Assembly: GCF_030758295.1 (NCBI RefSeq)
Contig: NZ_CP132335.1
Location: 1,340,412-1,404,411 of the forward strand
Length of the DNA: 64,000 nucleotides
Origin: Pararhizobium sp. IMCC21322
GTDB lineage: Bacteria > Pseudomonadota > Alphaproteobacteria > Rhizobiales > GCA-2746425
Direction: 5' to 3'
Each line of letters opens with the position of its first letter. Positions within the stretch are counted from its first letter, which is position 1. The notes beneath the pieces are model-generated. The model made no database searches. It was not told where the DNA came from and saw only the letters and a list, made by a program, of their open reading frames with translations. Below are positions 1 through 64,000 of the stretch, in pieces. The position numbers were made by a program, and so were the translations under genes.

Positions 1-1
1 T

Positions 2-688
2 GGTGCCCGAACGGCACTGTTGAAAGAGCTGTCATCTCTCGATGAACAGCGCGCCAAGCTTGCTCAGGCAAAAGGGCATGCCATTCTGGAAGATGCGAAA
101 AACATCCTGGACCAGGATGGGGTTCCGCTAGTGAACCTGCGATTGCGCAAGGGAGATCTCCTGGATGCTGTCCGCGAGATCGAAGACGACATACGCGCAA
201 TCATCATCGGCAAACGGGGCGAGGGCGCGGATTTTGCCACCGGGCATCTGGGCTCTAATCTGGAACGGATTGTCCGCACGTCGAAAGTGCCGGTTTTTGT
301 CGCCTCTCGAGAATTCAAGCCAATCTCCAAGGTTCTGGTTGCCTATGATGGCAGCGCCAGCGCCAAGGTTGCCATCAATCGTATTTCCACCAGCCTGGTT
401 TTCAGCGATCTCGAAATCAGCGTGCTTTGTATTGACGATAGCAGTGCAAAAGCGCAGGCAACCGCCGAACAAGCGGTGGCTATTCTGCGCAGTGCCAATC
501 TGGAAGCATCATTTCGTGTCGCTTCCGGCGAACCGGAAGCAGTTCTCGGTAAATTGGTCTCCGAAGAAAACTTCAATCTGCTTGTCATGGGGGCTTACGG
601 CCATAGCCGTATCAGGAGCCTCATCATTGGATCGACAACAACGGCGATGATTCAGACCGTGAAAATTCCCGTGCTTCTGTACCGTTGA
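2..688 (+). CDS. Universal stress protein, two UspA domains (5' partial)
   Basis: The frame is open to the left edge of the window, so the true start lies upstream; a TTG at 20 is only an internal candidate. Two UspA-type halves are visible. The first ends near a GKRGEGADFATGHLGS segment. The second begins near VLVAYDGSASAKVA and ends with GAYGHSRIRSLIIGST, the G-x2-G-x9-G-S nucleotide-binding motif of ATP-binding Usp proteins. Tandem-domain Usp proteins are soluble cytoplasmic proteins linked to stress and growth arrest, and the specific role here is unknown. The gene is convergent with the marR gene, with a gap of only 16 bases. Confidence 0.85.
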   Translation, partial: GARTALLKELSSLDEQRAKLAQAKGHAILEDAKNILDQDGVPLVNLRLRKGDLLDAVREIEDDIRAIIIGKRGEGADFATGHLGSNLERIVRTSKVPVFVASREFKPISKVLVAYDGSASAKVAINRISTSLVFSDLEISVLCIDDSSAKAQATAEQAVAILRSANLEASFRVASGEPEAVLGKLVSEENFNLLVMGAYGHSRIRSLIIGSTTTAMIQTVKIPVLLYR

Positions 689-704
689 TGGCTGCAAATA
701 GCTT

Positions 705-1157
705 TCAGGCGTCCCGATTATTATCCAGCGCTTCGCGAATGGTCTGAAGGTCCGGCAGCATCCGGGTAATCGTGTCGAGATCCACATTGCGTGACAGCAA
801 ATCGATCAACGGGTTCAGACTTTCAATGGCATCTTTGTGAAAGCTGCGACCCGCATCGGTCAGAAAAACCAGCTTGCTGCGTCCGTCTGACGGATGTGGC
901 TGGATGGCAATCAGGTTCCGCTTCGACAGGGCCCCCAGCGTATGGGTCATTGTGCCCTTGGTGACCTGAAACGCGTCAGAAATGGAATGCGGTGTCTTGC
1001 CATCACCCAACCGCATAAGGTGGTTGAGGACGGCAAAGTGTGACACGTGAAGACCATCCGGCATCTTCCGGTTGAAAGCCGTTGTGCTGAGCTGTTGAAT
1101 AATCCCGATTTCATTGAAGAACTGGAAGGTCAACTTCCGCTTTTCGTCACTGTTCAA
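705..1157 (-). CDS. MarR-family transcriptional regulator
   Basis: This 150-residue protein has the MarR winged-helix layout: a helical N-terminus, a recognition region (SISDAFQVTKGTMTHTLGAL), a wing (QPHPSDGRSKLVFLT) and a C-terminal dimerisation helix. The start is a TTG that overlaps the stop of the nitroreductase gene by four bases (TTGA), with AGGA eight bases upstream, so the two are translationally coupled. MarR proteins usually repress their own operon and are released by a ligand or by oxidation. The perfect palindrome at 2321-2340 in front of the operon is the likely operator. No cysteine is seen, so OhrR-type redox sensing is unlikely and an aromatic ligand is more plausible (inference). 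Confidence 0.85.
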   Translation of the reverse strand: MNSDEKRKLTFQFFNEIGIIQQLSTTAFNRKMPDGLHVSHFAVLNHLMRLGDGKTPHSISDAFQVTKGTMTHTLGALSKRNLIAIQPHPSDGRSKLVFLTDAGRSFHKDAIESLNPLIDLLSRNVDLDTITRMLPDLQTIREALDNNRDA

Positions 1158-2299
1158 ACTGTATTCCTGATAATCTTGGCATCCAATGGCCAGCGTGGGC
1201 TTGGCGGCACCGGTGCTGCAAACCCAAGCCGCGCAAGCATCTGCACAGTGCCACCCTCTGGCGCCAACATAGCATGGGTTTTTTCGTACAGTCCCGCCAT
1301 TTCAGAATATTCCTGAAGGGCCTGGCTCATGGGTTGAGTGCCCAAACCTTCGGCTGTGGTTGCCAGGTTGATACGCAGCCAGTCCCGCCCTGCATGAATC
1401 TGGTCTATGCGTGTATTGCCGGGTGTCACCAGCCAGATGTGGGCCATGGCCGTATCAGCACTTTCCAGAACAGAATCCATACCCTGTGCATAGGCGCTGG
1501 AACTGGTATCCAGGGTCTGCTCACGAGTGAAAAGACCGGTCAGATGCATGCCTTCAAACAAGGGCCCGGAGAAATCGATACCGTCCGGATTGGCTTCAAT
1601 CTCGGCGTGGCCAATCCGAAACAGATCGACACTTTCCTTGAATGTGTGCGGCGTCTCCACTTCTATACGCATGGCTTCATGGGTCAGCTTGCGCAATTCA
1701 TCTACACGAGCCGGGTCATTGGAGCTGCCAACGCCCTCTTGAATGTTATCTTCAATACGGGCAAGCGCTGCAGAGGCAACCGGGCGCGCCATATCATAAG
1801 GCTCTTTCAAGGACCGACGATCAAAGACATGAGCAAACAGGGGATCACGCTTGACTGCTCGGTCTTTGATGAACGTCGCAATTGCAACGGGTCTTTGATC
1901 CAACTGCGTTGCGTCTTCACCGTCTGGAAACAGATCAAAGACCACATCAAATCCGTCGTCGGCAGCAGCCATCCGCAACAGCTCCAAAAAGCAGCCAAGG
2001 CCAATGGTAATCTGCCTGTTGAAGGGATCGGTATGTGGCAACAGCCGATCCGTATCGACAAATAGAACCATCTGGTCCGTGCGTGACAGATCAATCAGCC
2101 AGGGTTGCCGGTTATGCGGGTTCGGCGCCAGAATGGCATGGGACAATGCTTTTTTGCGAGGGTCGCTGTAGCTGACACCCGCATTGGCCCAAGGCTTCAA
2201 TGCGTCTGTTGGTTGTCGGGTCACCGCGTAACCGGCAGCGCCGCCAGCCGCCAGAACAATACCACCACCGATCAATGCTATAAATTTTCGCCTGTTCAT
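1154..2299 (-). CDS. Acg-like nitroreductase-family FMN oxidoreductase with Tat signal
   Basis: The 381-residue protein begins MNRRKFIALIGGG, a twin-arginine signal followed by a glycine/alanine-rich hydrophobic stretch, so export of the folded flavoprotein to the periplasm is expected. The mature part contains APNPHNRQPW, typical of the Acg branch of nitroreductase-fold FMN proteins, and a C-terminal half with GLGTQPMSQALQEY. The annotated ATG at 2299 has GGAG six bases upstream. An ATG at 2311 in frame would add MEIV before the Tat motif and lacks a ribosome site. It is the first gene of a two-gene operon with marR. The substrate (quinone, nitroaromatic or other) cannot be read from sequence. 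Confidence 0.8.
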   Translation of the reverse strand: MNRRKFIALIGGGIVLAAGGAAGYAVTRQPTDALKPWANAGVSYSDPRKKALSHAILAPNPHNRQPWLIDLSRTDQMVLFVDTDRLLPHTDPFNRQITIGLGCFLELLRMAAADDGFDVVFDLFPDGEDATQLDQRPVAIATFIKDRAVKRDPLFAHVFDRRSLKEPYDMARPVASAALARIEDNIQEGVGSSNDPARVDELRKLTHEAMRIEVETPHTFKESVDLFRIGHAEIEANPDGIDFSGPLFEGMHLTGLFTREQTLDTSSSAYAQGMDSVLESADTAMAHIWLVTPGNTRIDQIHAGRDWLRINLATTAEGLGTQPMSQALQEYSEMAGLYEKTHAMLAPEGGTVQMLARLGFAAPVPPSPRWPLDAKIIRNTV

Positions 2300-2315
2300 C
2301 ACTATCTCCATTTGT

Positions 2316-2340
2316 TTGATATCAAACTATATAGTTTGAT
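2316..2340. promoter_or_regulatory. Probable MarR operator palindrome
   Basis: ATCAAACTATATAGTTTGAT at 2321-2340 is a perfect 20-bp palindrome. It overlaps a second palindrome TTTGATATCAAA at 2316-2327, giving three TTTGAT/ATCAAA half-sites in a row. It lies about 20 bases upstream of the nitroreductase start. Size, symmetry and AT-rich centre suit a MarR dimer. That the downstream marR product binds here is an inference. Confidence 0.7.
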
Positions 2341-2620
2341 GTAAAACTAAATGCAAGAGGCTTTTACAGATGTGGGGTTTAAACAAGCGCATGAGATATT
2401 TGAAAATGTTTGCGCAGGCCTGTTTGGCCACTCTCGCAGACGGGCTGTCACGGACTGTTGGCGGGTCCATGGAATAGACCAAATCACAATGATGGAATCG
2501 TGTCCGCAACGCGGGGCAAGCGGCGACGTCTCATGCAACCGTTCCCGGATTTATTTCGAGAACCCACGAAGCCTGGCGCGCTGAGAGAACGCTCTGTCAG
2601 AAGGTGTTTGGAAAGGTGCG
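2341..2620. other. Gene-free stretch between the nitroreductase operator and soeC
   Basis: No convincing gene is seen. Short open frames here lack ribosome sites and protein-like composition. The part nearest 2341 should hold the promoter of the nitroreductase-marR operon; the rest is the 3' flank of the soe operon. Confidence 0.5.
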
Positions 2621-3535
2621 CTAGGCGCTGTCGGATCCGTAATAAACAGAGACCGCGTGTTTTGCCTCGGCAAAGAACAACCAGCGTTCTGCAAGAATAC
2701 CTGTCAGATGGCTGAGAAGGGCAATTATGCCGAAAAAGACCATGCCGGTCGCACCCATAATCAGCAGCAACAGCACAGGCAGGACAAGGCCCAGGCCATA
2801 GCTGATCAGGCGCAGTTTCTGTGCGTGCTTGCGCGCCACGCGAAAACCCATTTCGCGGGTCAGGTAGTTCTCGCCCATGTGAGGACGTTCAAGCAGGCGG
2901 ACTTTGCCAAGAAAACCAAGCCCCGTTGCGCTTTCCGGAGTGGAAGGACCACTTTCATTATCGAGCGCACGAAACCAGATGGTTTTTGCAATAAAGGCGG
3001 CAGCCAGGGCAATGATGGCCAGGACAATCAAAGTGGTCTGAGCATCGTTGAAGGCACTCAGCGTTGCGACTGCCAGCAGGCCACCTGATGCTGCAAACAG
3101 CATGTAACAGGTATTGGTCATTGGATTGTGCCAGGCATTCACGGTTTTCAGCGACGCGTAAATCATGCTGGTCGCGTAAACAGTAATAGCCGACATAATT
3201 GCTACGACAAATCCCAGCCAGCCGATGCTTGTATCAAACAGCACCGCAAGGCCGGTCTGTACTGTCAGTGGCACAAAGGTCAGAACAGCCAGTACGCCTT
3301 CACGCGATAGCCAGCTTGAGCGCCATTGCGAAAAGGCCCGCCATGCCCGCTGTGGATTGCCAAGATGAAGGGTAGAGGCCAAAAGCCCGCCCGCAATTGC
3401 CAGAAAGGCCAGCACATGACCGAATTTTACCGCCAGCAGAGACGGGTCTGGCTGAAACAGTCCCAAAATGGCGGCAAGGCCATAACCAAAGCCGGACAAG
3501 GTGGTGAAAATAATAACTGATAAAGCGGGGTGCAT
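2621..3535 (-). CDS. soeC: DmsC/SoeC-type membrane anchor subunit
   Basis: The 304-residue protein is almost entirely hydrophobic, with about eight membrane segments (for example FTTLSGFGYGLAAILGLF near the start and a pair near residues 240-280). It matches the DMSO reductase anchor family, which binds quinone and tethers the catalytic pair. It is the last gene of a three-gene operon, nine bases after the iron-sulfur subunit. In the SoeABC form, electrons from sulfite oxidation on the cytoplasmic face pass through this subunit to the quinone pool. Family assignment is firm; the Soe rather than Dms reading is inferred from the partner subunit. Confidence 0.8.
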   Translation of the reverse strand: MHPALSVIIFTTLSGFGYGLAAILGLFQPDPSLLAVKFGHVLAFLAIAGGLLASTLHLGNPQRAWRAFSQWRSSWLSREGVLAVLTFVPLTVQTGLAVLFDTSIGWLGFVVAIMSAITVYATSMIYASLKTVNAWHNPMTNTCYMLFAASGGLLAVATLSAFNDAQTTLIVLAIIALAAAFIAKTIWFRALDNESGPSTPESATGLGFLGKVRLLERPHMGENYLTREMGFRVARKHAQKLRLISYGLGLVLPVLLLLIMGATGMVFFGIIALLSHLTGILAERWLFFAEAKHAVSVYYGSDSA

Positions 3536-3544
3536 AATAGGGCC

Positions 3545-4360
3545 TTAGATTTTGGACAGCGCAGTGTCGATCCATTTCATGAAACCCTGCGCGCCATCTG
3601 TGGTCTCTGCTATTGCAGCAGCGGACGGCACTTCGGCGCTTGGCAGGGTCTGGCGGGCACGTGGTGGCAGATATTTGTTGACCGGTCGGGTGCCCTGTTC
3701 CGGCATCAGATCAATTCCGCCACGCTCTTCCACCATCTTGGAGACATCGGAATTCGGGTCTCCCAGATCGCCGAAATGCCGCGCATTGGCAGGGCATGTA
3801 CGCACGCAGGCTGGCTGGCGGTCAATTTCCGGAATGTCTTCATTGTAAATGCGGTCAACGCACAGGGTGCATTTTTTCATGACACCTGCATCCTGATCCA
3901 TTTCGCGGGCCCCATAAGGACAGGACCAGGCACACAGGCCGCAGCCAATGCACTTGTCTTCATCAACCAGCACAATACCGTCTTCGCCGCGTTTGTAGCT
4001 GGCGCCTGTCGGACACACGGTTACGCAGGGTGCGTCATCGCAATGCAGGCATGATTTGGGGAAATGAACAACACGCGCTTCTTCGGTTTGTGCAATAACT
4101 TCACCGACACCCTGACCTTTTGGCTTCTTGCCGTAGCCCGGAATCATGTCGCCCGGCGTCACTTCAAACGTATGAATACGGTTGAGCCAGGCGCCGGTGA
4201 CATCCTCACCATAGGGGTCCTGATCGGACAATGCAGAGCCGTAGCCGCCAGTGTTCCATTCCTTGCAGATAACGGCGCAGGCATGACAGCCCACACAGAC
4301 ATCCAGATCGATGACAAGACCAAGTTTCTTGCCGGTAACTTGTGTTGGCAGGCTGGTCAT
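3545..4360 (-). CDS. soeB: Four-cluster ferredoxin subunit (DmsB/SoeB type)
   Basis: The 271-residue electron-transfer subunit has four cysteine groups: CVGCHACAVIC near residue 20, CLHCDDAPCVTVC near 105, CIGCGLCAWSC near 135, and CTLCVDR with a later CVRTC near 165-195. This is the ligand set for four [4Fe-4S] clusters. The chosen ATG overlaps the soeA stop (ATGA) and has GGAG eight bases upstream. A longer frame adds seven residues without a ribosome site. It carries electrons between the molybdenum subunit and the membrane anchor. Confidence 0.85.
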   Translation of the reverse strand: MTSLPTQVTGKKLGLVIDLDVCVGCHACAVICKEWNTGGYGSALSDQDPYGEDVTGAWLNRIHTFEVTPGDMIPGYGKKPKGQGVGEVIAQTEEARVVHFPKSCLHCDDAPCVTVCPTGASYKRGEDGIVLVDEDKCIGCGLCAWSCPYGAREMDQDAGVMKKCTLCVDRIYNEDIPEIDRQPACVRTCPANARHFGDLGDPNSDVSKMVEERGGIDLMPEQGTRPVNKYLPPRARQTLPSAEVPSAAAIAETTDGAQGFMKWIDTALSKI

Positions 4361-7272
4361 GAAGAGGTCTCCTTGGTCCATTCCTCGCCGTAGCGCAGTT
4401 CATCGGGTGGATCACCCAGAACCTTCCGTGCGCCTACATCAGCAAAGCCGGGGGTGCTTTCCGGACTGGTTTGATCAACATCCCTGGTGATTGAAACGCG
4501 CAGATCATACCAGGCGGCCTGCCCGGTAATCGGATCACTATTGGCCCAGCGCAGACCGTCACCCTTTGGTGGCAGCAATTCATGTATCAGATGATTGAGC
4601 AGAAACCCTTCGGTTGCTTCAGGTGCCTTGGGCGATAGGTTCCACGCGCCTTTACGTTTACCGATGGCGTTCCATGTCCACATCGTGGAATCATTCACCG
4701 CTTCCATACGCGCAATCGGCACGCGAATGGATGAATGCCAGGACGAAACCTTTGCCCAGTCGCCATCTTTCAGGCCCTCCGCATCGCAAATGGGGCCGGG
4801 TACATACAGCACATTCTTGGTGTGAATCTGGCGCAACCATGCATTTTGCGAGCCCCAGGAATGGTACATGGCGGCTGGCCGCTGGGTGATGGCGTGATAG
4901 GGATAGGCTTCCAGATCGACACCATCTTCCTCAAAGGGCGCATACCAGACCGGCAGCGGGTCAAAGCAGGTTTTGATCCGTTCTTTCTGATGTGCTGGCG
5001 CAATGGGTTGGCGCAGGCCATCAGCGCAGAGGCGGAACTTCTGCAGTTCCTCAACATACAACTGGAACGTCACCGGTTGCGGTGCATCGAAGAAGCCCAT
5101 TTCAACGGCAAAATCCTGATAGGCCTTATTGGCATGTTTGAAGAACCGCGCCTCTTCCGGCAGTTCTTTTGACCAGAAGGCACCGTTTTTGATATAGGCG
5201 TTGATCTGGTCCGGGTTGGGTGCTCCGCGCCCGACCTGATCGCCATTCTCGCCGCGGAAACCGGCCAGAGGGCCAATACCGGGTCGGCGCTGATGGTTGA
5301 CGATGTAGTCGGCGTAATCCTTGTAAAGCTGTTCACCATCATCATTCACGAAGCCTGGCAGTTTCAGCTTTCCACCCAATTCTATCAGGGCAGTCTGGAA
5401 GCCGCGCACATCTCGGTCCGGCTCGACCACTGGCCAGCGAATGCTGTCATTGACGGAATCCGGTTCCGAAATCGGCCTGTCCAGGAGCGAGATACAATCA
5501 TGGCGCTCCAGAAAGGTGGTGTCCGGCAGGATCAGATCGGAATAGGCCACCATTTCACTGGAATAAGCGTCGGAATAGATGATTTTCGGAATTTTGTATT
5601 CGCCCGTCTCATCCTTGTCGGTCAGCATATCAATCACTGACTTGGTGTTCATCGACGAGTTCCAGGCCATATTGGCCATGTACATGAACAACGTATCGAT
5701 TTTGTACGGATCACCTGCATGGGCATTGGCAATCGCCATATGCATCATGCCATGGGCCGACATGGGGGCTTCCCATGAAAACGCCTTGTCGATACGCGTT
5801 GGCTTGCCTTCACCGTCAATCAGCAAATCTTCCGGGCCGCGTACATAGCCAAGATGCGGGCCTGCCAGTGGTTTGCCCGGATTGATGTGCTCAGGCTTGC
5901 CATGTGGTTTGGGATGCGCAGCAACGGGTTTCGGGTAGGGCGGTTTTGTTCTAAAGCCGCCGGGACAATCGATTGAGCCGATCAGCACCTGCAATACGTG
6001 CAAGGCGCGCGTGGTCTGAAAGCCGTTGGAATGGGCGGAGATGCCGCGCATGGCATGCATGGACACCGGACGGCCAATGATTTTGTCATGGCGCTCGCCC
6101 GTCATATCAGTCCAGGGCTGTTCAATGACAATCTCTTCTTCAAATGCCACCCGGGCAATTTCAGCAGCCAGATTGCGAATGGTTTCAGCCGAAATGCCGG
6201 TCTTTCCGGCAACGGCCTCTGGTGTGTAGTCAGGCACCAGATATTTCTCGGCCATCAGTTCCAGTACAGGAACTGCCGTTTTGTCAGCGCCGGTCAGGCA
6301 ATCTGCCGGCAGGGTAACCGAGCCGCCCATGCGTGGCGAAACGCCCTTGGTCTTGGTGGGTTGGACTGATCCGTCTTCTGCCAGCACCAAAGGCGTGCCA
6401 TTGCTGTCGCGTGCGATCAGACCGTGATCCTTGTCACCCGGTGCCTGAACCACCAGCCAGGACGCATTGGTGTAACGGTTCAAATAGTCCAGATCGATTT
6501 TGCGCATCCGGAACAGCTCATGAATCAGCGACAGGATCAGCAGCCCGTCAGTACCCGGTTTTACGCCCAGCCAATTGTCGGCAATGGAGGAGTACCCGGT
6601 GCGCACCGGATTGACAGACACAAAACGCGCCCCACGCTTTTTCAGTTTTGACAGGCCCATCTTGATGGGATTGCTGTCATGATCTTCGGCGACGCCAAAC
6701 AGCAAAAACAGCTTGGTCCGGTCCCAGTCCGCCGAGCCAAATTCCCAGAAGGCGCTGCCAATGGTGTAAATGCCGCCAGCAGCCATATTGACCGAGCAGA
6801 AGCCGCCATGCGCGGCATAATTGGGTGTTCCGAAATTCTGCGCCCAGAAACTTGTCAGGGCCTGAGACTGGTCCCGGCCAGTGAAGAATGCCAGCTTTTG
6901 CGGATCATTGCGCAGCGGGCCAAGCCATTCAGCGGCCTTGTCAAGCGCTTCTTCCCAGGAGATTTCCTTGAATTCATTCGAGCCGCGCGGACCTGTCCGC
7001 AGCAAGGGTTTTTTCAGCCGGGCAGGGGACATGTGCTGCATGATGCCGGCAGATCCCTTGGCGCATAAGACACCCTTGTTGACCGGATGATCGCGGTTGC
7101 CTTCAATGTAGCGGACCTTGCCATCGCGCAGATGCACATTAATCCCGCAGCGGCACGCACACATATAACAGGTTGTCTGGCGCATATCGTCGCCAACCGG
7201 CCCATTTGTGCTAATGGTTCTATCACCAACACCACCCACCAGATGCTGTGGAGACGTCTCGCTCATGCTCAT
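4357..7272 (-). CDS. soeA: Molybdopterin oxidoreductase, probable sulfite dehydrogenase SoeA
   Basis: The 971-residue DMSO-reductase-family enzyme has an N-terminal [4Fe-4S] motif C35-x2-C38-x3-C42-x27-C70, followed by the molybdopterin guanine dinucleotide domains (WEEALDKAAEW, the GVAEDHDSNP segment, and a C-terminal domain with YHAITQRP and SWGSQNAWLRQI). The start ATG at 7272 has GGAGG nine bases upstream. From this start no Tat signal is present, unlike periplasmic DmsA, which points to a cytoplasm-facing enzyme such as SoeA. The alternatives are tetrathionate, thiosulfate or DMSO reductase relatives. Expression as soeA-soeB-soeC is clear from the ATGA overlap and short gaps. An in-frame upstream extension contains SRRFLL but has AT-rich codons and no ribosome site. 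Confidence 0.65.
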   Translation of the reverse strand: MSMSETSPQHLVGGVGDRTISTNGPVGDDMRQTTCYMCACRCGINVHLRDGKVRYIEGNRDHPVNKGVLCAKGSAGIMQHMSPARLKKPLLRTGPRGSNEFKEISWEEALDKAAEWLGPLRNDPQKLAFFTGRDQSQALTSFWAQNFGTPNYAAHGGFCSVNMAAGGIYTIGSAFWEFGSADWDRTKLFLLFGVAEDHDSNPIKMGLSKLKKRGARFVSVNPVRTGYSSIADNWLGVKPGTDGLLILSLIHELFRMRKIDLDYLNRYTNASWLVVQAPGDKDHGLIARDSNGTPLVLAEDGSVQPTKTKGVSPRMGGSVTLPADCLTGADKTAVPVLELMAEKYLVPDYTPEAVAGKTGISAETIRNLAAEIARVAFEEEIVIEQPWTDMTGERHDKIIGRPVSMHAMRGISAHSNGFQTTRALHVLQVLIGSIDCPGGFRTKPPYPKPVAAHPKPHGKPEHINPGKPLAGPHLGYVRGPEDLLIDGEGKPTRIDKAFSWEAPMSAHGMMHMAIANAHAGDPYKIDTLFMYMANMAWNSSMNTKSVIDMLTDKDETGEYKIPKIIYSDAYSSEMVAYSDLILPDTTFLERHDCISLLDRPISEPDSVNDSIRWPVVEPDRDVRGFQTALIELGGKLKLPGFVNDDGEQLYKDYADYIVNHQRRPGIGPLAGFRGENGDQVGRGAPNPDQINAYIKNGAFWSKELPEEARFFKHANKAYQDFAVEMGFFDAPQPVTFQLYVEELQKFRLCADGLRQPIAPAHQKERIKTCFDPLPVWYAPFEEDGVDLEAYPYHAITQRPAAMYHSWGSQNAWLRQIHTKNVLYVPGPICDAEGLKDGDWAKVSSWHSSIRVPIARMEAVNDSTMWTWNAIGKRKGAWNLSPKAPEATEGFLLNHLIHELLPPKGDGLRWANSDPITGQAAWYDLRVSITRDVDQTSPESTPGFADVGARKVLGDPPDELRYGEEWTKETSS

Positions 7273-7466
7273 ATACTTCATCCTCCGCACCCATGTGATA
7301 ACTGCACACAGGCGGATTATCAATAGAAACCGTCGACTATCAAGACTATTAGTCTCAAAAATGAGCAAATGATCTTGGAAAAATGTGAGCCCAGATATGG
7401 ACCTGAAGAACCTATTAACCTGTCTTATATAAGAATGACAAACCTAATCTTTTCAGTTGATGCAGA

Positions 7467-8609
7467 ATGACGCAGCAAAACCCCCTCACAATCATACATC
7501 TCGTCCGCTCGCCAATTGGTGGAATCTTCAGACATCTTGCGGATTTGGCCGTGGCGCAAGCCGAGCAGGGCCACAGGGTTGGCATCATCTGCGATGAGGT
7601 AACGGGTGGTCCCTTCGAGGCCACTCACATCGAGCGTTTACGCCCATTGCTACCGCTTGGCGTCAGACGGCTGAGAATGCCTCGGGCGGTTGGTCCATCG
7701 GACATTGCCGCCTTTTTGCGGGTCAAAAAAGTACTCCAGTCAGTGAAGCCCGACATTGTGCATTGTCACGGCTCCAAGGGCGGCGTTTATGGCCGCTTTG
7801 CCAAAGGCCTTGGCAAGTTTGGCGGTCTGGAAAAGGGAACCGCCGTATTCTACGCCCCACATGGCGGAAGTCTGCATTATCCCAAATCCAGCAAGGAAGG
7901 CCGCATCTATTTTACCATGGAGCGGTTTCTGGAGCGTTGGACCAGCGGCCTCATCCATGTCAGTGCCTACGAGCAGCGGACCTATGTTGAAAAGGTCGGC
8001 GTGCCGAAAACAATGGCCACAGTCGTCCACAACGGCATCACCAGCGCTGAACTGGTGCATGTGGAACCTGATGAGAGCGCTCGAGATTTTCTGTTCATTG
8101 GCATGTTGCGCGATCTGAAGGGCGTTGATCTGTTCATCGATGCCATGGCGCAACTGAACCGCGAAAGCCTGACAACTGCCTGGATCGTCGGCGATGGCGC
8201 TGAAGCGGATAAGGCACGGTATCGCGACATGGTGGCGCAACGCGGCCTTGAAGACGCCGTTGCTTTCAGACCGTCAACACCTGCCCGCAAGGCGTTTGCA
8301 ATGGCAAAAGCAATTGTGGTGCCTTCGCGGGCAGAATCCCTGCCATACATTGTTCTGGAGGCCGCCGGTGCCGCCATGCCCATGATCTGCACGCAGGTCG
8401 GCGGCGTTGGAGAGATTTATGGCGACCGCTCAGCAGCGCTGGTAAATCCGGATCTGCCGGACATCACCAACGCTATGCGCGTGATGAAACAAGCTGATTT
8501 CAAGTCAGCGGACACCGACTATCTGCATCAACGTGTCTCAGACGAGTTTTCCATTAAAGTCATGGAGCAACGCGTTATGGACCTCTATCGGTCTGCGCTC
8601 CAAAGCTGA
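7467..8609 (+). CDS. GT4-family glycosyltransferase
   Basis: The 380-residue protein has a GT-B fold. The N-terminal Rossmann half contains the glycine loop SPIGGIFRHLADLA near residue 15. The C-terminal half has the donor site FLFIGMLRDLKGVDLFIDA near residue 210 and the E-x7-E motif PSRAESLPYIVLEAAGAAMP near residue 290. Such enzymes move a sugar from a nucleotide donor to a lipid or polysaccharide acceptor on the cytoplasmic face of the membrane. No other glycan gene is adjacent, so the acceptor is unknown. The gene is divergent from soeA and convergent with ppk2. Confidence 0.85.
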   Translation: MTQQNPLTIIHLVRSPIGGIFRHLADLAVAQAEQGHRVGIICDEVTGGPFEATHIERLRPLLPLGVRRLRMPRAVGPSDIAAFLRVKKVLQSVKPDIVHCHGSKGGVYGRFAKGLGKFGGLEKGTAVFYAPHGGSLHYPKSSKEGRIYFTMERFLERWTSGLIHVSAYEQRTYVEKVGVPKTMATVVHNGITSAELVHVEPDESARDFLFIGMLRDLKGVDLFIDAMAQLNRESLTTAWIVGDGAEADKARYRDMVAQRGLEDAVAFRPSTPARKAFAMAKAIVVPSRAESLPYIVLEAAGAAMPMICTQVGGVGEIYGDRSAALVNPDLPDITNAMRVMKQADFKSADTDYLHQRVSDEFSIKVMEQRVMDLYRSALQS

Positions 8610-8621
8610 CCGACCGTTCAA

Positions 8622-9515
8622 CTAATCATCAAAATCCATTGCCTCGTGCAGCCTCAGGAATTCAGGGCCCTGGCCAAGAATGAGTGGATCAATCTTGCCA
8701 ATGGCATCCTTGTCCTTACCGTCATAGTCCAGATTGCTGAGCACATGACGGATTGTATTCAGGCGCGCCCTGCGTTTGTCATTTGAGCGCACAATTGTCC
8801 ATGGCGTAGTAATCGTGTGAGTCGTCTTCAGCATCAAATTGCGCTTGTTCGTATAGTCACCCCATTTGTCCAGGGAAGCGATATCCATAGGCGACAGTTT
8901 CCACTGTTTCAACGGGTCATGCCGGCGGTCGTGAAACCGCTTCATCTGCATTTCACGCCCGATATTCAGCCAGAACTTGAACAGGTGAATGCCTTCATCC
9001 ACAAGCATTTGCTCAAACTTTGGCGCTTCCTGCAAAAAGGTCTGGTGCTGTTCCGGTGTGCAAAAACCCATAACGGGTTCAACACCAGCGCGGTTGTACC
9101 AGGAGCGGTCAAACAGAACTGTTTCACCTTCTGTTGGCAGATGTTGAATATAGCGCTGGAAATACCATTGCCCGCTCTCCCGCTCGGTCGGTTTGGGAAG
9201 CGCTGCAATTTTGACTGAACGTGGGTTCATATAGGCGCGGATGGCATTGATGCTGCCGCCTTTGCCAGCAGCGTCCCGGCCTTCAAACACCAGCACCAGC
9301 CGCGCGCCGCTATCATTTGCCCATGCCTGAACTTTCACCAGTTCAATTTGCAAGAGCCGCAATTCTTTCTCATAGGTTTTGCGCGACAATTTTTCATCAT
9401 AAGGATAATGGCCGCTCTGCATGGCCGCATCCTTGATCCGGGATGCCAGTTTTGCTTCATCAAGATCAAACTTTTCAAGAAGTGCATCGCTGGCGGATGA
9501 ATTGCTTTTCGTCAT
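8622..9515 (-). CDS. ppk2: Polyphosphate kinase 2
   Basis: The 297-residue protein is a class I PPK2. It has Walker [11 protein letters not shown] at residues 78-87, the lid region near [11 protein letters not shown], and Walker [19 protein letters not shown]. It transfers phosphate between polyphosphate and nucleoside diphosphates in the cytoplasm, usually in the direction of NTP synthesis. The start at 9515 has GGGAG five bases upstream, and a longer frame to 9572 has no such site. It is divergent from phoR, with a Pho-box-like 11-mer in the shared intergenic region, which fits phosphate control. Confidence 0.9.
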
Positions 9516-9654
9516 AAAGGCTCCCAAACACTGTACTGTTGCCTCACGGTATCGGATTGTCGCTTCGCTCACAATCCGGCAGATTTCTGGTCAAGAGTTT
9601 CGCCGACTGTCAAAAAACTGAAATAACTTTGCCACATAAGGGTTTTCGGTCATG

Positions 9655-9665
9655 TTCAATGACAG
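9655..9665 (-). promoter_or_regulatory. Pho-box-like element between ppk2 and phoR
   Basis: Read on the minus strand this is CTGTCATTGAA, identical to the first 11 bases of the Pho-like element in front of the second pstS (12511-12521). It is followed by CATGACCGAAA, a weaker second repeat at 11-base spacing. It lies about 140 bases upstream of ppk2 and 28 bases upstream of the phoR start, so it could serve either gene. PhoB binding is inferred. Confidence 0.45.
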
Positions 9666-9692
9666 ATGCTAGTGAATGGAGGACCGGCCATC

Positions 9693-11093
9693 ATGCCAGT
9701 CGACCCCGCAGTTCCGGATGCGGAAACGGAAAATATTGCGCCAATAAAGCGGTTGCTGGACCAGCGCTGGGTGTTGATTGTCTCTCTTGGAGGCGTGTTG
9801 GCCTTCTGGCTGCGCGGCGATGTGACACCGGCTGCCGGTATTCTGTTCCTTTTGGCGCTTTGGGCCGCAGCCATGGTGGAGCCTGTGACCAGTCAGCGGC
9901 GCAGGCATTTGGCTGTGCTGCAGACAGCGCGCGCAGTGGCCAGGCAGTCGATATGGCCCAACACATCCACCAAACGGGTTGTGGCGTCCCTATCGATGCC
10001 CAGCATTCTGGTGGATCGCGAAGGGATAGTGCGCTTCAGCAATTCGGCAACGAAGGAGGTGTTGGGAGACATCAAACCTGGTCAAGCCATGTCCCTGCAT
10101 TTTCGACAACGTGATCTGGTGGGCGCTTTGACCCGGGTTTTGGCAAGCGATCAGCCCGAACAGCTTGAGTATATCGAGCGCTTTCCAGTTGAGCGCTGGT
10201 TCAACGTAGCCTTAAGTCCGTTGCGCTTCGATACGGAAAACAGCGGACGCATGAGCGAGCCGTCACGTTTTCTGCTGGTCCAGTTTCAGGATTTGAGTGA
10301 GCAGAAGCGCACAGAGCGCATGCGTGTTGATTTCATTGCAAACGCCAGTCACGAATTGAGAACCCCACTGGCGTCTATGTCCGGATTTGTCGAGACGTTA
10401 TTGGGTCCCGCCAAGGACGACGAGGCTGCGCGCGCGCGGTTTTTGAATATTATGCGGGAACAGTCGCAGCGTATGTCGCGCCTCATTGACGATTTGTTGT
10501 CTCTCAGCCGAATTGAAATGAAAGCCCATTTGCGGCCAACTGATCCGATAGAATTGGGCGCGCTGATCGGCCATGTGAACGATACGCTGGCCCCTCTGGC
10601 ACGCGAGAACAAGGTGAAACTTGATCTCGATATTTCGGCTCAGCCCGTCACGGTGTCCGGTGCTCAGGATGAGCTGGTTCAGGTGTTCAGCAACCTGGTC
10701 GAGAACGCGATCAAATATGGTGCGTCAGGCGGTCTGGTTGAGATCGTTCTGGCAGCAGGGTCGCCGGAAAATGGCCCGTCTGTCTCCATTCGTGATTACG
10801 GACCTGGAATTGCATCTGAACACGTCCCGCGCCTGACAGAACGGTTCTATCGAGCCGATGTGGAAACAAGCCGCCAGAAACAGGGTACGGGGCTTGGGCT
10901 TGCGATCGTCAAGCACATACTGAACAGGCATAGCGCTACGTTGGATATCGAAACGGAATCCGGTAAAGGGGCGATGTTCACCGTTAAATTTCCCCAAAAA
11001 ATCGAGAATTCATCTATCGAAAATGGCTCAGAACTTCTTCTCGCGGGCAGCGTCAATTTAAGCTCCCAATCGGGTTCAGACCCTGAACACTGA
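9693..11093 (+). CDS. phoR: Phosphate-regulon sensor histidine kinase PhoR
   Basis: The 466-residue protein has two membrane segments near residues 25-42 and 47-62, a PAS-like region near 95-200, the dimerisation and phosphoacceptor motif ANASHELRTPLAS with His220, and a HATPase domain with NLVENAIKYG, DYGPGI and GTGLGLAIVKHIL. It phosphorylates PhoB when the Pst system reports low phosphate. The ATG at 9693 follows GGAGG by ten bases. An in-frame TTG nine codons earlier is less likely. It heads the phoR-pstS-pstS-pstCAB-phoU-phoB block. Its 3' end has a decayed duplicate at about 12350-12480. Confidence 0.9.
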   Translation: MPVDPAVPDAETENIAPIKRLLDQRWVLIVSLGGVLAFWLRGDVTPAAGILFLLALWAAAMVEPVTSQRRRHLAVLQTARAVARQSIWPNTSTKRVVASLSMPSILVDREGIVRFSNSATKEVLGDIKPGQAMSLHFRQRDLVGALTRVLASDQPEQLEYIERFPVERWFNVALSPLRFDTENSGRMSEPSRFLLVQFQDLSEQKRTERMRVDFIANASHELRTPLASMSGFVETLLGPAKDDEAARARFLNIMREQSQRMSRLIDDLLSLSRIEMKAHLRPTDPIELGALIGHVNDTLAPLARENKVKLDLDISAQPVTVSGAQDELVQVFSNLVENAIKYGASGGLVEIVLAAGSPENGPSVSIRDYGPGIASEHVPRLTERFYRADVETSRQKQGTGLGLAIVKHILNRHSATLDIETESGKGAMFTVKFPQKIENSSIENGSELLLAGSVNLSSQSGSDPEH

Positions 11094-11101
11094 GCCCTTA
11101 G

Positions 11102-11136
11102 ACTATCGTTGGGTTGATGCCTAACGTTAAAGGAAG
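11102..11136 (+). promoter_or_regulatory. Degenerate Pho-box region upstream of the first pstS
   Basis: This stretch aligns with the intact element in front of the second pstS: ACTATCGTTGGGTTGATGCC here against ACTGTCATTGAAATGATACA there, continuing into AACGTTAAAGGAAGC against AACGTCATAGAAGC. The conserved CTGTCAT core is altered to CTATCGT, so PhoB affinity is probably lower. Confidence 0.4.
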
Positions 11137-11273
11137 CATCCTTGAATCTGGCCTGATTACTTTTGGAAGAAGAAACCGGGCCCTCGATTCTCAAATGGGA
11201 AAGGTGCGCTTGCACCAATCGTTGGGTTCTGGAGCAGGAACCATAAACCCAGAATCTTCCCGGGAGAATTCAG

Positions 11274-12311
11274 GTGAAAACTGTTTCTGCGATATGTGCA
11301 ATTATTGTTGGCGCATCATTTCTGGCAATTGGTGGCTCTGCGAAAGCGCGTGACCAGATTCAGATATCCGGTTCATCTACGGTCTTGCCATATGCAAACA
11401 TCGTTGCGGAAGCATTCGGGAACTCATTCTATTTTCCGTCGCCCAAAGTTGGGTCAGGTGGGTCAACTGCCGGTCTGAAACAGTTCTGTGAAGGTGTTGG
11501 TGAAAACACAATTGATATTGCCAATTCGTCTCGCAGCATCAACAAGAAAGAATTGGAAGCCTGTCGGGCAACTGGCTTTAGAGACGTGCACCAAGTTAAA
11601 TTCGGTTATGACGGCATAGTTTTTGCCTATAACATTTTTGCACCTTCAATGGCTTTCGAACCGGCTCATTGGTACAAGGCTCTGGCTGCGCGCATCGTTG
11701 TCGGAGGCAAGTTAGTCGACAATCCTTACATGACCTGGAATGAAGTAAACCCCAAATTCCCTGCAATGGAGATTACAGCTTACATACCTGGTAAAAAACA
11801 CGGAACCCGTGAGGTTTTTGAAGAAAAAGTACTGGCCGCCGGCTGTGAAGCCACGGGTGCATTGGAGGTCATGATTGCCTCCGGCATGGACCCAATTGTT
11901 GCGGAGGGTGTTTGCATTGAGGTTCGTGAAGATGGTCGGTCAGTCGACATCGACGGCGACTACACAGAAACACTTGATCGTATTAACCTCAACAAATCCG
12001 GTATCGGAGTTTTTGGTCTCGCATTCTACAAGGACCACGCCAACAAACTTCAAGTCTCTACAATGGGTGGAATTCTGCCTTCCACACAAAGCATTTCCAG
12101 AGGTGAGTACCCTGTTTCCAGGCCTCTTTATTTTTATATAAAACAGAAAAATATTGGCGTCATTCCCGGTTTGGCTGAATATGTTGAGTTCTTTCTGTCG
12201 GAAGAGATTTCCGGTCCTTATGGTCCATTGGCAGATTACGGTCTGGTTTCCCTGCCGGAGTTCGAGCGGGAGCAGGAAATTACACAGTTCCAGAACAAAA
12301 AAACCATGTAG
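11274..12311 (+). CDS. pstS: Phosphate ABC transporter substrate-binding protein PstS, copy 1
   Basis: The 345-residue periplasmic protein has a signal peptide ending near SAKA-RDQ and phosphate-binding segments SGSSTVLPYA, GSGGSTAGLKQFC and HGTREVFEEK. Start is GTG with GGGAG seven bases upstream. Its length equals that of the neighbouring copy 2, and the two are clearly similar along their whole length, so they arose by tandem duplication. Copy 1 has drifted more (for example NSSRSINKK against NASRAIREK) and its upstream Pho element is degraded. It may be a lower-expressed or specialised binder. Both reading frames are intact. Confidence 0.9.
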   Translation: MKTVSAICAIIVGASFLAIGGSAKARDQIQISGSSTVLPYANIVAEAFGNSFYFPSPKVGSGGSTAGLKQFCEGVGENTIDIANSSRSINKKELEACRATGFRDVHQVKFGYDGIVFAYNIFAPSMAFEPAHWYKALAARIVVGGKLVDNPYMTWNEVNPKFPAMEITAYIPGKKHGTREVFEEKVLAAGCEATGALEVMIASGMDPIVAEGVCIEVREDGRSVDIDGDYTETLDRINLNKSGIGVFGLAFYKDHANKLQVSTMGGILPSTQSISRGEYPVSRPLYFYIKQKNIGVIPGLAEYVEFFLSEEISGPYGPLADYGLVSLPEFEREQEITQFQNKKTM

Positions 12312-12349
12312 CTGAGTTAGACGTTCAGAGTACTGAACGGCCATGTGGC

Positions 12350-12480
12350 GGATAGGCTTGCCCAGTTTGGGCTGTCAATCGTCAAGCACATTCACCAATT
12401 CAACCCCCCAATTGATCCCGGACCCTGGAAAGATTGATGTTCCATCTGTTGAAAACGGATCGAACTTCGCTGCGTTGGAT
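12350..12480 (+). pseudogene. Decayed duplicate of the 3' end of phoR
   Basis: Between the two pstS genes, TTGGGCTGTCAATCGTCAAG (followed by CACAT) matches TTGGGCTTGCGATCGTCAAG (followed by CACAT) of phoR near 10893 at 22 of 25 positions. Further on, GATGTTC and ATCTGTTGAAAACGG resemble phoR near 10974 and 11013 (ATCTATCGAAAATGG). Intervening bases have been lost. This shows the pstS duplication unit included the end of phoR. No function is expected. Confidence 0.65.
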
Positions 12481-12485
12481 AAAAA

Positions 12486-12541
12486 ATCATTTCAATGACA
12501 GTTACTTAGACTGTCATTGAAATGATACATAAACGTCATAG
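12486..12541. promoter_or_regulatory. Pho-box inverted repeat upstream of the second pstS
   Basis: Perfect 16-base arms ATCATTTCAATGACAG (12486-12501) and CTGTCATTGAAATGAT (12511-12526) flank a nine-base spacer. The right arm starts an 11-base repeat series, CTGTCATTGAA / ATGATACATAA / ACGTCATAGAA, as expected for PhoB direct repeats. The left arm presents the same core in the opposite orientation. There is no T-run, so a terminator is unlikely. It is about 200 bases upstream of pstS copy 2. Confidence 0.6.
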
Positions 12542-12736
12542 AAGCATCATTGCGTCTGGCTAGTTTGCATTGTGAGGGGCAGGCTTATTTCCTGTCTTTT
12601 GCGTAGCGCAAAGTGCGCTCGCTCTTTATTCGTCGCCCGTGCCTTCCTGTTTTGGGGAGGCAGTGAGCTTTAAATTGAACATTGGGTACTGCTGCAATAT
12701 GGACAGTGGGCCCGGACCTTTCCAGGGAGAAGTCCA

Positions 12737-13774
12737 TTGAAAGTTACTTCCGCAACAAGCGTGCTTGCTGTCAGCGTATCAATTTTCGCAATTGTCGGTG
12801 CAACTGAAGCACGTGATCAGGTTCAGGTTGCCGGGTCTTCAACCGTGCTTCCTTACGCCACCATCGTTTCCGAAGAGTTCGGAAATTCTTCTGAATTCCC
12901 GGCGCCAATCATAGCATCCGGCGGTTCTTCTGCCGGTCTGAAACAGTTCTGCCAGGGCGTCGGTGAAAACACCATCGACATCGCAAACGCGTCCCGAGCA
13001 ATCCGCGAAAAAGAAATTGCTGCTTGTAAAGCTGCAGGCGTTGAAGGCATCCACGAAGTCAAGTTCGGTTATGACGGCATTGTATTTGCCTACGACATTG
13101 ATGCACCTGCCATGGCGTTCGAGTCTGACGATTGGTACAAGGCTCTGGCCGCACAGATTGTCGTAGATGGCAAGCTCGTCGACAATCCATACACCACCTG
13201 GAATGAAGTAAACGCCAGCTTCCCAGCCTGGGAAATTGCCGCTTACATTCCCGGCGAAAAGCACGGCACCCGTGAAGTGTTCGAAGAAAAAGTGCTGGCC
13301 TCCGGGTGCGAACATGTTGGTGCTCTGGAGGTAATGATCGCCTCCGGCATGGACGAAGATGCTGCTGAAGACGCCTGTATTAAAGTCCGCACAGATGGCA
13401 AATCTGTCGATATTGATGGCGACTACACAGAAACGCTTGCGCGCATCGAATCCAACAAAACCGGTATCGGCGTGTTTGGTCTGGCATTCTACGAAAACAA
13501 CACCGACAAACTGCAGGTTTCCACGATGGGCGGTATCTCGCCTTCCGTTGAAACAATCTCCAGCGGTGAATACCCTGTGTCACGTCCCCTGTTCTTCTAC
13601 GTCAAACAGGCACATATCGGCGTGATCCCGGGTCTGGCGGATTATGTTGAGTTCTTCCTGTCCGAAGAGATTGCCGGTCCGTACGGTCCGTTGGCCGAAT
13701 ATGGTCTGGTCGCTCTTCCAGAAGAAGAACGTCAAGCTGAGCTTGCTCAGTTCGAGAACAAAGAAGCCATGTAA
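12737..13774 (+). CDS. pstS: Phosphate ABC transporter substrate-binding protein PstS, copy 2
   Basis: This 345-residue periplasmic binding protein has a signal peptide ending near GATEA-RDQ and phosphate-contact segments AGSSTVLPYA, SGGSSAGLKQFC and HGTREVFEEK. Start is TTG with GGGAG seven bases upstream, in the same place as the GTG of copy 1. It is more acidic than copy 1 (DEDAAEDAC, LPEEERQAEL). It has the intact Pho element upstream and a strong hairpin downstream before pstC, so it is probably the main, highly expressed copy. Confidence 0.92.
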   Translation: MKVTSATSVLAVSVSIFAIVGATEARDQVQVAGSSTVLPYATIVSEEFGNSSEFPAPIIASGGSSAGLKQFCQGVGENTIDIANASRAIREKEIAACKAAGVEGIHEVKFGYDGIVFAYDIDAPAMAFESDDWYKALAAQIVVDGKLVDNPYTTWNEVNASFPAWEIAAYIPGEKHGTREVFEEKVLASGCEHVGALEVMIASGMDEDAAEDACIKVRTDGKSVDIDGDYTETLARIESNKTGIGVFGLAFYENNTDKLQVSTMGGISPSVETISSGEYPVSRPLFFYVKQAHIGVIPGLADYVEFFLSEEIAGPYGPLAEYGLVALPEEERQAELAQFENKEAM

Positions 13775-13777
13775 TTG

Positions 13778-13808
13778 AAAGGGCGGTCAGATTAACTGGC
13801 CGCCCTTT
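13778..13808 (+). terminator. Hairpin after the second pstS (terminator or attenuator)
   Basis: AAAGGGCGG at 13778-13786 pairs with CCGCCCTTT at 13800-13808 around a short loop, followed by CTTCTT. It starts three bases after the pstS stop and precedes pstC. It should end or stabilise most pstS transcripts and let a minority read into pstCAB. Confidence 0.75.
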
Positions 13809-13879
13809 CTTCTTGATATTCTAGGTATTTAAGGCTGCGTCTTGCCCTCAGGTGACACGCGGGAAGACGAGGGTCAGAC

Positions 13880-15340
13880 ATGACAACCGGGCTCCTTTTG
13901 AGCGTCATCATTGTTCTGATGGTCGCTGCATTCTTGTACGGCCGCACGCGCGCTGTCCAACTCGTCGCAGGCGATGTCAAGAAACTGCACTCGCGCCCAA
14001 CTTATCATGGCAGCTTCGGAGCACTTTTGATCGGTTTACCGCTTGTTGTGGTGATGGTCTTCTGGATGATTGCAGAGCCGATCTACCTGAACAAGGTGGT
14101 TCAAGGTCAAATGCCTGATACGGTCAGCGCGCTGACGGACGCAAAGCGCGGGCTTATCGAAAGTCAGGTCCGCTCAATTGCTGACGGATTGACCTTGCTG
14201 GATGCTCCAGAACGTCGTCAGGTCAGCGCGGGTCTGGTGGATACACGGGCGCTTCTGGCAGAAAAGGGCGTCCCGCTGGGATCCGATGTCCAGCGCTATA
14301 TGGTGATCGCAGCAGACGCATATCTGGAGCGTCAGGGCGTCAGCCGCACAGTGCGGGTCGGTGTTCTGATATTGGTGGCCCTGCTGGCCGGTTTTTATCT
14401 GTTGAGACTTTTGACACCAGAGTTGCGCGCCAGAAACCTGGTGGAACTTGCGGTCCGTATTGCGCTGATAACAGCCTCCAGCATCGCAATTCTCACAACC
14501 GTTGGCATTGTGCTGTCAATGCTGTCCGAGACCATTCGCTTTTTCAATATGGTGCCGCTGTCCAATTTCTTCCTTGGCACAGTCTGGGACCCACGCTTTG
14601 CAAATGTCGGGTCCGGAACGGAAGTTGGCCAGTATGGTCTGATCCCGCTGCTGTGGGGCACAGTTCTGATTTCCGTAATAGCGCTGCTGGTTGCAGTGCC
14701 AATCGGATTATTCGCGGCCATTTATATGGCAGAGTATGCGTCTAACCGGGTCCGGAACACAGCCAAACCGTTGCTGGAAATCCTCGCGGGTATCCCAACC
14801 ATAGTTTATGGTTTCTTTGCCCTTGTAACCGTCGGGCCGTTTTTCAGGGATTTTGGTGCAACTCTGGGCCTGGATGTCTCCGCCCGAAGCGCACTGACTG
14901 CTGGCGTGGTCATGGGAATCATGATCATTCCATTCATTTCGTCCCTGTCAGATGATATCATCACCTCAGTGCCCCGCGCCATGCGCGAAGGATCTCTCGG
15001 GCTTGGCGCAACCAAGTCGGAGACTATTCGGCGGGTCGTGTTTCCGGCAGCTTTGCCCGGTATCGTCGGCGCCATTTTGCTGGCAGCGTCACGCGCCATC
15101 GGCGAAACCATGATCGTGGTTCTGGCCGCAGGGGTCGCTCCCAATCTCACGGCAAACCCCCTTGAGGCGGTCACAACCGTTACCGTGAAAATTGTCAGCC
15201 AGTTGACCGGCGACACCGAATTCACCAGTCCTCAGACCCTGGTGGCTTTTGCCCTCGGCCTGACGCTGTTCACCATGACTTTGATTTTGAACATCTACGC
15301 GCTGTATATTGTGCGCAAATATCGGGAGCAGTATGACTAA
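13880..15340 (+). CDS. pstC: Phosphate ABC transporter permease PstC
   Basis: The 486-residue inner-membrane protein has an N-terminal membrane segment, a long periplasmic region (about residues 80-150) not found in the short enterobacterial protein but common in alphaproteobacteria, and a C-terminal permease domain with six membrane segments. The EAA-type coupling loop reads REGSLGLGATKSETIRRVVFPAALPGI. It pairs with PstA to form the phosphate channel. Its stop TAA overlaps the pstA ATG by one base. Confidence 0.9.
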   Translation: MTTGLLLSVIIVLMVAAFLYGRTRAVQLVAGDVKKLHSRPTYHGSFGALLIGLPLVVVMVFWMIAEPIYLNKVVQGQMPDTVSALTDAKRGLIESQVRSIADGLTLLDAPERRQVSAGLVDTRALLAEKGVPLGSDVQRYMVIAADAYLERQGVSRTVRVGVLILVALLAGFYLLRLLTPELRARNLVELAVRIALITASSIAILTTVGIVLSMLSETIRFFNMVPLSNFFLGTVWDPRFANVGSGTEVGQYGLIPLLWGTVLISVIALLVAVPIGLFAAIYMAEYASNRVRNTAKPLLEILAGIPTIVYGFFALVTVGPFFRDFGATLGLDVSARSALTAGVVMGIMIIPFISSLSDDIITSVPRAMREGSLGLGATKSETIRRVVFPAALPGIVGAILLAASRAIGETMIVVLAAGVAPNLTANPLEAVTTVTVKIVSQLTGDTEFTSPQTLVAFALGLTLFTMTLILNIYALYIVRKYREQYD

Positions 15341-16659
15341 TGACTGACAGCACCCAGCCTTCCCGACCGACATCAGGCCGCAAGACAATTGGCGAGGCGA
15401 TGAAATCATCGCTGAAATCTCGCTATGCAGCCGAGAAACGGTTTCAGGCCTATGGCATTATCGCGATCTCGCTTGGATTGATTTTCCTCGGCCTTCTGTT
15501 TTACTCCATCATCTCACGCGGCTACACGGCATTTGAGCAAACAATTATCGACCTGCCGGTTGATCTGCCAAAGGCAGAGTTTTCCGTAAATAATCAGGTG
15601 ACCGATGAAGCGATTTCCAAAGCCAATTATTCAAAAATAGTGCGCGAGGCCATCGTTAAAACCGTTGGCGCTGACCTGTCAGACAGAGGTGAAGTTCGCA
15701 AGGTTCTGGAACTCGTATCACGTGAAGCGAGCAATCAAATTCGCAATTTTGTCGCTGAAAATCCGGATGCGATTGGCTCCACACAGATCATTCCTGTCCT
15801 GGCGCGCGGTGATGTGGATTCCCTGATGAAAGGGCAGATCAGGCGCGACGTGGATGAGAGCCGACGTCAGCTGGACGATCAGCAACTTGTCTGGATTGAC
15901 CAACTCGTGGACGAAGGCCGTCTGGAAAAACGGTTCAACACCTTCATCTTCACTGAAGGCCCCTCCAGCCGAGCGGAATCCTCCGGCATTGCTGTCGCTG
16001 TCATGGGCTCGGCCTTCATGATGGGGGTTGTGCTGTTGCTGGCGTTGCCAATTGGCGTTGCGGCCTCAATCTATCTGGAGGAGTTTGCCCCCAATAATCG
16101 CTGGACCGACCTGATTGAAGTCAACATCAACAATCTGGCAGCAGTCCCGTCCATTGTGTATGGGATTCTGGGTCTTGCAGTCTTCATCAATTATGCCGGT
16201 CTGCCGCGCTCCTCTGCCATCGTTGGTGGTCTGGTTCTGACATTGATGACGCTGCCGACCATCATCATTGCCACAAGAGCAGCGCTGCGTGCCGTCCCGC
16301 CTTCCATTCGCGAGGCAGCGCTTGGTGTCGGAGCGTCTAAAAACCAGGCGGTTTTCCATCATGTGCTGCCACTGGCGGCACCCGGCGTCATGACCGGGAC
16401 CATCATTGGTCTGGCTCAGGCATTGGGCGAAACCGCACCCTTGCTGATGATCGGCATGGTGGCATTCGTGAATGACTTTCCAACATCCCCCTGGAGCCCG
16501 GCAACCGCTGTTCCGGTTCAGATTTTCCTATGGGCAAACTCCGCCGAACGTGCCTTTGTTGAGCGCACCTCTGCGGCAATCATCATTTTGCTGGTATTCC
16601 TAATTTGTATGAATGCCCTGGCCGTCTTCCTGCGCAGGCGCTTCGAGCAGCGCTGGTAA
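15340..16659 (+). CDS. pstA: Phosphate ABC transporter permease PstA
   Basis: The 439-residue protein has one membrane segment near residues 35-55, a periplasmic domain to about residue 210, and then the permease domain with coupling loop [26 protein letters not shown]. The extended periplasmic domain, like that in PstC, is typical of alphaproteobacterial Pst permeases. It overlaps pstC by one base and is followed by pstB after 23 bases, so the genes are co-translated. Confidence 0.9.
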
Positions 16660-16682
16660 CTCGTATGAAAGGATCTCATGAC

Positions 16683-17501
16683 ATGGACGCTTCCGCTCAG
16701 ATCATGACTACCGATAATGAAAGCACCGATTTGACCTTCTCGCCGTACATCAAGATGAAGGGCGAGAAGGTCAATGTGTTTTATGGTGAGAAACAGGCAC
16801 TTTTCGATGTGGATCTGGAAGTGCCTGAACATCAGGTTACGGCGCTGATCGGACCTTCCGGCTGCGGTAAATCCACATTCCTGCGCTGTCTTAACCGCAT
16901 GAATGATACAATTGATATCTGCCGGGTTAAGGGCAACATCACATTGGACAAAACCGATATTTATGGCTCGTCAGTAGATGTTGTTGAATTGCGTGCCCGC
17001 GTGGGCATCGTGTTTCAAAAACCCAACCCTTTTCCCAAATCCATCTTCGAGAATGTGGCCTATGGCCCAAAAATTCATGGCCTTGCGCGCAATAAGTCAG
17101 AACTTGAGGAAATCGTTGTTGAAAGTCTGCAAAAGGCGGGCCTTTTCGAAGAGGTCAAAGACCGTCTTGATGAACCGGGAACCGGGCTGTCCGGCGGGCA
17201 GCAGCAGCGTCTTTGCATTGCGCGCGCCATTGCGGTGAGCCCTGAGGTGATCCTCATGGATGAACCCTGCTCAGCGCTTGATCCGATAGCCACAGCCAGA
17301 GTGGAAGAGCTGATTGATGAGTTGCGTCAGAATTTTACCATCGTGATTGTAACGCACTCCATGCAGCAGGCCGCGCGCGTTTCTCAGCGAACCGCTTTTT
17401 TCCATCTTGGCACGCTGGTGGAAGAAGGCGTAACCGACGATATTTTTACCAATCCGACGGACAAACGGACCCAGGATTACATTACCGGCCGGTTCGGTTA
17501 G
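16683..17501 (+). CDS. pstB: Phosphate ABC transporter ATPase PstB
   Basis: The 272-residue ATPase has Walker [10 protein letters not shown] at residues 57-65, the Q-loop [18 protein letters not shown], signature LSGGQQQR, Walker [14 protein letters not shown] and an H-loop in [13 protein letters not shown], all characteristic of PstB. The start ATG at 16683 is about ten bases after AAAGG. In-frame codons further upstream overlap pstA and have no ribosome site. It energises phosphate import and takes part in signalling to PhoR through PhoU. Confidence 0.9.
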
Positions 17502-17527
17502 CGTCGAACCCAAGCAAGGATAGAACA

Positions 17528-18250
17528 ATGGCTGATCATACAGTTACCGCCTATGATGAGGAACTTCAGACCCTTGCAAGGTATATCGCCGAAATGGGTG
17601 GTATCGCAGAGGGTATGATTGTGGATGCCCTGCATGCGCTTTTGCGTGCAGACGCCGTTTTGGCCCGCAAGGTGATTGCTGACGATAAGGATCTGGACAA
17701 ACTTCAGCGCCAGGTCGAAGAAGATGCATTCCTGACAATTGCCAAACGCCAGCCAATGGCTTCGGATTTGCGCGAAATCATTGCAGCCCTTCGCATATCA
17801 AATGATCTGGAACGGTGTGGTGATCTGGCCAAGAATATTGCCAAGCGGGCGATTGCCATCGAAGGCATGGTTCAGCCGTCGAAGCTCATCCATGGCATCG
17901 AGCATATGGCCGAGCTTGCCCAGGCCCAGCTCACCAAGGTTCTGAACGCCTATGTGGCCGGGGATGTGGATGAGGCAGAGCTTGTCTGGCAGAATGACGA
18001 TGAAATTGACGCTATGTACACTTCGTTGTTCCGCGAACTTCTGACTTATATGATGGAAGATCCGCGCAATATTTCATTTTGCACCCATCTGCTGTTCTGC
18101 GCGAAAAATGTGGAACGCATTGGTGATCATGCAACCAACATTGCGGAAACGGTTATCTACAAGGTGACCGGTGTCCAGTTGGAAGACGAGCGGCCAAAGG
18201 GCGACAACAGCGCAATTCAGGTTCCAGACCAACCCCGGCCCAAGTCCTGA
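17528..18250 (+). CDS. phoU: Phosphate transport regulator PhoU
   Basis: The 240-residue all-helical protein has two tandem three-helix PhoU repeats, each with an E-x3-D-x3-D-type metal motif (DKDLDKLQRQVEEDAF in the first, NDDEIDAMYTSLFREL in the second). RCGDLAKNIAKRA and RIGDHATNIAETV are the paired conserved helices. It sits in the cytoplasm on Pst and PhoR and silences the kinase when phosphate is ample. It lies between pstB and phoB, the usual order. Confidence 0.93.
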   Translation: MADHTVTAYDEELQTLARYIAEMGGIAEGMIVDALHALLRADAVLARKVIADDKDLDKLQRQVEEDAFLTIAKRQPMASDLREIIAALRISNDLERCGDLAKNIAKRAIAIEGMVQPSKLIHGIEHMAELAQAQLTKVLNAYVAGDVDEAELVWQNDDEIDAMYTSLFRELLTYMMEDPRNISFCTHLLFCAKNVERIGDHATNIAETVIYKVTGVQLEDERPKGDNSAIQVPDQPRPKS

Positions 18251-18295
18251 TACGCAAACAATGAAAATCTGTAAGCACATCATGGAGACGCAGTA

Positions 18296-18994
18296 ATGGC
18301 AGCGCCAAACATCTTAGTGGTCGAGGATGAGGAATCCCTCAGTCTGCTTTTGCGTTATAATCTTGAAAGTGAAGGCTATCACGTAGATGTCTCTGATCGT
18401 GGTGACGAGGCAGAACTGAAACTGCGAGAAAACGTTCCTGACCTGTTGCTGCTGGACTGGATGTTGCCGGGCCTGTCGGGGATCGAGCTTTGCCGCAGGG
18501 TGAGGGCGCGGGATGAAACCCGCAATCTGCCCGTCATCATGCTGACAGCCCGGGGTGAGGAAACCGAGCGCATTCGCGGACTGTCCACTGGCGCCGACGA
18601 CTATGTCGTCAAACCGTTTTCTGTGCCTGAGCTCATGGCGCGGGTGAAAGCCATGCTCCGGCGAGCCAAGCCGCAGGTGGTCTCAAGATTGCTGCAGGCA
18701 GGCGATCTGGAGATGGACCGGGAAACGCACAGGGTTCATCGCGCGACACGCGAAATTCATCTGGGACCCACCGAATTCAAACTTCTGGAATTCTTCCTGC
18801 AAAGCCCAGGACGTGTTTTCTCGCGGGAACAATTGCTGGATGGTGTTTGGGGCCATGATGTCTATGTTGACGAACGTACAGTGGATGTACATGTTGGGCG
18901 CCTCCGCAAGGCTATAAATAAGGGCCGTGCGACAGATCCAATTCGGACTGTTCGCGGTGCTGGCTATTCCCTCGACGATCAGTTCCCCGTTTGA
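18296..18994 (+). CDS. phoB: Phosphate-regulon response regulator PhoB
   Basis: The 232-residue OmpR-type regulator has receiver acid residues E10/D11, phosphoacceptor D54 in LLLDWMLPG, a conserved Lys in DDYVVKPFS, and a C-terminal winged helix (LGPTEFKLLEFFLQSPGRVFSREQLLD, then ERTVDVHVGRLRKAI). PhoR phosphorylates it and it activates Pho-box promoters, presumably those noted at pstS and phoR/ppk2. It closes the phosphate block. Confidence 0.93.
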   Translation: MAAPNILVVEDEESLSLLLRYNLESEGYHVDVSDRGDEAELKLRENVPDLLLLDWMLPGLSGIELCRRVRARDETRNLPVIMLTARGEETERIRGLSTGADDYVVKPFSVPELMARVKAMLRRAKPQVVSRLLQAGDLEMDRETHRVHRATREIHLGPTEFKLLEFFLQSPGRVFSREQLLDGVWGHDVYVDERTVDVHVGRLRKAINKGRATDPIRTVRGAGYSLDDQFPV

Positions 18995-19072
18995 TTTAAT
19001 TGAAATTTTTCTATTTTAAATAGCATTTATCAGCAATGTACATAAGTCCTTGATTTTTATTTGACGGTTTTT

Positions 19073-19088
19073 CTGCTTTTAAAAGCAG
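19073..19088. repeat. Perfect 16-bp palindrome between phoB and sqdB
   Basis: CTGCTTTTAAAAGCAG is fully self-complementary and lies in an AT-rich 190-base gap, about 100 bases upstream of the sqdB start and next to a TTGACA hexamer at 19093. It could be an operator or part of a weak terminator for the pho block. No clear Pho box is seen here. Confidence 0.4.
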
Positions 19089-19185
19089 GATGTTGACATG
19101 TTTTTCCCAATTTTCCCTTGTCTTGGACAGAGCGCTGCCCTAATTCCTGTTTACTAAACCTTAAGTAATAAGCGGGGAATGGGGT

Positions 19186-20407
19186 ATGACGGCTTCGCCT
19201 TCAGTATTCGTGCTTGGGGGGGGACGGATTTTGTGGGTGGCCGACGGCTCTGCATTTGTCGAACCAGGGATATGACGTAACGATTGTGGACAATTTGTCG
19301 CGGCGTAAAATTGACGTCGAGCTTGGGACACAAAGCCTGACGCCGATTGCGGATGTGGAAACCCGTTTGCGCGCCTGGAAAGATGTAACAGGCAAGGTCG
19401 TCCGGTTCGAAAACATCGACATAGCAAACGATCATGAGGCGTTGCTGGCATTGCTGATGCAGCACAAGCCGGAATCGATTGTCCATTTCGCAGAACAACG
19501 GGCCGCACCCTATTCCATGAAGGGCCCTTCGCAGAAACGCTACACCGTCAACAACAATATCCAGGCCACCCACAATCCTCTGGTTGCTGTGGTTGAGGCC
19601 GGTCTTGAGACCCACATCGTTCACTTGGGAACAATGGGTGTTTATGGCTACGACACCGCGGAAGCCTCCCTCCCTGAAGGCTATGTGACTGTTGGGATTC
19701 CCACCGATGATGGCGGAATGCACAAACGCGATATTCTCTATCCGACCAATCCGGGCAGTGTGTATCACCTGACGAAATCAATGGATCAGTTGCTGTTCCA
19801 ATTTTACGCCAAGAATGACCGACTGCGCATCATCGATTTGCATCAGGGCATTGTGTGGGGCACGCAGACCAGCGAAACCCGTCTTGATGAACGTCTGATC
19901 AATCGCTTCGATTATGATGGTGACTATGGCACCGTCCTAAACCGTTTCCTCGTGCAGGCGGCCATCGGCTATCCACTCAGCGTGTATGGCACTGGCGGCC
20001 AGACACGGGCTTTCATTCATATTGAGGACACGGTGCATTGCATTGAACTTGCGGTCAAAAACCCGCCAGGTGCCGGAGAAATGGTCCGGATCAGGAACCA
20101 GATTGCGGAATACCACCGGGTCAGGGACCTTGCGGAAATCGTGGGTGAAATTACCGGTGCGGAAATTGCACGATTGGAAAACCCGCGCCTTGAAATGGCA
20201 GAAAACGAGTTGCGTGCGAGCAATGATTCATTCGTGGAACTTGGATTTGAGCCAACTCTGCTCAAGGATGGAATTCTGACCGAGACGATGGAGATTTGTC
20301 AGGCCTATCGGGACCGCTGTGACATCAACACAATTCCAAGTACGGCGGAGTGGGTGACCCGCCGGGGAGATCCTCTTCAGCTAACCGAGGATTTGTCAGC
20401 ACGGTAA
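19186..20407 (+). pseudogene. sqdB: UDP-sulfoquinovose synthase SqdB, frameshifted in a G8 tract
   Basis: The protein is recognisable as SqdB: GGDGFCGWPTALHLSNQGYD (NAD loop), VDNLSRRKIDVELG, HFAEQRAAPYSM, GTMGVYGYDT, YHLTKSMDQ (the YxxxK pair) and HQGIVWGTQT. SqdB makes UDP-sulfoquinovose from UDP-glucose and sulfite for the sulfolipid SQDG. The natural ATG at 19186 (MTASPSVFVLG) leads into a run of eight G at 19216-19223, where seven are needed to stay in frame. As written, translation from the ATG leaves the SqdB frame after about 11 residues. A TTG at 19214 could start a protein lacking the first beta strand. This may be a real mutation, slippage control, or a homopolymer sequencing error. 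Confidence 0.8.
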
Positions 20408-20477
20408 AATTTATAAATAAGCCTGGTGTTAACGGACATGTTTTCCCCGTCCGGGCACCGACAAGGATTTTTGTTTG

Positions 20478-22215
20478 ATGCGTATTTTTCTGCTCCTTGC
20501 ATTGGCTTTTGCGTTGATAAGCATTTCGCTTGTCGTGTCTCAGAACCCGGGGTTTTTGAGACACACCCAGCAATTGGTAAGCGGATCAAACAAGGCCACA
20601 CCGGCTGCAGGCTTGACGGATAACAGTCCCGCCAAGTGGTCGGACCTGTTTGAGCACACAAGTTTTGTTGGTATGCAGGACTCTGGCTGGCAGGCATTAT
20701 CCGGCTTTCCTTCTTTTGCCAAAATCATCATTCCGCTGCCACGTAAAGTAACCCTGACCGAAGGTCGTTTGCGGTTGAGCCTGTCAACACAGATGGCCGA
20801 AAGTGGCGTTGGAACCTTGCGTGTGTCTGTTAACAAAACGAGGCGCGCCGATTTGGTCCTGAAAATCGGCGAAGACAGGCGTATTCTGTTGCTGGGACTG
20901 ACCCCGGAAGATTTGGGAAGGCCACGCTTGGTGGTTTCCTTGACAGTGCAGGGGGATGCTTTTTGGGCGTTTGCCCGAGCCGGCCGAGCTGCAGCGTTGT
21001 TGTCGATGTTCTGCCCGAAAGCGGCGTTGAACTGGCTCATTCTGAAGCGCTTTCAGATCCTCTGGACATCTGGCTGGCAGATGCAAAACCAGCCCGGTTT
21101 TACATGCAGGCAAGCGATGGCGCTGTCCAGCGCGCCGACAGTCTCTTGTTGGCTGCGCGTCTGAAACAGTTGCAACATAATGTTGAGTTTTTTCCGCAAC
21201 CAGACGCAGAGAATGCTCCCGTCCAGATCTTGTCCGTAGATCGAAGCCAGGCTGAGGAATTGGTCTATGACAATCAAACCGGTCGGTTGACCATCAAAGA
21301 TCCGAACCTCGCTGTCACCAGCTTTGCCAGCGACACGACCCTGTCTCTGGCCGATCTTTTGTCCGGACCTTTGAGCGCTCTTCCGGCAGATGAAAACACA
21401 ATTTTGGATGACGGCAGCACACGCACCTTTTTCCGCAGCCATCGTTGGCGGTTGAACTATGATCTGACCGAGCGCCGCGCTGGAAGCGCGCCTTCACAAA
21501 TGCGTCTGGCTTTGAAAACCAGCAACCAGCTGGAGGGTGCAGACTGGTTGGTGCAGACTGGTTGGTGCGGGTTTTGTTGAACAATAATCTGTTGACCAGC
21601 TATCAGCTGGAAACCGGGTCGGATGTCTTTGAACGAATAATTCGTCTGCCCGCAGAATTGCAGTTGCCTGACAATGAGATTGCCGTTGTTCTGCTGACGA
21701 CAGATATTACAAACTCAATCTGTGATCCCGGCCTGGAAGTTGCTGCCCAGATCCTGCCGGAGACGAAATTGTCAGGTGAGGCTGTTACAAGTGCCCAAAT
21801 TCCTATTCATGCGGTTAGGGCGCTGGGTGAGCCGGACCGCATTTCCATGACTGCAGAGCCTCAGCTCAGCAGCGCCCAGGCAGCCCTTGCAAGCAGCCTT
21901 GTTGCCTATGTTCTGCCTCAGGACACATTGGTTGAAACCAGTGCGCAAGAGCTTGCGGCGATACCGACCAGATTGGACATTACCGATAGAGCCGGGCTTC
22001 AGAAGAGATTGGCAGCTGTGGATCTGAGCGACACCAGCAAGCAATACTGGATCGTAACTGAAACCGATGGTGCGTCGGCCGCACAGGCACCTTATCAGAT
22101 CATTCCAGTAGGAGCCGGGCAACTGACGACCAGCAGGCTTCCGATTTACGACAGCGCAGTTTTTCTGTTCATAGAAACGTCTGGGGAGGCGACTGGCGGC
22201 GCACAGGCGGACTGA
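20478..22215 (+). pseudogene. BcsB-like periplasmic glycan-synthase subunit, broken by two frameshifts
   Basis: Joined, the three open pieces give one protein of about 570 residues with an N-terminal signal/anchor (MRIFLLLALAFALISISLVV) and jelly-roll-like segments resembling the cellulose synthase accessory subunit BcsB. The first lesion, near 20955-20965, is consistent with loss of one base: restoring a G gives QGDGFLGVCPSRPSC and then VVVDVLPESGVEL. The second is an exact 14-base tandem duplication, GGTGCAGACTGGTT at 21536-21549 and 21550-21563. Removing one copy restores EGADWLVRVLLNNN. It lies between sqdB and a BcsA-like GT2. The BcsB assignment rests on layout and neighbours and is moderate. 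Confidence 0.6.
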
Positions 22216-22218
22216 CAT

Positions 22219-24042
22219 TTGGCTACCCGATTAACCGACGCCTTTTTACACAGTGACTTCTGGTCCACAGACAGCGCACCGGCTGGCCTGTCTGCGCGCG
22301 TGTCCATGTGGAGAACGCCCGGTGTCATTCTGCTGTTCTGTGCGTTGAGCTATGGAAGCCTCTTAATCATCAACGAAGTCCCTTTTCTAAACGAGAACTT
22401 CCGCAATGATGATCTCAACTTTTCTCCCTATACCGGCACGCATTCGATCCCGGTACGTGTTTTTGTTCTGTGTTTCATGGTGGCATTTTCGGTCTTTGCG
22501 GCAGGTGGTAGGCTGCAGCGCCTCCGCTTCGGGCTTTATGTCATTGCGCAATACATCGTCTATTGCGCTGTGTTTGATATTTTCAACATCATCAACCACA
22601 GCGTGTTCGGATTTCTCTACCCCCTGTCGCTCATTGAAATCATCAGCGGAGTAGTGGGTTTCTAAGTTTTTTCCAACGCTCTTTTGCGGCTTGGAAACAT
22701 GCCACCAAAGCGCGAGCGGGTCTATGTCCGGCAGTCGGTCATCCGGCCAGTGTTTCTGTTTTTCCTGGTTTTTTTGACGTCGGCCATTTTGGCATCCTGG
22801 ATTTCCATCGTCACACCGGAGCGCATCATGGAGTTCCGTCTGCTGGCTCTTATGGGAGGAATTGGACCAGGGGTTTTTTTGTTTTTCCCGCTGTTCTTTG
22901 TTTCGCTTTACGCCATCAACCGGCTCAAGGAGCTGGCGTTCAATCGGGTCGATTTCAGGCCGCCGCTGACCATCATCATTCCCGCCCATAATGAAGCGCA
23001 TATTCTGCGTCAGACGATCGGCAACATCGACAAGGCCGTTGAGGTCTACGGCGCCCCGGTCACGATCCTGATCCTGGATAACAATTCAACCGATGCAACG
23101 CCTTTAATTGCGCGCATCGCACTGTCGTCTTGCAAGTTCGTGTCGGGGCGTGTGGTGGATGTACCAACCCCGGGAAAAGCCCACGCACTCAATCGCGGTC
23201 TGGATCTTGTTGGAACCGAGTTCTTTGTTCGCATTGATGCCGATACACAGGTGGAAGCAACCTCATTGCTGCGCGCGATGCGCCATTTCAAAGACGCTGA
23301 TATGGGCGTCGTTGGCGGTTTGCCGCTGGCACCGGGCACAGGCCAGTTTGACCACGCGCGCCTGGTGGAAACACTTCTCATGCACGGTTTTTATCAGGTC
23401 GCATTGTATCCGATCCGGGCCGTGGTTGGTGTCGCTGGAATGTTCGCGGTGTATCGCACGGAATTGCCGAGGCGCCTGGGCGGATTCGCCTCTGGTATGA
23501 ATGGTGAGGACACGGATATGTCTCTGGCGATCGGAGAATCCGGATATCGGGTGAAGATTGATCCAGCGGTGAAATTCGTGTCTGAAGTACCCGCCACCTT
23601 CAGGCATTTGCGTGAGCAGCGTATGCGCTGGTTTCGCTCTGTCTATCATGTGACTGCACGCAATGCGGATTATCTGGAACGCTGGTGGCCGTCTGTGCGC
23701 GGTAAACTGATGCTGCCCTTCATGCTGATCAACTCTGCCAGACGCGCCATGATGCTGCCCCTCGTGTGTTTTGGACTGATCGAATACGCCACCGCTTTCG
23801 ACAGTTCCAGCGCGCTGGTCTGGCAGGCCATTCTGGCAGTGCTGATCGGAATGCCCGCTGTTATGGCTATTATTGCCTGCCTGCTTAACCGACGTATCCG
23901 AGCGCTTTTATACCTGCCGGAATATGTGCTGTTCCGCGCACTCAGATCCTACTTTACGTTGGAGTCGCTGCTCTCAATTTCGCTTTATCTGCCACAAGAT
24001 CAGCCAGAAGATCAGATGAAAAAAGCATCAGAAAACCAATAG
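22219..24042 (+). pseudogene. BcsA-like processive GT2 glycosyltransferase, interrupted by an in-frame stop
   Basis: Two open pieces in the same frame are separated only by TAA at 22663-22665. The first (TTG at 22219) has four membrane segments. The second continues with two more, then a GT2 domain with IIPAHNEA, LDNNSTDAT, IDADTQVE, MNGEDTDMS and the QRMRW form of the QxxRW motif, and ends with further membrane helices. QxxRW with flanking helices is typical of cellulose- or hyaluronan-synthase-like processive enzymes. The product would be about 607 residues if the stop were absent. The second piece could still be made alone from TTG at 22684 or ATG at 22699, keeping all catalytic motifs. 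Confidence 0.65.
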
Positions 24043-24195
24043 CCCACGCCTTGGTTAACACAACCTAAATAAAACCATAAGGTGTTGCATTAAATCAAAA
24101 TGCAACCTTTAGCCGGTTTATCAGTTGTTATCTGTAGAAACCGATCAACGTCCGCACAGACTCGTGCGGACACGTTCAATTTGTCGGAGGCTGAT

Positions 24196-24393
24196 ATGAA
24201 ATTTCCTGTGCTCGGAATGGTTTTGGCGCTGATGCTGGGACAATACGCTGTTTTGGACTTCTCATTTGGTTTGGCCCACGGCCTTGCCGCGATGGACAGC
24301 AAAACTAAGCTTGCATCTGTTGATACACACGCCTCACCTGCCGTGTTTTGCCGTCAGCCTGTAAACGCTACCTGGCAGTGCACGCAGGGTTAG
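24196..24393 (+). CDS. Small secreted protein of unknown function
   Basis: The 65-residue product has an ATG preceded by GGAGG at five bases, among the strongest ribosome sites in the window. An N-terminal hydrophobic signal (KFPVLGMVLALMLGQYAVL) precedes a short mature part with two cysteines, in FCRQP and WQCTQ, that could form a disulfide. I do not recognise the family. It lies alone, downstream of the broken glycosyltransferase and upstream of an unrelated dehydrogenase. Confidence 0.6.
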   Translation: MKFPVLGMVLALMLGQYAVLDFSFGLAHGLAAMDSKTKLASVDTHASPAVFCRQPVNATWQCTQG

Positions 24394-24710
24394 CATCGAA
24401 GTAGACCGCCGGGACAAGCCAGACGGTGGCGCCCAATTTGTGAGCAACCATCACACTCAGATTGAACCCACTGTCGCCATTCTCTGATTTGCTCCGAGAA
24501 TCTCCCAGGTCTCACCTCAGAGCTACCAGAGGTCAGAAATCTAGCGCATGCCTGAAACTGCTATCTATTCGAGTTGCAGTTGGCCTGTGCGCCTCTGTCA
24601 TACAAACTCGCTCGGTCAGCGCTGCATCCATTTTGCCATAACTCTGCGGTAGGTTTGATGATAAGAGATCGTCAGGTGCCGAACCGACATTGAGAGAATG
24701 GGCAACTGCA
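24394..24710. other. Gene-free stretch
   Basis: I see no gene, strong hairpin or repeat here. It should hold the promoter of the dehydrogenase at 24711. Confidence 0.4.
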
Positions 24711-25526
24711 GTGACACAATCAAAAATCGGATTAGCCGGCTGCGGGCGCATGGGTGAGCCGATGCTGGCCGCTTTGCGTAGCGCTGGCTTTGACGCGTTG
24801 GGATTTGATATCCGTTCGCCACAAAGCTATGGAGATTTTGCCCGAGCGGTGACAGATAACGCACGTCATTTTGCCGACCACACTGAAATTCTTGTCTCGG
24901 TCGTCCGGAATATCAACCAGACCGATGCCCTGCTGTTTGACGATCAGGCGCTCGTGAAAACTGCGACGAACCTCAATACGATCATCATTGCCTCTACCCT
25001 GTCACCGAGCTATGTGCGCGCACTGCGCGATCAGGTGCCCGCGCATATAAGCCTTATCGATGCACCCATGTCCGGAGCCGCAATTGCAGCGCAGGAGAAG
25101 CGGCTGTCCTTCATGTTGGGTGGCAGTGACGCTGACCTGCAGCCGCTGATGCCACTATTTGAAGCTATGGGAACATCATTCCATAAAATGGGCAGCTTCG
25201 GGTCTGGCATGAGCGCAAAAGTATTGAACAATCTGCTCGCGGCATCATCTACAGTCATGACCCGCCTTGTGCTGGATTGGGCTGACAAACTGGATCTTGA
25301 CGAACAGAGCCTTTTACAACTCATCGACAAGAGTTCCGGTCAGAACTGGTTTGCCAGTGCGTTTGATACCATTGAATTTGCCCGCGACGGTTACGCGCAA
25401 GACAACACAATTGAAATTTTGGAAAAAGATGTTTTCAGCGCACTGGATGCAGCACCGCAAGGTGTCGACACAGCATTGCCGGAAGCCGTGATAGCCGCAA
25501 TTCGAAAACTGGAACCACGCAACTGA
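24711..25526 (+). CDS. NAD(P)-dependent beta-hydroxyacid dehydrogenase family protein
   Basis: The 271-residue protein has an N-terminal Rossmann motif GLAGCGRMGEPM, a substrate loop in LIDAPMSGAAIAAQEKRLSFM, and the catalytic lysine in SGMSAKVLNNLLAAS. It belongs to the 3-hydroxyisobutyrate / 6-phosphogluconate-like dehydrogenases, which oxidise short hydroxyacids in the cytoplasm. The exact substrate is unclear. GTG at 24711 puts the Rossmann strand at the usual distance from the start; TTG at 24690 is an alternative. It is convergent with a CoA-transferase pair across a shared terminator. Confidence 0.75.
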   Translation: MTQSKIGLAGCGRMGEPMLAALRSAGFDALGFDIRSPQSYGDFARAVTDNARHFADHTEILVSVVRNINQTDALLFDDQALVKTATNLNTIIIASTLSPSYVRALRDQVPAHISLIDAPMSGAAIAAQEKRLSFMLGGSDADLQPLMPLFEAMGTSFHKMGSFGSGMSAKVLNNLLAASSTVMTRLVLDWADKLDLDEQSLLQLIDKSSGQNWFASAFDTIEFARDGYAQDNTIEILEKDVFSALDAAPQGVDTALPEAVIAAIRKLEPRN

Positions 25527-25538
25527 ACTGCAAAACAG

Positions 25539-25565
25539 GCGTCGGGATCAAAAGGAACCCGACGC
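25539..25565. terminator. Bidirectional hairpin between convergent genes
   Basis: GCGTCGGG (25539-25546) pairs with CCCGACGC (25558-25565) around an 11-base loop, between the dehydrogenase stop and the end of the CoA-transferase operon. It is symmetrical enough to serve both strands, but T-runs are weak. Confidence 0.55.
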
Positions 25566-25577
25566 GAATATCAGGTT

Positions 25578-26204
25578 CTAGCCAACAATGGCAGCTTCGG
25601 TTTTGTCCCGAACATCCTGCTCAGAAACACCTTCGGCCAATTCGACAATTTTCAAGCCGCCCTCAACGACATCAAACACACCAAAATTGGTGATGATGCG
25701 GTCAACCACTGCCTGACCCGTCAGAGGAAGTGTACATTCTTTCAGGAGCTTGGTTTCGCCCTTCTTGTTGGTGTGGTCCATGACGACGATCACCCGTTTC
25801 ACACCGGCAACAAGGTCCATGGCGCCGCCCATGCCTTTCACCAGCTTGCCGGGTATCATCCAGTTGGCCAGATCACCATTTTCCGCAACTTCCATGGCTC
25901 CGAGAATGGCCATGTCAATTTTGCCGCCCCGGATCATGCCGAAGCTGTCCGCTGAAGAAAAATAGCTGGTCCGATCCAACTGCGTGATCGTCTGTTTACC
26001 CGCATTGATCAGATCCGGATCAAGGTTTTCCTCGGTTGGAAACGGGCCCATGCCAAGCATGCCGTTTTCCGACTGCAGCGTGACATCCACACCGTCCGGA
26101 ATGTAGTTTGAAACCAGAGTAGGAATGCCAATACCCAGATTGACATACATGCCGTCTTCCAGCTCGCGAGCCGCGCAGGCAGCCATTTGATTGCGATCCC
26201 ACAT
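25578..26204 (-). CDS. scoB: 3-oxoacid CoA-transferase subunit B
   Basis: The 208-residue beta subunit has [15 protein letters not shown] near the start and the catalytic glutamate in [13 protein letters not shown]; that Glu forms the CoA thioester intermediate. [19 protein letters not shown] is also typical. With subunit A it moves CoA from succinyl-CoA to acetoacetate or another 3-oxoacid, feeding ketone-body or beta-ketoadipate breakdown. It follows subunit A by 11 bases. No degradation genes nearby identify the acid. Confidence 0.9.
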
Positions 26205-26215
26205 AATTGCTCTCC

Positions 26216-26911
26216 TTAAGCCGCGCGTACGGTTTTCTGTTCAATCCGTTTTTCATGTTGGCCGACAATCAGACGGTTCACGAAAATACCGGGCGTATGG
26301 ATCATATCCGGGTCGAGGCTGCCAACCGGCACAATCTCTTCAACTTCGGCAATGCAGACCTTACCGCAGGTCGCCGCATTCGGATTGAAGTTGCGGGCCG
26401 TTTTTCGATAAATCAGATTGCCCTGGGCATCACCCTTCCAGGCTTTGACGATGGAGATGTCCGCTACAATTCCGCGTTCCAGAATATAGGTTTGGCCGTC
26501 AAAATCCTTGTGGTCTTTGCCTTCGGCAATCACCGTGCCAACACCGGTTTTTGTATAGAAACCCGGGATGCCGGCACCACCGGCGCGCATGCGCTCAGCC
26601 AGTGTTCCCTGTGGATTGAATTCAAGTTCCAATTCGCCGGACAAATATTGCTGCATGAAGGTGTCATTTTCACCCACATAGGACGAGATCATTTTTTTGA
26701 CCTGGCGCGTTTGCAACAGCAAACCAAGGCCGAAATCATCGACACCGGCATTGTTGGAGGCAACTGTCAGATCTTTGACACCGGCTTCACGAATGGCGGC
26801 GATCAGTAATTCCGGAATGCCGCAAAGACCGAAACCTCCTGCCGCAATAAACATGCCGTCGGACAGAAGCCCATCCAGGGCCTCTTCCGCTGAATTGAAA
26901 ACTTTTTGCAT
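26216..26911 (-). CDS. scoA: 3-oxoacid CoA-transferase subunit A
   Basis: The 231-residue alpha subunit has the CoA-binding glycine motif [15 protein letters not shown] near residue 25, [12 protein letters not shown], and [15 protein letters not shown] near residue 120. It is the first gene of the two-gene operon with subunit B. Specificity between succinyl-CoA:acetoacetate and beta-ketoadipate transferases cannot be settled from motifs alone. Confidence 0.9.
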
Positions 26912-27077
26912 TATCTGCTCCCGATTGAATGCCGCATTGCAGCAAGAGATACAAAAGTGTTGCTACACGAGAAGCTCCGTTTTCGCAAAGCCAATTGAAC
27001 GGAATTTGTTCCGGATTGAGTAAATGTTTGAAAATCTGCCAGTCAGTCAGACCTCAGCACGCATGGAAAGCAAATCA

Positions 27078-28307
27078 TCACAGGCCCATCTGGCGTCGTC
27101 CAAGCTCGGTCAGATCATCAATCGTAGCGCGCCCCTTGAAATCAACTTCATAATCTTCTGCGGCAAAATCCGGAGCGCTTTTACCGGCCATGAAATGTAC
27201 AGCCTGTCGGCGCGCATAGGCTTCGTTTTTCGCACATTTAGGCGATGCGCCAATGTAGATCACATTGGCAAAATCGGTGCCCGTATGGGCGTTCGCGACA
27301 GAATGGATCAGATCGGGATGCCACCAGACCGTATCGCCGGGTTCTACGACCGGAATGGAAACCAGCCCTCCAAGAATATCCGCATGCCATTGTGGGTCGG
27401 CAGAGAGCGCCCGGCCCGGCGTTGCACCACACAAATCATCCTCCGGCACATCATCCTGCAGCGCTCGCAGCAGAAAGTAGGCAATGCCTCTGGCTGATGG
27501 GATCAGGCTGAGCGTACCGTCGCCCGGACCCTGACTTGTCAAACCTGTCCAACCTTGAAAAGTACGGAACATGGAGCACACTGAGGGGGAAGAAAACTCG
27601 CGTGTCTGTGTTCTGAACGTTGCTTTCCAAGGATCATAATCCTGCCAGGAGCCTTCAAACACTGGTCCGTAAATACGCTGATAAGCAGGGTCCACCCATC
27701 GTTCATATGAGCCTGAATCCATGTGTGGAGACAGGCCAAGGGTTGTATCACCCGGGCGGCGACGACGCGTTCGGTCAGCATAGGCGTAATCCTGATCAGG
27801 ATTGAATTCCTGGCCCATTGGTCCACTGACATCCCACAGGCGATTGAGAAACTGTTTTGTTCTGGCCATGCTTTCCGCTTGCCGCGCCATGACTTGCGGC
27901 TTTGACCAATAAAGTCCAAAAATTTGCGGAGAGCCCGCATCCAGTGCACTGAAATAACTGTCCAGCCCCGCCTTTTCCTTGGCCTTGGTCACATAATCAT
28001 TGTCTTCGATATAAGCGCCCAGTTCAGCATTCCAGTCTTCTGCCTGCTGGCGCGGAAAAACGCCGCGGATAATGGCGGCGCCACTTTGGCGAATGTCGTG
28101 CCGCAGCGTGTCAGAAACTTTGCCATCACGGATATGATCATAGCTCAGTTCAGGAATTGTGGATTGCCCGCTTGCGGCTCGCTTGCTGATCGCATCCACA
28201 TCCCGGCAGACATGATTCCGAACATCCTGAAAAGCAGTTGTCACATCCTGTAGCGACCTCAGCCGTTGTTTGGTCGTCCTGACATAAGCTCTGATCTCTT
28301 CGTCCAT
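27078..28307 (-). CDS. DUF1479 (YbiU-like) putative Fe(II)/2-oxoglutarate oxygenase
   Basis: The 409-residue protein matches the DUF1479 family. A double-stranded beta-helix-type metal site is suggested by LGLSPHMDSGSYERW (HxD) near residue 215 and by WWHPDLIHSVANAH (distal His) near residue 345. The start at 28307 has GGGAGG five bases upstream; an open frame of 48 more codons upstream has no such site. The substrate is unknown. It is a single gene, divergent from a membrane protein. Confidence 0.75.
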   Translation of the reverse strand: MDEEIRAYVRTTKQRLRSLQDVTTAFQDVRNHVCRDVDAISKRAASGQSTIPELSYDHIRDGKVSDTLRHDIRQSGAAIIRGVFPRQQAEDWNAELGAYIEDNDYVTKAKEKAGLDSYFSALDAGSPQIFGLYWSKPQVMARQAESMARTKQFLNRLWDVSGPMGQEFNPDQDYAYADRTRRRRPGDTTLGLSPHMDSGSYERWVDPAYQRIYGPVFEGSWQDYDPWKATFRTQTREFSSPSVCSMFRTFQGWTGLTSQGPGDGTLSLIPSARGIAYFLLRALQDDVPEDDLCGATPGRALSADPQWHADILGGLVSIPVVEPGDTVWWHPDLIHSVANAHTGTDFANVIYIGASPKCAKNEAYARRQAVHFMAGKSAPDFAAEDYEVDFKGRATIDDLTELGRRQMGL

Positions 28308-28543
28308 ACACGCCTCCCGATAGATTCTCAGTTTATTTTCGATGATTGAAGCACGCTCTTGGCAAAGCTTCAATCCGTTGCTGGCGTGCGATATTGATCG
28401 ACCTTGCCGATTTGAATCCAGCCAAATTTCGGAATTTGTGGCAAAATTCATTTGCCCATTCCGTCTATGGAAAAAGAAGCCGGATTAACTATGGTTTCAC
28501 AAATGTTAACAAGCACAATCAGAATTGGCGTAATTGTACCGCC

Positions 28544-29335
28544 ATGTCATATTCAGTTCCATCGTCCGAATTTTTACTAGATTATCGGCGCATTCTGTTT
28601 TCACGGAGGAGCCTGCGAACCTGGGTCAGCTTGATTCCAAGTTCACCACAGGCATTGAAAATTCTGATTGGCCTATTGGTCATAGACCTTCTGTTCATTG
28701 GAATTTTTGTCTTCTATGGCGTTCAGCAGGTGGTCAGCGAGAACCCCGAAAAATTCCCGCAAATGTGGAGCCTTGCCGCAGATTACAGCATTCCGGAATT
28801 TTTTGGCTACGCAAAGTTAGCTCTGGTTGCTGCGTTCTTGTTCATTACGTTCAAACGGACCGGGCAGCCTGTCTGGTGGAGTTGGGCAGCCGTTTTTACC
28901 TTGCTGTTGGCCGATGACATGTTGCAGTTGCACGAATATGGCGGCGAGTGGGTCGCTGCGTTTTTGCCCTTCCATTCCATTAGCGGTATCGAGGCGCATC
29001 ACATTGGTGAACTGTCGATTTATGCACTGCTTGGCGTAGCAGGCATCGCTCTTCTGATCATTGGCGCGCAGCGCACAGCTGCAGATGTTGTTGCTGGAAG
29101 CGGGTTTTTCCTGCTTGTCGTTTTGGGCCTTGTGGTATGCGGCGTTGGAATAGATCTGGTGTCTTCGGCAAGTTATTTTCAGGACACGGATGCTGGCACG
29201 GCGGTTTCAAAAGCACTCTACGGAGTATTGATAATTGCCGAAGATGGTGGCGAATCCATTTTCATGACGCTTGGCTGTGTAGGCGCATACGCTGTTTGGT
29301 TGAACAATGGAACGCAAAGTCTATCGGTAGAATAG
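28544..29335 (+). CDS. Polytopic membrane protein of unknown function
   Basis: This 263-residue protein has about seven hydrophobic segments, for example ALKILIGLLVIDLLFIGIFV near residues 40-60. Conserved-looking polar residues lie at membrane edges: LLADDMLQLHEYGG, IEAHHIGELS and IIAEDGGES. Such His/Glu/Asp clusters resemble membrane metal hydrolases or transporters, but I do not recognise the family. The ATG at 28544 is chosen because the upstream open frame overlaps the opposite gene and reads poorly; its ribosome site is weak. It ends seven bases before the end of tadC and is convergent with it. Confidence 0.55.
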   Translation: MSYSVPSSEFLLDYRRILFSRRSLRTWVSLIPSSPQALKILIGLLVIDLLFIGIFVFYGVQQVVSENPEKFPQMWSLAADYSIPEFFGYAKLALVAAFLFITFKRTGQPVWWSWAAVFTLLLADDMLQLHEYGGEWVAAFLPFHSISGIEAHHIGELSIYALLGVAGIALLIIGAQRTAADVVAGSGFFLLVVLGLVVCGVGIDLVSSASYFQDTDAGTAVSKALYGVLIIAEDGGESIFMTLGCVGAYAVWLNNGTQSLSVE

Positions 29336-29342
29336 AGAGCCG

Positions 29343-30284
29343 TCAGGTACCAAGGCTCTGCAACACACCCAAAACTTTCATGATGATTGGTACAGCAACA
29401 ATCAGAATACTGATCGGAAACAGAAACAGGGCCAGCGGAAACAGCATTTTAAGCGGTAGAGCGTTGGCCTTTTCTTCGGCCGAGATCATACGCTTTTCAC
29501 GCATTTCCTGACTGAACACACGCAAGGCTTTTGTGACGCTGGCACCTAATTCTTCGGATTGCCGGAACAAAATCGAAAGCGATTTGGCTTCGTCGATGCC
29601 CAGACGGTCTGCCAGATTTGACAAAGCATCCCGTAAGCGTCTGCCGCCCCGCACTTCCAGCATCATCATGGCCAGATGAAGCCCGAAATTCTTGCTGCTG
29701 GATTTGAGAAATTCCTTTGAAACCCGGTCAACCGCCGCCTCGACGCTTAGTCCGGCATCGACGCAGACAATCAGCGTATCCATGAAATCAGGAAACAAAC
29801 GCCGGTAATCGGTCTCGCGGGAGTCGCCAATTTTTTCCAGCACTATATTACAGATGACAAAGACCAGTGCCCCGAAAATGAGAGCAACCAGCAACAACGA
29901 GGATTGCGGCAACTCTGGAGCAAAAAACGGAACACCAAACATGATCAGGCTGCAACCCATCAGGGACAAAGCCACTCTTATGAGATGGTAGGTCCGCGTA
30001 GCGCCGGAGTGGAAGTATCCCGCTCGAACCAACCGGTTGTTGACCGAGTTCGGGTCCTTGTCAGCGCGAACAACCGAGTAGTAATTCTTGACAAGCGTGG
30101 CTTCGCTTATGCTGAGGCCGCGGATATCCTGAGGCACCTCAATGTCATCTTCCTTTTTCTCTTCTGTCTCGGCGTCAAACCGTGTGGTGATCTGGTGACG
30201 GGAGTTGAAAAAGCCGATGAAGACCGCCGCGACAATGAGGACGGAGACAAAGGTTGCAAGAAGAATGAGGTTTTCAGACATGGG
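29343..30284 (-). CDS. tadC: Tad secretion inner-membrane protein TadC
   Basis: The 313-residue type II secretion F domain protein has membrane segments at both ends and near the middle and the cytoplasmic F-domain segment SVEAAVDRVSKEF...RGGRRLRDALSNLADRLG. With TadB it forms the inner-membrane platform of the Tad pilus motor. It follows tadB by four bases from ATG 30284. A longer frame to 30299 would overlap tadB. Confidence 0.88.
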   Translation of the reverse strand, partial: PMSENLILLATFVSVLIVAAVFIGFFNSRHQITTRFDAETEEKKEDDIEVPQDIRGLSISEATLVKNYYSVVRADKDPNSVNNRLVRAGYFHSGATRTYHLIRVALSLMGCSLIMFGVPFFAPELPQSSLLLVALIFGALVFVICNIVLEKIGDSRETDYRRLFPDFMDTLIVCVDAGLSVEAAVDRVSKEFLKSSSKNFGLHLAMMMLEVRGGRRLRDALSNLADRLGIDEAKSLSILFRQSEELGASVTKALRVFSQEMREKRMISAEEKANALPLKMLFPLALFLFPISILIVAVPIIMKVLGVLQSLGT

Positions 30285-30288
30285 GTGC

Positions 30289-31239
30289 TCAATAGTCAAA
30301 ATTGATGATTTTGCGGATGACGAGCATTCCCACGGTCAGCAAAACGCCCGACACCACAAGAAAATGTGTTCCGTATCCACTTTCCCACAATGGTGTAAAA
30401 TAATCTGCATTCAACAATCGTATAATGCCATACAGGAAGAACGGAAAACCGAGCATGAACCATGCGGTCATGCGGCCTTCTGCGGATATTGCCTTGATCT
30501 TCGATTTCATCATCACGCGCTTGCGGATCATATCAGCAAGGTTGGTCAGAATTTCACCCAGATTACCTCCGGAGCCTTTCTGCACGCTGAGTGAGATGGC
30601 CAGCAGATTAAGCTCTTCAGCCCCGACTCTGGCCGCCATATTGCGGATTCCGACATCAACATCGACGCCATAGGTCAGTTCATCGGACAGGATTCCGAAT
30701 TCGGATCCGATTGGATCCTTCGTTTCCCTTGCAACAAGCGATATGGAGATCGGCAGCGGGTGTCCTGCGGACAAACTTCTGATAATGATGTCAATGGCTT
30801 CAGGAAGTTGCGCGGTGAACTTCTTCACCCTGCTGGCTTTGGCCCGGAATACAAAAGCCAGCGCCACAGCCGCTGCGAGCATGGCTGCAATGGCGATCCC
30901 AAGCAGTCCGCCATATCCCAGATATGCCAGTCCGAGATAGCAGAAGGCCGCAACCAGTCCCAAATAGGACGTGATACGGGTGAAACTAAGCCGCAGTCCG
31001 GATTGTATGTACAGCTTGTTCAGATAATTGCTGAACGATTGTTGGTCTTCCGCGTCAATGCCGCGTTCCTTCAGCAGATTCCGATACACAGCATTGCGAT
31101 CAGCATCCTGCTCAATCAGACTGAGACGGTGGTTCATATAGCTGCGCCGTTGAAGCCGATTGCGAACGGTGCGCAAAATCGTGTCCGTGGCAACCAGCAC
31201 GCAGACAAAAACAGCGAAATAGACCAGATATATCGACAT
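30289..31239 (-). CDS. tadB: Tad secretion inner-membrane protein TadB
   Basis: The 316-residue F-domain protein has an N-terminal membrane helix, two more near residues 90-130, the F domain FTAQLPEAIDIIIRSLSAGHPLPISI and SVQKGSGGNLGEILTNLADMIRKR, and two C-terminal helices. It is the partner of TadC. It lies four bases after tadA. Confidence 0.9.
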   Translation of the reverse strand: MSIYLVYFAVFVCVLVATDTILRTVRNRLQRRSYMNHRLSLIEQDADRNAVYRNLLKERGIDAEDQQSFSNYLNKLYIQSGLRLSFTRITSYLGLVAAFCYLGLAYLGYGGLLGIAIAAMLAAAVALAFVFRAKASRVKKFTAQLPEAIDIIIRSLSAGHPLPISISLVARETKDPIGSEFGILSDELTYGVDVDVGIRNMAARVGAEELNLLAISLSVQKGSGGNLGEILTNLADMIRKRVMMKSKIKAISAEGRMTAWFMLGFPFFLYGIIRLLNADYFTPLWESGYGTHFLVVSGVLLTVGMLVIRKIINFDY

Positions 31240-31243
31240 GCGC

Positions 31244-32713
31244 CTACATCAGCTCCCGGCTCGGGTCAAACAGGTCTTCTGGAACCGAAAGTCCTATTTC
31301 GGCTATCTCTTCAAGAAAGCGGGGTCGGATTCCGGTGGCGTAATACATACCTTTCACCTTGCCATTATCATCAAGGCCCTGCTTCTTGTAAGCCATGATT
31401 TCCTGCATCTGGATCACATCATTTTCCATGCCGGTGACCTCGGCAATCGAGGTCAGTTTACGTGATCCATCATGCATACGCTCGACCTGAACAACCAAGT
31501 CAATTGCGGAGGCAATCTGCTGGCGAACGCTTTTGATTGTCATCGGCATTCCGGCCATGCCGACCATTTGCTCAAGGCGTGAAATAGAGTCGCGCGGCGT
31601 GTTGGCGTGAACCGTACACATGGAGCCCTCGTGGCCCGTATTCATGGCCTGAAGCATGTCAAAGGCTTCTTCACTGCGCACCTCACCGACAATGATCCGG
31701 TCCGGGCGCATGCGAAGCGCGTTTTTCAGCAATTCGCGCTGACGAACCTCATTGCGCCCGTCAAGCGTGGCAGGTTTTGTTTCCAGTCGGCACACATGCA
31801 CCTGTTGCAATTGCAATTCGGCAGCATCTTCAATGGTCAACAGCCGCTCTGAGTTTGATATCTGCGAAGACAGCGCGTTCAGCATGGTCGTTTTACCGGA
31901 GCCTGTACCGCCGGAAATGATAATGGATTTCCGCCCTTTTACCGCAGCAGACAGCAAGACGCGCATCGCGTCGGCCATGGATCCGCTGTCAACCAGTCTT
32001 TCCAGCGTGTAAGGCCGCCGAGAAAATTTGCGAATTGACACCATGGGGCCATCAACCGCAACTGGCCGGACGGCCACATTTACGCGAGACCCATCAGGAA
32101 GGCGGGCATCAACCAGCGGCGAGGATTCATCAACCCGCCGTCCGACAGCCGAGACAATCTTGTTGACGATCCGCATCAGGTGGTCTTCGTCCTTGAAGCG
32201 TATATCCGTCAATTCAAGCTGGCCATAGCGCTCGATGAAAACCTGTTCGTGACTATTGACCAGAATGTCAGCAATCGTATCATCCTTCAAAAGCGGTTCC
32301 AGCGGGCCAAGGCCGAGCATCTCATTGGTCGTATCCAGAATAAGCGCATCCAATTCAGGCGCGCTGAGCGGGAACTGGTTCTTTTTGATGAAGTCCCGGA
32401 CCAATGGCCGGATTTCATCAACCAACTCTTCCGTATACATTGTGTCCAGGACACTGAGATTGATCTCGTCCAGAAGATAGCGATGCAATGCAACACGCAT
32501 CGCAACCATGTTTTGCTGATCTTCATCAATGCCGGGATCGGGCGCTTCAGGCGCAGGAGCATCTTGTTTCGGTTTCTGGACTGAAGGGGCCTTGTGCGAA
32601 GCTCTCTTGGCCTCACTACGCGCATCCTCTCCCCGCGCGCCATCAAGCGGGTTTTCAATTGTCTCTACTGATTTTGCGGGGCTGAAAAACCGTCCCAGAA
32701 CGCTTTCGTTCAT
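31244..32713 (-). CDS. tadA: Tad pilus assembly ATPase TadA/CpaF
   Basis: The 489-residue secretion ATPase has an N-terminal variable region rich in Ala/Pro/Lys (about residues 20-60), an Asp box, Walker A SGGTGSGKT near residue 268, a His box, and GEVRSEEAFDMLQAMNTGHEGSMCTVHANTPRDSI. It powers assembly of the Flp pilus from the cytoplasmic face. It is upstream of tadB/tadC and downstream of an L,D-transpeptidase gene. Confidence 0.92.
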   Translation of the reverse strand: MNESVLGRFFSPAKSVETIENPLDGARGEDARSEAKRASHKAPSVQKPKQDAPAPEAPDPGIDEDQQNMVAMRVALHRYLLDEINLSVLDTMYTEELVDEIRPLVRDFIKKNQFPLSAPELDALILDTTNEMLGLGPLEPLLKDDTIADILVNSHEQVFIERYGQLELTDIRFKDEDHLMRIVNKIVSAVGRRVDESSPLVDARLPDGSRVNVAVRPVAVDGPMVSIRKFSRRPYTLERLVDSGSMADAMRVLLSAAVKGRKSIIISGGTGSGKTTMLNALSSQISNSERLLTIEDAAELQLQQVHVCRLETKPATLDGRNEVRQRELLKNALRMRPDRIIVGEVRSEEAFDMLQAMNTGHEGSMCTVHANTPRDSISRLEQMVGMAGMPMTIKSVRQQIASAIDLVVQVERMHDGSRKLTSIAEVTGMENDVIQMQEIMAYKKQGLDDNGKVKGMYYATGIRPRFLEEIAEIGLSVPEDLFDPSRELM

Positions 32714-32751
32714 AATAGACTCCTCTCGACAGCACCAATTATTCCCCGCAA

Positions 32752-33339
32752 TCAGTTGCGGACAATCACTTTGGTTCCGGTCGGGATGTTGGCGTACAAA
32801 TCCAGGACATCAGAGTTGCTGAGCCGGAAGCATCCGGATGTCACACCACCACCGACGGAACTGGCATCATTTGTGCCATGGATTCGGTAAAGGGTGTCTT
32901 TACCATTCTGAAATAGATAGAGCGCGCGTGCGCCAAGCGGATTGTGTGGCCCTGGAACCACCGTTTCTGGCAGACCGGGTTGCCTTGCACGCATCTCTGC
33001 CGGGGGGCGCCAGGTCGGCCATTCCGCTTTGCGGCCAACCACTGCTGTTCCGGTCCAGGTAAAACCTTCCCGTCCGATGCCTATTTTGTAGCGGACGACC
33101 GTTTTACGATCCTGCACCACATCCAGCGTTCTGGCCGAATTGGATATGATGATCGTACCGGATATCTCTCCCGTTTGAAGCTGCATACGTACTTTGGTAG
33201 CCGGACCATGTGTGCGCGGAATTTTGTTGGAGGCACCTTCAACCGGATTTGGCGAAAGGCTCAACAACCCAAGGGCCAGCGTCAGGCAGGCCAGAATATA
33301 CGCAAAATTCTTCAACAGTTTCGACGTGTGTATCATCAC
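32752..33339 (-). CDS. L,D-transpeptidase (YkuD domain) inside the Tad operon
   Basis: The 195-residue protein has an N-terminal signal (NFAYILACLTLALGLLSLS) and a YkuD catalytic segment: YRIHGTNDASS with the conserved His-Gly-Thr, then GVTSGCFRLSNSDVLDLYANI with the active-site Cys. The usual SHGC reads TSGC here. YkuD enzymes make 3-3 peptidoglycan cross-links or attach proteins to peptidoglycan in the periplasm. Its ATG overlaps the tadZ stop by four bases and tadA follows after 38 bases, so it is part of the pilus operon. A role in making room in, or anchoring the pilus to, the cell wall is an inference. Confidence 0.85.
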   Translation of the reverse strand: MMIHTSKLLKNFAYILACLTLALGLLSLSPNPVEGASNKIPRTHGPATKVRMQLQTGEISGTIIISNSARTLDVVQDRKTVVRYKIGIGREGFTWTGTAVVGRKAEWPTWRPPAEMRARQPGLPETVVPGPHNPLGARALYLFQNGKDTLYRIHGTNDASSVGGGVTSGCFRLSNSDVLDLYANIPTGTKVIVRN

Positions 33340-34490
33340 CTGACCTCTTCAATAATGGAGTCTGTCATTTCCTGAACGCGGGAGCAGAAAGTAGAGCGCT
33401 GATTGACTTCGCTGGGAAGAATCCCGCGGTTCAAAGCTTCCATCATAATCTGTTGCTCGTCCGGTATGATGGTCAGGATGGATGAATCAAACAGCTTCGT
33501 AAGTTCCTTTTTGCCAAACTGGGATCCAAAAAAACCGGTCTTGATACGGTTGGTAACGACGCGGATCCCTGCCTCGCTGTTGCGAAGGGCGGTGATCTGT
33601 TTCAGCTTTTGTTTGGCCCGTTGCAGGGAGGGCAGAGAAGGGCCGGAAACAATCGTCACCGTGTCAACGGCAGACAGGATCGTGGGCTGCCAGCGCGTCA
33701 TGTAGGAGGAAAGGTCAAGGACAGTGTGATCATGCCGGTAACTGACGAGGTCGAGCATTTTGAGAACCAGTTCGGAAGCCAGTTCCGAATAGGTCAATTG
33801 TGGGCTTTCAAAAGAGAATAATGTGAAGCCGGATTCATGTGTCTTTTTGATCACGTCGATGAATTCCAGATCAACGCGTTCTGATTTCCCGATCACGCTT
33901 TCAAGTTTGAACGCATTTTCAACATTCAGATAGGCCCCGACATCTGCTTTTGAAAAATCCAGATCAAAAAGGGCACCGGTCGTATGTGACCGCTTTCGAC
34001 GGCGGCTGAGGTAATGGGCCATCATGATGGCAACACTCGTGCCACCTGATCCCCCGCCACACGAAACAACCGCATGGACTTTATTGCCGCCTGACTTCTG
34101 ACGCTGCGTGATGGCGCTGACAGTGTCGATCAGTGCACGCTGTTTCAATGGTTTGGAAAGCCAGTCTGCGCCCTCCAGCTTGATGAGTTGACGAATGCGC
34201 TCCTGGTTCAGCTCATCAGAGATAAATAAGACAGACAATTTGCCAAGACTGCTGCGCATTTTTAGAAATGCGGGATCATCAAGCGCGGATCCGTCACCCA
34301 CATCCAGGATCGCAATGTCGAATCCTTCGGGATCGACGCGCCCGTTTTCCCCCAACTCCTGCAGGGTGCATTTTGTCAGCTCATAGGACGACAATGACGA
34401 AAAGACACTTTCCATCATCTTGTTGGACTGCTCATCCTGAGAATACATCAGAACGTGCGAGCGTCCGATTACGGCAGGGACCGAACTCAT
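33336..34490 (-). CDS. tadZ: Tad localisation protein TadZ/CpaE
   Basis: The 384-residue protein has an N-terminal receiver-like domain (IAILDVGDGSALDD, then GADWLSKPL) and a C-terminal ParA/MinD-like domain with an altered Walker A, VSCGGGSGGTSVAIMMAHYL, lacking the usual signature lysine, as in other TadZ/CpaE proteins. These proteins place the pilus machine at a pole. It overlaps the L,D-transpeptidase gene by four bases. Confidence 0.85.
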   Translation of the reverse strand: MSSVPAVIGRSHVLMYSQDEQSNKMMESVFSSLSSYELTKCTLQELGENGRVDPEGFDIAILDVGDGSALDDPAFLKMRSSLGKLSVLFISDELNQERIRQLIKLEGADWLSKPLKQRALIDTVSAITQRQKSGGNKVHAVVSCGGGSGGTSVAIMMAHYLSRRRKRSHTTGALFDLDFSKADVGAYLNVENAFKLESVIGKSERVDLEFIDVIKKTHESGFTLFSFESPQLTYSELASELVLKMLDLVSYRHDHTVLDLSSYMTRWQPTILSAVDTVTIVSGPSLPSLQRAKQKLKQITALRNSEAGIRVVTNRIKTGFFGSQFGKKELTKLFDSSILTIIPDEQQIMMEALNRGILPSEVNQRSTFCSRVQEMTDSIIEEVR

Positions 34491-34517
34491 AGGCTGATCT
34501 CCAAAAACTTATCCATC

Positions 34518-35102
34518 CTAAGAGCACCCATCCGGGCAACTCTGCAGATCTTCAGATGTGGCTGTTACTGCAAAGGACGGAAAGGAAATATCTATCAGAT
34601 CGAGGATGGCACTGGTGATCGGAAGATTGATGGCGTTGCGCGCAAGTTCCATCCGCACGCTGACAACCGGACCATCCGGACGCCCCTGATATCCCAGACC
34701 GTTCAACTGATATGTGACCGTGATGTCGTCCACCTGCAGCGCTGGAAAAAAAGCCTGCAGGCCCTGCCAGCTGCCGCTGCCGGAAACAATACGCTGCATG
34801 AGAGCTGCATTACAGGTGACGCCTGTGTTGGCACCGCAGGTCGAAACAGCCCCCGCATTGGGTGCTATCAGGCCTCCTGTCTGTGAATCGTCAAATGAAA
34901 AAACACTGTAAAAGTCCGGTGTAACCGGGTCAGAAACAATCAGTTTGCGGACACCCAACTGCATGGCCTTGGCACCCGTATTCCACTGATGAAGAAGAAA
35001 ACCGAATTCAACGCAGGCTGCAACAGCCAGAACCATAATCGGAAAAATTATCACTCCCTCTGTCAAAGCGGTTCCGCTTTGCTGACTAAAGAATTTGCGC
35101 AT
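34518..35102 (-). CDS. TadE-like minor pseudopilin
   Basis: The 194-residue protein has the TadE-type N-terminus SQQSGTALTEGVIIFPIMVLAVAACVEFGFL: a short positive leader, a Gly before the processing site, then a hydrophobic helix. The rest is periplasmic with a cysteine pair in STCGANTGVTCNAAL. The prepilin peptidase at 40768 would process it. ATG at 35102 follows GTGAGG. ATG at 35120, overlapping the upstream gene by seven bases, is an alternative. Confidence 0.75.
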   Translation of the reverse strand: MRKFFSQQSGTALTEGVIIFPIMVLAVAACVEFGFLLHQWNTGAKAMQLGVRKLIVSDPVTPDFYSVFSFDDSQTGGLIAPNAGAVSTCGANTGVTCNAALMQRIVSGSGSWQGLQAFFPALQVDDITVTYQLNGLGYQGRPDGPVVSVRMELARNAINLPITSAILDLIDISFPSFAVTATSEDLQSCPDGCS

Positions 35103-35113
35103 ACGTGCAGGCC

Positions 35114-35575
35114 TCACCATCCGATCACCCGCTGATTGTGCCAGGAAGTGATTGTTATTTCGTCAATTCCAAGAATTGAAAATAATGGCGAGTTAACAAG
35201 CTGATGGGTTGTCGATGCAGTTACAATTGTCTGGGTAGCTCCTGTTGCCTCGGAAAAGCTGATCGGGGAGCCTGCGGGAACCCAGTCTGGAACACGGGGA
35301 TTTGCCAGTGCTGCAACTGATCCGTAATAGGCTAGATTTCGCGCCACGGTCTCGCAAATCGCGGTATCGTGACGACAGCGCGCCATGTAACGCGCGGCAT
35401 CACGCAGGCCGGTTTCAATCTGCTCGCGTTGCCAGAAGAGAGATCCGAATTCAAGAACACCGACAGTGAGCAGAATCAGCACTGGCAAAGCCACCAGAGC
35501 TTCGGTCATGGCAGCACCATCGTCTGATGTCCGAAAGCGACGCACGCGGGTGTTTGGGAGAATAGCTCGTCTCAT
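35114..35575 (-). CDS. tadE: TadE-family pseudopilin
   Basis: The 153-residue protein has a basic leader, then TSDDGAAMTEALVALPVLILLTVGVLEFGSLFW, the classic TadE start with G-A-x-x-x-E around the cleavage site, and a periplasmic tail. Its ATG overlaps the tadG-like stop by four bases, and it runs into the second TadE-like gene. Confidence 0.82.
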   Translation of the reverse strand: MRRAILPNTRVRRFRTSDDGAAMTEALVALPVLILLTVGVLEFGSLFWQREQIETGLRDAARYMARCRHDTAICETVARNLAYYGSVAALANPRVPDWVPAGSPISFSEATGATQTIVTASTTHQLVNSPLFSILGIDEITITSWHNQRVIGW

Positions 35576-37266
35576 CGCACCAACGCAGCCTCTTCACGGA
35601 AGAAATCGCTTAATGTGCCCAAACCGTACGTTCCTGTGATGTCCACGATTTCCATGGCAATCGTGCGATCATTCCCCTGGGCGATGGCCGGCCGTGTTAG
35701 GAACATTCTCGCAAAGCCTTCGGCCGGGATGTTCGTCGCCGCGCCTTTCAGGTCATCTTCATATTCCTTGCAGTTCACGATGGCCGAGAAAATAATTCTG
35801 CGATCAGCCTCGGAAGTAACAGAGGGAGCCTGGCACTGGGCCACGCCGGTCTCACCATTGGGTGACGCATCGCCAACCAGATTGTTGTCAATCTCGTAAT
35901 TATAGACGTCGTAGCGTGACGCATTGGTTCCATTAGGCAGATTTGGAAAACTTTGTGGAATGCTCACGGGAAGGGCAGGAGCCGAATATCCCGAGGTGTC
36001 GGGCGCACTGGCATAACCGCCATGGGCAATGTCCCAATAGGTCTCGATATCCCAGTCACTGCTGCCGGATATGGTTCCGCCACCCATATCGATCTCGGTG
36101 TCGCCTTCGGGAAACGCAAGTGACTCATAACTCGAGGAATTGTCTTCCGGATCGTAGCCCGTACAACTTGGTCCGCTATTGCCGCCGCCGTTACCGCCGC
36201 CGTTTCCCTTACCGTTTCCCTTACCGTTGCCGTTGCTCGTGCCTTGTGATTGACCGACGCGGACATTCACATCCGGAGCATAGGCCTGATTGGAAGAGGG
36301 GAATTTGCTGCCATTTGGATAGAATCCAAATCTGGTATTGATGCCATCGGTCACAGGACCGACATTAGCGCCGGGCTTGGTATCCAGTCCTGACTTGCGA
36401 TAGCAACTGGGTGAACTGGTTGCCAGTGCCTGAGCCAGAGCGCTGGCACCATTGCCATCGACCCGCAGAAATCCGAAGTTTCCAGGCCCGGCTTGCCCGT
36501 TCTTCCCATAGCTCAAATTGAGCTGCCGACCATAAAGATTTCCCTGCCCGAAATTCTGCGCGAAGGTCGAACCGTTTGCCAGCGAATTGCCCTGATAGTC
36601 TTCGAATGGATTGCAGATGAAGATCGGCGTTATGTCGCAAACGACAGCTGAGTAGGTTGCCACAGCTTCCGCAGTAATCGAAACTGTGTCGTTTCCGATG
36701 CCGGGAAATTGAAAAATGGTACGAATGGAGCGCGGCGTTGCCACAACCCGAACGTATAAGGCGTTGTTTGATCTTGTTGCATCCGAAGCGCCCAAAACCT
36801 GGCAGTCGGTTCCATTGGAAGATGTGGCAGCGCAGGCGCCACTTCCAATCGCAGTGTCATCGGACGCCGGGATAGCGCCGAGAAATGAAACAGTCACATC
36901 GCTGGATGCACCATCGGCTGTTGTATAGGTGATATTGACCTTCGATCCCATACCCTGGGCGGTCCCGTTATCACCGAACCAGGCCTGATTGCTGTTCATC
37001 GCTGCAATCGCTGCCTGAGCGCGTTGAATGGCGTCATCATCTCCGTCCAGTTCTCTGGCTCCCGCCAAGGCCATTGCGTCGACTGCGTTTTGGAGATCGG
37101 TATGCAGATTGGCAACGCGAGAGCCATCGATGACAAACGCGGAGAGGGCAAGAACAAGCGGCAAGGCCACAAGTGTCATTGCCAACGCATAGCCTTTTTC
37201 GTCGGTCCGGAACTGGCCAACCAAATTTTCAGTCTTGTTTTGTTTTCTCTTCTTTCCGATGCCCAT
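35572..37266 (-). CDS. tadG: TadG-like pilus assembly protein with low-complexity Gly/Asn linker
   Basis: The 564-residue protein has a positively charged N-terminus, a TadG-type segment DEKGYALAMTLVALPLVLALSAFVIDGSR near residues 20-50, and a large periplasmic domain. Around residues 344-364 (36175-36237) is a Gly/Asn/Lys low-complexity run, NGNGKGNGKGNGGGNGGGN, probably a flexible linker and possibly length-variable. TadG proteins are thought to anchor or tune the pilus at the envelope. It is upstream of tadE with a four-base overlap. Confidence 0.8.
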   Translation of the reverse strand: MGIGKKRKQNKTENLVGQFRTDEKGYALAMTLVALPLVLALSAFVIDGSRVANLHTDLQNAVDAMALAGARELDGDDDAIQRAQAAIAAMNSNQAWFGDNGTAQGMGSKVNITYTTADGASSDVTVSFLGAIPASDDTAIGSGACAATSSNGTDCQVLGASDATRSNNALYVRVVATPRSIRTIFQFPGIGNDTVSITAEAVATYSAVVCDITPIFICNPFEDYQGNSLANGSTFAQNFGQGNLYGRQLNLSYGKNGQAGPGNFGFLRVDGNGASALAQALATSSPSCYRKSGLDTKPGANVGPVTDGINTRFGFYPNGSKFPSSNQAYAPDVNVRVGQSQGTSNGNGKGNGKGNGGGNGGGNSGPSCTGYDPEDNSSSYESLAFPEGDTEIDMGGGTISGSSDWDIETYWDIAHGGYASAPDTSGYSAPALPVSIPQSFPNLPNGTNASRYDVYNYEIDNNLVGDASPNGETGVAQCQAPSVTSEADRRIIFSAIVNCKEYEDDLKGAATNIPAEGFARMFLTRPAIAQGNDRTIAMEIVDITGTYGLGTLSDFFREEAALVR

Positions 37267-37386
37267 CGCGTATCACATCCTGATCCCGGCTCTTTCGTGA
37301 CAGGTGATACAAAATATAGGCGAACTGTCAGGGATTGCTTAATTTTCAACGCATTGCAGCGTTTTTTTTGGCTGCGCCAATTGAAT

Positions 37387-37683
37387 TCATTTAGACTTGG
37401 TTACTGAATACTCACCAGAATCGCCACAGGTGACAACATCAGGGTCACAGGGTATCAAATAGCGCTCCCGGGCCTGCTCGGTTTTTTCTGGTGACACATT
37501 GATTGTCGTGTCAAGCGCGGAAGCGGGAAATGGCTCTACGGTGTGAATTCCCATATTGGCTGCGCTTGCGTTGCCCGCACCCAGTGTAATGCTGTCGCGA
37601 TTGTTCATATGATCTGCACACGCTGAAAGGCTGAGCACGCCGAGCAGAGTAATGGCTTGGAGAGGTCTATTTCCTGAGAACAT
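37387..37683 (-). CDS. Small lipoprotein in the Tad operon
   Basis: The 98-residue protein begins MFSGNRPLQAITLLGVLSLS and reaches the lipobox LSAC, giving an outer-membrane-type lipoprotein (next residues ADHMN). The mature part ends with two cysteines in PCDPDVVTCGDSG. ATG at 37683 has GAGGA five bases upstream and overlaps the end of the secretin gene. It occupies the place where the longer lipoprotein CpaD is commonly found and may replace it as a secretin pilotin; this is an inference and no clear CpaD is seen elsewhere in the cluster. Confidence 0.65.
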   Translation of the reverse strand: MFSGNRPLQAITLLGVLSLSACADHMNNRDSITLGAGNASAANMGIHTVEPFPASALDTTINVSPEKTEQARERYLIPCDPDVVTCGDSGEYSVTKSK

Positions 37684-39172
37684 ATGCGTCCTCAAATTCA
37701 AGGTCGAGACGATGGCCAAATGGGCCGGTAACACCAGCACCTGATCTAAATTGCCGGATCATGTCTTTGTCGACTTCCATCAATCCAAGAAGAAATAATT
37801 CTGGATCATTCGACGGCCGTGTTTGATCCAGCGGAGAATGCAATTGTTCATTGGGTGCGGCAGGGCGCACCAGCCGGGGGGTCACTACAATGACGAGGTC
37901 GGTTTCCTGCTTCTGATAGCTTGTTGACCGAAACAAAGCGCCGAGAATGGGTAGATTGCCGAGCCAGGGAAGTTGCTCGATATCTCTTTGATTGACCACC
38001 TGCAGAAGACCGGCCATTGCAAAACTCTGGCCACTGCGCAGCTCCATCACTGCTTCGGCCTTGCGGGACGTGAATGCAGGAAAGCCGTTGACCTGCAAAG
38101 TACTATCCAGTTCACTGACTTCTGTCATGACACGGATATTGATTTTCGAATCTTCCAGAACAGTTGGCACGAACTGCAGAACCACACCGTAAGGTCGATA
38201 GGTGTATGACACCTGCCCATCGCTTACGCTTGAGGGGACAGGTATTTCTCCCCCGGCATGAAATTTGGCCGCTTCGCCGCTGATGGTCGTGATGTTTGGC
38301 TGCGCCAGCCGGCGGACCAGTCCTTTTTGCTCCAGAGCATCGATAATAACATCAATCCGGATCCCAGCGCTTTCCAACACATTGGCCACCAAAGTTCCAA
38401 ATGCTGTGTTTCCCGACAGGATGCGGTTGGATGCCGCTGTGTTGTTTTCAAGATAGGTGCCGAGCGTACCGGTATCATCTGCATTAACGACTAATCCAGT
38501 GCCGCTGCCGAAAAGAGAGTTTTTGGTCGTGCTCTGAACTTTGACGCCCAGATCACGGCCGACAGAGCGCTTGGCTTCCAGAACGCGAACTTCCAGGGAA
38601 ACCTGTTGCACGTCGGAAATGCTCAATGCGTTGATGACGGGCTTGCTGGAAAATTGCTGCGCTGCCTTGAGCGCGCGTGCCTGGTCTTTTCCGTTTGCAA
38701 CTATTCCTGATAGCTGTATCTGATCGCCCTGAGTGGTGACCAGAATATCGGCATAAGGGACAACAGCCCTGACGGCTCGTTGAATCTCGCCCGCATTTCG
38801 TTCCACACGAACATCAACCACCCCAAGCAGGTTTTTGAATTCGTCATATATGGAGACATTGGTGAAGCCGGTTGACAGGCCCTGGATGTAGAATGACACG
38901 TTGGACAAAGGAACGGCGTCCACCACCGAAGGATCGCCAATGACCAGATCAGAGAAGCTCTGGTTTGTGATAACTGTGGTGGAGGTGCCAGGGCGAATGG
39001 TTGCGCTCGTCGCCTGCCGCTCATTCAGGGTGATGCGCAAATCCTGTGCATGCAGGGCTGTCGGGACAAAGATATGGGTGAGCGAAAGGCCGAATGCAAC
39101 CGCAACAAGCCCTCTGCCTATACGACAACTACGAAGGCATCCATAGATGCAATCCTTGTCCAACCACTGCAT
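37667..39172 (-). CDS. cpaC: Tad secretin RcpA/CpaC
   Basis: The 501-residue outer-membrane secretin has a signal peptide ending near LHAQ-DLRITL, an N-terminal domain with VIGDPSVVDAVPLSNVSFYIQG, a BON-type domain, and the C-terminal secretin domain with GGEIPVPSS and SGQSFAMAGLLQ. It forms the pilus channel in the outer membrane. It lies between cpaB and the small lipoprotein. Confidence 0.9.
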   Translation of the reverse strand: MQWLDKDCIYGCLRSCRIGRGLVAVAFGLSLTHIFVPTALHAQDLRITLNERQATSATIRPGTSTTVITNQSFSDLVIGDPSVVDAVPLSNVSFYIQGLSTGFTNVSIYDEFKNLLGVVDVRVERNAGEIQRAVRAVVPYADILVTTQGDQIQLSGIVANGKDQARALKAAQQFSSKPVINALSISDVQQVSLEVRVLEAKRSVGRDLGVKVQSTTKNSLFGSGTGLVVNADDTGTLGTYLENNTAASNRILSGNTAFGTLVANVLESAGIRIDVIIDALEQKGLVRRLAQPNITTISGEAAKFHAGGEIPVPSSVSDGQVSYTYRPYGVVLQFVPTVLEDSKINIRVMTEVSELDSTLQVNGFPAFTSRKAEAVMELRSGQSFAMAGLLQVVNQRDIEQLPWLGNLPILGALFRSTSYQKQETDLVIVVTPRLVRPAAPNEQLHSPLDQTRPSNDPELFLLGLMEVDKDMIRQFRSGAGVTGPFGHRLDLEFEDAYVLRK

Positions 39173-39235
39173 TTTGATTAACAGCTCCGAATCCTTTACG
39201 CGCTGTTAAACAATTCGCATTCCTATGGTTAATAA

Positions 39236-40111
39236 TTACTTAATCTCGCTGAGAACATTGTACTCCGTCCGCTCGGAATCACGATAGACTGCGACCGTGG
39301 TAGTGGTGGGTTTTCGTACAACCGTTTTTGGCTTCGGCTTTTCTGGCTTGGTCAATTCGGAACTGGTTGAACCATCCAGATCGTTGATGTTCACAGCAGT
39401 TATTGTCTCTCTGGCAGATGAACCCACATTGCGAAGTGCCAGAGAAAGGGTGCCAATGGATTGAGCCAGGGTCAGCTTTTGTGCCTCCGATGTTGACACT
39501 TCAAAGGTGATGGTTTTCACGACAGCAGGATTGTCAGCGCGGTCATCAGCCAGTTGATCAATAGCCAGAACTTTCACACCCTGCAGCAGGACATCTGTCG
39601 AGACACTGGCTGCAGCCGTTGCCGCGTTTTCAATCGTGCGTGTCAGCATGACGTCGACCCGATCACCGGGCAGAACGAACCCTGCAACACCAAACACATC
39701 ATTGACCCTTATGGATACGGCTTTCATGCCGGGGCTTAAAGCTGCGGATAGTGTTGCACGTTGACCGGGTCCGGTAATTTTGCTGGTAAGCAGCGGTTCG
39801 CCGGTTTCCACAGCTGACATCACATATCGCGGTTCGCCGGTTTCGCCGATCACTTCGGCGACGGTGCGATAGGCACCTTTTGGCACTATGTCAGACGGCC
39901 AGTCGATCACCCGAAGGCTTCCTGGCTCAATAATTTTCCCGAACCGCAGCGGCTGTGCTGCCACCACTATCGTATTTTGCGGAATTGATTTAGTCGTATT
40001 GTCCGCCAGAAGGGCTGCCTGTTGGCTACGCAGATAGGTCTGTACACCTACAACCGCAGCAATCGCCAAAACGAAGGCGATCAGCAGGCTAAGCAGTGAA
40101 GATCTGTTCAT
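39236..40111 (-). CDS. cpaB: Flp pilus assembly protein CpaB/RcpC
   Basis: The 291-residue protein has an N-terminal membrane anchor (LLSLLIAFVLAIAAVVGVQTYL), an SAF domain with VVAAQPLRFGKIIEPGSLRVIDWP near residue 50, and a C-terminal region with VLPGDRVDVMLTRTIE. It is a periplasmic partner of the secretin. The C-terminus is Lys/Pro/Thr-rich (KPEKPKPKTVVRKPTTTT). ATG at 40111 is preferred to an in-frame GTG at 40123. Confidence 0.88.
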   Translation of the reverse strand: MNRSSLLSLLIAFVLAIAAVVGVQTYLRSQQAALLADNTTKSIPQNTIVVAAQPLRFGKIIEPGSLRVIDWPSDIVPKGAYRTVAEVIGETGEPRYVMSAVETGEPLLTSKITGPGQRATLSAALSPGMKAVSIRVNDVFGVAGFVLPGDRVDVMLTRTIENAATAAASVSTDVLLQGVKVLAIDQLADDRADNPAVVKTITFEVSTSEAQKLTLAQSIGTLSLALRNVGSSARETITAVNINDLDGSTSSELTKPEKPKPKTVVRKPTTTTVAVYRDSERTEYNVLSEIK

Positions 40112-40129
40112 AATGGTAACCACCCAAAG

Positions 40130-40152
40130 AGCAGCCGGTTAGACCGGCTGCT
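40130..40152. terminator. Hairpin with T-run upstream of cpaB
   Basis: AGCAGCCGG (40130-40138) pairs with CCGGCTGCT (40144-40152) around a five-base loop. The T7 run lies on the plus strand; on the minus strand the stem is followed by CTTTGGG. In the flp-to-cpaB direction it probably slows or stabilises rather than fully terminates. Confidence 0.6.
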
Positions 40153-40162
40153 TTTTTTGTTG

Positions 40163-40210
40163 GATCCCGCGAATGCAGACAAATACAAATGTCACTGCAT
40201 TCGCGGGATC
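40163..40210. repeat. Long perfect hairpin just downstream of flp
   Basis: GATCCCGCGAATGCAG (40163-40178) and CTGCATTCGCGGGATC (40195-40210) are perfectly complementary 16-base arms; GACA/TGTC allow a further four inner pairs. It starts 15 bases after the flp stop on the transcript and would protect the pilin mRNA 3' end or terminate transcription. Confidence 0.7.
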
Positions 40211-40224
40211 AAGACTGTTCGGAA

Positions 40225-40461
40225 TTAACCTTCGCCTTCACCTTCGCCTTCGCCTTCGCCTTCGCCGCCGCCGCCGCCTGCGCCGATGCCGTCCCAGAAG
40301 GTCGACCATGAGGTCCATGCACCTTCAAGGCTATCGCCAGCAAGGCCAACGGTCGCGATGACGCCACCAACAAGAAGGCCGAGGAGGATGAGATATTCCG
40401 TCAATGCGATGCCTTCTTCGTCGGCTGCAAATGCGCGGAGGTTTTTGGAAATGCTATTCAT
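40225..40461 (-). CDS. flp: Flp-type major pilin with poly(Glu-Gly) tail
   Basis: The 78-residue prepilin has leader MNSISKNLRAFAADEEG, cleavage after Gly17, then IALTEYLILLGLLVGGVIATVGLAG. The Glu/Tyr of the Flp motif is present at positions 22-23. After a Trp-rich turn (WTSWSTFWDGIG) the protein ends in Gly5 followed by six Glu-Gly repeats, an acidic tail I have not seen described for Flp pilins. ATG at 40461 has AAGG upstream; an upstream in-frame extension is not needed. TadA/B/C assemble it and the peptidase at 40768 processes it. Confidence 0.88.
   Translation of the reverse strand: MNSISKNLRAFAADEEGIALTEYLILLGLLVGGVIATVGLAGDSLEGAWTSWSTFWDGIGAGGGGGEGEGEGEGEGEG
40228..40263 (-). repeat. 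Hexanucleotide repeat coding the Glu-Gly tail
   Basis: On the coding strand it is six units of GAAGGC with two GAAGGT variants, running to the stop, preceded by a run of GGC codons. Such a six-base repeat can gain or lose units in frame by slippage, changing tail length without breaking the gene. Confidence 0.8.
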
Positions 40462-40767
40462 GTTACACCTTATATTTCTGTTGTACTCAAACATTAGGGC
40501 GACTGGATACGTCTTGGTTCAGTGCTTTCTGCCCGAAATAGCTGACAACGCGGGAACGCTGAAAACCAATTCCCTGAGAACGTATTTTGTCGGTTTCTAC
40601 CTATGCGCCTAATATCCCTTCAGGAATGAACCCTAAGGATTGACTATTTCCAAAGACATAAGATTTCATTTATGCCATTTGGCATGGAAGAATTTCTCCA
40701 TAGTCCATACGATAATCAGCAGAGGTATATTAGTCGTGATTCAGTTAGATAAAATTTTAGCTATCTC
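40462..40767. promoter_or_regulatory. Divergent promoter region between flp and cpaA
   Basis: About 300 gene-free, AT-rich bases separate the divergent flp and cpaA starts and should hold both promoters. A TTGACT hexamer lies at 40637-40642 on the plus strand. I could not assign specific promoters with confidence. Confidence 0.4.
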
Positions 40768-41283
40768 ATGATTGGGGCTCTCGCGATGCTGGTCCTGGTG
40801 GCGACCGGCCTGAGTTTTCTGTATGCAGCATTCACGGATTTCAGGTCCTGGAAGATACACAATCAGACCGTTCTGACGCTCATCTTGCTGTTTGCACTTT
40901 ATGCTGCCTGCAGGCCCTATGTGTTCGATAGCCGGTTTCCTCCAGTCGATCTGCTCAGTGCATTGGGTGCTGGTGCCCTGTTGTTTGCGACAGGATTTTT
41001 ATTGTGGCAATTCAAGCTCTTAGGCGCTGGAGACGCAAAGTTGATGTTCCCGATTGGCCTGTTCCTGGGCTGGAATAGTCTGCTGACCTACGCGTTTTTT
41101 CTGATCGGCTTTGCGGTGATAGCAATGTTGTTGCTGCGCATACCGTTGCCCTATGGACTGTCCAGAACCTGGCCGGGCATGCGGTTGGATGAAATCAGAA
41201 GAACAGGAAAGGTTCCTTACGGCGTCGTCATGGTGGCCGCATTTTTTGCTATACTGTTTGTTAACTATAGACTTACAATTTAA
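40768..41283 (+). CDS. cpaA: Flp prepilin peptidase CpaA/TadV
   Basis: The 171-residue membrane protein has the aspartyl protease pair: Asp in AAFTDFRSWKIHN near residue 25 and the GxGD motif LGAGDAKLMFP near residue 86. It has about five membrane segments. It cleaves the leaders of Flp and the TadE-like pseudopilins. It is divergent from the main Tad operon. Confidence 0.92.
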   Translation: MIGALAMLVLVATGLSFLYAAFTDFRSWKIHNQTVLTLILLFALYAACRPYVFDSRFPPVDLLSALGAGALLFATGFLLWQFKLLGAGDAKLMFPIGLFLGWNSLLTYAFFLIGFAVIAMLLLRIPLPYGLSRTWPGMRLDEIRRTGKVPYGVVMVAAFFAILFVNYRLTI

Positions 41284-41308
41284 AAAAAATTGTATGGAAC
41301 AGCCTGAG

Positions 41309-41812
41309 TCAGCCCCGCTGGATGGTCGTGGTGCTATTGCGCAGCAACTCCAGATTGTTGGCTGTTGTTTCATTTGCGGGGTCAATCTCATAGGCTTTTA
41401 GAAAATAGCGTCGTGCCTGAACCAGATTTCCGCGCAGTAAGTAGGAATAACCAACATTGTTGAGGTATGCTGGCCGGTTTGGAATCATGGAAGACAGGCG
41501 CTGATAGGCCTGATCTGAATTGTCGAAGCGGGCCAGATGATCCGAAGACGCTGCATATCCAAGCCACGCCATTGGATCATTGGGGTAAACGGAGGCGGCT
41601 TTCTTGAAGAGCGAGTAGGATTTTCCGTAATTCCGTTCACGGAACTGCACCTTGCCTTCTTTTACCAACTGATCATTTGAGTAATAGGACGCATAAGCGA
41701 GATCATCAGAGGACACAGAGCTGTCGCCAAAAGATGACAGTTCACGGCTCACTGACGCGCAGCCCGCAAGCAGACTGACAATTGAGATTGTAATGAAAAA
41801 TTTCGCAACCAT
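41309..41812 (-). CDS. tadD: TPR lipoprotein TadD
   Basis: The 167-residue protein has signal MVAKFFITISIVSLLAGC with lipobox LAGC, then tetratricopeptide repeats (YGKSYSLFKKAASVYPNDPMAWLGYAASSDHL, PAYLNNVGYSYLLRGNLVQARRYFLKAYEIDP). TadD is an outer-membrane pilotin-like part of the Tad system. ATG at 41812 gives a standard lipoprotein signal; ATG at 41830 is possible. Confidence 0.82.
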   Translation of the reverse strand: MVAKFFITISIVSLLAGCASVSRELSSFGDSSVSSDDLAYASYYSNDQLVKEGKVQFRERNYGKSYSLFKKAASVYPNDPMAWLGYAASSDHLARFDNSDQAYQRLSSMIPNRPAYLNNVGYSYLLRGNLVQARRYFLKAYEIDPANETTANNLELLRNSTTTIQRG

Positions 41813-42027
41813 GATTTGTACCATTCTCATAAGACACATCCATACTGGTATGGGTGGGAACAACCCCACAGGCCTACAGATTACGAGGGTACAAAATACA
41901 GGAAACGCCTCTTATGCTGTCATAATGCACAATAGTCCTTAACAGTCCCTAAACTCGGGGCTTACTTAGGCTTAAGGAATGATTGGGTACAACCTGCAAT
42001 GTGCAAGACCTAGCAGGAGAATTGACT

Positions 42028-43290
42028 ATGGCTATCACTGAGCCGGCAGCGCCAACCACCGTTCTTGAAACGGGCATCAAACGTGATTCCTTGATGCAAC
42101 TGCTTGCCAAGACCCTGCTGGTGCATGGGGCACTGGCTCCATCGCAAATTGCGACAGAGATGAGACTGGCTCCGGGCGTAGTGGTTGAATTGCTGAAGGA
42201 GTTGCAGAAGCTTCAATATGTGGAATCGCGCGGGTTGGAAGGGCACGAAATGCGCTCTGAGGTTCGCTTTTCTCTGGGCGGTGCCGGTGTGCATTATGCC
42301 AATCGCGCCAATGTGCATTCCCAATATATCGGCTCCGCACCGGTCAGTCTGGAAGACTGGGTTTCCCAAATCCGCAATCAGTCCATTGCAAATGAACGCA
42401 TAAGCCGGGAGGTTTTGCAAGACGCCCTGTCACATCTGATTCTTCCGGAAAATATTGTTTCGCTTGTTGGCCCAGCCATCAACTCTACCAGGTCAGTCCT
42501 CCTTTACGGCGAGCCGGGGAACGGAAAAACCAGCATTGCCGAGGCGATGGGCAAAGCGTTCCGGGATCTGATTTACATTCCTCATTGTGTTGAGGTTGGC
42601 GGACAGATCATCAACGTATTTGACCCGACATTGCACACACCGGAAGAAGAAGACTATCAGCCCAAGAGCCGCCAAACATTTGACCGGCGCTGGCGTCGTT
42701 GTCGCAGACCGTTCGCGCTGACGGGTGGAGAGCTGACGCTCGAGATGCTGGATTTGTCCTACAATCCGGATTCGCGCTATTACGAGGCACCCATTCATTT
42801 GAAGGCAATTGGCGGCGTGTTTGTCGTTGACGATTTCGGGCGCCAGCGCACCAATCCGCAGGCGGTGCTGAACCGATGGATTGTGCCTTTGGAACGACGC
42901 TACGATTTTCTGACCCTGCACACCGGCAAGAAATTTGCCGTTCCCTTTGACCAATTGGCGATTTTCTCTACAAATATTCCACCTGATGAACTGGCTGATG
43001 CCGGCGCATTGCGGCGTTTGCACTACAAGATAAATGTTCCCACGCCTTCAGCGGACGACTATCGGGTGATTTTCGAGGGCGCAGCAAAAAAAGCCGGATT
43101 GCCCTTTGACAGTGATGTATTTGAAGCATTCTTTGACCGTCACTACGCGAATGGAAAGGCGACCCCTGCCGGCCACCATCCCAAATACATCGTTGATTTC
43201 ATCACATCCGTTTGTCGTTTCAAAAGCGAGGAACTGCGCATGGACGCTGATTTGCTGGATGGCGGTTGGAACAATCTGACTGTGAACTGA
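42028..43290 (+). CDS. AAA+ ATPase with N-terminal winged-helix-like domain
   Basis: The 420-residue protein has an N-terminal region resembling a winged helix (LAKTLLVHGALAPSQIATEM, VVVELLKELQKLQYVESRG), then an AAA+ core: Walker A LYGEPGNGKTSIAEAMG near residue 165, Walker B GGVFVVDDFGRQ near 270, and sensor AIFSTNIPPDELADAG near 320. ATG 42028 follows AGGAG by eight bases. The function is unknown. It is next to tadD but transcribed the other way, so a link to piliation is only suggested by position. Confidence 0.7.
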   Translation: MAITEPAAPTTVLETGIKRDSLMQLLAKTLLVHGALAPSQIATEMRLAPGVVVELLKELQKLQYVESRGLEGHEMRSEVRFSLGGAGVHYANRANVHSQYIGSAPVSLEDWVSQIRNQSIANERISREVLQDALSHLILPENIVSLVGPAINSTRSVLLYGEPGNGKTSIAEAMGKAFRDLIYIPHCVEVGGQIINVFDPTLHTPEEEDYQPKSRQTFDRRWRRCRRPFALTGGELTLEMLDLSYNPDSRYYEAPIHLKAIGGVFVVDDFGRQRTNPQAVLNRWIVPLERRYDFLTLHTGKKFAVPFDQLAIFSTNIPPDELADAGALRRLHYKINVPTPSADDYRVIFEGAAKKAGLPFDSDVFEAFFDRHYANGKATPAGHHPKYIVDFITSVCRFKSEELRMDADLLDGGWNNLTVN

Positions 43291-43317
43291 CCATAGGTTG
43301 ATGAGCAAACTGGTTGT

Positions 43318-43842
43318 TCAGCCGACTTCAAGCCGGGTCACAACACTTTGCGGATCACGCAAAGCCAGAAACCACGGGCCCATTTCCAGCACATTTTCAA
43401 TCATATCTGACACCGTTTGAAGGCTGACATCCGTATCGACGCGAATGAGGATCCGTGTTTCAACTGGCGCGGCCGTTGAGTCTCCCAAACCAAAAATGGC
43501 GAGATCGTCGAAATCCGTCGTAACCGCGACATCAACTGTGCGCAATGAAATGCCGTCGCGCGCGGCTGCCATCTTTACGCCTATGGCCACACAGCCCGCA
43601 ATCGCGGTTCTGGCATAAAATCCGGGCGAAGGTCCTGCAACTGTGCCCCCCATGCCATATCCCAAATCAGTCACAGCGGTGAATTTTCCTTCCCGAACAG
43701 TACATGCCAGACCGTCTCCCACACGGCCCTGTATTGTTATTTCGCTTCTGGCAGCGGACGGATCAGAAAGCATACGTTTGATTACCTTCCTGTGGGCCAG
43801 TTGGATCGCGTTATCTGCATCATTCGTCATGTGAGAGTTCAT
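43318..43842 (-). CDS. OsmC-family protein
   Basis: The 174-residue protein has the OsmC layout: a strand-rich N-terminus with GRVGDGLACTVREGKFTAVTDLGYGMGGTVAGPSPGFY and the central helix with its conserved Cys, ARTAIAGCVAIGVKMAAARDGI. OsmC/Ohr proteins reduce organic hydroperoxides through two cysteines. Start ATG 43842 follows AGGA. It is the last gene of the five-gene minus-strand operon, and the second OsmC protein in it. Confidence 0.75.
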   Translation of the reverse strand: MNSHMTNDADNAIQLAHRKVIKRMLSDPSAARSEITIQGRVGDGLACTVREGKFTAVTDLGYGMGGTVAGPSPGFYARTAIAGCVAIGVKMAAARDGISLRTVDVAVTTDFDDLAIFGLGDSTAAPVETRILIRVDTDVSLQTVSDMIENVLEMGPWFLALRDPQSVVTRLEVG

Positions 43843-43856
43843 AATTACGTGTCCTT

Positions 43857-45092
43857 TCAGGCTGCATGTTGTGTGGCTCGTATTGTCAGGTGATCGGCCA
43901 ACGCTTCTGCATCCCCGCCTACACCATCAATCAGCGCGGATTTTCTGCGTCTCAAAAACGGCAGGCCAAGCACATAGAGGCCAGGAGCGACAACACCCCG
44001 GCCATGTTGCAAACGGTCCTTTGAATCAAACACCGGAAGCTGCAGCCAACTGAAATCCGGCTGATAGCCTGTGGCCCAGACAATGGTACCGATCGATCCT
44101 GTATTGAGGTCACATTGCAGTTTCGGATTGCCGCCAACGCTGGTCGCTGCGTGCCGATGGGGCGCGGCAATATCTGCAAGATTGTGAGCGGTTGCCCAAT
44201 CATCAAATCCATCGAGAAGGCGGTTCATTTTGAGATCAGAAAGCGTACATTGATTTGCCAGCGATCCGGAAAACAAAGCACGTCCATCCCGAATACCGGC
44301 AAGCCTGCCAACAATCTCCACGCCGTCAGCCTGAAGCGCATTCAAATCCATGATCGGACGCGTTTTGGAGCCGATCAACTGAAGGGATGGCACGCGCCTT
44401 GCGCGGTCAGGATCATCCACATCATCAAGACTCATATCCAGAACGCCGGTTCGGTCCATCCACCATTGAATATCGAACCCGCGATACTGGCGGGGCATCC
44501 GGATGTGTTGTCCGGCCGCAAGCATAACCTCATGGCCCGCTGCCTTTATTTCCGACGCCAGTTGGACACCGGTTGCTGATGCGCCAACCACCAATACACC
44601 GCCGGGTCCAAGCTGGCTGGAATTGCGATAAGTGAGCGGGGTTAGCTGCGTAATAGGGTTGGGAATGCTCTGCGCAAACTGTGGCAGGCGAACCTGCGCA
44701 CATGCTCCGCTCGCAACCACCAGATTGTCGCAATACCAATTGCCTCGTGATGTCTGCACGCAATAGCCGGAGCCGTGTGCGGTCGCGGACAACACTGTGG
44801 TGCGGTCTTCTATGGGTGCCGTGATCTTCTGTGCATAGAATTGCAAATGGCTGACGATCTCCGGCATTGACATGAAGCCGTCCGGATCTGATCCGGCATA
44901 GGCAAAGCCGGGGAGGCGGTTTTGCCAGTTGGGTGTCAGTAATTTGAGGCTGTCCCAGCGTTCATGGCCCCAGGAATTTGCCACCTCGCCCCGCTCGATC
45001 ACCACATGGGCAATCGAGCGGTCGGCAAGGCATTTGCTCATGGCGAGCCCGGCTTGACCGGCGCCAACAATGACGGTCGAAATCTGTTTCAC
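43857..45092 (-). CDS. CzcO-like flavin-dependent monooxygenase
   Basis: The 411-residue FAD/NAD(P)H enzyme has FAD motif VIVGAGQAGLAMSKCL at the start, ANSWGHERWDSLKLLTPNW, NADPH motif GVLVVGASATGVQLASEI near residue 170, and C-terminal ATGYQPDFSW. It belongs to class B flavoprotein monooxygenases often found with metal- or xenobiotic-resistance genes. The start is GTG with AAGGAG eight bases upstream. It sits between two OsmC genes. The substrate is unknown. Confidence 0.8.
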   Translation of the reverse strand: MKQISTVIVGAGQAGLAMSKCLADRSIAHVVIERGEVANSWGHERWDSLKLLTPNWQNRLPGFAYAGSDPDGFMSMPEIVSHLQFYAQKITAPIEDRTTVLSATAHGSGYCVQTSRGNWYCDNLVVASGACAQVRLPQFAQSIPNPITQLTPLTYRNSSQLGPGGVLVVGASATGVQLASEIKAAGHEVMLAAGQHIRMPRQYRGFDIQWWMDRTGVLDMSLDDVDDPDRARRVPSLQLIGSKTRPIMDLNALQADGVEIVGRLAGIRDGRALFSGSLANQCTLSDLKMNRLLDGFDDWATAHNLADIAAPHRHAATSVGGNPKLQCDLNTGSIGTIVWATGYQPDFSWLQLPVFDSKDRLQHGRGVVAPGLYVLGLPFLRRRKSALIDGVGGDAEALADHLTIRATQHAA

Positions 45093-45119
45093 GACACTCG
45101 CTCCTTCAGGCAGCCCGGA

Positions 45120-45689
45120 TCAGGCTACGTCCACATGGACATTGGTTGGGTTGGTGATGAGGTCGAACACAGCCGAACGTTTTTGTGATTGGGCAACCAG
45201 AGCGCGGATATCAGCGTCGCTGGCATCCGCATCGATCTCAAACCGCACTCTTACGGCACCAAAACCATTGCGAATGTCCGGGTCCATTCCCAGAATGCCT
45301 CGAACATCCACATCCCCCTCAACAATGGCCTTGACGCCGCGCAGTTGAATGCCGCGATGCTGAGCAACTGCCGCGACACCGCCGGTCAGACAGCTTGCCA
45401 GTGCAGCAAGCACGATTTCAGGCGGGGTTGGCGCACTGTCTTTGGCGGCAAAAACCTCTGGGTGGTCAGACGCGATTTTGAAAGTATGCTTACGCTCATG
45501 ATCCTGGCCAAGACCGAAATAACCATTGATGCTGTTGATGCTTTCGGTGCCATCCACCCAGTCGCAGGTGCTACGGAACGTAAAGGCAGCAGCCTCTGGC
45601 GTCTCGGCAAATGCGCCGCATGCGCCAATAAGAGCTTCTGTGTTCACGCCATTGTCGATGACGCCGTCATTTGTAATTGCATGTGTCAT
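45120..45689 (-). CDS. OsmC-family protein
   Basis: The 189-residue protein has the OsmC core: FGLGQDHERKHTFKIASDHPE, PTPPEIVLAALASCLTGGVAAVAQHRGIQLRGV with the conserved Cys, then VRFEIDADASDADIRALVAQSQKRSAVFDLITNP. The C-terminal Ser-Ala-Val replaces the SC-P motif of typical Ohr, so peroxidase activity is uncertain. Start ATG 45689 follows AGGA. It is third in the operon. Confidence 0.8.
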   Translation of the reverse strand: MTHAITNDGVIDNGVNTEALIGACGAFAETPEAAAFTFRSTCDWVDGTESINSINGYFGLGQDHERKHTFKIASDHPEVFAAKDSAPTPPEIVLAALASCLTGGVAAVAQHRGIQLRGVKAIVEGDVDVRGILGMDPDIRNGFGAVRVRFEIDADASDADIRALVAQSQKRSAVFDLITNPTNVHVDVA

Positions 45690-45798
45690 GTTATCGTTTC
45701 CTTTTAGGATTGGTTGTTTTGTCATTGGGTTTGGTTTGGATGGCAGTTTAATCAGCCACGGGGTTACGAGCCGTGATCAGCCAGGAAGAACTGTCCAT

Positions 45799-46632
45799 CT
45801 ACAGCCCTTCCGCATTTGTTTCGACTGTTCGGAACAGTTTGGTGAGTGCAGCCTCAACATCCGCACGTCGTTCTTCGCCAAGCGCACCGGCTTCGCGAAA
45901 AGTTTCTCCGGCAGGACCGATCGCCAATTGAAAGGCAATGGCCTCCTCGATCGTGCGGCCCACCATGACTTTGGCGTCAATGCGCTGAAAGGCGACATCG
46001 GCAAAGCCGGCAGATTTCATTTGCGCCCGTGTGGTTTCTTCATCGGCCATCGAAAACGGGCCGGGTCCGCAGGTTCGAGCGTCTTCACCTGGTTTTGGCA
46101 AGATGCTTTGCACAACATCACGAGCCGCAATCAGCCAGGGATTATCAGCACGTTGCCGCCACACGATATGGGCTATCCGACCACCAGATTTCATGGCGTT
46201 CCGCATGGTGCGCAATCCGCCGACCGGACTGGCAAAGAACATGGTTCCAAAGCGGGCAAACACGAAGTCAAACTGTCCTTCATCCAGCCCCGCTTCCACA
46301 TCGCGTGAGACAAACCGGACATTGCTTGATCTGTTATATGCAGCGTGTTCTCCGGCATAATCCAGAAAGGCCTGGCAGCAATCAACGCCGATAACGTCAC
46401 CGGATGGTGCAACCCGTTTGGCCAGCGCAACCGCTGTATCGCCGAAGCCGATATCCAGAATCCGGTCACCTTTCCGCACATCGAGCGCAGGAAGGGTTTC
46501 GGCGCTGTGCCGAGACAGCCCACCAACCAGAATATGGCGATAGCGGATGAATTTGGGGGCCAGAATTTCGTTCCAGAACTCCACGAGGGGCGATGCTTCA
46601 AGCGCCGCCATGTTTGGTGTATGTGCATTCAT
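45799..46632 (-). CDS. Class I SAM-dependent methyltransferase
   Basis: The 277-residue protein has motif I GDRILDIGFGDTAVALAKRV, post-I VIGVDCCQAFLDYA and motif II EGQFDFVFARFGTMFFASP. This layout matches UbiE/ubiquinone-biosynthesis-like small-molecule methyltransferases. It is second in the operon, with GGGAG upstream of ATG 46632. The acceptor is unknown. Confidence 0.8.
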   Translation of the reverse strand: MNAHTPNMAALEASPLVEFWNEILAPKFIRYRHILVGGLSRHSAETLPALDVRKGDRILDIGFGDTAVALAKRVAPSGDVIGVDCCQAFLDYAGEHAAYNRSSNVRFVSRDVEAGLDEGQFDFVFARFGTMFFASPVGGLRTMRNAMKSGGRIAHIVWRQRADNPWLIAARDVVQSILPKPGEDARTCGPGPFSMADEETTRAQMKSAGFADVAFQRIDAKVMVGRTIEEAIAFQLAIGPAGETFREAGALGEERRADVEAALTKLFRTVETNAEGL

Positions 46633-46667
46633 TTTCTTGTCTCCCTTTCCAACATCTCTGCGCGCAA

Positions 46668-47495
46668 TCAGGCTTTGGTGATGATGATTTCGGCATATTC
46701 CGCCGGCGCATTCATCGACCCGTCTGTGGCGATATTGAATTCTGCTATCAGGGACAGAATGTCCGCTTCCAAAGCTGCCTGACCATTTGCATCCAGCGCC
46801 AGAAACGCTTTGTGCACAGGGCCGTAGAGTGCCCGGAACACATCGATAAAATGCGCCGGTGAGCGATAGCGGAAATTGAAATGCCGCTTTGTGAACCGTA
46901 TGGTTGATGCGGTGGTGGCAAATGTTTCATCCAGCCAAGCCTGATCACCCCACAGGGCAGGGGATTGAACACCCGCTGGCGGCTCGACATGCCTGCCAAG
47001 GGTTTTGAACAAGCGCCCGATGAAGCTTGCGGGCGTCCAATTGGCCATGCCGATCTGCCCACGGCGCTTGCAGACCCGAACCAATTCACGCGCTGCCTGT
47101 TCCTGATTTGGCGTGAACATCACACCGAATGTGGAAACAACCGCATCGTATGAATTGTCATCAAAGGGCAGTGCTTCGGCATCAGCGACTTTGAAATCCA
47201 CATCATGGCCTTCAGCCGTGGCACGGACCTTGCCGCTTTCCAACAGTGAAGCCACATAATCGGTTGAAGTTACATTGTGCCACCGACGGGCAAAGGCGAG
47301 GGTGGCATTGCCATTGCCCGCAGCCACATCAAGGACTTCAGCACCGGCTTTGTTGTCCATTGTTTCCGCCAGCGTTTCGCCGACGATCTGCAGTGTTGTT
47401 CCAACGACTGCATAGTTGCCAGACGCCCATGCCGCGTTCTGTCTTGACTTGATGGCCTCAAAATCGGTTTCGATGATCGTGTTGTGAATATTCAT
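46668..47495 (-). CDS. Class I SAM-dependent methyltransferase
   Basis: The 275-residue protein has motif I GAEVLDVAAGNGNATLAFARRW, VTSTDYVASLLESG, and acidic motif DVDFKVADAEALPFDDNSYDAVVSTFGVMF. It is the first gene of the five-gene minus-strand operon; ATG 47495 follows GGAG by seven bases. It is not a close copy of the second methyltransferase. It is divergent from the regulator remnant at 47670. Confidence 0.8.
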   Translation of the reverse strand: MNIHNTIIETDFEAIKSRQNAAWASGNYAVVGTTLQIVGETLAETMDNKAGAEVLDVAAGNGNATLAFARRWHNVTSTDYVASLLESGKVRATAEGHDVDFKVADAEALPFDDNSYDAVVSTFGVMFTPNQEQAARELVRVCKRRGQIGMANWTPASFIGRLFKTLGRHVEPPAGVQSPALWGDQAWLDETFATTASTIRFTKRHFNFRYRSPAHFIDVFRALYGPVHKAFLALDANGQAALEADILSLIAEFNIATDGSMNAPAEYAEIIITKA

Positions 47496-47669
47496 GATGT
47501 ATCTCCGTTTTATCAATTGTTTCAGTTGTTTAAGGAAAATACATTTGATTGCTTGCCGATAAACAGACCAATAGACGGAGAGCTCGTGTGCAGATACTTC
47601 GCAGAGTGAAGTAAACCACTACAGAAATGAAAGTGACGCGCTACACGAAATGAAGTTACCGTGTTAAAA

Positions 47670-48175
47670 TGCCTTATCCTTGGCCAGAAGCGATATGAAT
47701 ATTTCCCGACAGAAGCCTGCAAAGCGCTTTTGCCGCTCCTGATCTCTCTGATCTATCTGGGCGAGTGGGACCGGTCTGGGCCCGCCACACCATCCTGGAT
47801 GCAGATTTCGATGTCGAGTTTCTGATGTTCTATCTGGAGCGCGCCGTTGACCCGTCAAAACTGATCGGAACCGAAATCGTGATTAAATTCCGCTTTTCCG
47901 ATCTGACGGCACAGCGTGACTGGTGGCTTCTGATTGAAAGTGACAACACGCAAGTCTGTCTGAAAGACCCGGGCAAGGACATTAATGTCTATTTCGATTG
48001 CTCGGTTCGCACCATGCATGATGTCTGGATGGGAGACCGCACCTACAAGGACGCAATGAAAAGCGGTGATCTGTCTGTTCAGGGTGATGTGGCCTTAACC
48101 AGAAATATCCAGGCATGGCTCACGCCAGCCACATTTGCCGATTCAGAGCGGGCGCCCCTACCGGCTTACAGTTGA
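47670..48175 (+). pseudogene. Truncated, frameshifted HxlR-type regulator
   Basis: The remaining sequence reads LGQKRYEYFPTEACKALLPL, the end of an HxlR winged helix, then LGEW, then after a one-base shift VWARHTILDADFDVEFLMFYLERAVDP, RDWWLLIESDN and MHDVWMGDRTYKDAM, the SCP2-like C-terminal domain of such regulators. Adding one G after 47769 restores LGEWGPVWARH. The DNA-binding N-terminus is missing: an in-frame stop lies at 47634. It is divergent from the methyltransferase/OsmC operon, which it may once have controlled. Confidence 0.7.
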
Positions 48176-48324
48176 TTCCAAACTCCAATGGTTTTGAAAT
48201 TGGTCGATATGGTCTGTGACCTCGGCTGGCCGGTCCTGGAACAGCCGTTGCTACGTAATCTATATGTCCTATATAACGGGAAACGCCAGAACCTGCCTCC
48301 AGTAAAGTCGGCACCGCTATCTTT

Positions 48325-48963
48325 ATGAAAAAAATCGATGCCTACATCAAATTCAAAGACTGCATTTTGTCCGGCCAACTTCGCCCAGGGCAGTTTGTGA
48401 CGCAAAAAGAGCTTTGTGAGTTGATTGATGTTCCAATTGCGCCCGCCAGAGAGGCCATCCAGCGTCTTGAGCATGAAACACTGCTAAAAGTGTATCCAAA
48501 GCGCGGTATCCAGATATCCGGTGTCAGTCCAAAGCTCATCCGAAACGCTTACCAAGTTCGCGTGCTGATGGAGAAGGAAGGGCTGCGGATCTATCTCGAA
48601 AAAGCCCCGATTGCCGACATCGAAGCGATGCTGGAGAGATCCAAAGAAGTGTTGAGCCGACTGGAAAAGAGAGAACTGACAGCGGACGAGGTCCTCGAAA
48701 TTGATACAGTAGATGACTCGTTCCACAACACCATCGTCGAATATCTCGATAATGAAATTCTGTCGCAGACATACCAGATAAATCAGGCGCGTATTCGCCT
48801 GATCCGTATGGGCAATCAAAGTACAGGTGATCGGAAGATACCTGCCATGCGGGAGCACGTCGATATTCTGACCGCCTGTAGTGAGCGTGATATCTCGCTG
48901 GCAACGGCGCTTCTGGAACGCCACCTGCAGCTTTCCCAACGCCGTGCATTAGACGGCTGCTAA
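48325..48963 (+). CDS. GntR-family (FCD domain) transcriptional regulator
   Basis: The 212-residue protein has a winged helix at residues 1-65 (SGQLRPGQFVTQKELCELIDVPIAPAREAIQRLEHETLLKVYPKRGIQI) and an FCD ligand domain with DDSFHNTIVEYLDN and a distal REHVDIL. FadR-subfamily regulators respond to carboxylic acids. It lies directly upstream of the TctCBA transporter genes and probably controls them. Confidence 0.85.
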   Translation: MKKIDAYIKFKDCILSGQLRPGQFVTQKELCELIDVPIAPAREAIQRLEHETLLKVYPKRGIQISGVSPKLIRNAYQVRVLMEKEGLRIYLEKAPIADIEAMLERSKEVLSRLEKRELTADEVLEIDTVDDSFHNTIVEYLDNEILSQTYQINQARIRLIRMGNQSTGDRKIPAMREHVDILTACSERDISLATALLERHLQLSQRRALDGC

Positions 48964-49175
48964 CCCCCCAAAACGCCGAATAAGCTCTGACTGCATTGGC
49001 CCCTTGTGATTTCCCGGCGGCGCTGAATTCCCAAGACAATTGGATTTCAGGCTGCAAGCACGACTTCATTTCCGTTTGATTGCCGGCCAAATTCTGTTAT
49101 ATATATGTAAAATGTAAGAAGAATTTATAAGAACATGCGGCTCAGAAACGCATAAATTCTACCAAGGAGGAAGAA

Positions 49176-50183
49176 ATGAAATTTGCTTCAATATTAACGG
49201 CTATGGCTCTGCTGACGGGTGTCGTGTCAGTCCAGACAGCAGCAATAGCTGCAGATTTTCCGCAACGGCCTGTGCAGACAATATTTCCATGGGGGCCGGG
49301 GACAGCGATGGCTGCGGATCAGATTATTGCCGATGCAATTGGCAATGAACTGGGCGTTGCAGTGACACTTGTTTCCACGCCGGGAGCTGGGGGCACAAAG
49401 GCGTTCAAAACCGCAATGGCACGCCCGGCAGACGGATACACGATGATTTCAGGCTGGGTTGCTCCATTGGTCAGTGCGCCAGCAAGTGGCAAGGCCGATT
49501 GGACTTACAAGGACTTTACGCCGCTTCACTCTGGCGTGGCAGCTGCGTTTGCCATCGCCACGCGGGTTGATGACGACCGCTTTGCCAATTTCCAGGAAAT
49601 GATGGACTATGGAAAAGCCAACCCTGGAAAACTGCGTTATTCATCTGGGACTGCAGGGAACCTGCCGCATAAAGTCATGGCCAAGGCTCTGAAAGCCTTC
49701 GGTGTTGTTGCACAGGTCGTGCCTTACAAGACCGACGGCGAAGCCCGCAAGGATCTCCAGTCTGGTGTGTTGGACTTCGTCTTTGTCAATCCGGGAGCCT
49801 ACATGGCCGACAAGGATGGCTACACAATTGGCCTTGTTCTGTCAGAATTGCCTGCTGTCAAAGCATTGTTCGACGGGGCAGATAACGTTGAAGACATGGG
49901 CATAGACATCGGATTGACGGGGCTCGGTCCACTGGGCTGGACATGGTGGCTGGTCCATAAAGACACACCAACTGAACAGGTTGAAGTGTTGCAAAGTGCC
50001 ATGAGCAAAGCCATGAAAAAGGATGCTGTCAAAGAAAAGCTGAGCGCCATTGGCTGGACACCGCTTGAATGGGATCATCAGCAATATGCTGAAATCGTTG
50101 GTTCAGTATCGACGCAGATTTCCGGTATGGGCGACGGTCTGCTTTGGGAAGAAGAACAGATCAAAAAGCTGCGCGCCCAATAG
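49176..50183 (+). CDS. tctC: TctC/Bug-family substrate-binding protein
   Basis: The 335-residue periplasmic protein has a signal peptide ending AIA-ADFPQRPVQTIFPWGPG, the Bug-family N-terminus, and the binding loop RYSSGTAGNLPHKVMAKAL. It has AAGGAGG upstream of its ATG. It delivers an unidentified carboxylate to TctAB. It is followed by a hairpin and then tctB. Confidence 0.85.
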   Translation: MKFASILTAMALLTGVVSVQTAAIAADFPQRPVQTIFPWGPGTAMAADQIIADAIGNELGVAVTLVSTPGAGGTKAFKTAMARPADGYTMISGWVAPLVSAPASGKADWTYKDFTPLHSGVAAAFAIATRVDDDRFANFQEMMDYGKANPGKLRYSSGTAGNLPHKVMAKALKAFGVVAQVVPYKTDGEARKDLQSGVLDFVFVNPGAYMADKDGYTIGLVLSELPAVKALFDGADNVEDMGIDIGLTGLGPLGWTWWLVHKDTPTEQVEVLQSAMSKAMKKDAVKEKLSAIGWTPLEWDHQQYAEIVGSVSTQISGMGDGLLWEEEQIKKLRAQ

Positions 50184-50198
50184 CGTTGCTGTTCTCTT

Positions 50199-50236
50199 GG
50201 AAATGGCTTTTTTTAAAGCTTGATCAAGCCATTTCC
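50199..50236 (+). terminator. Intercistronic hairpin between tctC and tctB
   Basis: GGAAATGGCTT (50199-50209) pairs with AAGCCATTTCC (50226-50236). T-runs lie in the loop rather than after the stem, so mRNA stabilisation is as likely as termination. Confidence 0.6.
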
Positions 50237-50304
50237 CATCGTGCGGCAGAAAACTTCACTTCTGCAGACGACTCACTTTTGAGGCAGGCGACAGGCAGCA
50301 CAAG

Positions 50305-50802
50305 ATGACATTCACCCGGCAACACGTGGAATGGCTTTCCCTGGTCCTGTTCCTGGCAATTGTAGCAATCGTCTTCCAACAGATCAGCACAGACCTGGTA
50401 AAACAGGGCATTGCTGAAGGTGATCCTTTCCACAACGCGGCCTTCTTTCCGCGTGCGGTTTGCATTCTTATAATCGCGGCTGTCCTGATCCGTGTGGTGA
50501 CGTTAACGCTGCAAATGAGACAAGAGACAATTGTCGGCGATTCCGTTGCCGCGAAAGACTTGCGCCGGCCCTTTATGCTGATCTGCCTGTTCGGTTTGTA
50601 TTTATTGTTTCTGGACTTGCTGGGCTACCATTTGGCAACCGCGCCGTTCATCGCCATTGCCATGATCACTTGCGGGGATAAGAAGCCGATCCCGACAATC
50701 CTCTATTCTGTTGCAGTTGCGTTGCTCATAGCGTTTCTGTTTGAAAAATATCTGAAAATTGTGCTGCCGGGCGGCATGTTCGCTATCAATATACCGTGGT
50801 GA
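50305..50802 (+). CDS. tctB: TctB-family small transporter subunit
   Basis: The 165-residue protein has four membrane segments (for example LSLVLFLAIVAIVFQQI and LLIAFLFEKYLKIVLP), as in the small subunit of tripartite tricarboxylate transporters. It lies six bases before tctA. Confidence 0.8.
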   Translation: MTFTRQHVEWLSLVLFLAIVAIVFQQISTDLVKQGIAEGDPFHNAAFFPRAVCILIIAAVLIRVVTLTLQMRQETIVGDSVAAKDLRRPFMLICLFGLYLLFLDLLGYHLATAPFIAIAMITCGDKKPIPTILYSVAVALLIAFLFEKYLKIVLPGGMFAINIPW

Positions 50803-50808
50803 CGTTTC

Positions 50809-52320
50809 ATGCTGATTGAATCCATCACCCAGGGCTTTGCTCTATTCGCAACGCCGCTCGTTTTCATACTCATCATACTCGGCATCGTATTTGGTTTGCT
50901 GGTGGGGGCTGTTCCTGGCTTGGGACCGCTCATGGGAATTGTTCTGATATTGCCTGTCGCAATCAATCTGCAGCCCATTACCGCCATGGCACTTTTGCTG
51001 GGCATTTACGTTGGCGGATCCTGCGGAGGTTCGATTTCTGCAATTTTGCTTAGAATTCCAGGAACTCCCCTCGCGGCAGCCACCTTGTTTGATGGCTATC
51101 CGCTTGCGCAAAAAGGGCGCGCCGCCGAAGCCGTTGGCGTTGCCATTTCTTCTTCGGCCCTCGGCGGCCTTATTGGCGGTGTCATTCTGATTACGTCGGC
51201 ACCAATCCTTGCGATTTTTGCCCGGCAGTTCAGTCCGCCCGAGTTCACAATGCTTGCGATTACCGGGCTGGTCGCGATAGCATCTGTTTCCGAGGGCTCA
51301 TTCCTCAAAGGCGTTCTGTCTGGGTGTTTGGGCTTGATACTGGCAACCATCGGAACCGATCAGATTTCGATGGGCTACCGCTTTACATTCGACAGCCATC
51401 ACATGCTCAACGGTTTTCATCTGGTTTCCATCGTTGTCGGGATGTTCGCTATCTCAGAGATGGTTTTTCAGATGATGGGCAAAAACCTGACCGCCAAACC
51501 GAACATTCCAATCGTGCGTGCGGAGTTCAAATCGGTCCTGTCGGTTCTCAAAAATTGGAAAAATCTGATCAGATCGTCCTTGATCGGAACATTCTTTGGC
51601 ATCCTGCCCGGGGCCGGCGGCGTCATCAGTTCATTTGCAGCATATGCAGTTGCCAAGAATGCCGCCAAACCTGACGAAAAATATGGAGAAGGTGAAGTTG
51701 GCGGTGTGATTGCAACCGAAAGCGCCAACAATGCCACCTGCGGAGGTGCGTTGGTTCCATCTTTGGCGTTGGGCATCCCAGGTGACCCCATCGCCGCCTT
51801 GCTGGTCGCAACGCTTCTCATATTCGGTTTTTATCCCGGGCCAACGCTTTTCGAGGATCAGCCCGAAATCGTTGGAGCCATTTTCATTGTCTATCTGGCA
51901 TCGAATGTCGCTTTGCTGATATTGGGTGTCTTGCTGACCCCGCTTTTTGTTTATGCGTTGAGAATTCGCAAATCCAGATTGATCCCCGCAATTCTGGTGT
52001 TGTGCGTTGTTGGCACTTTTGCTCTTCAATCCTCAATCTTTGATCTGTGGGCAATGTTGGGATTTGGGTTGGTCGGGATCATTCTACGCATTGCCAACTA
52101 TCCCTTGGCACCCATCGTTATTGGAACCATTCTTGGGCCCTTGCTGGAAAACAATCTCCGACGCTCTCTGCTCTTGTCAGATGAAGGCTATTGGATATTC
52201 CTTGATCGACCGGTCTCTGCCGTCCTGCTGGTAATCAATGTGCTTCTTTTGTCGTGGGTTGCCTGGAGCACAATTCGCAAAATCGGATCACCTGAAAGCA
52301 AGCAAGACGATCCTGCATGA
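50809..52320 (+). CDS. tctA: TctA-family large transporter subunit
   Basis: The 503-residue membrane protein has about eleven segments and TctA motifs: GAVPGLGPLMGIVLILPVA near residue 28 and its inverted-repeat partner GILPGAGGVISSFAAYAVA near 264, with ESANNATCGGALVPSLALGIPGDP between repeats. It is the sodium- or proton-coupled channel subunit of the Tct system. Confidence 0.9.
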   Translation: MLIESITQGFALFATPLVFILIILGIVFGLLVGAVPGLGPLMGIVLILPVAINLQPITAMALLLGIYVGGSCGGSISAILLRIPGTPLAAATLFDGYPLAQKGRAAEAVGVAISSSALGGLIGGVILITSAPILAIFARQFSPPEFTMLAITGLVAIASVSEGSFLKGVLSGCLGLILATIGTDQISMGYRFTFDSHHMLNGFHLVSIVVGMFAISEMVFQMMGKNLTAKPNIPIVRAEFKSVLSVLKNWKNLIRSSLIGTFFGILPGAGGVISSFAAYAVAKNAAKPDEKYGEGEVGGVIATESANNATCGGALVPSLALGIPGDPIAALLVATLLIFGFYPGPTLFEDQPEIVGAIFIVYLASNVALLILGVLLTPLFVYALRIRKSRLIPAILVLCVVGTFALQSSIFDLWAMLGFGLVGIILRIANYPLAPIVIGTILGPLLENNLRRSLLLSDEGYWIFLDRPVSAVLLVINVLLLSWVAWSTIRKIGSPESKQDDPA

Positions 52321-52414
52321 ACAATGCCAGCGACAAATGTGGGAGCAGAACGTGCAAAAACACGCCCCCAATTGTGTCCAGACCCCAGTGCTTGTCAGAC
52401 CTTGCACACCGCCA

Positions 52415-53062
52415 TTACCGCGCGGCCCACAAGGCCCCACGCTCAAAGATGCTTCTCATCTGTGGCACCTTGAACTCGTCGGCCACATGGCCAAGTGAGC
52501 TGTAGAACACGCGGCCTTTGCCGTAAGTTCGTTTCCAGACAACAGGCATGACAACACCGTCGATTTCCTCAAAATAGGTACCATCGAAGCGCGTTGTTGC
52601 CAGCACCTCAATACTGGGATCGAAATGCATGTAATATTGTTCGGACCGATAGTCGAAATCGCCAATTCCGGCGACAATGGGATCGTCGGACTTGGTGATT
52701 TCAACCCGGTAATCGATGATATCTCCGGGATGCGCCACCCATTGGCCTCCGGTCATGAACTGATAGTCCGGCTCATTGCGAAAGGAGTCGCACATCAGCC
52801 CGTGGAACCCGGCAATGCCGCTTCCAGCGCGTATGCAGGCCAGAAGGTTTTGCAGTTCTTCTTTCTCAATGCGTGACATCGTGACGGCCGGAATGATCAG
52901 ATCAAATTCGCCAAGTTTTGGGTCCGCAAATGCTTCGGTTGAACTGTCCAGAACAACGTCAAAATTCTGGGCTTCTAACATGTCTTTGACTACATTGGCA
53001 CTGGCTTCCGGCGTGTGACCTTCCCATCCGCCCCACACGATAATCGCTTTCTTGTTACTCAT
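52415..53062 (-). CDS. ThuA-like domain protein
   Basis: The 215-residue protein has the class I glutamine-amidotransferase-like fold of ThuA: IIVWGGWEGHTPEAS at the start, then GIAGFHGLMCDSF and GKGRVFYSSLGHVADEF at the end. ThuA-like proteins occur with sugar-ABC and Gfo/Idh genes and take part in keto-sugar turnover. It is the last gene of a minus-strand operon with the Gfo/Idh oxidoreductase. Confidence 0.82.
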   Translation of the reverse strand: MSNKKAIIVWGGWEGHTPEASANVVKDMLEAQNFDVVLDSSTEAFADPKLGEFDLIIPAVTMSRIEKEELQNLLACIRAGSGIAGFHGLMCDSFRNEPDYQFMTGGQWVAHPGDIIDYRVEITKSDDPIVAGIGDFDYRSEQYYMHFDPSIEVLATTRFDGTYFEEIDGVVMPVVWKRTYGKGRVFYSSLGHVADEFKVPQMRSIFERGALWAAR

Positions 53063-53077
53063 GATTTTGGTGTTCCC

Positions 53078-54178
53078 TTAATTATAAAGCTGCCCGGCGG
53101 GCAGGGTGCTCTGCAAAGGCAGGGCTTGTTTACATTGATGTTTCAGCGTGATGGATTGTCCGGTGTCGGCAGAGATCAGAATGGATTCCATGATTTCCAG
53201 AACATGCAAAGACAGCTCGAGACTGGCGCGATGGCTGTGGTCTTTGACGATGGCTTCGGCCATATCGGCCAGGCCTATGACCCTGTAGTTGCCGTCACCA
53301 TATAAATGGGTTTGCTCGGCTTTGCTCCAGTCGCCGGAGCCTGTTGAAACAAGAATGTCGCCGTCAAAATTGTTAGGGTCGGCGACGATCATGGAGCCTT
53401 TGCTGCCATAAATTTCTATGGGGTTGTGATCGTGCTTGTGCACGTCGAAACTGGTGACCAGTGTAATGGAAGCGCCATTTACAAAAGATAGAATAGCCGA
53501 AATATGGGTCGCGACATCCACCGCAATGGTCTCACCTTCGCGTGGTCCGGAGCCAATGGTGCGCGTCGGCCTTGTGATTTTGGCCGTGCCACAAACGGAT
53601 GAGACCGGACCCAGCATATTGATCAGACTGGTGATATAATATGGCCCCATATCCATTAGAGGGCCACCGCCATCCTGGTAGTAAAAATCGGGATTTGGAT
53701 GCCAGCGTTCATGGCCGGGAACCATCATGAAACCCGTTCCCGCAACCGCGTCTCCAATCGCGCCGGAATCGATGATCCGACGTGCGGTCTGGTGCGCCCC
53801 ACCAAGAAATGTGTCCGGCGCACAGCCAATTCGCAGGCCGGTACGTGATGTGGCTTCCAGTAGTTTTTCAGCTTCCGCCAATGAGGTGCCAAGTGGCTTT
53901 TCGCAATAGGCATGCTTTCCCGCGTTAAGCGCGGCAAGATTTACGTTCACATGATGTTGCGGCGTTGTCAGGTTCAGAACAATGTCGATCCGGTCATCAG
54001 CCAGCAGTGCTTCGACGGTCATCGCTTCCAAACCATATGTGTCAGCTTTCTCCTTTGCAGCTGCCTCATTGATATCTGAGCAAGCAATCATGTTGATGAA
54101 GGGGAATTGCTTGGCTCTGCTTAAATAGGCATCTGAAATGACGCCACATCCGACCAGTCCTATACCCAGTGAACGCAT
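53078..54178 (-). CDS. Gfo/Idh/MocA-family oxidoreductase
   Basis: The 366-residue NAD(P)-dependent enzyme has Rossmann motif GIGLVGCGVISDAYL, the conserved segment AYCEKPLGTSLAEAEKL (EKP) near residue 98, and a C-terminal alpha/beta domain with DMGPYYITSLINMLG. It oxidises or epimerises a sugar or inositol derivative. It lies four bases after the ROK regulator and 15 before the ThuA-like gene. Confidence 0.85.
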   Translation of the reverse strand: MRSLGIGLVGCGVISDAYLSRAKQFPFINMIACSDINEAAAKEKADTYGLEAMTVEALLADDRIDIVLNLTTPQHHVNVNLAALNAGKHAYCEKPLGTSLAEAEKLLEATSRTGLRIGCAPDTFLGGAHQTARRIIDSGAIGDAVAGTGFMMVPGHERWHPNPDFYYQDGGGPLMDMGPYYITSLINMLGPVSSVCGTAKITRPTRTIGSGPREGETIAVDVATHISAILSFVNGASITLVTSFDVHKHDHNPIEIYGSKGSMIVADPNNFDGDILVSTGSGDWSKAEQTHLYGDGNYRVIGLADMAEAIVKDHSHRASLELSLHVLEIMESILISADTGQSITLKHQCKQALPLQSTLPAGQLYN

Positions 54179-54181
54179 AAT

Positions 54182-55402
54182 CTATGTATCCTTTGCAACG
54201 TCGTTCCACGGCGCTCTGTAAATATCGCGCAGCATCAATGCCGCCGCACCGCGTGCCCATAATTGTTCGTTGATGGTGTGGAAGATAATTTCTGTGGCAT
54301 CAAAATGCGCGGAAAAACTGTTGTCCCGTACGCTTTCATGAAAGGATTTGCTGATCACACTTTCATATCTGCTGTCTTCCGTAACCATCACGATTTTTTC
54401 CGGGTTTATCAGATTTATGATGTGAGAAACGCCGACCCCGAGCATTTTGCCCTGCATCCCGATCTGCTCAAGCGCCCATGGATTTTTCGCAGCAGCAAGT
54501 GTGATCAATTGCGATGTGGCGTTATCAGACTTGTGATGCTCCGATTGAACGGCCTCAGCCTGTTCTGCGCGCAACTGCGTCACATCAACTTCCATGTAAG
54601 CGTCGAGGCAATCCCGCTGACCGCAGCGGCAAGTCCGGCCTTCCAGACCTGTCTTGATATGGCCGAAAGCAGACCCCAAAGTTGTTGCGCCCTTGTGGAG
54701 ATCATCGTCAATCCACAAGGCCAGACCTACGGCCTGATCTATTGTGATCGCGGCAAATGAATGATTGTTCTGAGCGTAGCCAAACCAGCTCTCGGCCAGG
54801 GCAACCAGATCTGCTGGCTTGGCCATTCGGGTCCGCAGTCCCAGTCGCTCTTCCAGCAATTGCGCAAGCGGAAACTCATCATCGGCAAAGATTGATCTGG
54901 AATGCTTTTGGCTGGCTTCCAGGTCAAAACGGTCGGGGACACCAATCCCGATGCCTTTGATTTTGCTGCGGTCAATGCCATGCGCGGCAACGCAGACATG
55001 AATGCTGTTCTCAATCACGTCGACAATCGCGTCGATACTCCTGCTGGCAACTTTCACAGACATCTGCATGGAGTAAACAGCTTCACCTTTGAAGTTAGCA
55101 ATCGTCGTTGTGATTTGCTCGGATGAAATTTTTACGCCAATCACATGAGCTGCATTCGGTATCAGGTCGAGCAAAACGCGCGGACGGCCACGCTTTCCAT
55201 CCTCAGGTCGTTTCACATGGATCGCCTGAACAAGGCCTTCCTCGATCAACGCCCCGGTAATCGCCGACACGGTGGTTCCGCTCAGCAAAGTGCGTTCCGA
55301 TATCTCAACGCGGGAGATACGGCTGTGACAGCGGATTGTCTCAAGAACATGGTACTTATTGATCTCCCGCATCAGCAGTGGATCGGCAATCTTAACGGCC
55401 AA
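54182..55402 (-). CDS. ROK-family transcriptional repressor
   Basis: The 406-residue protein has an N-terminal winged helix (REINKYHVLETIRCHSRISRVEISERTLLSG) and a ROK domain with the zinc-type motif CRCGQRDCLDAYM near residue 250. TTG at 55402 follows GGGAG by eight bases and gives a standard ROK start. A TTG at 55417 and an ATG at 55372 are alternatives. It probably represses the divergent ABC transporter and its own operon in response to the sugar. Confidence 0.85.
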   Translation of the reverse strand: MAVKIADPLLMREINKYHVLETIRCHSRISRVEISERTLLSGTTVSAITGALIEEGLVQAIHVKRPEDGKRGRPRVLLDLIPNAAHVIGVKISSEQITTTIANFKGEAVYSMQMSVKVASRSIDAIVDVIENSIHVCVAAHGIDRSKIKGIGIGVPDRFDLEASQKHSRSIFADDEFPLAQLLEERLGLRTRMAKPADLVALAESWFGYAQNNHSFAAITIDQAVGLALWIDDDLHKGATTLGSAFGHIKTGLEGRTCRCGQRDCLDAYMEVDVTQLRAEQAEAVQSEHHKSDNATSQLITLAAAKNPWALEQIGMQGKMLGVGVSHIINLINPEKIVMVTEDSRYESVISKSFHESVRDNSFSAHFDATEIIFHTINEQLWARGAAALMLRDIYRAPWNDVAKDT

Positions 55403-56146
55403 ACGGCAGGCTCCCAAACTCGTCTTCGTATTTAATTCGTGTTCTTTATGTAAATCAACTTAAGCCCGCGTGGAACCCGTTTTTTTACGAAAATGCATAT
55501 TAGGTCAAGCCGCCGGGCCACGGCCTGTCTCCACTGCACGGCCCAGTTTCAAGGCCCTGAACAGGTTGGGTAAATTGCATGGGGCGCACAAATCCAAATC
55601 AAAAACTTGTATTGGTGGATCGGTGGAAATCAGATTTTAGGAGGTAAATCAAATCGCGTAGAAAATGGTAAAAAATCCAGTAAAGCATTGTTATATATAT
55701 ATTTTCAAAATATCTTCATGATGCATCTGAGCGCTTCATTGTTATCCAGTGTTTGTCCTCGCTCGGACAATTTTGCAATCACTGCTGCCTGATATTGTTT
55801 AGCACTTGAATGCCGCAGACATCGTGTTGGTGAAACACGCGTCGATCCAATTTTGACTCCACGAAACCTGGCGCTGTCACGAAGCTCTTCGGTGGGTGCA
55901 CTCAAATGATGGAGGATCTGTTTTCGCACAATACGGAGACAAAAATTATACGCTAAAACTCGGATAGCATATATTTTATTATTATTATTCAATATGTTAT
56001 TCAATAATTTGCGATATTTGGAACGTGACTTGCCAATTAAAACCGGATTGTTTATTAAATAAGGAACGCCTTGCTCTGACAAGGGCTCAGAGGCTGAGCC
56101 AGGTGCATCGCGATCTGGAAACAGGGATTATTTTGGGAGGAAGACA
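55403..56146. promoter_or_regulatory. Long AT-rich divergent region between the ROK gene and the sugar ABC operon
   Basis: About 740 bases with no convincing gene. It is AT-rich around 55600-55720 and 55960-56060, with ATT repeats at 55976-55989. It must contain the promoters of both divergent operons and, probably, ROK operators, though I could not identify a palindrome with confidence. A 125-codon open frame at 55705-56082 (minus) has no ribosome site or recognisable family. Confidence 0.45.
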
Positions 56147-57400
56147 ATGATTAGACTAGCTATAGGTGCAGCACTTCTCGCGCTTGCTGCGGTTCCGGCA
56201 CAGGCCGAAACGACGGTTGACTGGCTTCATATTGAGTCTGTGGAAGGCACTGTTGCCATCATGGAAGCAGCCGCCAAGGAATACGAAGCGGCTCATCCTG
56301 ATATCAAAATCAATGTGCAGTTTCTGGAGAACGAAGCCTACAAGGCCAAATTGACGACCCTGCTGCAGTCTGACGCTGCCCCGGACATTTTTTATAGTTG
56401 GGGCGGTGGTGTCATGAGCGAGCAGGTGGAAGCTGGTGTCCTGCGCCCTATTGGTGATGTGCTGTCTGAAGAGGCGCGTAATGCCATTGGTGAAGCCGGT
56501 ATCAGTGCCTTTACCCGCGACAATAAACTTTATGGCTTGGCGCAAAATGTCAGCCAGGTTGTCTTCTGGGGCAACAAGGACTTGCTCGACAAGGCAGGCG
56601 TCGGTGCTGATGACATGAAGACCTGGGATGGATTCCTGGCCTCTGTCAAAAAGATCAAGGATGCAGGAATCACACCCATTACTGTGGGCGCACAGGACAA
56701 GTGGCCTGCGCATTTTTACTGGTCATATCTTGTTGTACGACAGGCTGGTCAGGCGGCGTTCGACGCGGCTCGTGCCGGCGAGGGCGACGGCTTTGCAGGT
56801 GCCCCCTTTGTTAAGGCAGGCCAGATGTTCCTGGATCTCGTGGCTATGGAGCCCTTTCAGGATGGCTTCCTGGCAGCCAATTTTAGTTCGGCTTCGGGAA
56901 ATTTTGGTGACGGAAAGGCAGCATTGCACCTGATGGGAAACTGGGATTATGCAGTTCAACGTGACAGTTCGGCGAGCGGCAATGGTTTGTCGGACGATCA
57001 GCTTGCGATCTTTCCATTTCCAACGGTCGAAGGTGGCGCAGGCGACCCTGCAGACACGCTTGGCGGGATCAATGGCTGGATATTCCATCGCGACGCACCG
57101 GATGAAGCGGTGAAGTTCATGGAATGGTATACGTCGAACGAAGTGCAATCCCGCTTTGCCGCTGCCAGCGTTTACATTCCGATTGTGGCAGGTTCCGCAG
57201 ACAGTCTTGCCAATCCTTACTTCAAGGAGATCTCCGACAATATCAACAAGGCGAAGTGGCACGCCATCTTCTTTGATCAGGAACTGGGTAAGGACGTTGG
57301 CGGGGTGGTGAATGATATCTCAGCTGAACTTTCCGACAATGCGATCTCAGCAGAAGAAGCCGCAGAATTGGTGAAAGAGGCTGTTGACGACTCCCTTTAG
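56147..57400 (+). CDS. Sugar ABC transporter substrate-binding protein
   Basis: The 417-residue family 1 extracellular binding protein has a signal peptide (LAIGAALLALAAVPAQAE) and typical DWLHIESVEG, EYEAAHPDIKINVQF, SDAAPDIFYSWGGG and ALHLMGNWDYAVQ segments. GGGAGG lies six bases before the ATG. It is followed by a strong hairpin and two permeases. The sugar is unknown. Confidence 0.88.
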   Translation: MIRLAIGAALLALAAVPAQAETTVDWLHIESVEGTVAIMEAAAKEYEAAHPDIKINVQFLENEAYKAKLTTLLQSDAAPDIFYSWGGGVMSEQVEAGVLRPIGDVLSEEARNAIGEAGISAFTRDNKLYGLAQNVSQVVFWGNKDLLDKAGVGADDMKTWDGFLASVKKIKDAGITPITVGAQDKWPAHFYWSYLVVRQAGQAAFDAARAGEGDGFAGAPFVKAGQMFLDLVAMEPFQDGFLAANFSSASGNFGDGKAALHLMGNWDYAVQRDSSASGNGLSDDQLAIFPFPTVEGGAGDPADTLGGINGWIFHRDAPDEAVKFMEWYTSNEVQSRFAAASVYIPIVAGSADSLANPYFKEISDNINKAKWHAIFFDQELGKDVGGVVNDISAELSDNAISAEEAAELVKEAVDDSL

Positions 57401-57408
57401 TGGATTGC

Positions 57409-57450
57409 CTTACATACCGGCTGCAATCAGATTTGCAGCCGGTATGTAAG
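57409..57450 (+). terminator. Strong intercistronic hairpin after the sugar-binding protein gene
   Basis: Eighteen bases, CTTACATACCGGCTGCAA (57409-57426), pair perfectly with TTGCAGCCGGTATGTAAG (57433-57450) around a six-base loop. There is no T-run, so it probably stabilises the upstream mRNA and limits read-through into the permeases. Confidence 0.72.
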
Positions 57451-57522
57451 TGGTATGTGCCGCCATTTAGAGCAGTATCGGACCTATGAAGATGCCACAA
57501 TGTTGTCGATAGGAATGCAGCA

Positions 57523-58407
57523 ATGGTAAAGCGTCGTTTGTTGACCAGACGTTGGGTCGCGTTGATGTTGTTTCTTCCGTTGACGTTGGGATTGTTCACC
57601 CTGATGGTCGTCATGCCGATGTTCGAAGCGGCAAATTTTTCGTTTTACAAATGGAACGGCTTTGGTCCGCCAACTGACTTTGTCGGGTTGCGCAACTACG
57701 ATGATGTTCTGACCCATCGGCACTTCTTCACCGCTGTCAAAAACAGTTTCTTCGTAATCGCGGTGTCGCTGTTGGTGCAATTGCCACTGGCGCTTTGGGC
57801 CGCCCTTGCCCTGGTTGCGAATAATTGGGGCATCAGCATGATCCGCACTTTGTTCTTCCTGCCATATATGCTGGCGGAAATTGCGGCGGGCCTGATGTGG
57901 CGGTTTGTCTATGACGGCGATTATGGTCTGGTTCCTGCGATCGGGAATACGCTGGGCATCGATACGCCCTTTGTCCTTGGCGACAAACTCTGGGTCATGC
58001 CGGCAATCATGCTGGTGATCGTCTGGAAATATTTCGGTTTTCACATGATGATATATATTGCAGCGCTGCAATCCATACCGCGTGAAGTCATCGAGGCGGC
58101 CCGTCTTGATGGCGTCAGCCCTTGGAAAATCACCCGGTACATCAAAATTCCGATGATCCGCTCGGCCATCCTCATCTCGGTGTTTTTCGCAATAATAGGG
58201 GCTCTGCAATTGTTTGATCTGATCATTCCGCTCAGTGGTGGAGGCCCCAGCAATTCCAGCAACACCATTGTCAGCTTTCTGTATCAGTTTGGCATTACCC
58301 GCACGAAATTTGGCTTTGGCGGCGCTGTCAGCATGATCCTGTTTGCAGCCTGTGTGATCATCACACTGGCTTATCGACATTTTTTACTGGCACGGAAGTG
58401 GGACTGA
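57523..58407 (+). CDS. Sugar ABC transporter permease (MalF type)
   Basis: The 294-residue membrane protein has six predicted segments and the EAA loop EAARLDGVSPWKITRYIKIPMIRSA near residue 190. It is the first permease of the pair; its stop TGA overlaps the next gene's ATG by one base. Confidence 0.88.
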   Translation: MVKRRLLTRRWVALMLFLPLTLGLFTLMVVMPMFEAANFSFYKWNGFGPPTDFVGLRNYDDVLTHRHFFTAVKNSFFVIAVSLLVQLPLALWAALALVANNWGISMIRTLFFLPYMLAEIAAGLMWRFVYDGDYGLVPAIGNTLGIDTPFVLGDKLWVMPAIMLVIVWKYFGFHMMIYIAALQSIPREVIEAARLDGVSPWKITRYIKIPMIRSAILISVFFAIIGALQLFDLIIPLSGGGPSNSSNTIVSFLYQFGITRTKFGFGGAVSMILFAACVIITLAYRHFLLARKWD

Positions 58408-59258
58408 TGGCAGCTCTTGGGAAAAAACGGTTTTTTCGGCCTTCGGGACTTTCAATCGGACAATGCGTAGGTCTATGTATCATCGCGCTTTTTGTCATTA
58501 TCCCGCTTTATGCAACGGCATTGGGTGGCTTCAAGACCCTTGGAGAGTTGCGCAGCAGCCCGTTTAATCTGCCACAAAGCTGGAACCCGCAGAATTTCAT
58601 CGGCATTGTTACTGAGAGCGCCTTTTTCAGATCGCTTTGGAATTCCCTGTATGTGTCCGTGGCAACGGTTGCCCTGACCGTAGTCCTGTCTTCCATGACA
58701 GCATTTGCGCTGGCTCATATCAGGTTTTTTGGCCAGCGCATGTTGACCAGTTTTCTCATGGTTGGCTTGCTGTTTCCGGCAGCGACCGCCGTCTTGCCAT
58801 TGTTTATTACGCTGAGAGATCTGGGTCTTCTGGATTCTCATCTCGGCATTATTCTGGCACAGACAGCCTTCAGCCTGAGTTTTTCAATTCTGCTGTTCCA
58901 TAATTTTTTCAAGGATCTGCCGAAAGAACTGATCGACGCAGCGCGAATGGATAATTGCGGTTATATCCAGATTTACTGGCATATTACGCTGCCACTATCG
59001 CTGCCCATTATCGCAACGGTTAGTGTATTCGCATTTGTCACGAGCTGGAACAATTTCCTGTTGCCGCTTGTCATGCTCAACACGCCCGACAAATACACCT
59101 GGCCACTTGGTATCATGCAGTATCGGGGCGAATACGGCACTGACTGGACCAAAATCCTGGCCTATCTGACGCTCACCATTATTCCGGCGGTTGCATTTTT
59201 CCTGGCAGCTCAGAAATACATCATATCCGGTCTGACCGGAGGGGCCGTCAAGGGATAG
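58407..59258 (+). CDS. Sugar ABC transporter permease (MalG type)
   Basis: The 283-residue membrane protein has EAA loop IDAARMDNCGYIQIYWHITLPLSLP near residue 180 and the C-terminal segment YIISGLTGGAVKG typical of this branch. ATG 58407 overlaps the preceding stop (TGATG). No ATPase gene follows in the operon; the next gene is mur on the other strand. Confidence 0.88.
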   Translation: MAALGKKRFFRPSGLSIGQCVGLCIIALFVIIPLYATALGGFKTLGELRSSPFNLPQSWNPQNFIGIVTESAFFRSLWNSLYVSVATVALTVVLSSMTAFALAHIRFFGQRMLTSFLMVGLLFPAATAVLPLFITLRDLGLLDSHLGIILAQTAFSLSFSILLFHNFFKDLPKELIDAARMDNCGYIQIYWHITLPLSLPIIATVSVFAFVTSWNNFLLPLVMLNTPDKYTWPLGIMQYRGEYGTDWTKILAYLTLTIIPAVAFFLAAQKYIISGLTGGAVKG

Positions 59259-59271
59259 GCGCGCTTCTGGC

Positions 59272-59706
59272 TTAGTCCCGGTTTCTCACTTTGCCGTAGA
59301 GTTCCAGACGGTGATGGACAATGTCATATCCCAGCTCACGGGCAATTTCTGCCTGAAGTTCTTCAATCCGGGGGGAGATGAATTCAATCACATCGCCTGT
59401 ATCAACATCGATGAGGTGATCATGATGCGGTTTATTGGCCAGTTCAAATCTGGCGCCCGTGCCATCAAACTCGTTGCGCAAAATGGTCCCGCGTCCTTCA
59501 AGAATTGAAAGTGTTCGGTAAACCGTTGCCAGCGACACCGACGAATCCTGCTTCCGGGATCGTTCCAGAACTTCTTCAGCACTGGGATGGTCACTGGAAT
59601 TGGCAAGCGCCGATAGAATGGCAACACGCTGGCGCGTGATGCGCACGCCCTCAGCGCGCAATTCATGTTCAAGGTCGTCGACCATCGGTGTGTCTGTTTC
59701 GCTCAT
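59272..59706 (-). CDS. mur: Fur-family regulator, probably Mur (manganese)
   Basis: The 144-residue protein has a Fur winged helix (RITRQRVAILSAL, then VSLATVYRTLSILE) and metal site HHDHLIDVDTGDVIEF. It contains no cysteine, so it lacks the structural-zinc CxxC motifs of enterobacterial Fur and Zur; that form is usual for alphaproteobacterial Fur/Mur. It is divergent from a sitABCD operon, with paired TTGCAAAT-type sites between, so manganese (or iron) control of that operon is likely. Confidence 0.82.
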   Translation of the reverse strand: MSETDTPMVDDLEHELRAEGVRITRQRVAILSALANSSDHPSAEEVLERSRKQDSSVSLATVYRTLSILEGRGTILRNEFDGTGARFELANKPHHDHLIDVDTGDVIEFISPRIEELQAEIARELGYDIVHHRLELYGKVRNRD

Positions 59707-59747
59707 GCCAAATCATTAGCACGATAGATTCATTTGTTCAAACCTTG

Positions 59748-59789
59748 TTGCAAATAATTCGCAAGTGCATTGACTAGTTGCGAATTATT
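59748..59789. promoter_or_regulatory. Paired Fur/Mur-type operator between mur and sitA
   Basis: Site 1, TTGCAAATAATTCGCAA at 59748-59764, is itself an imperfect palindrome. Its part AATAATTCGCAA (59753-59764) is exactly inverted as TTGCGAATTATT at 59778-59789, with 13 bases between. The spacing suits two regulator dimers over the divergent promoters. Confidence 0.65.
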
Positions 59790-59851
59790 GTCATAATCAT
59801 TTGCAGAAAGCCCACAAAGAGTGAATTATCAATTTGAACATGGAGCAAAAG

Positions 59852-60748
59852 ATGCGTTTCGCTAAACGAGTCCTCTTGGCTACTGCAGTCCTTGCAATCA
59901 ATGCATCCGGCGCATTCGCAGACGGCAAGATGAAAGTTGTGACAACCTTTACGGTCATTGCCGACATGGCTGCAAATGTTGCGGGCGACGCGGCAGAAGT
60001 GGTCTCCGTTACCAAACCGGGCGCAGAAATTCACGGGTATGAGCCGACACCGCAGGACATCGTACGCGCTTCAGACGCAGACCTTATCCTCTGGAATGGC
60101 ATGAATTTGGAACTTTGGTTTGAGCAATTTCTCTCTAATTTGAAAGACATTCCCGCAGCGACATTGACCGACGGTATCAACCCGATCCCGATTGGTGCCG
60201 GGTCTTACGAAGGCCAACCCAATCCCCATGCCTGGATGGGCCTCGATAATGCGTTGATCTATATCGACAATATTGTCGAGGCATTTACCGAGTATGATCC
60301 GGACAACGCCGCGATCTACGTAAAAAATGCGGCCGCCTATAAGGATAAACTGCGCGCAACGATTGAACCTTTACGCGAACAGGTCGCAAAAATTCCCGAG
60401 GCCGAGCGCTGGCTTGTGACGTGTGAGGGGGCCTTCAGTTATCTGGCTCGGGACTTTGGCATGAAGGAATTGTATCTGTGGCCCATCAACGCTGATCAGG
60501 TTGGTACACCACAGCAGGTTCGTGCCGTCATTGATGGGGTACGGGATAATGATATTCCGGTCGTGTTTTGCGAGTCGACAGTCAACACTGCACCTGCAAA
60601 ACAGGTGGCCCGCGAAACCGGCGCTGCCTATGGCGGAGAGCTTTATGTAGACTCCCTGTCAGAAGCCAATGGCCCGGTTCCAACTTACCTTGATCTTTTA
60701 AGGGTGACCTCACAGACAGTTGCCAATGGTCTGGTGGGCACGAACTGA
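59852..60748 (+). CDS. sitA: Manganese/iron ABC transporter substrate-binding protein
   Basis: The 298-residue cluster A-I binding protein has a signal peptide ending GAFA-DGKMK. Metal ligands fit the Mn/Fe type: His61 (EIHGYEPTP), His126 (NPHAWMG), Glu192 (TCEGAFSYLA) and Asp267 (YVDSLS). A zinc-type protein would have His at the third position and a His-rich loop, neither of which is seen. ATG 59852 follows GGAG by six bases. Confidence 0.85.
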   Translation: MRFAKRVLLATAVLAINASGAFADGKMKVVTTFTVIADMAANVAGDAAEVVSVTKPGAEIHGYEPTPQDIVRASDADLILWNGMNLELWFEQFLSNLKDIPAATLTDGINPIPIGAGSYEGQPNPHAWMGLDNALIYIDNIVEAFTEYDPDNAAIYVKNAAAYKDKLRATIEPLREQVAKIPEAERWLVTCEGAFSYLARDFGMKELYLWPINADQVGTPQQVRAVIDGVRDNDIPVVFCESTVNTAPAKQVARETGAAYGGELYVDSLSEANGPVPTYLDLLRVTSQTVANGLVGTN

Positions 60749-60812
60749 ATGCCTCACGACATAAGGGTGCAGGCGACCGCGATGAGAACAGAAGCTGAAA
60801 TGTGATGCACAG

Positions 60813-61718
60813 ATGCTTGATACAGTAATAGAGGCCAAACCCGGTTCCGGACACAACGCCGCAGCCGATGGCATCTCCGCCAAGAATGTGACCGTTACAT
60901 ATCGTAACGGCCTCACAGCGCTTCACAACGCCAGTTTCGAAATTCCGCGCGGCACGGTGACCGCATTGGTGGGTGTGAACGGGTCAGGGAAATCGACTCT
61001 CTTCAAGGCCATCATGGGGTTTGTGCCGGCGGCCAAAGGTGAAATACGCCTGCTTGGAAAACCAATCTCCGAGGCACTGCGCAGCAATCTTGTCGCTTAT
61101 GTCCCGCAATCCGAAGAGGTCGACTGGGCCTTTCCGGTTTTGGTGGAAGATGTCGTAATGATGGGCCGATACGGCCATATGGGCTGGCTGCGTCGACCTT
61201 CGGCAAAAGACCACGAGGCGGTCACCGAAGCGCTGGCCCGCGTCAGCATGAGCGAATTTCGCGACCGCCAGATTGGTGAATTGTCAGGCGGGCAACGCAA
61301 ACGTGTCTTCCTAGCCCGCGCCCTGGCGCAGGAAGGCCAGATCATTCTGTTGGATGAGCCATTCACCGGTGTCGACGTCAAAACCGAAGATCAGATTGTG
61401 GCGCTGCTGCGTGAATTACGTGACGAAGGCCGTGTGATGCTGGTCTCGACGCACAATCTGGGGTCCGTGCCCGAATTTTGCGACAGGACCATTCTGGTAA
61501 AGGGTACTGTGCTGGCGCACGGTCGGACCGAGACCGTTTTCACCCGCGATAATCTGGAACGCGCCTTTGGCGGTGTGCTGCGCCATATCACCATTGGTGG
61601 CGATGCGCTGCATGATGATGCTGACGCCAGACAAGTTACGATCATGACAGATGATGAGCGCCCCTTCGTGCAATATGGCGACATCACCGTACGTGGCGAG
61701 CAGGACAACGAAGAATGA
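60813..61718 (+). CDS. sitB: Manganese/iron ABC transporter ATPase
   Basis: The 301-residue ATPase has Walker [10 protein letters not shown] near residue 52, signature LSGGQRKR, Walker [13 protein letters not shown] and H-loop STHNLG. The C-terminus carries a longer tail after the core. It overlaps sitC by four bases. Confidence 0.88.
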
Positions 61719-62614
61719 TCAGCTATCTGCTGGAGCCGTTTGGGTACAATTATATGACCAACGCCATGTGGGTTTCAGCCCTCGTTGGCGGTGTTTGCGC
61801 GTTCCTGTCTGCCTTTCTGATGCTCAAGGGCTGGTCTTTGATCGGCGATGCGCTGTCCCATTCGGTGGTGCCCGGCGTTGCCGTGGCGTACATGCTGGGC
61901 TTGCCATTTGCGCTGGGTGCCTTTGTCGCCGGAGGTTTGGCAGCCGGAGCAATGCTGTTCCTGTCTGAACGTTCCGGTCTGAAGGTCGATGTCATTATCG
62001 GTTTGATATTCACATCGTTTTTTGGCCTCGGCCTTTTCATCGTCTCAATCAGCCCGGTGTCGGTCAGCATCCAGACCATCACAATGGGCAATATTCTGGC
62101 CATCACGCCGGAAGACACGCTGCAACTCGTGATCATTGGTCTGGTGTCGCTGGTCGTGTTGTTGGCCAAGTGGAAAGATTTGATGGTCACCTTCTTTGAC
62201 GAAAACCACGCCCGCTCCATCGGTCTGCGACCCGGGCTTCTAAAAGCTGTTTTCTTCGCCCTTCTGGCAGCATCTGTGGTGGCAGCCATGCAAACCGTCG
62301 GTGCATTGTTGGTGATTGCCATGGTCGTCACGCCGGGTGCCACGGCCTATCTTCTGTGTGACCGGTTTCCCCGGCTGATCGCCACATCAGTTGCCATCGG
62401 CAGCATCACAAGTTTTGTCGGTGCCTATGCCAGCTACTTCCTGGATGGCGCCACCGGCGGCATTATCGTGACGCTGCAAACGCTGGTGTTTCTGATTGCC
62501 TTCGTACTTGCCCCCAAACACGGCATTCTTGCCTCCCGCCGTAAATCGCGCATGGCGTTGGAACAGATTGATCAGGAAACCCCTGACGCCGCAGCCATCA
62601 GGGAAACGGCATAA
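61715..62614 (+). CDS. sitC: Manganese/iron ABC transporter permease
   Basis: The 299-residue ABC-3-type permease has about eight membrane segments, with [23 protein letters not shown] near residue 30 and [16 protein letters not shown] near residue 200. It overlaps both neighbours (ATGA with sitB, one base with sitD). Confidence 0.88.
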
Positions 62615-63486
62615 TGGAAAGCCTGTTGCTGCCCTTCCAGTTTCCCTTCATGCAGAATGCGTTTTTCATCTGCATGATCGTGGCAATCCCGACTGCGTTG
62701 TTATCCTGTTTTCTTGTGTTGAAAGGCTGGGCCCTGATGGGCGACGCCGTCAGCCATGCCGTACTGCCCGGCATTGTGCTGGCCTATGTTCTGGGCATTC
62801 CACTGCTCATTGGCGCATTTGCAGCGGGTATGTTTTGCGCGGTAGCGACCGGTTATCTGTCAAACAATTCCAGGGTCAAGCAGGACACCGTAATGGGAGT
62901 CGTGTTTTCCGGCATGTTTGCTGTTGGTATCGTGATGTATGTGTCCATCGAGACCAACATGCATCTGGATCACATCCTCTTTGGCAACATGCTGGGTGTC
63001 GAGCCGCATGAATTGCTGACCTCGGGGTTGATTTCGCTGTTCGTTTCACTGGCAATTTTGCTGAAGTGGAAAGATTTGCTGCTCCACTCATTCGACCCGA
63101 CACAGGCACGCGGGTCGGGCCTGCATGTCGGCTGGTTGCATTACGGATTGCTGGCCGCCTTGTCTTTGACGATTGTCGCAACCCTCAATGCCGCCGGGTT
63201 GATATTGGCAATCGGCCTGCTGATTGCGCCAGGGGCCATTGCCTTCCTGCTGGTGCGGAAGTTTTCAACCATGCTCTGGGTCGCGGTTCTGGTCAACATG
63301 GTCACCATGCTTGCCGGCACCTATGCAAGCTTCTTTCTGGACAGCGCATCTGCGCCCACCATTGTGCTTGTCCAAACCGCTGTCTTTATCGTTGCCTTTG
63401 TGCGCCGGCTTGCCATCACCCGCAAAGCGTCGCTCATGCAGATTACGGCAGAAACTGAGGCCTCAAACCAGTCAAGTACGGCCTAA
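62614..63486 (+). CDS. sitD: Manganese/iron ABC transporter permease
   Basis: The 290-residue ABC-3-type permease is related to the preceding one, with LKGWALMGDAVSHAVLPGIVLAY and LAIGLLIAPGAIAFLL at matching places. It forms a heterodimer with sitC and ends the operon. Confidence 0.88.
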   Translation: MESLLLPFQFPFMQNAFFICMIVAIPTALLSCFLVLKGWALMGDAVSHAVLPGIVLAYVLGIPLLIGAFAAGMFCAVATGYLSNNSRVKQDTVMGVVFSGMFAVGIVMYVSIETNMHLDHILFGNMLGVEPHELLTSGLISLFVSLAILLKWKDLLLHSFDPTQARGSGLHVGWLHYGLLAALSLTIVATLNAAGLILAIGLLIAPGAIAFLLVRKFSTMLWVAVLVNMVTMLAGTYASFFLDSASAPTIVLVQTAVFIVAFVRRLAITRKASLMQITAETEASNQSSTA

Positions 63487-63549
63487 GGAAAAAGCGCGCA
63501 GCTCATAGAAATGGGAGCGCAGTCTGCGCCCCCATATCGGTCTGACTGA

Positions 63550-64000
63550 TCAGACCTCACCATCATATTCGCCGCGTGCCGGGTAGTTGTTTTTGATTGC
63601 AAAATCCAGCGCACTGACAAGCTCTGAGAAATGCGGACGCACAAACGGCATGGTCTGCGTCGAGCCATAATAAAGGCTCTGATCCGGTGAAACCATGAAG
63701 AGACCGGGCTCTGAAAACAGGGCAGGTTCCTCAATGCCAATGGACGTCTTGCCGCGTGAGGTCGAAATATAAAGGCCCCATTCGCGTGCGACAGACAGCG
63801 GCAGGCTGTGACCGAAGCGGATATTCTTGTTCTCGATCTTGTCAGCCATGGCCCGCGTGCGTTCCTCGGTGTCGACACTGAGCGCAATGACCGTCACACC
63901 ACGCTCTGCAAACTCGCTGACGCGCTTGTCGAGTTCGGACAGGTAGTTCGCGCAGATCAGGCAGTGCAGCCCCCGATAAAAACACACAACAGTGCCGCGT
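63550..64000 (-). CDS. Peroxiredoxin-like (AhpC/TSA family) protein, 5' partial
   Basis: The open frame runs off the right edge; visible residues begin RGTVVCFYRGLHCLICANYLSELDKRVSEF. This is a thioredoxin-fold start with a C-x2-C pair, the family's peroxidatic position. Later VIALSVDTEERTRAMADKI and EPALFSEPGLFMVSPDQSLYY follow the AhpC/TSA pattern. An internal GTG at 63987 is probably not the true start. It is convergent with sitD. Confidence 0.75.
   Translation of the reverse strand, partial: RGTVVCFYRGLHCLICANYLSELDKRVSEFAERGVTVIALSVDTEERTRAMADKIENKNIRFGHSLPLSVAREWGLYISTSRGKTSIGIEEPALFSEPGLFMVSPDQSLYYGSTQTMPFVRPHFSELVSALDFAIKNNYPARGEYDGEV

Follow-up and report, generated by a model that had tools for sequence, protein, structure and literature searches.

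The three adjacent genes at positions 19186-24042 of the window (the whole stretch of 64,000 nucleotides that was analysed) are likely to represent a conserved module, here recently inactivated, for an exported sulfoquinovose-containing polysaccharide, in which a UDP-sulfoquinovose synthase (SqdB) would feed a processive glycosyltransferase (GT2) that works with a BcsB-like protein. The same trio was found in dozens of other bacteria, where it probably makes and exports a sulfoquinovose-containing polymer. We infer what the enzymes do, which donor the GT2 uses, and that a polymer is made and exported, from the observed gene content, lesions, conserved gene order, predicted folds and conserved catalytic motifs.

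All three genes lie on the forward strand. In sqdB (19186-20407) the start codon, an ATG at 19186, and the body of the gene (19214-20407) are in different frames; the frame changes at a run of eight G residues (19216-19223), where a net gain of one base is seen relative to a congener. The BcsB-like subunit gene (20475-22215), with its start at TTG 20475 or ATG 20478, is spread over three frames, which extend to about 20963, on to about 21556, and from 21562 to 22215. Compared with the congener, it has a net loss of one base near 20960 (20950-20970) and a 14-base tandem duplication (21538-21565). The gene for the GT2, a membrane-embedded synthase (22219-24042), is a single frame that contains one in-frame TAA nonsense codon (22663-22665). 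The first-pass annotation had described three broken genes with these four kinds of lesion, and its frames, coordinates and lesion types were all found to be correct. As all three genes are broken, no product is expected in this genome.

In the congener (G002, an alphaproteobacterial MAG) the trio occupies the same place, between phoB and a HIBADH-like gene, and all three genes are open (413, 575 and 601 amino acids). The three pieces of the window BcsB-like protein are 87.1, 87.8 and 87.6% identical to the congener protein, and the GT2 is 92% identical to its open counterpart. When determined piecewise against the congener, dN/dS of the window trio was 0.060-0.160, which indicates that the loss is recent. 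The values of the BcsB-like and N-terminal GT2 pieces (0.08-0.16) lie at or above the range of the flanking genes (0.012-0.081), and part of the relaxation in these two genes could predate the recent loss. Low piecewise dN/dS would also suit a locus that works and that only appears broken because of sequencing or assembly errors. One lesion is situated in the 8-G run, where a read error may be responsible, and another beside a T-run. Nevertheless, this explanation is very unlikely, because read errors do not typically take the form of a 14-base duplication or a nonsense codon and because four lesions within 4.9 kb stand against one other clearly broken gene among the syntenic ORFs tested.

The latter ORF emerged from a test of intactness on the 64 congener ORFs that have a syntenic counterpart in the window, in which nine were flagged. 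Four of the nine are in the trio locus, two of these being antisense ORFs; sqdB itself was not flagged, its frame being shifted in the first codons only. Among the five elsewhere, the gene for an HxlR-like regulator at 47663-48175 is genuinely disrupted, the gene at 45799-46632 has a stop 17 codons short of the congener's end, those at 8625 and 54185 look like upstream ORF extensions, and the one at 44964, judged by position only, overlaps genes on the opposite strand. Decay limited to the trio locus was rejected, as the HxlR-like gene is broken too. The statement that nearly all other genes of the window are intact holds with this one clear exception and the slight shortening at 45799-46632. 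Phase variation makes use of G-runs at gene starts and of short tandem repeats, and both types of site are present in the locus. The G-run and the 14-base repeat could therefore be slippage sites that reversibly switch the locus on and off. We regard this as highly improbable, since the nonsense codon in the GT2 gene does not suit slippage and the congener has neither the 8-G run nor the repeat.

The identity of the genes in the inactivated module was examined in the window and in the congener. The congener SqdB matched plant SQD1 (1qrr/1i24) over its full length (residues 6-388 of 405, E 1.6e-96), and the body of the window sqdB matched Pfam Epimerase. With NF041015 the window body scored 318 bits, under the cut-off of 575, which was exceeded in one of 14 control genomes; it is the only full-length match to this profile in the genome. 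As the NF041015 cut-off was not reached, the assignment rests on homology and on the fingerprint of UDP-sulfoquinovose synthases, given in the available part of the source as [ST]MG...Yx3K (PMC8987622). GTMG-YG and Y-x3-K were present in all 62 SqdBs from 66 loci and in the window body, as well as in a SqdB from Rhodococcus. Full-length SQD1 homology together with this fingerprint bears out the original naming of the gene.

The window GT2 matched Pfam GT2 families. Its DxD, ED and QxxRW positions do not vary across the 64 rows of an alignment that takes in Rhodococcus, and in the model of the GT2 predicted helices flank the GT domain on both sides, as is expected of a processive membrane GT2. 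Hyaluronan, cellulose and chitin synthases were among the best structural matches of the model, with 8smn at the top (E 2.3e-13). These motifs, helices and synthase-like fold substantiate the proposed processive GT2; its invariant basic residues (R338, R381, R473, H477 and R481, numbered as in the congener protein) are no more than candidate sites for donor choice. The window GT2 piece is not classed as BcsA by TIGR03030 (CelA), on which it scored 13.6 bits against a cut-off of 699, and 20 of 33 GT2 relatives matched this profile at E ≤ 0.001 (best 4.9e-8). BcsA carries a PilZ domain; no PilZ was present among the Pfam matches of the congener GT2 up to E 1.

Sequence comparison with Pfam and PDB gave nothing significant for the congener BcsB-like protein, and it was not among the 35 of 42 relatives that matched Pfam BcsB (PF03170) at E ≤ 0.01. 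The 22 best PDB matches of its AlphaFold model in Foldseek were BcsB chains (E 1.2e-20 to 3.8e-14), including 9b8v_G, 5ej1_B, 5eiy_B and 4hg6_B, which we take to be BcsB, and from rank 23 on the matches were unrelated proteins. The TM-scores of these comparisons with BcsB are low (0.31-0.45 by query) and the rmsd is large. BcsB has a C-terminal transmembrane anchor. The congener model shows a long helix at the N-terminus (2-23) and a last helix at 567-574, and as such an anchor was not found the protein is called BcsB-like rather than BcsB. The Pfam matches of the relatives and the BcsB fold of the model support that designation. The pair thus resembles BcsA-BcsB in having a membrane-embedded processive GT2 with DxD, ED and QxxRW and an adjacent gene for a partner of BcsB fold. 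It differs in that the GT2 is far under the CelA cut-off and, in the congener, without PilZ in the Pfam scan, in that the partner has little sequence likeness, and in that a UDP-sulfoquinovose synthase gene leads the unit.

The check that had been proposed, a search of relatives for sqdB-BcsB-like-GT2 triplets, yielded the trio, including the congener in which all genes are open. A GT2-keyed scan of genome contigs gave at least 63 family loci after four (L134-L137, ≤33% identity) had been dropped from 67 before counting; this sample was picked by GT2 and contains many close relatives. The hosts include Devosiaceae, Roseobacteraceae, Paracoccaceae, Erythrobacteraceae and Alcanivoracaceae. Among the matches listed, 51 of the 63 loci have the order sqdB-BcsB-like-GT2 on one strand, a count that refers to gene presence, order and strand and includes one locus (L075) in which the BcsB-like gene spans two frames. 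The remainder of the listed matches consists of sqdB-GT2 (seven loci), a convergent sqdB (one), BcsB-like-GT2 without a near sqdB (two) and fragments (two). With L067 added to the seven, eight loci with sqdB lack the BcsB-like gene. A plasmid of Rhodococcus qingshengii also bears the trio, with a SqdB that is 63% identical and with BcsB-like and GT2 proteins scoring 141 and 587 bits against our profiles; on the Pfam model this BcsB-like protein reaches 19 bits, below the cut-off of 21. In a class sample of 385 genomes that was not keyed on GT2, the GT2 subfamily (>500 bits) was present in three, one of them the window genome, and in all three beside sqdB. The 31 genomes of this sample with sqdB included none of the nine with weaker GT2 matches. 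Chance adjacency was rejected on the basis of the class sample and the conserved order in the GT2-keyed scan, and the one-unit interpretation is upheld by the 51 loci and the Rhodococcus plasmid.

Instead, the GT2 and the BcsB-like protein might make an ordinary polymer, with sqdB acting in some other pathway or solely in decoration. This would agree with the two pairs without a near sqdB and the convergent sqdB, and with PgaC/IcaA as the top NCBIfam match for the congener GT2, although its 81 bits are far below the cut-off of 422. It would also agree with the SqdB tree, in which trio-linked SqdBs are not one clade (5 label changes versus a mean of 19.7 when shuffled and 1 for a single clade). 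The window genus is basal there to a group of SqdBs mostly not linked to the GT2 (support 89/94), which speaks against the favoured module. This tree has 73 rows and was built without 12 near-duplicate trio rows (including L071, identical to the congener SqdB), truncated L121, four short comparison loci (L042, L051, L056, L066), the locus-less genome G243, and one of the two 'elsewhere' SqdBs (L150), which was missed by the motif search. In the genome of L133 no sqdB was found. The ordinary polymer is nonetheless unlikely, as sqdB is present in 59 of the 63 loci among the matches listed, accompanies the GT2 onto an actinomycete plasmid, and is held elsewhere by both genomes whose pair has no near sqdB.

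The bacterial sulfolipid (SQDG) pathway comprises sqdB with sqdD/sqdC/sqdA or sqdX, with the SqdD gene beside sqdB. SqdB is common to this pathway and the trio, which has a polymer-synthase-type GT2 instead. A role of sqdB in sulfolipid synthesis is described in the available part of PMC4796936, and the GT2 might move one sulfoquinovose to a lipid, the BcsB-like protein having an unrelated role. A narrow query, one putative SqdD, gave no match in the 66 loci or the window genome, which leaves the lipid glycosyltransferase unaccounted for and would fit such a role of the GT2; in the class sample the same query matched just two of the 30 sqdB loci, which come from a single genus. We consider a sulfolipid route quite unlikely, since the GT2 has the architecture of a polymer synthase with an invariant QxxRW, a BcsB-type partner is more in keeping with secretion of a chain than with formation of a lipid head group, and barrel-like genes occur near part of the loci (13 + 8 of 66).

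As to other known systems, the best structural match of the GT2 model (8smn) links it to hyaluronan synthase, which uses an acidic sugar donor and for which we know of no BcsB-type partner or UDP-sulfoquinovose synthase. In Sulfolobus acidocaldarius agl3-agl1, according to the available text, sulfoquinovose is incorporated in the S-layer N-glycan, and a UDP-sulfoquinovose synthase gene is likewise found near a membrane glycosyltransferase gene for a non-lipid glycan; the product is an archaeal N-glycan, unlike that proposed for the trio, and no BcsB-type partner is described in that text (PMC4388408). Uses of UDP-sulfoquinovose described in the accessible parts of the sources are sulfolipid and archaeal N-glycan (PMC4796936, PMC4388408, PMC8987622), and the portion of PMC9549778 at hand names sulfoquinovose only in an archaeal protein glycan. 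UDP-sulfoquinovose synthase is among the sugar-nucleotide enzymes predicted for cyanobacterial EPS in the available part of PMC12555021. No sqdB-BcsB-GT2 system was found in the literature searched, which was covered partially and mostly by listing.

In the polysaccharide module that we favour, SqdB would convert UDP-glucose and sulfite into UDP-sulfoquinovose. From this donor, used by itself or together with a second sugar nucleotide, the membrane-embedded processive GT2 would build a chain and extrude it through a channel formed by its own transmembrane part. Attached to the inner membrane on the periplasmic side, the BcsB-like protein would then take up the chain, as BcsB does for BcsA. Export across the outer membrane may in some lineages be the task of a barrel-type protein whose gene is next to the trio; none was noticed next to the trio of the window. 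The conserved trio and the predicted folds fit the system suggested in the first-pass annotation, and that its product is a polysaccharide and contains sulfoquinovose is, as before, what we infer. More tentatively, the trio could be a dedicated synthase of a sulfonated cellulose analogue, with sulfoquinovose itself as the repeating chain sugar and a BcsA-like enzyme with its BcsB-type partner. If so, many alphaproteobacteria and a Rhodococcus plasmid would encode a strongly anionic exported polysaccharide made without sulfotransferases. A bacterial module in which the supply of UDP-sulfoquinovose is tied to a machine resembling cellulose synthase would be a further outlet for this nucleotide sugar. 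It would also allow anionic exopolysaccharides to be made from a precursor that already carries the sulfonate. Environmental sulfoquinovose then need not derive from lipid alone. The module is compact and occurs in named cultured strains, among them Devosia submarina (L081), Tateyamaria omphalii (L120) and Pelagibacterium lacus (L074).

A link with phosphate limitation had been suggested because phoB (18296-18994, forward strand), which lies 5' of sqdB, is adjacent. This adjacency was seen only within the genus; in one of 66 loci, namely that of the congener, PhoB and pst genes are next to the trio. Another congener (G001) lacks the trio, and its phoB and HIBADH-like gene are immediate neighbours. 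Loci of the PHO regulon are marked by an upstream Pho box, for which the search pattern was taken from general knowledge. Pho-box-like sites were near chance in the window (8 found, 6.17 expected) and numbered 4 against 1.83 expected in the congener stretch, with none upstream of sqdB in either. With neither a Pho box upstream nor a conserved phoB linkage, the PHO regulon reading was rejected and the suggested link is not supported; phoB is a neighbour only. A histidine kinase and a regulator are linked to the trio. On the other side of the trio, 3' of the GT2 gene, a small forward-strand ORF (24100-24393) is a possible minor member. It had no match in three other compared stretches (L143, L144 and L145), and its match in L010, the congener stretch with the trio, was 57%.

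The window contains three neighbouring genes, all on one strand and all with disrupted frames, on the downstream side of pst-phoU-phoB; it corresponds to positions 1340412-1404411 of C1 in G000, the 5.25-Mb single-contig genome of Pararhizobium sp. IMCC21322. These are sqdB, a BcsB-like gene and the gene for a processive family-2 glycosyltransferase (GT2), together the trio. The ATG of sqdB at 19186 was out of frame with the body of the gene (19214-20407), with a frame change at a run of eight G. The BcsB-like gene (20475-22215) lay in three frames; the breaks between them are the loss of one base near 20960 and a tandem duplication of 14 bases at 21538-21565. The GT2 gene (22219-24042) is interrupted by a TAA codon in frame at 22663-22665. 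When the DNA was compared with that of the congener G002, the result agreed for sqdB and for most of the length of the BcsB-like gene. Frames and comparison agree with the first-pass annotation that all three genes are broken by lesions of different kinds. Just 3' of the GT2 gene, a small ORF (24100-24393) was 57% conserved in this trio-bearing congener and had no match in stretches of three other congeners.

At the corresponding place in G002 (L010), open frames of 413, 575 and 601 aa were found, to which the window pieces were 91.9% (sqdB), 87.1, 87.8 and 87.6% (BcsB-like) and 90.5 and 92.3% (GT2) identical. Piecewise dN/dS against G002 was 0.060 for sqdB, 0.160, 0.078 and 0.145 for the BcsB-like pieces and 0.101 and 0.070 for the GT2 pieces; the range over ten genes of the flanks was 0.012-0.081. 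These values indicate that selection acted on the trio during most of the divergence of G000 and G002 and that its inactivation is recent. Such decay is an ordinary event; in G000 it is what brought the unit to notice. Of five genus genomes, G000 and G002 gave a match to GT2 at E 1e-20. At the phoB site of the other congeners, G001 has an HIBADH-like gene directly adjoining phoB, G003 has extra pst genes between these two, and G004 has other downstream neighbours. The distribution reflects either a gain in the G000/G002 ancestor or a loss elsewhere.

A profile scan of genome contigs with the GT2 alignment yielded at least 67 loci; four among those listed were unrelated GT2s and were dropped. 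Among the 63 kept, 51 carried sqdB, the BcsB-like gene and GT2 in this order on one strand. They include Devosia, Pelagibacterium, Cucumibacter, Shimia, Tateyamaria, Octadecabacter, Sulfitobacter, Ruegeria, Erythrobacter and Alloalcanivorax; many are closely related to one another, and the 51 loci should not be taken as that many independent events. The remainder comprised BcsB-like-GT2 with a convergent sqdB (one, L112), sqdB-GT2 without a BcsB-like gene (seven), BcsB-like-GT2 without a near sqdB (two, L072 and L078, whose genomes have sqdB elsewhere) and two fragments (L131 and L133; no sqdB was found in the L133 genome). In a class sample of 385 genomes, the GT2 subfamily (>500 bits) occurred in three (G000, G303 and G082), always beside sqdB. 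sqdB itself was detected at E 1e-60 in 31, and the nine genomes in which GT2 matched less strongly all lay outside this set. A BcsB-like gene or strong GT2-profile match lay near sqdB at four of 30 class-sample sqdB loci (L037, the window, and L038, L043 and L044), and weak GT2-profile matches at two more. G112 (L021) has sqdB, a BcsB-like gene and a barrel-like gene without a trio-type GT2. In Octadecabacter algicola D2-3 the trio is on two contigs (L077, L103). At L121 (6945-7874, Rhodobacteraceae bacterium Alg231_30) sqdB lacks its first third and neither a BcsB-like nor a porin gene is present, perhaps a second decay.

The congener SqdB matched plant SQD1 over its full length (E 1.6e-96). 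Across the 66 loci examined, GTMG-YG and Y-x3-K were found in 62/62 SqdBs, GGDG-GW in 61 and HF-EQR-APYSM in 58. SqdB scored below the NCBIfam NF041015 cut-off, which one of 14 control genomes reached; the window genome had no other full-length match to this profile. In an SqdB tree of 73 rows, nine of 22 SqdBs drawn without GT2 linkage formed a distant group. The other 13 grouped with three trio rows (the window genus, L021 and L112; support 89/94), the latter two loci having odd architectures, and the remaining 47 trio rows fell outside both groups. The tree speaks against a simple single origin for the window's SqdB.

The congener BcsB-like protein had no significant sequence match, but Pfam BcsB was matched by 35 of 42 relatives (best E 8.6e-11); nothing in the window genome matched it. 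The AlphaFold model of the congener protein (mean pLDDT 79.3, pTM 0.74) had BcsB chains as its best 22 PDB matches, with E-values from 1.2e-20 to 3.8e-14 and query-based TM-scores of 0.31-0.45; unrelated proteins begin at rank 23. The GT2 model (pLDDT 86.7, pTM 0.87) best matched hyaluronan synthase, an archaeal mannosyltransferase and cellulose synthase, with chitin synthases lower down. Sixty-four columns were invariant in the 64 rows of the GT2 alignment, including the DxD, ED and QxxRW positions; the invariant basic residues are candidate sulfonate binders. SqdB would supply UDP-sulfoquinovose to the synthase, and the chain would exit via the synthase's own membrane channel and be taken over by the BcsB-like protein. 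The machine belongs to a known kind, the BcsA/BcsB-type synthase; its coupling to UDP-sulfoquinovose would be the new element. In the literature searched, mostly at abstract level (including PMC12555021, PMC4796936, PMC4388408, PMC8987622 and PMC9549778), no sqdB-BcsB-GT2 system was found, nor were sqdB and bcsB named together.

Accessory genes were counted within the stretches examined of 66 loci, the 63 listed plus L020, L067 and L021. A hybrid histidine kinase lay near the trio at 25, and a NarL-type regulator and a small protein with a molybdopterin-oxidoreductase-like domain at 24 each; possibly these three form a dedicated signalling module. All three, the kinase with a PAS domain, stand beside the trio at L082, L084, L089, L102 and others. 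An RTX-repeat protein occurred at 10 loci, and a 307-aa family at 13, barrel-like by its look only and without a Pfam match. Porin_4 occurred at eight; its gene was upstream of sqdB at seven of the eight loci with sqdB but no BcsB-like gene (L107, L108, L110, L117, L118, L130 and L067), as if one export part had been swapped for another. PhoB, PstB, PhoU and PstC were each found once among the 66 loci; with PhoB at a single locus, and phoB beside the HIBADH-like gene in G001, the suggested co-occurrence of trio and phoB did not hold. One putative SqdD, used as query, matched in none of these stretches, nor in the window genome, where the search had no positive control.

A search of 72,556 plasmids at E 1e-60 gave one record, from Rhodococcus qingshengii (L152, NZ_CP054208.1 199507-217093), which carries the trio. 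Its row, annotated as NAD-dependent epimerase, hypothetical protein and glycosyltransferase, corresponded by profiles to SqdB (63% identical), the BcsB-like protein (141 bits) and GT2 (587 bits). On the upstream side, at a distance of three genes, is a gene for a SulP anion transporter; downstream lies one of the alkyl-sulfatase type. That an actinomycete has this trio too suggests a core made up of the three genes themselves, with barrels and signalling genes as additions of particular lineages.

A syntenic match in the window was available for 64 ORFs of G002, and nine rows were flagged, four in the trio locus and five elsewhere. The latter are one broken gene, one shortened protein, two rows that look like extensions on the upstream side, and an antisense ORF assessed from its position alone. 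The broken gene (47663-48175), which we take to encode an HxlR-like regulator, is truly disrupted, with a frame change near 47760 and no convincing match to the first 62 residues of the congener protein. At 45799-46632 an in-frame stop ends the protein 17 codons before the congener's end.
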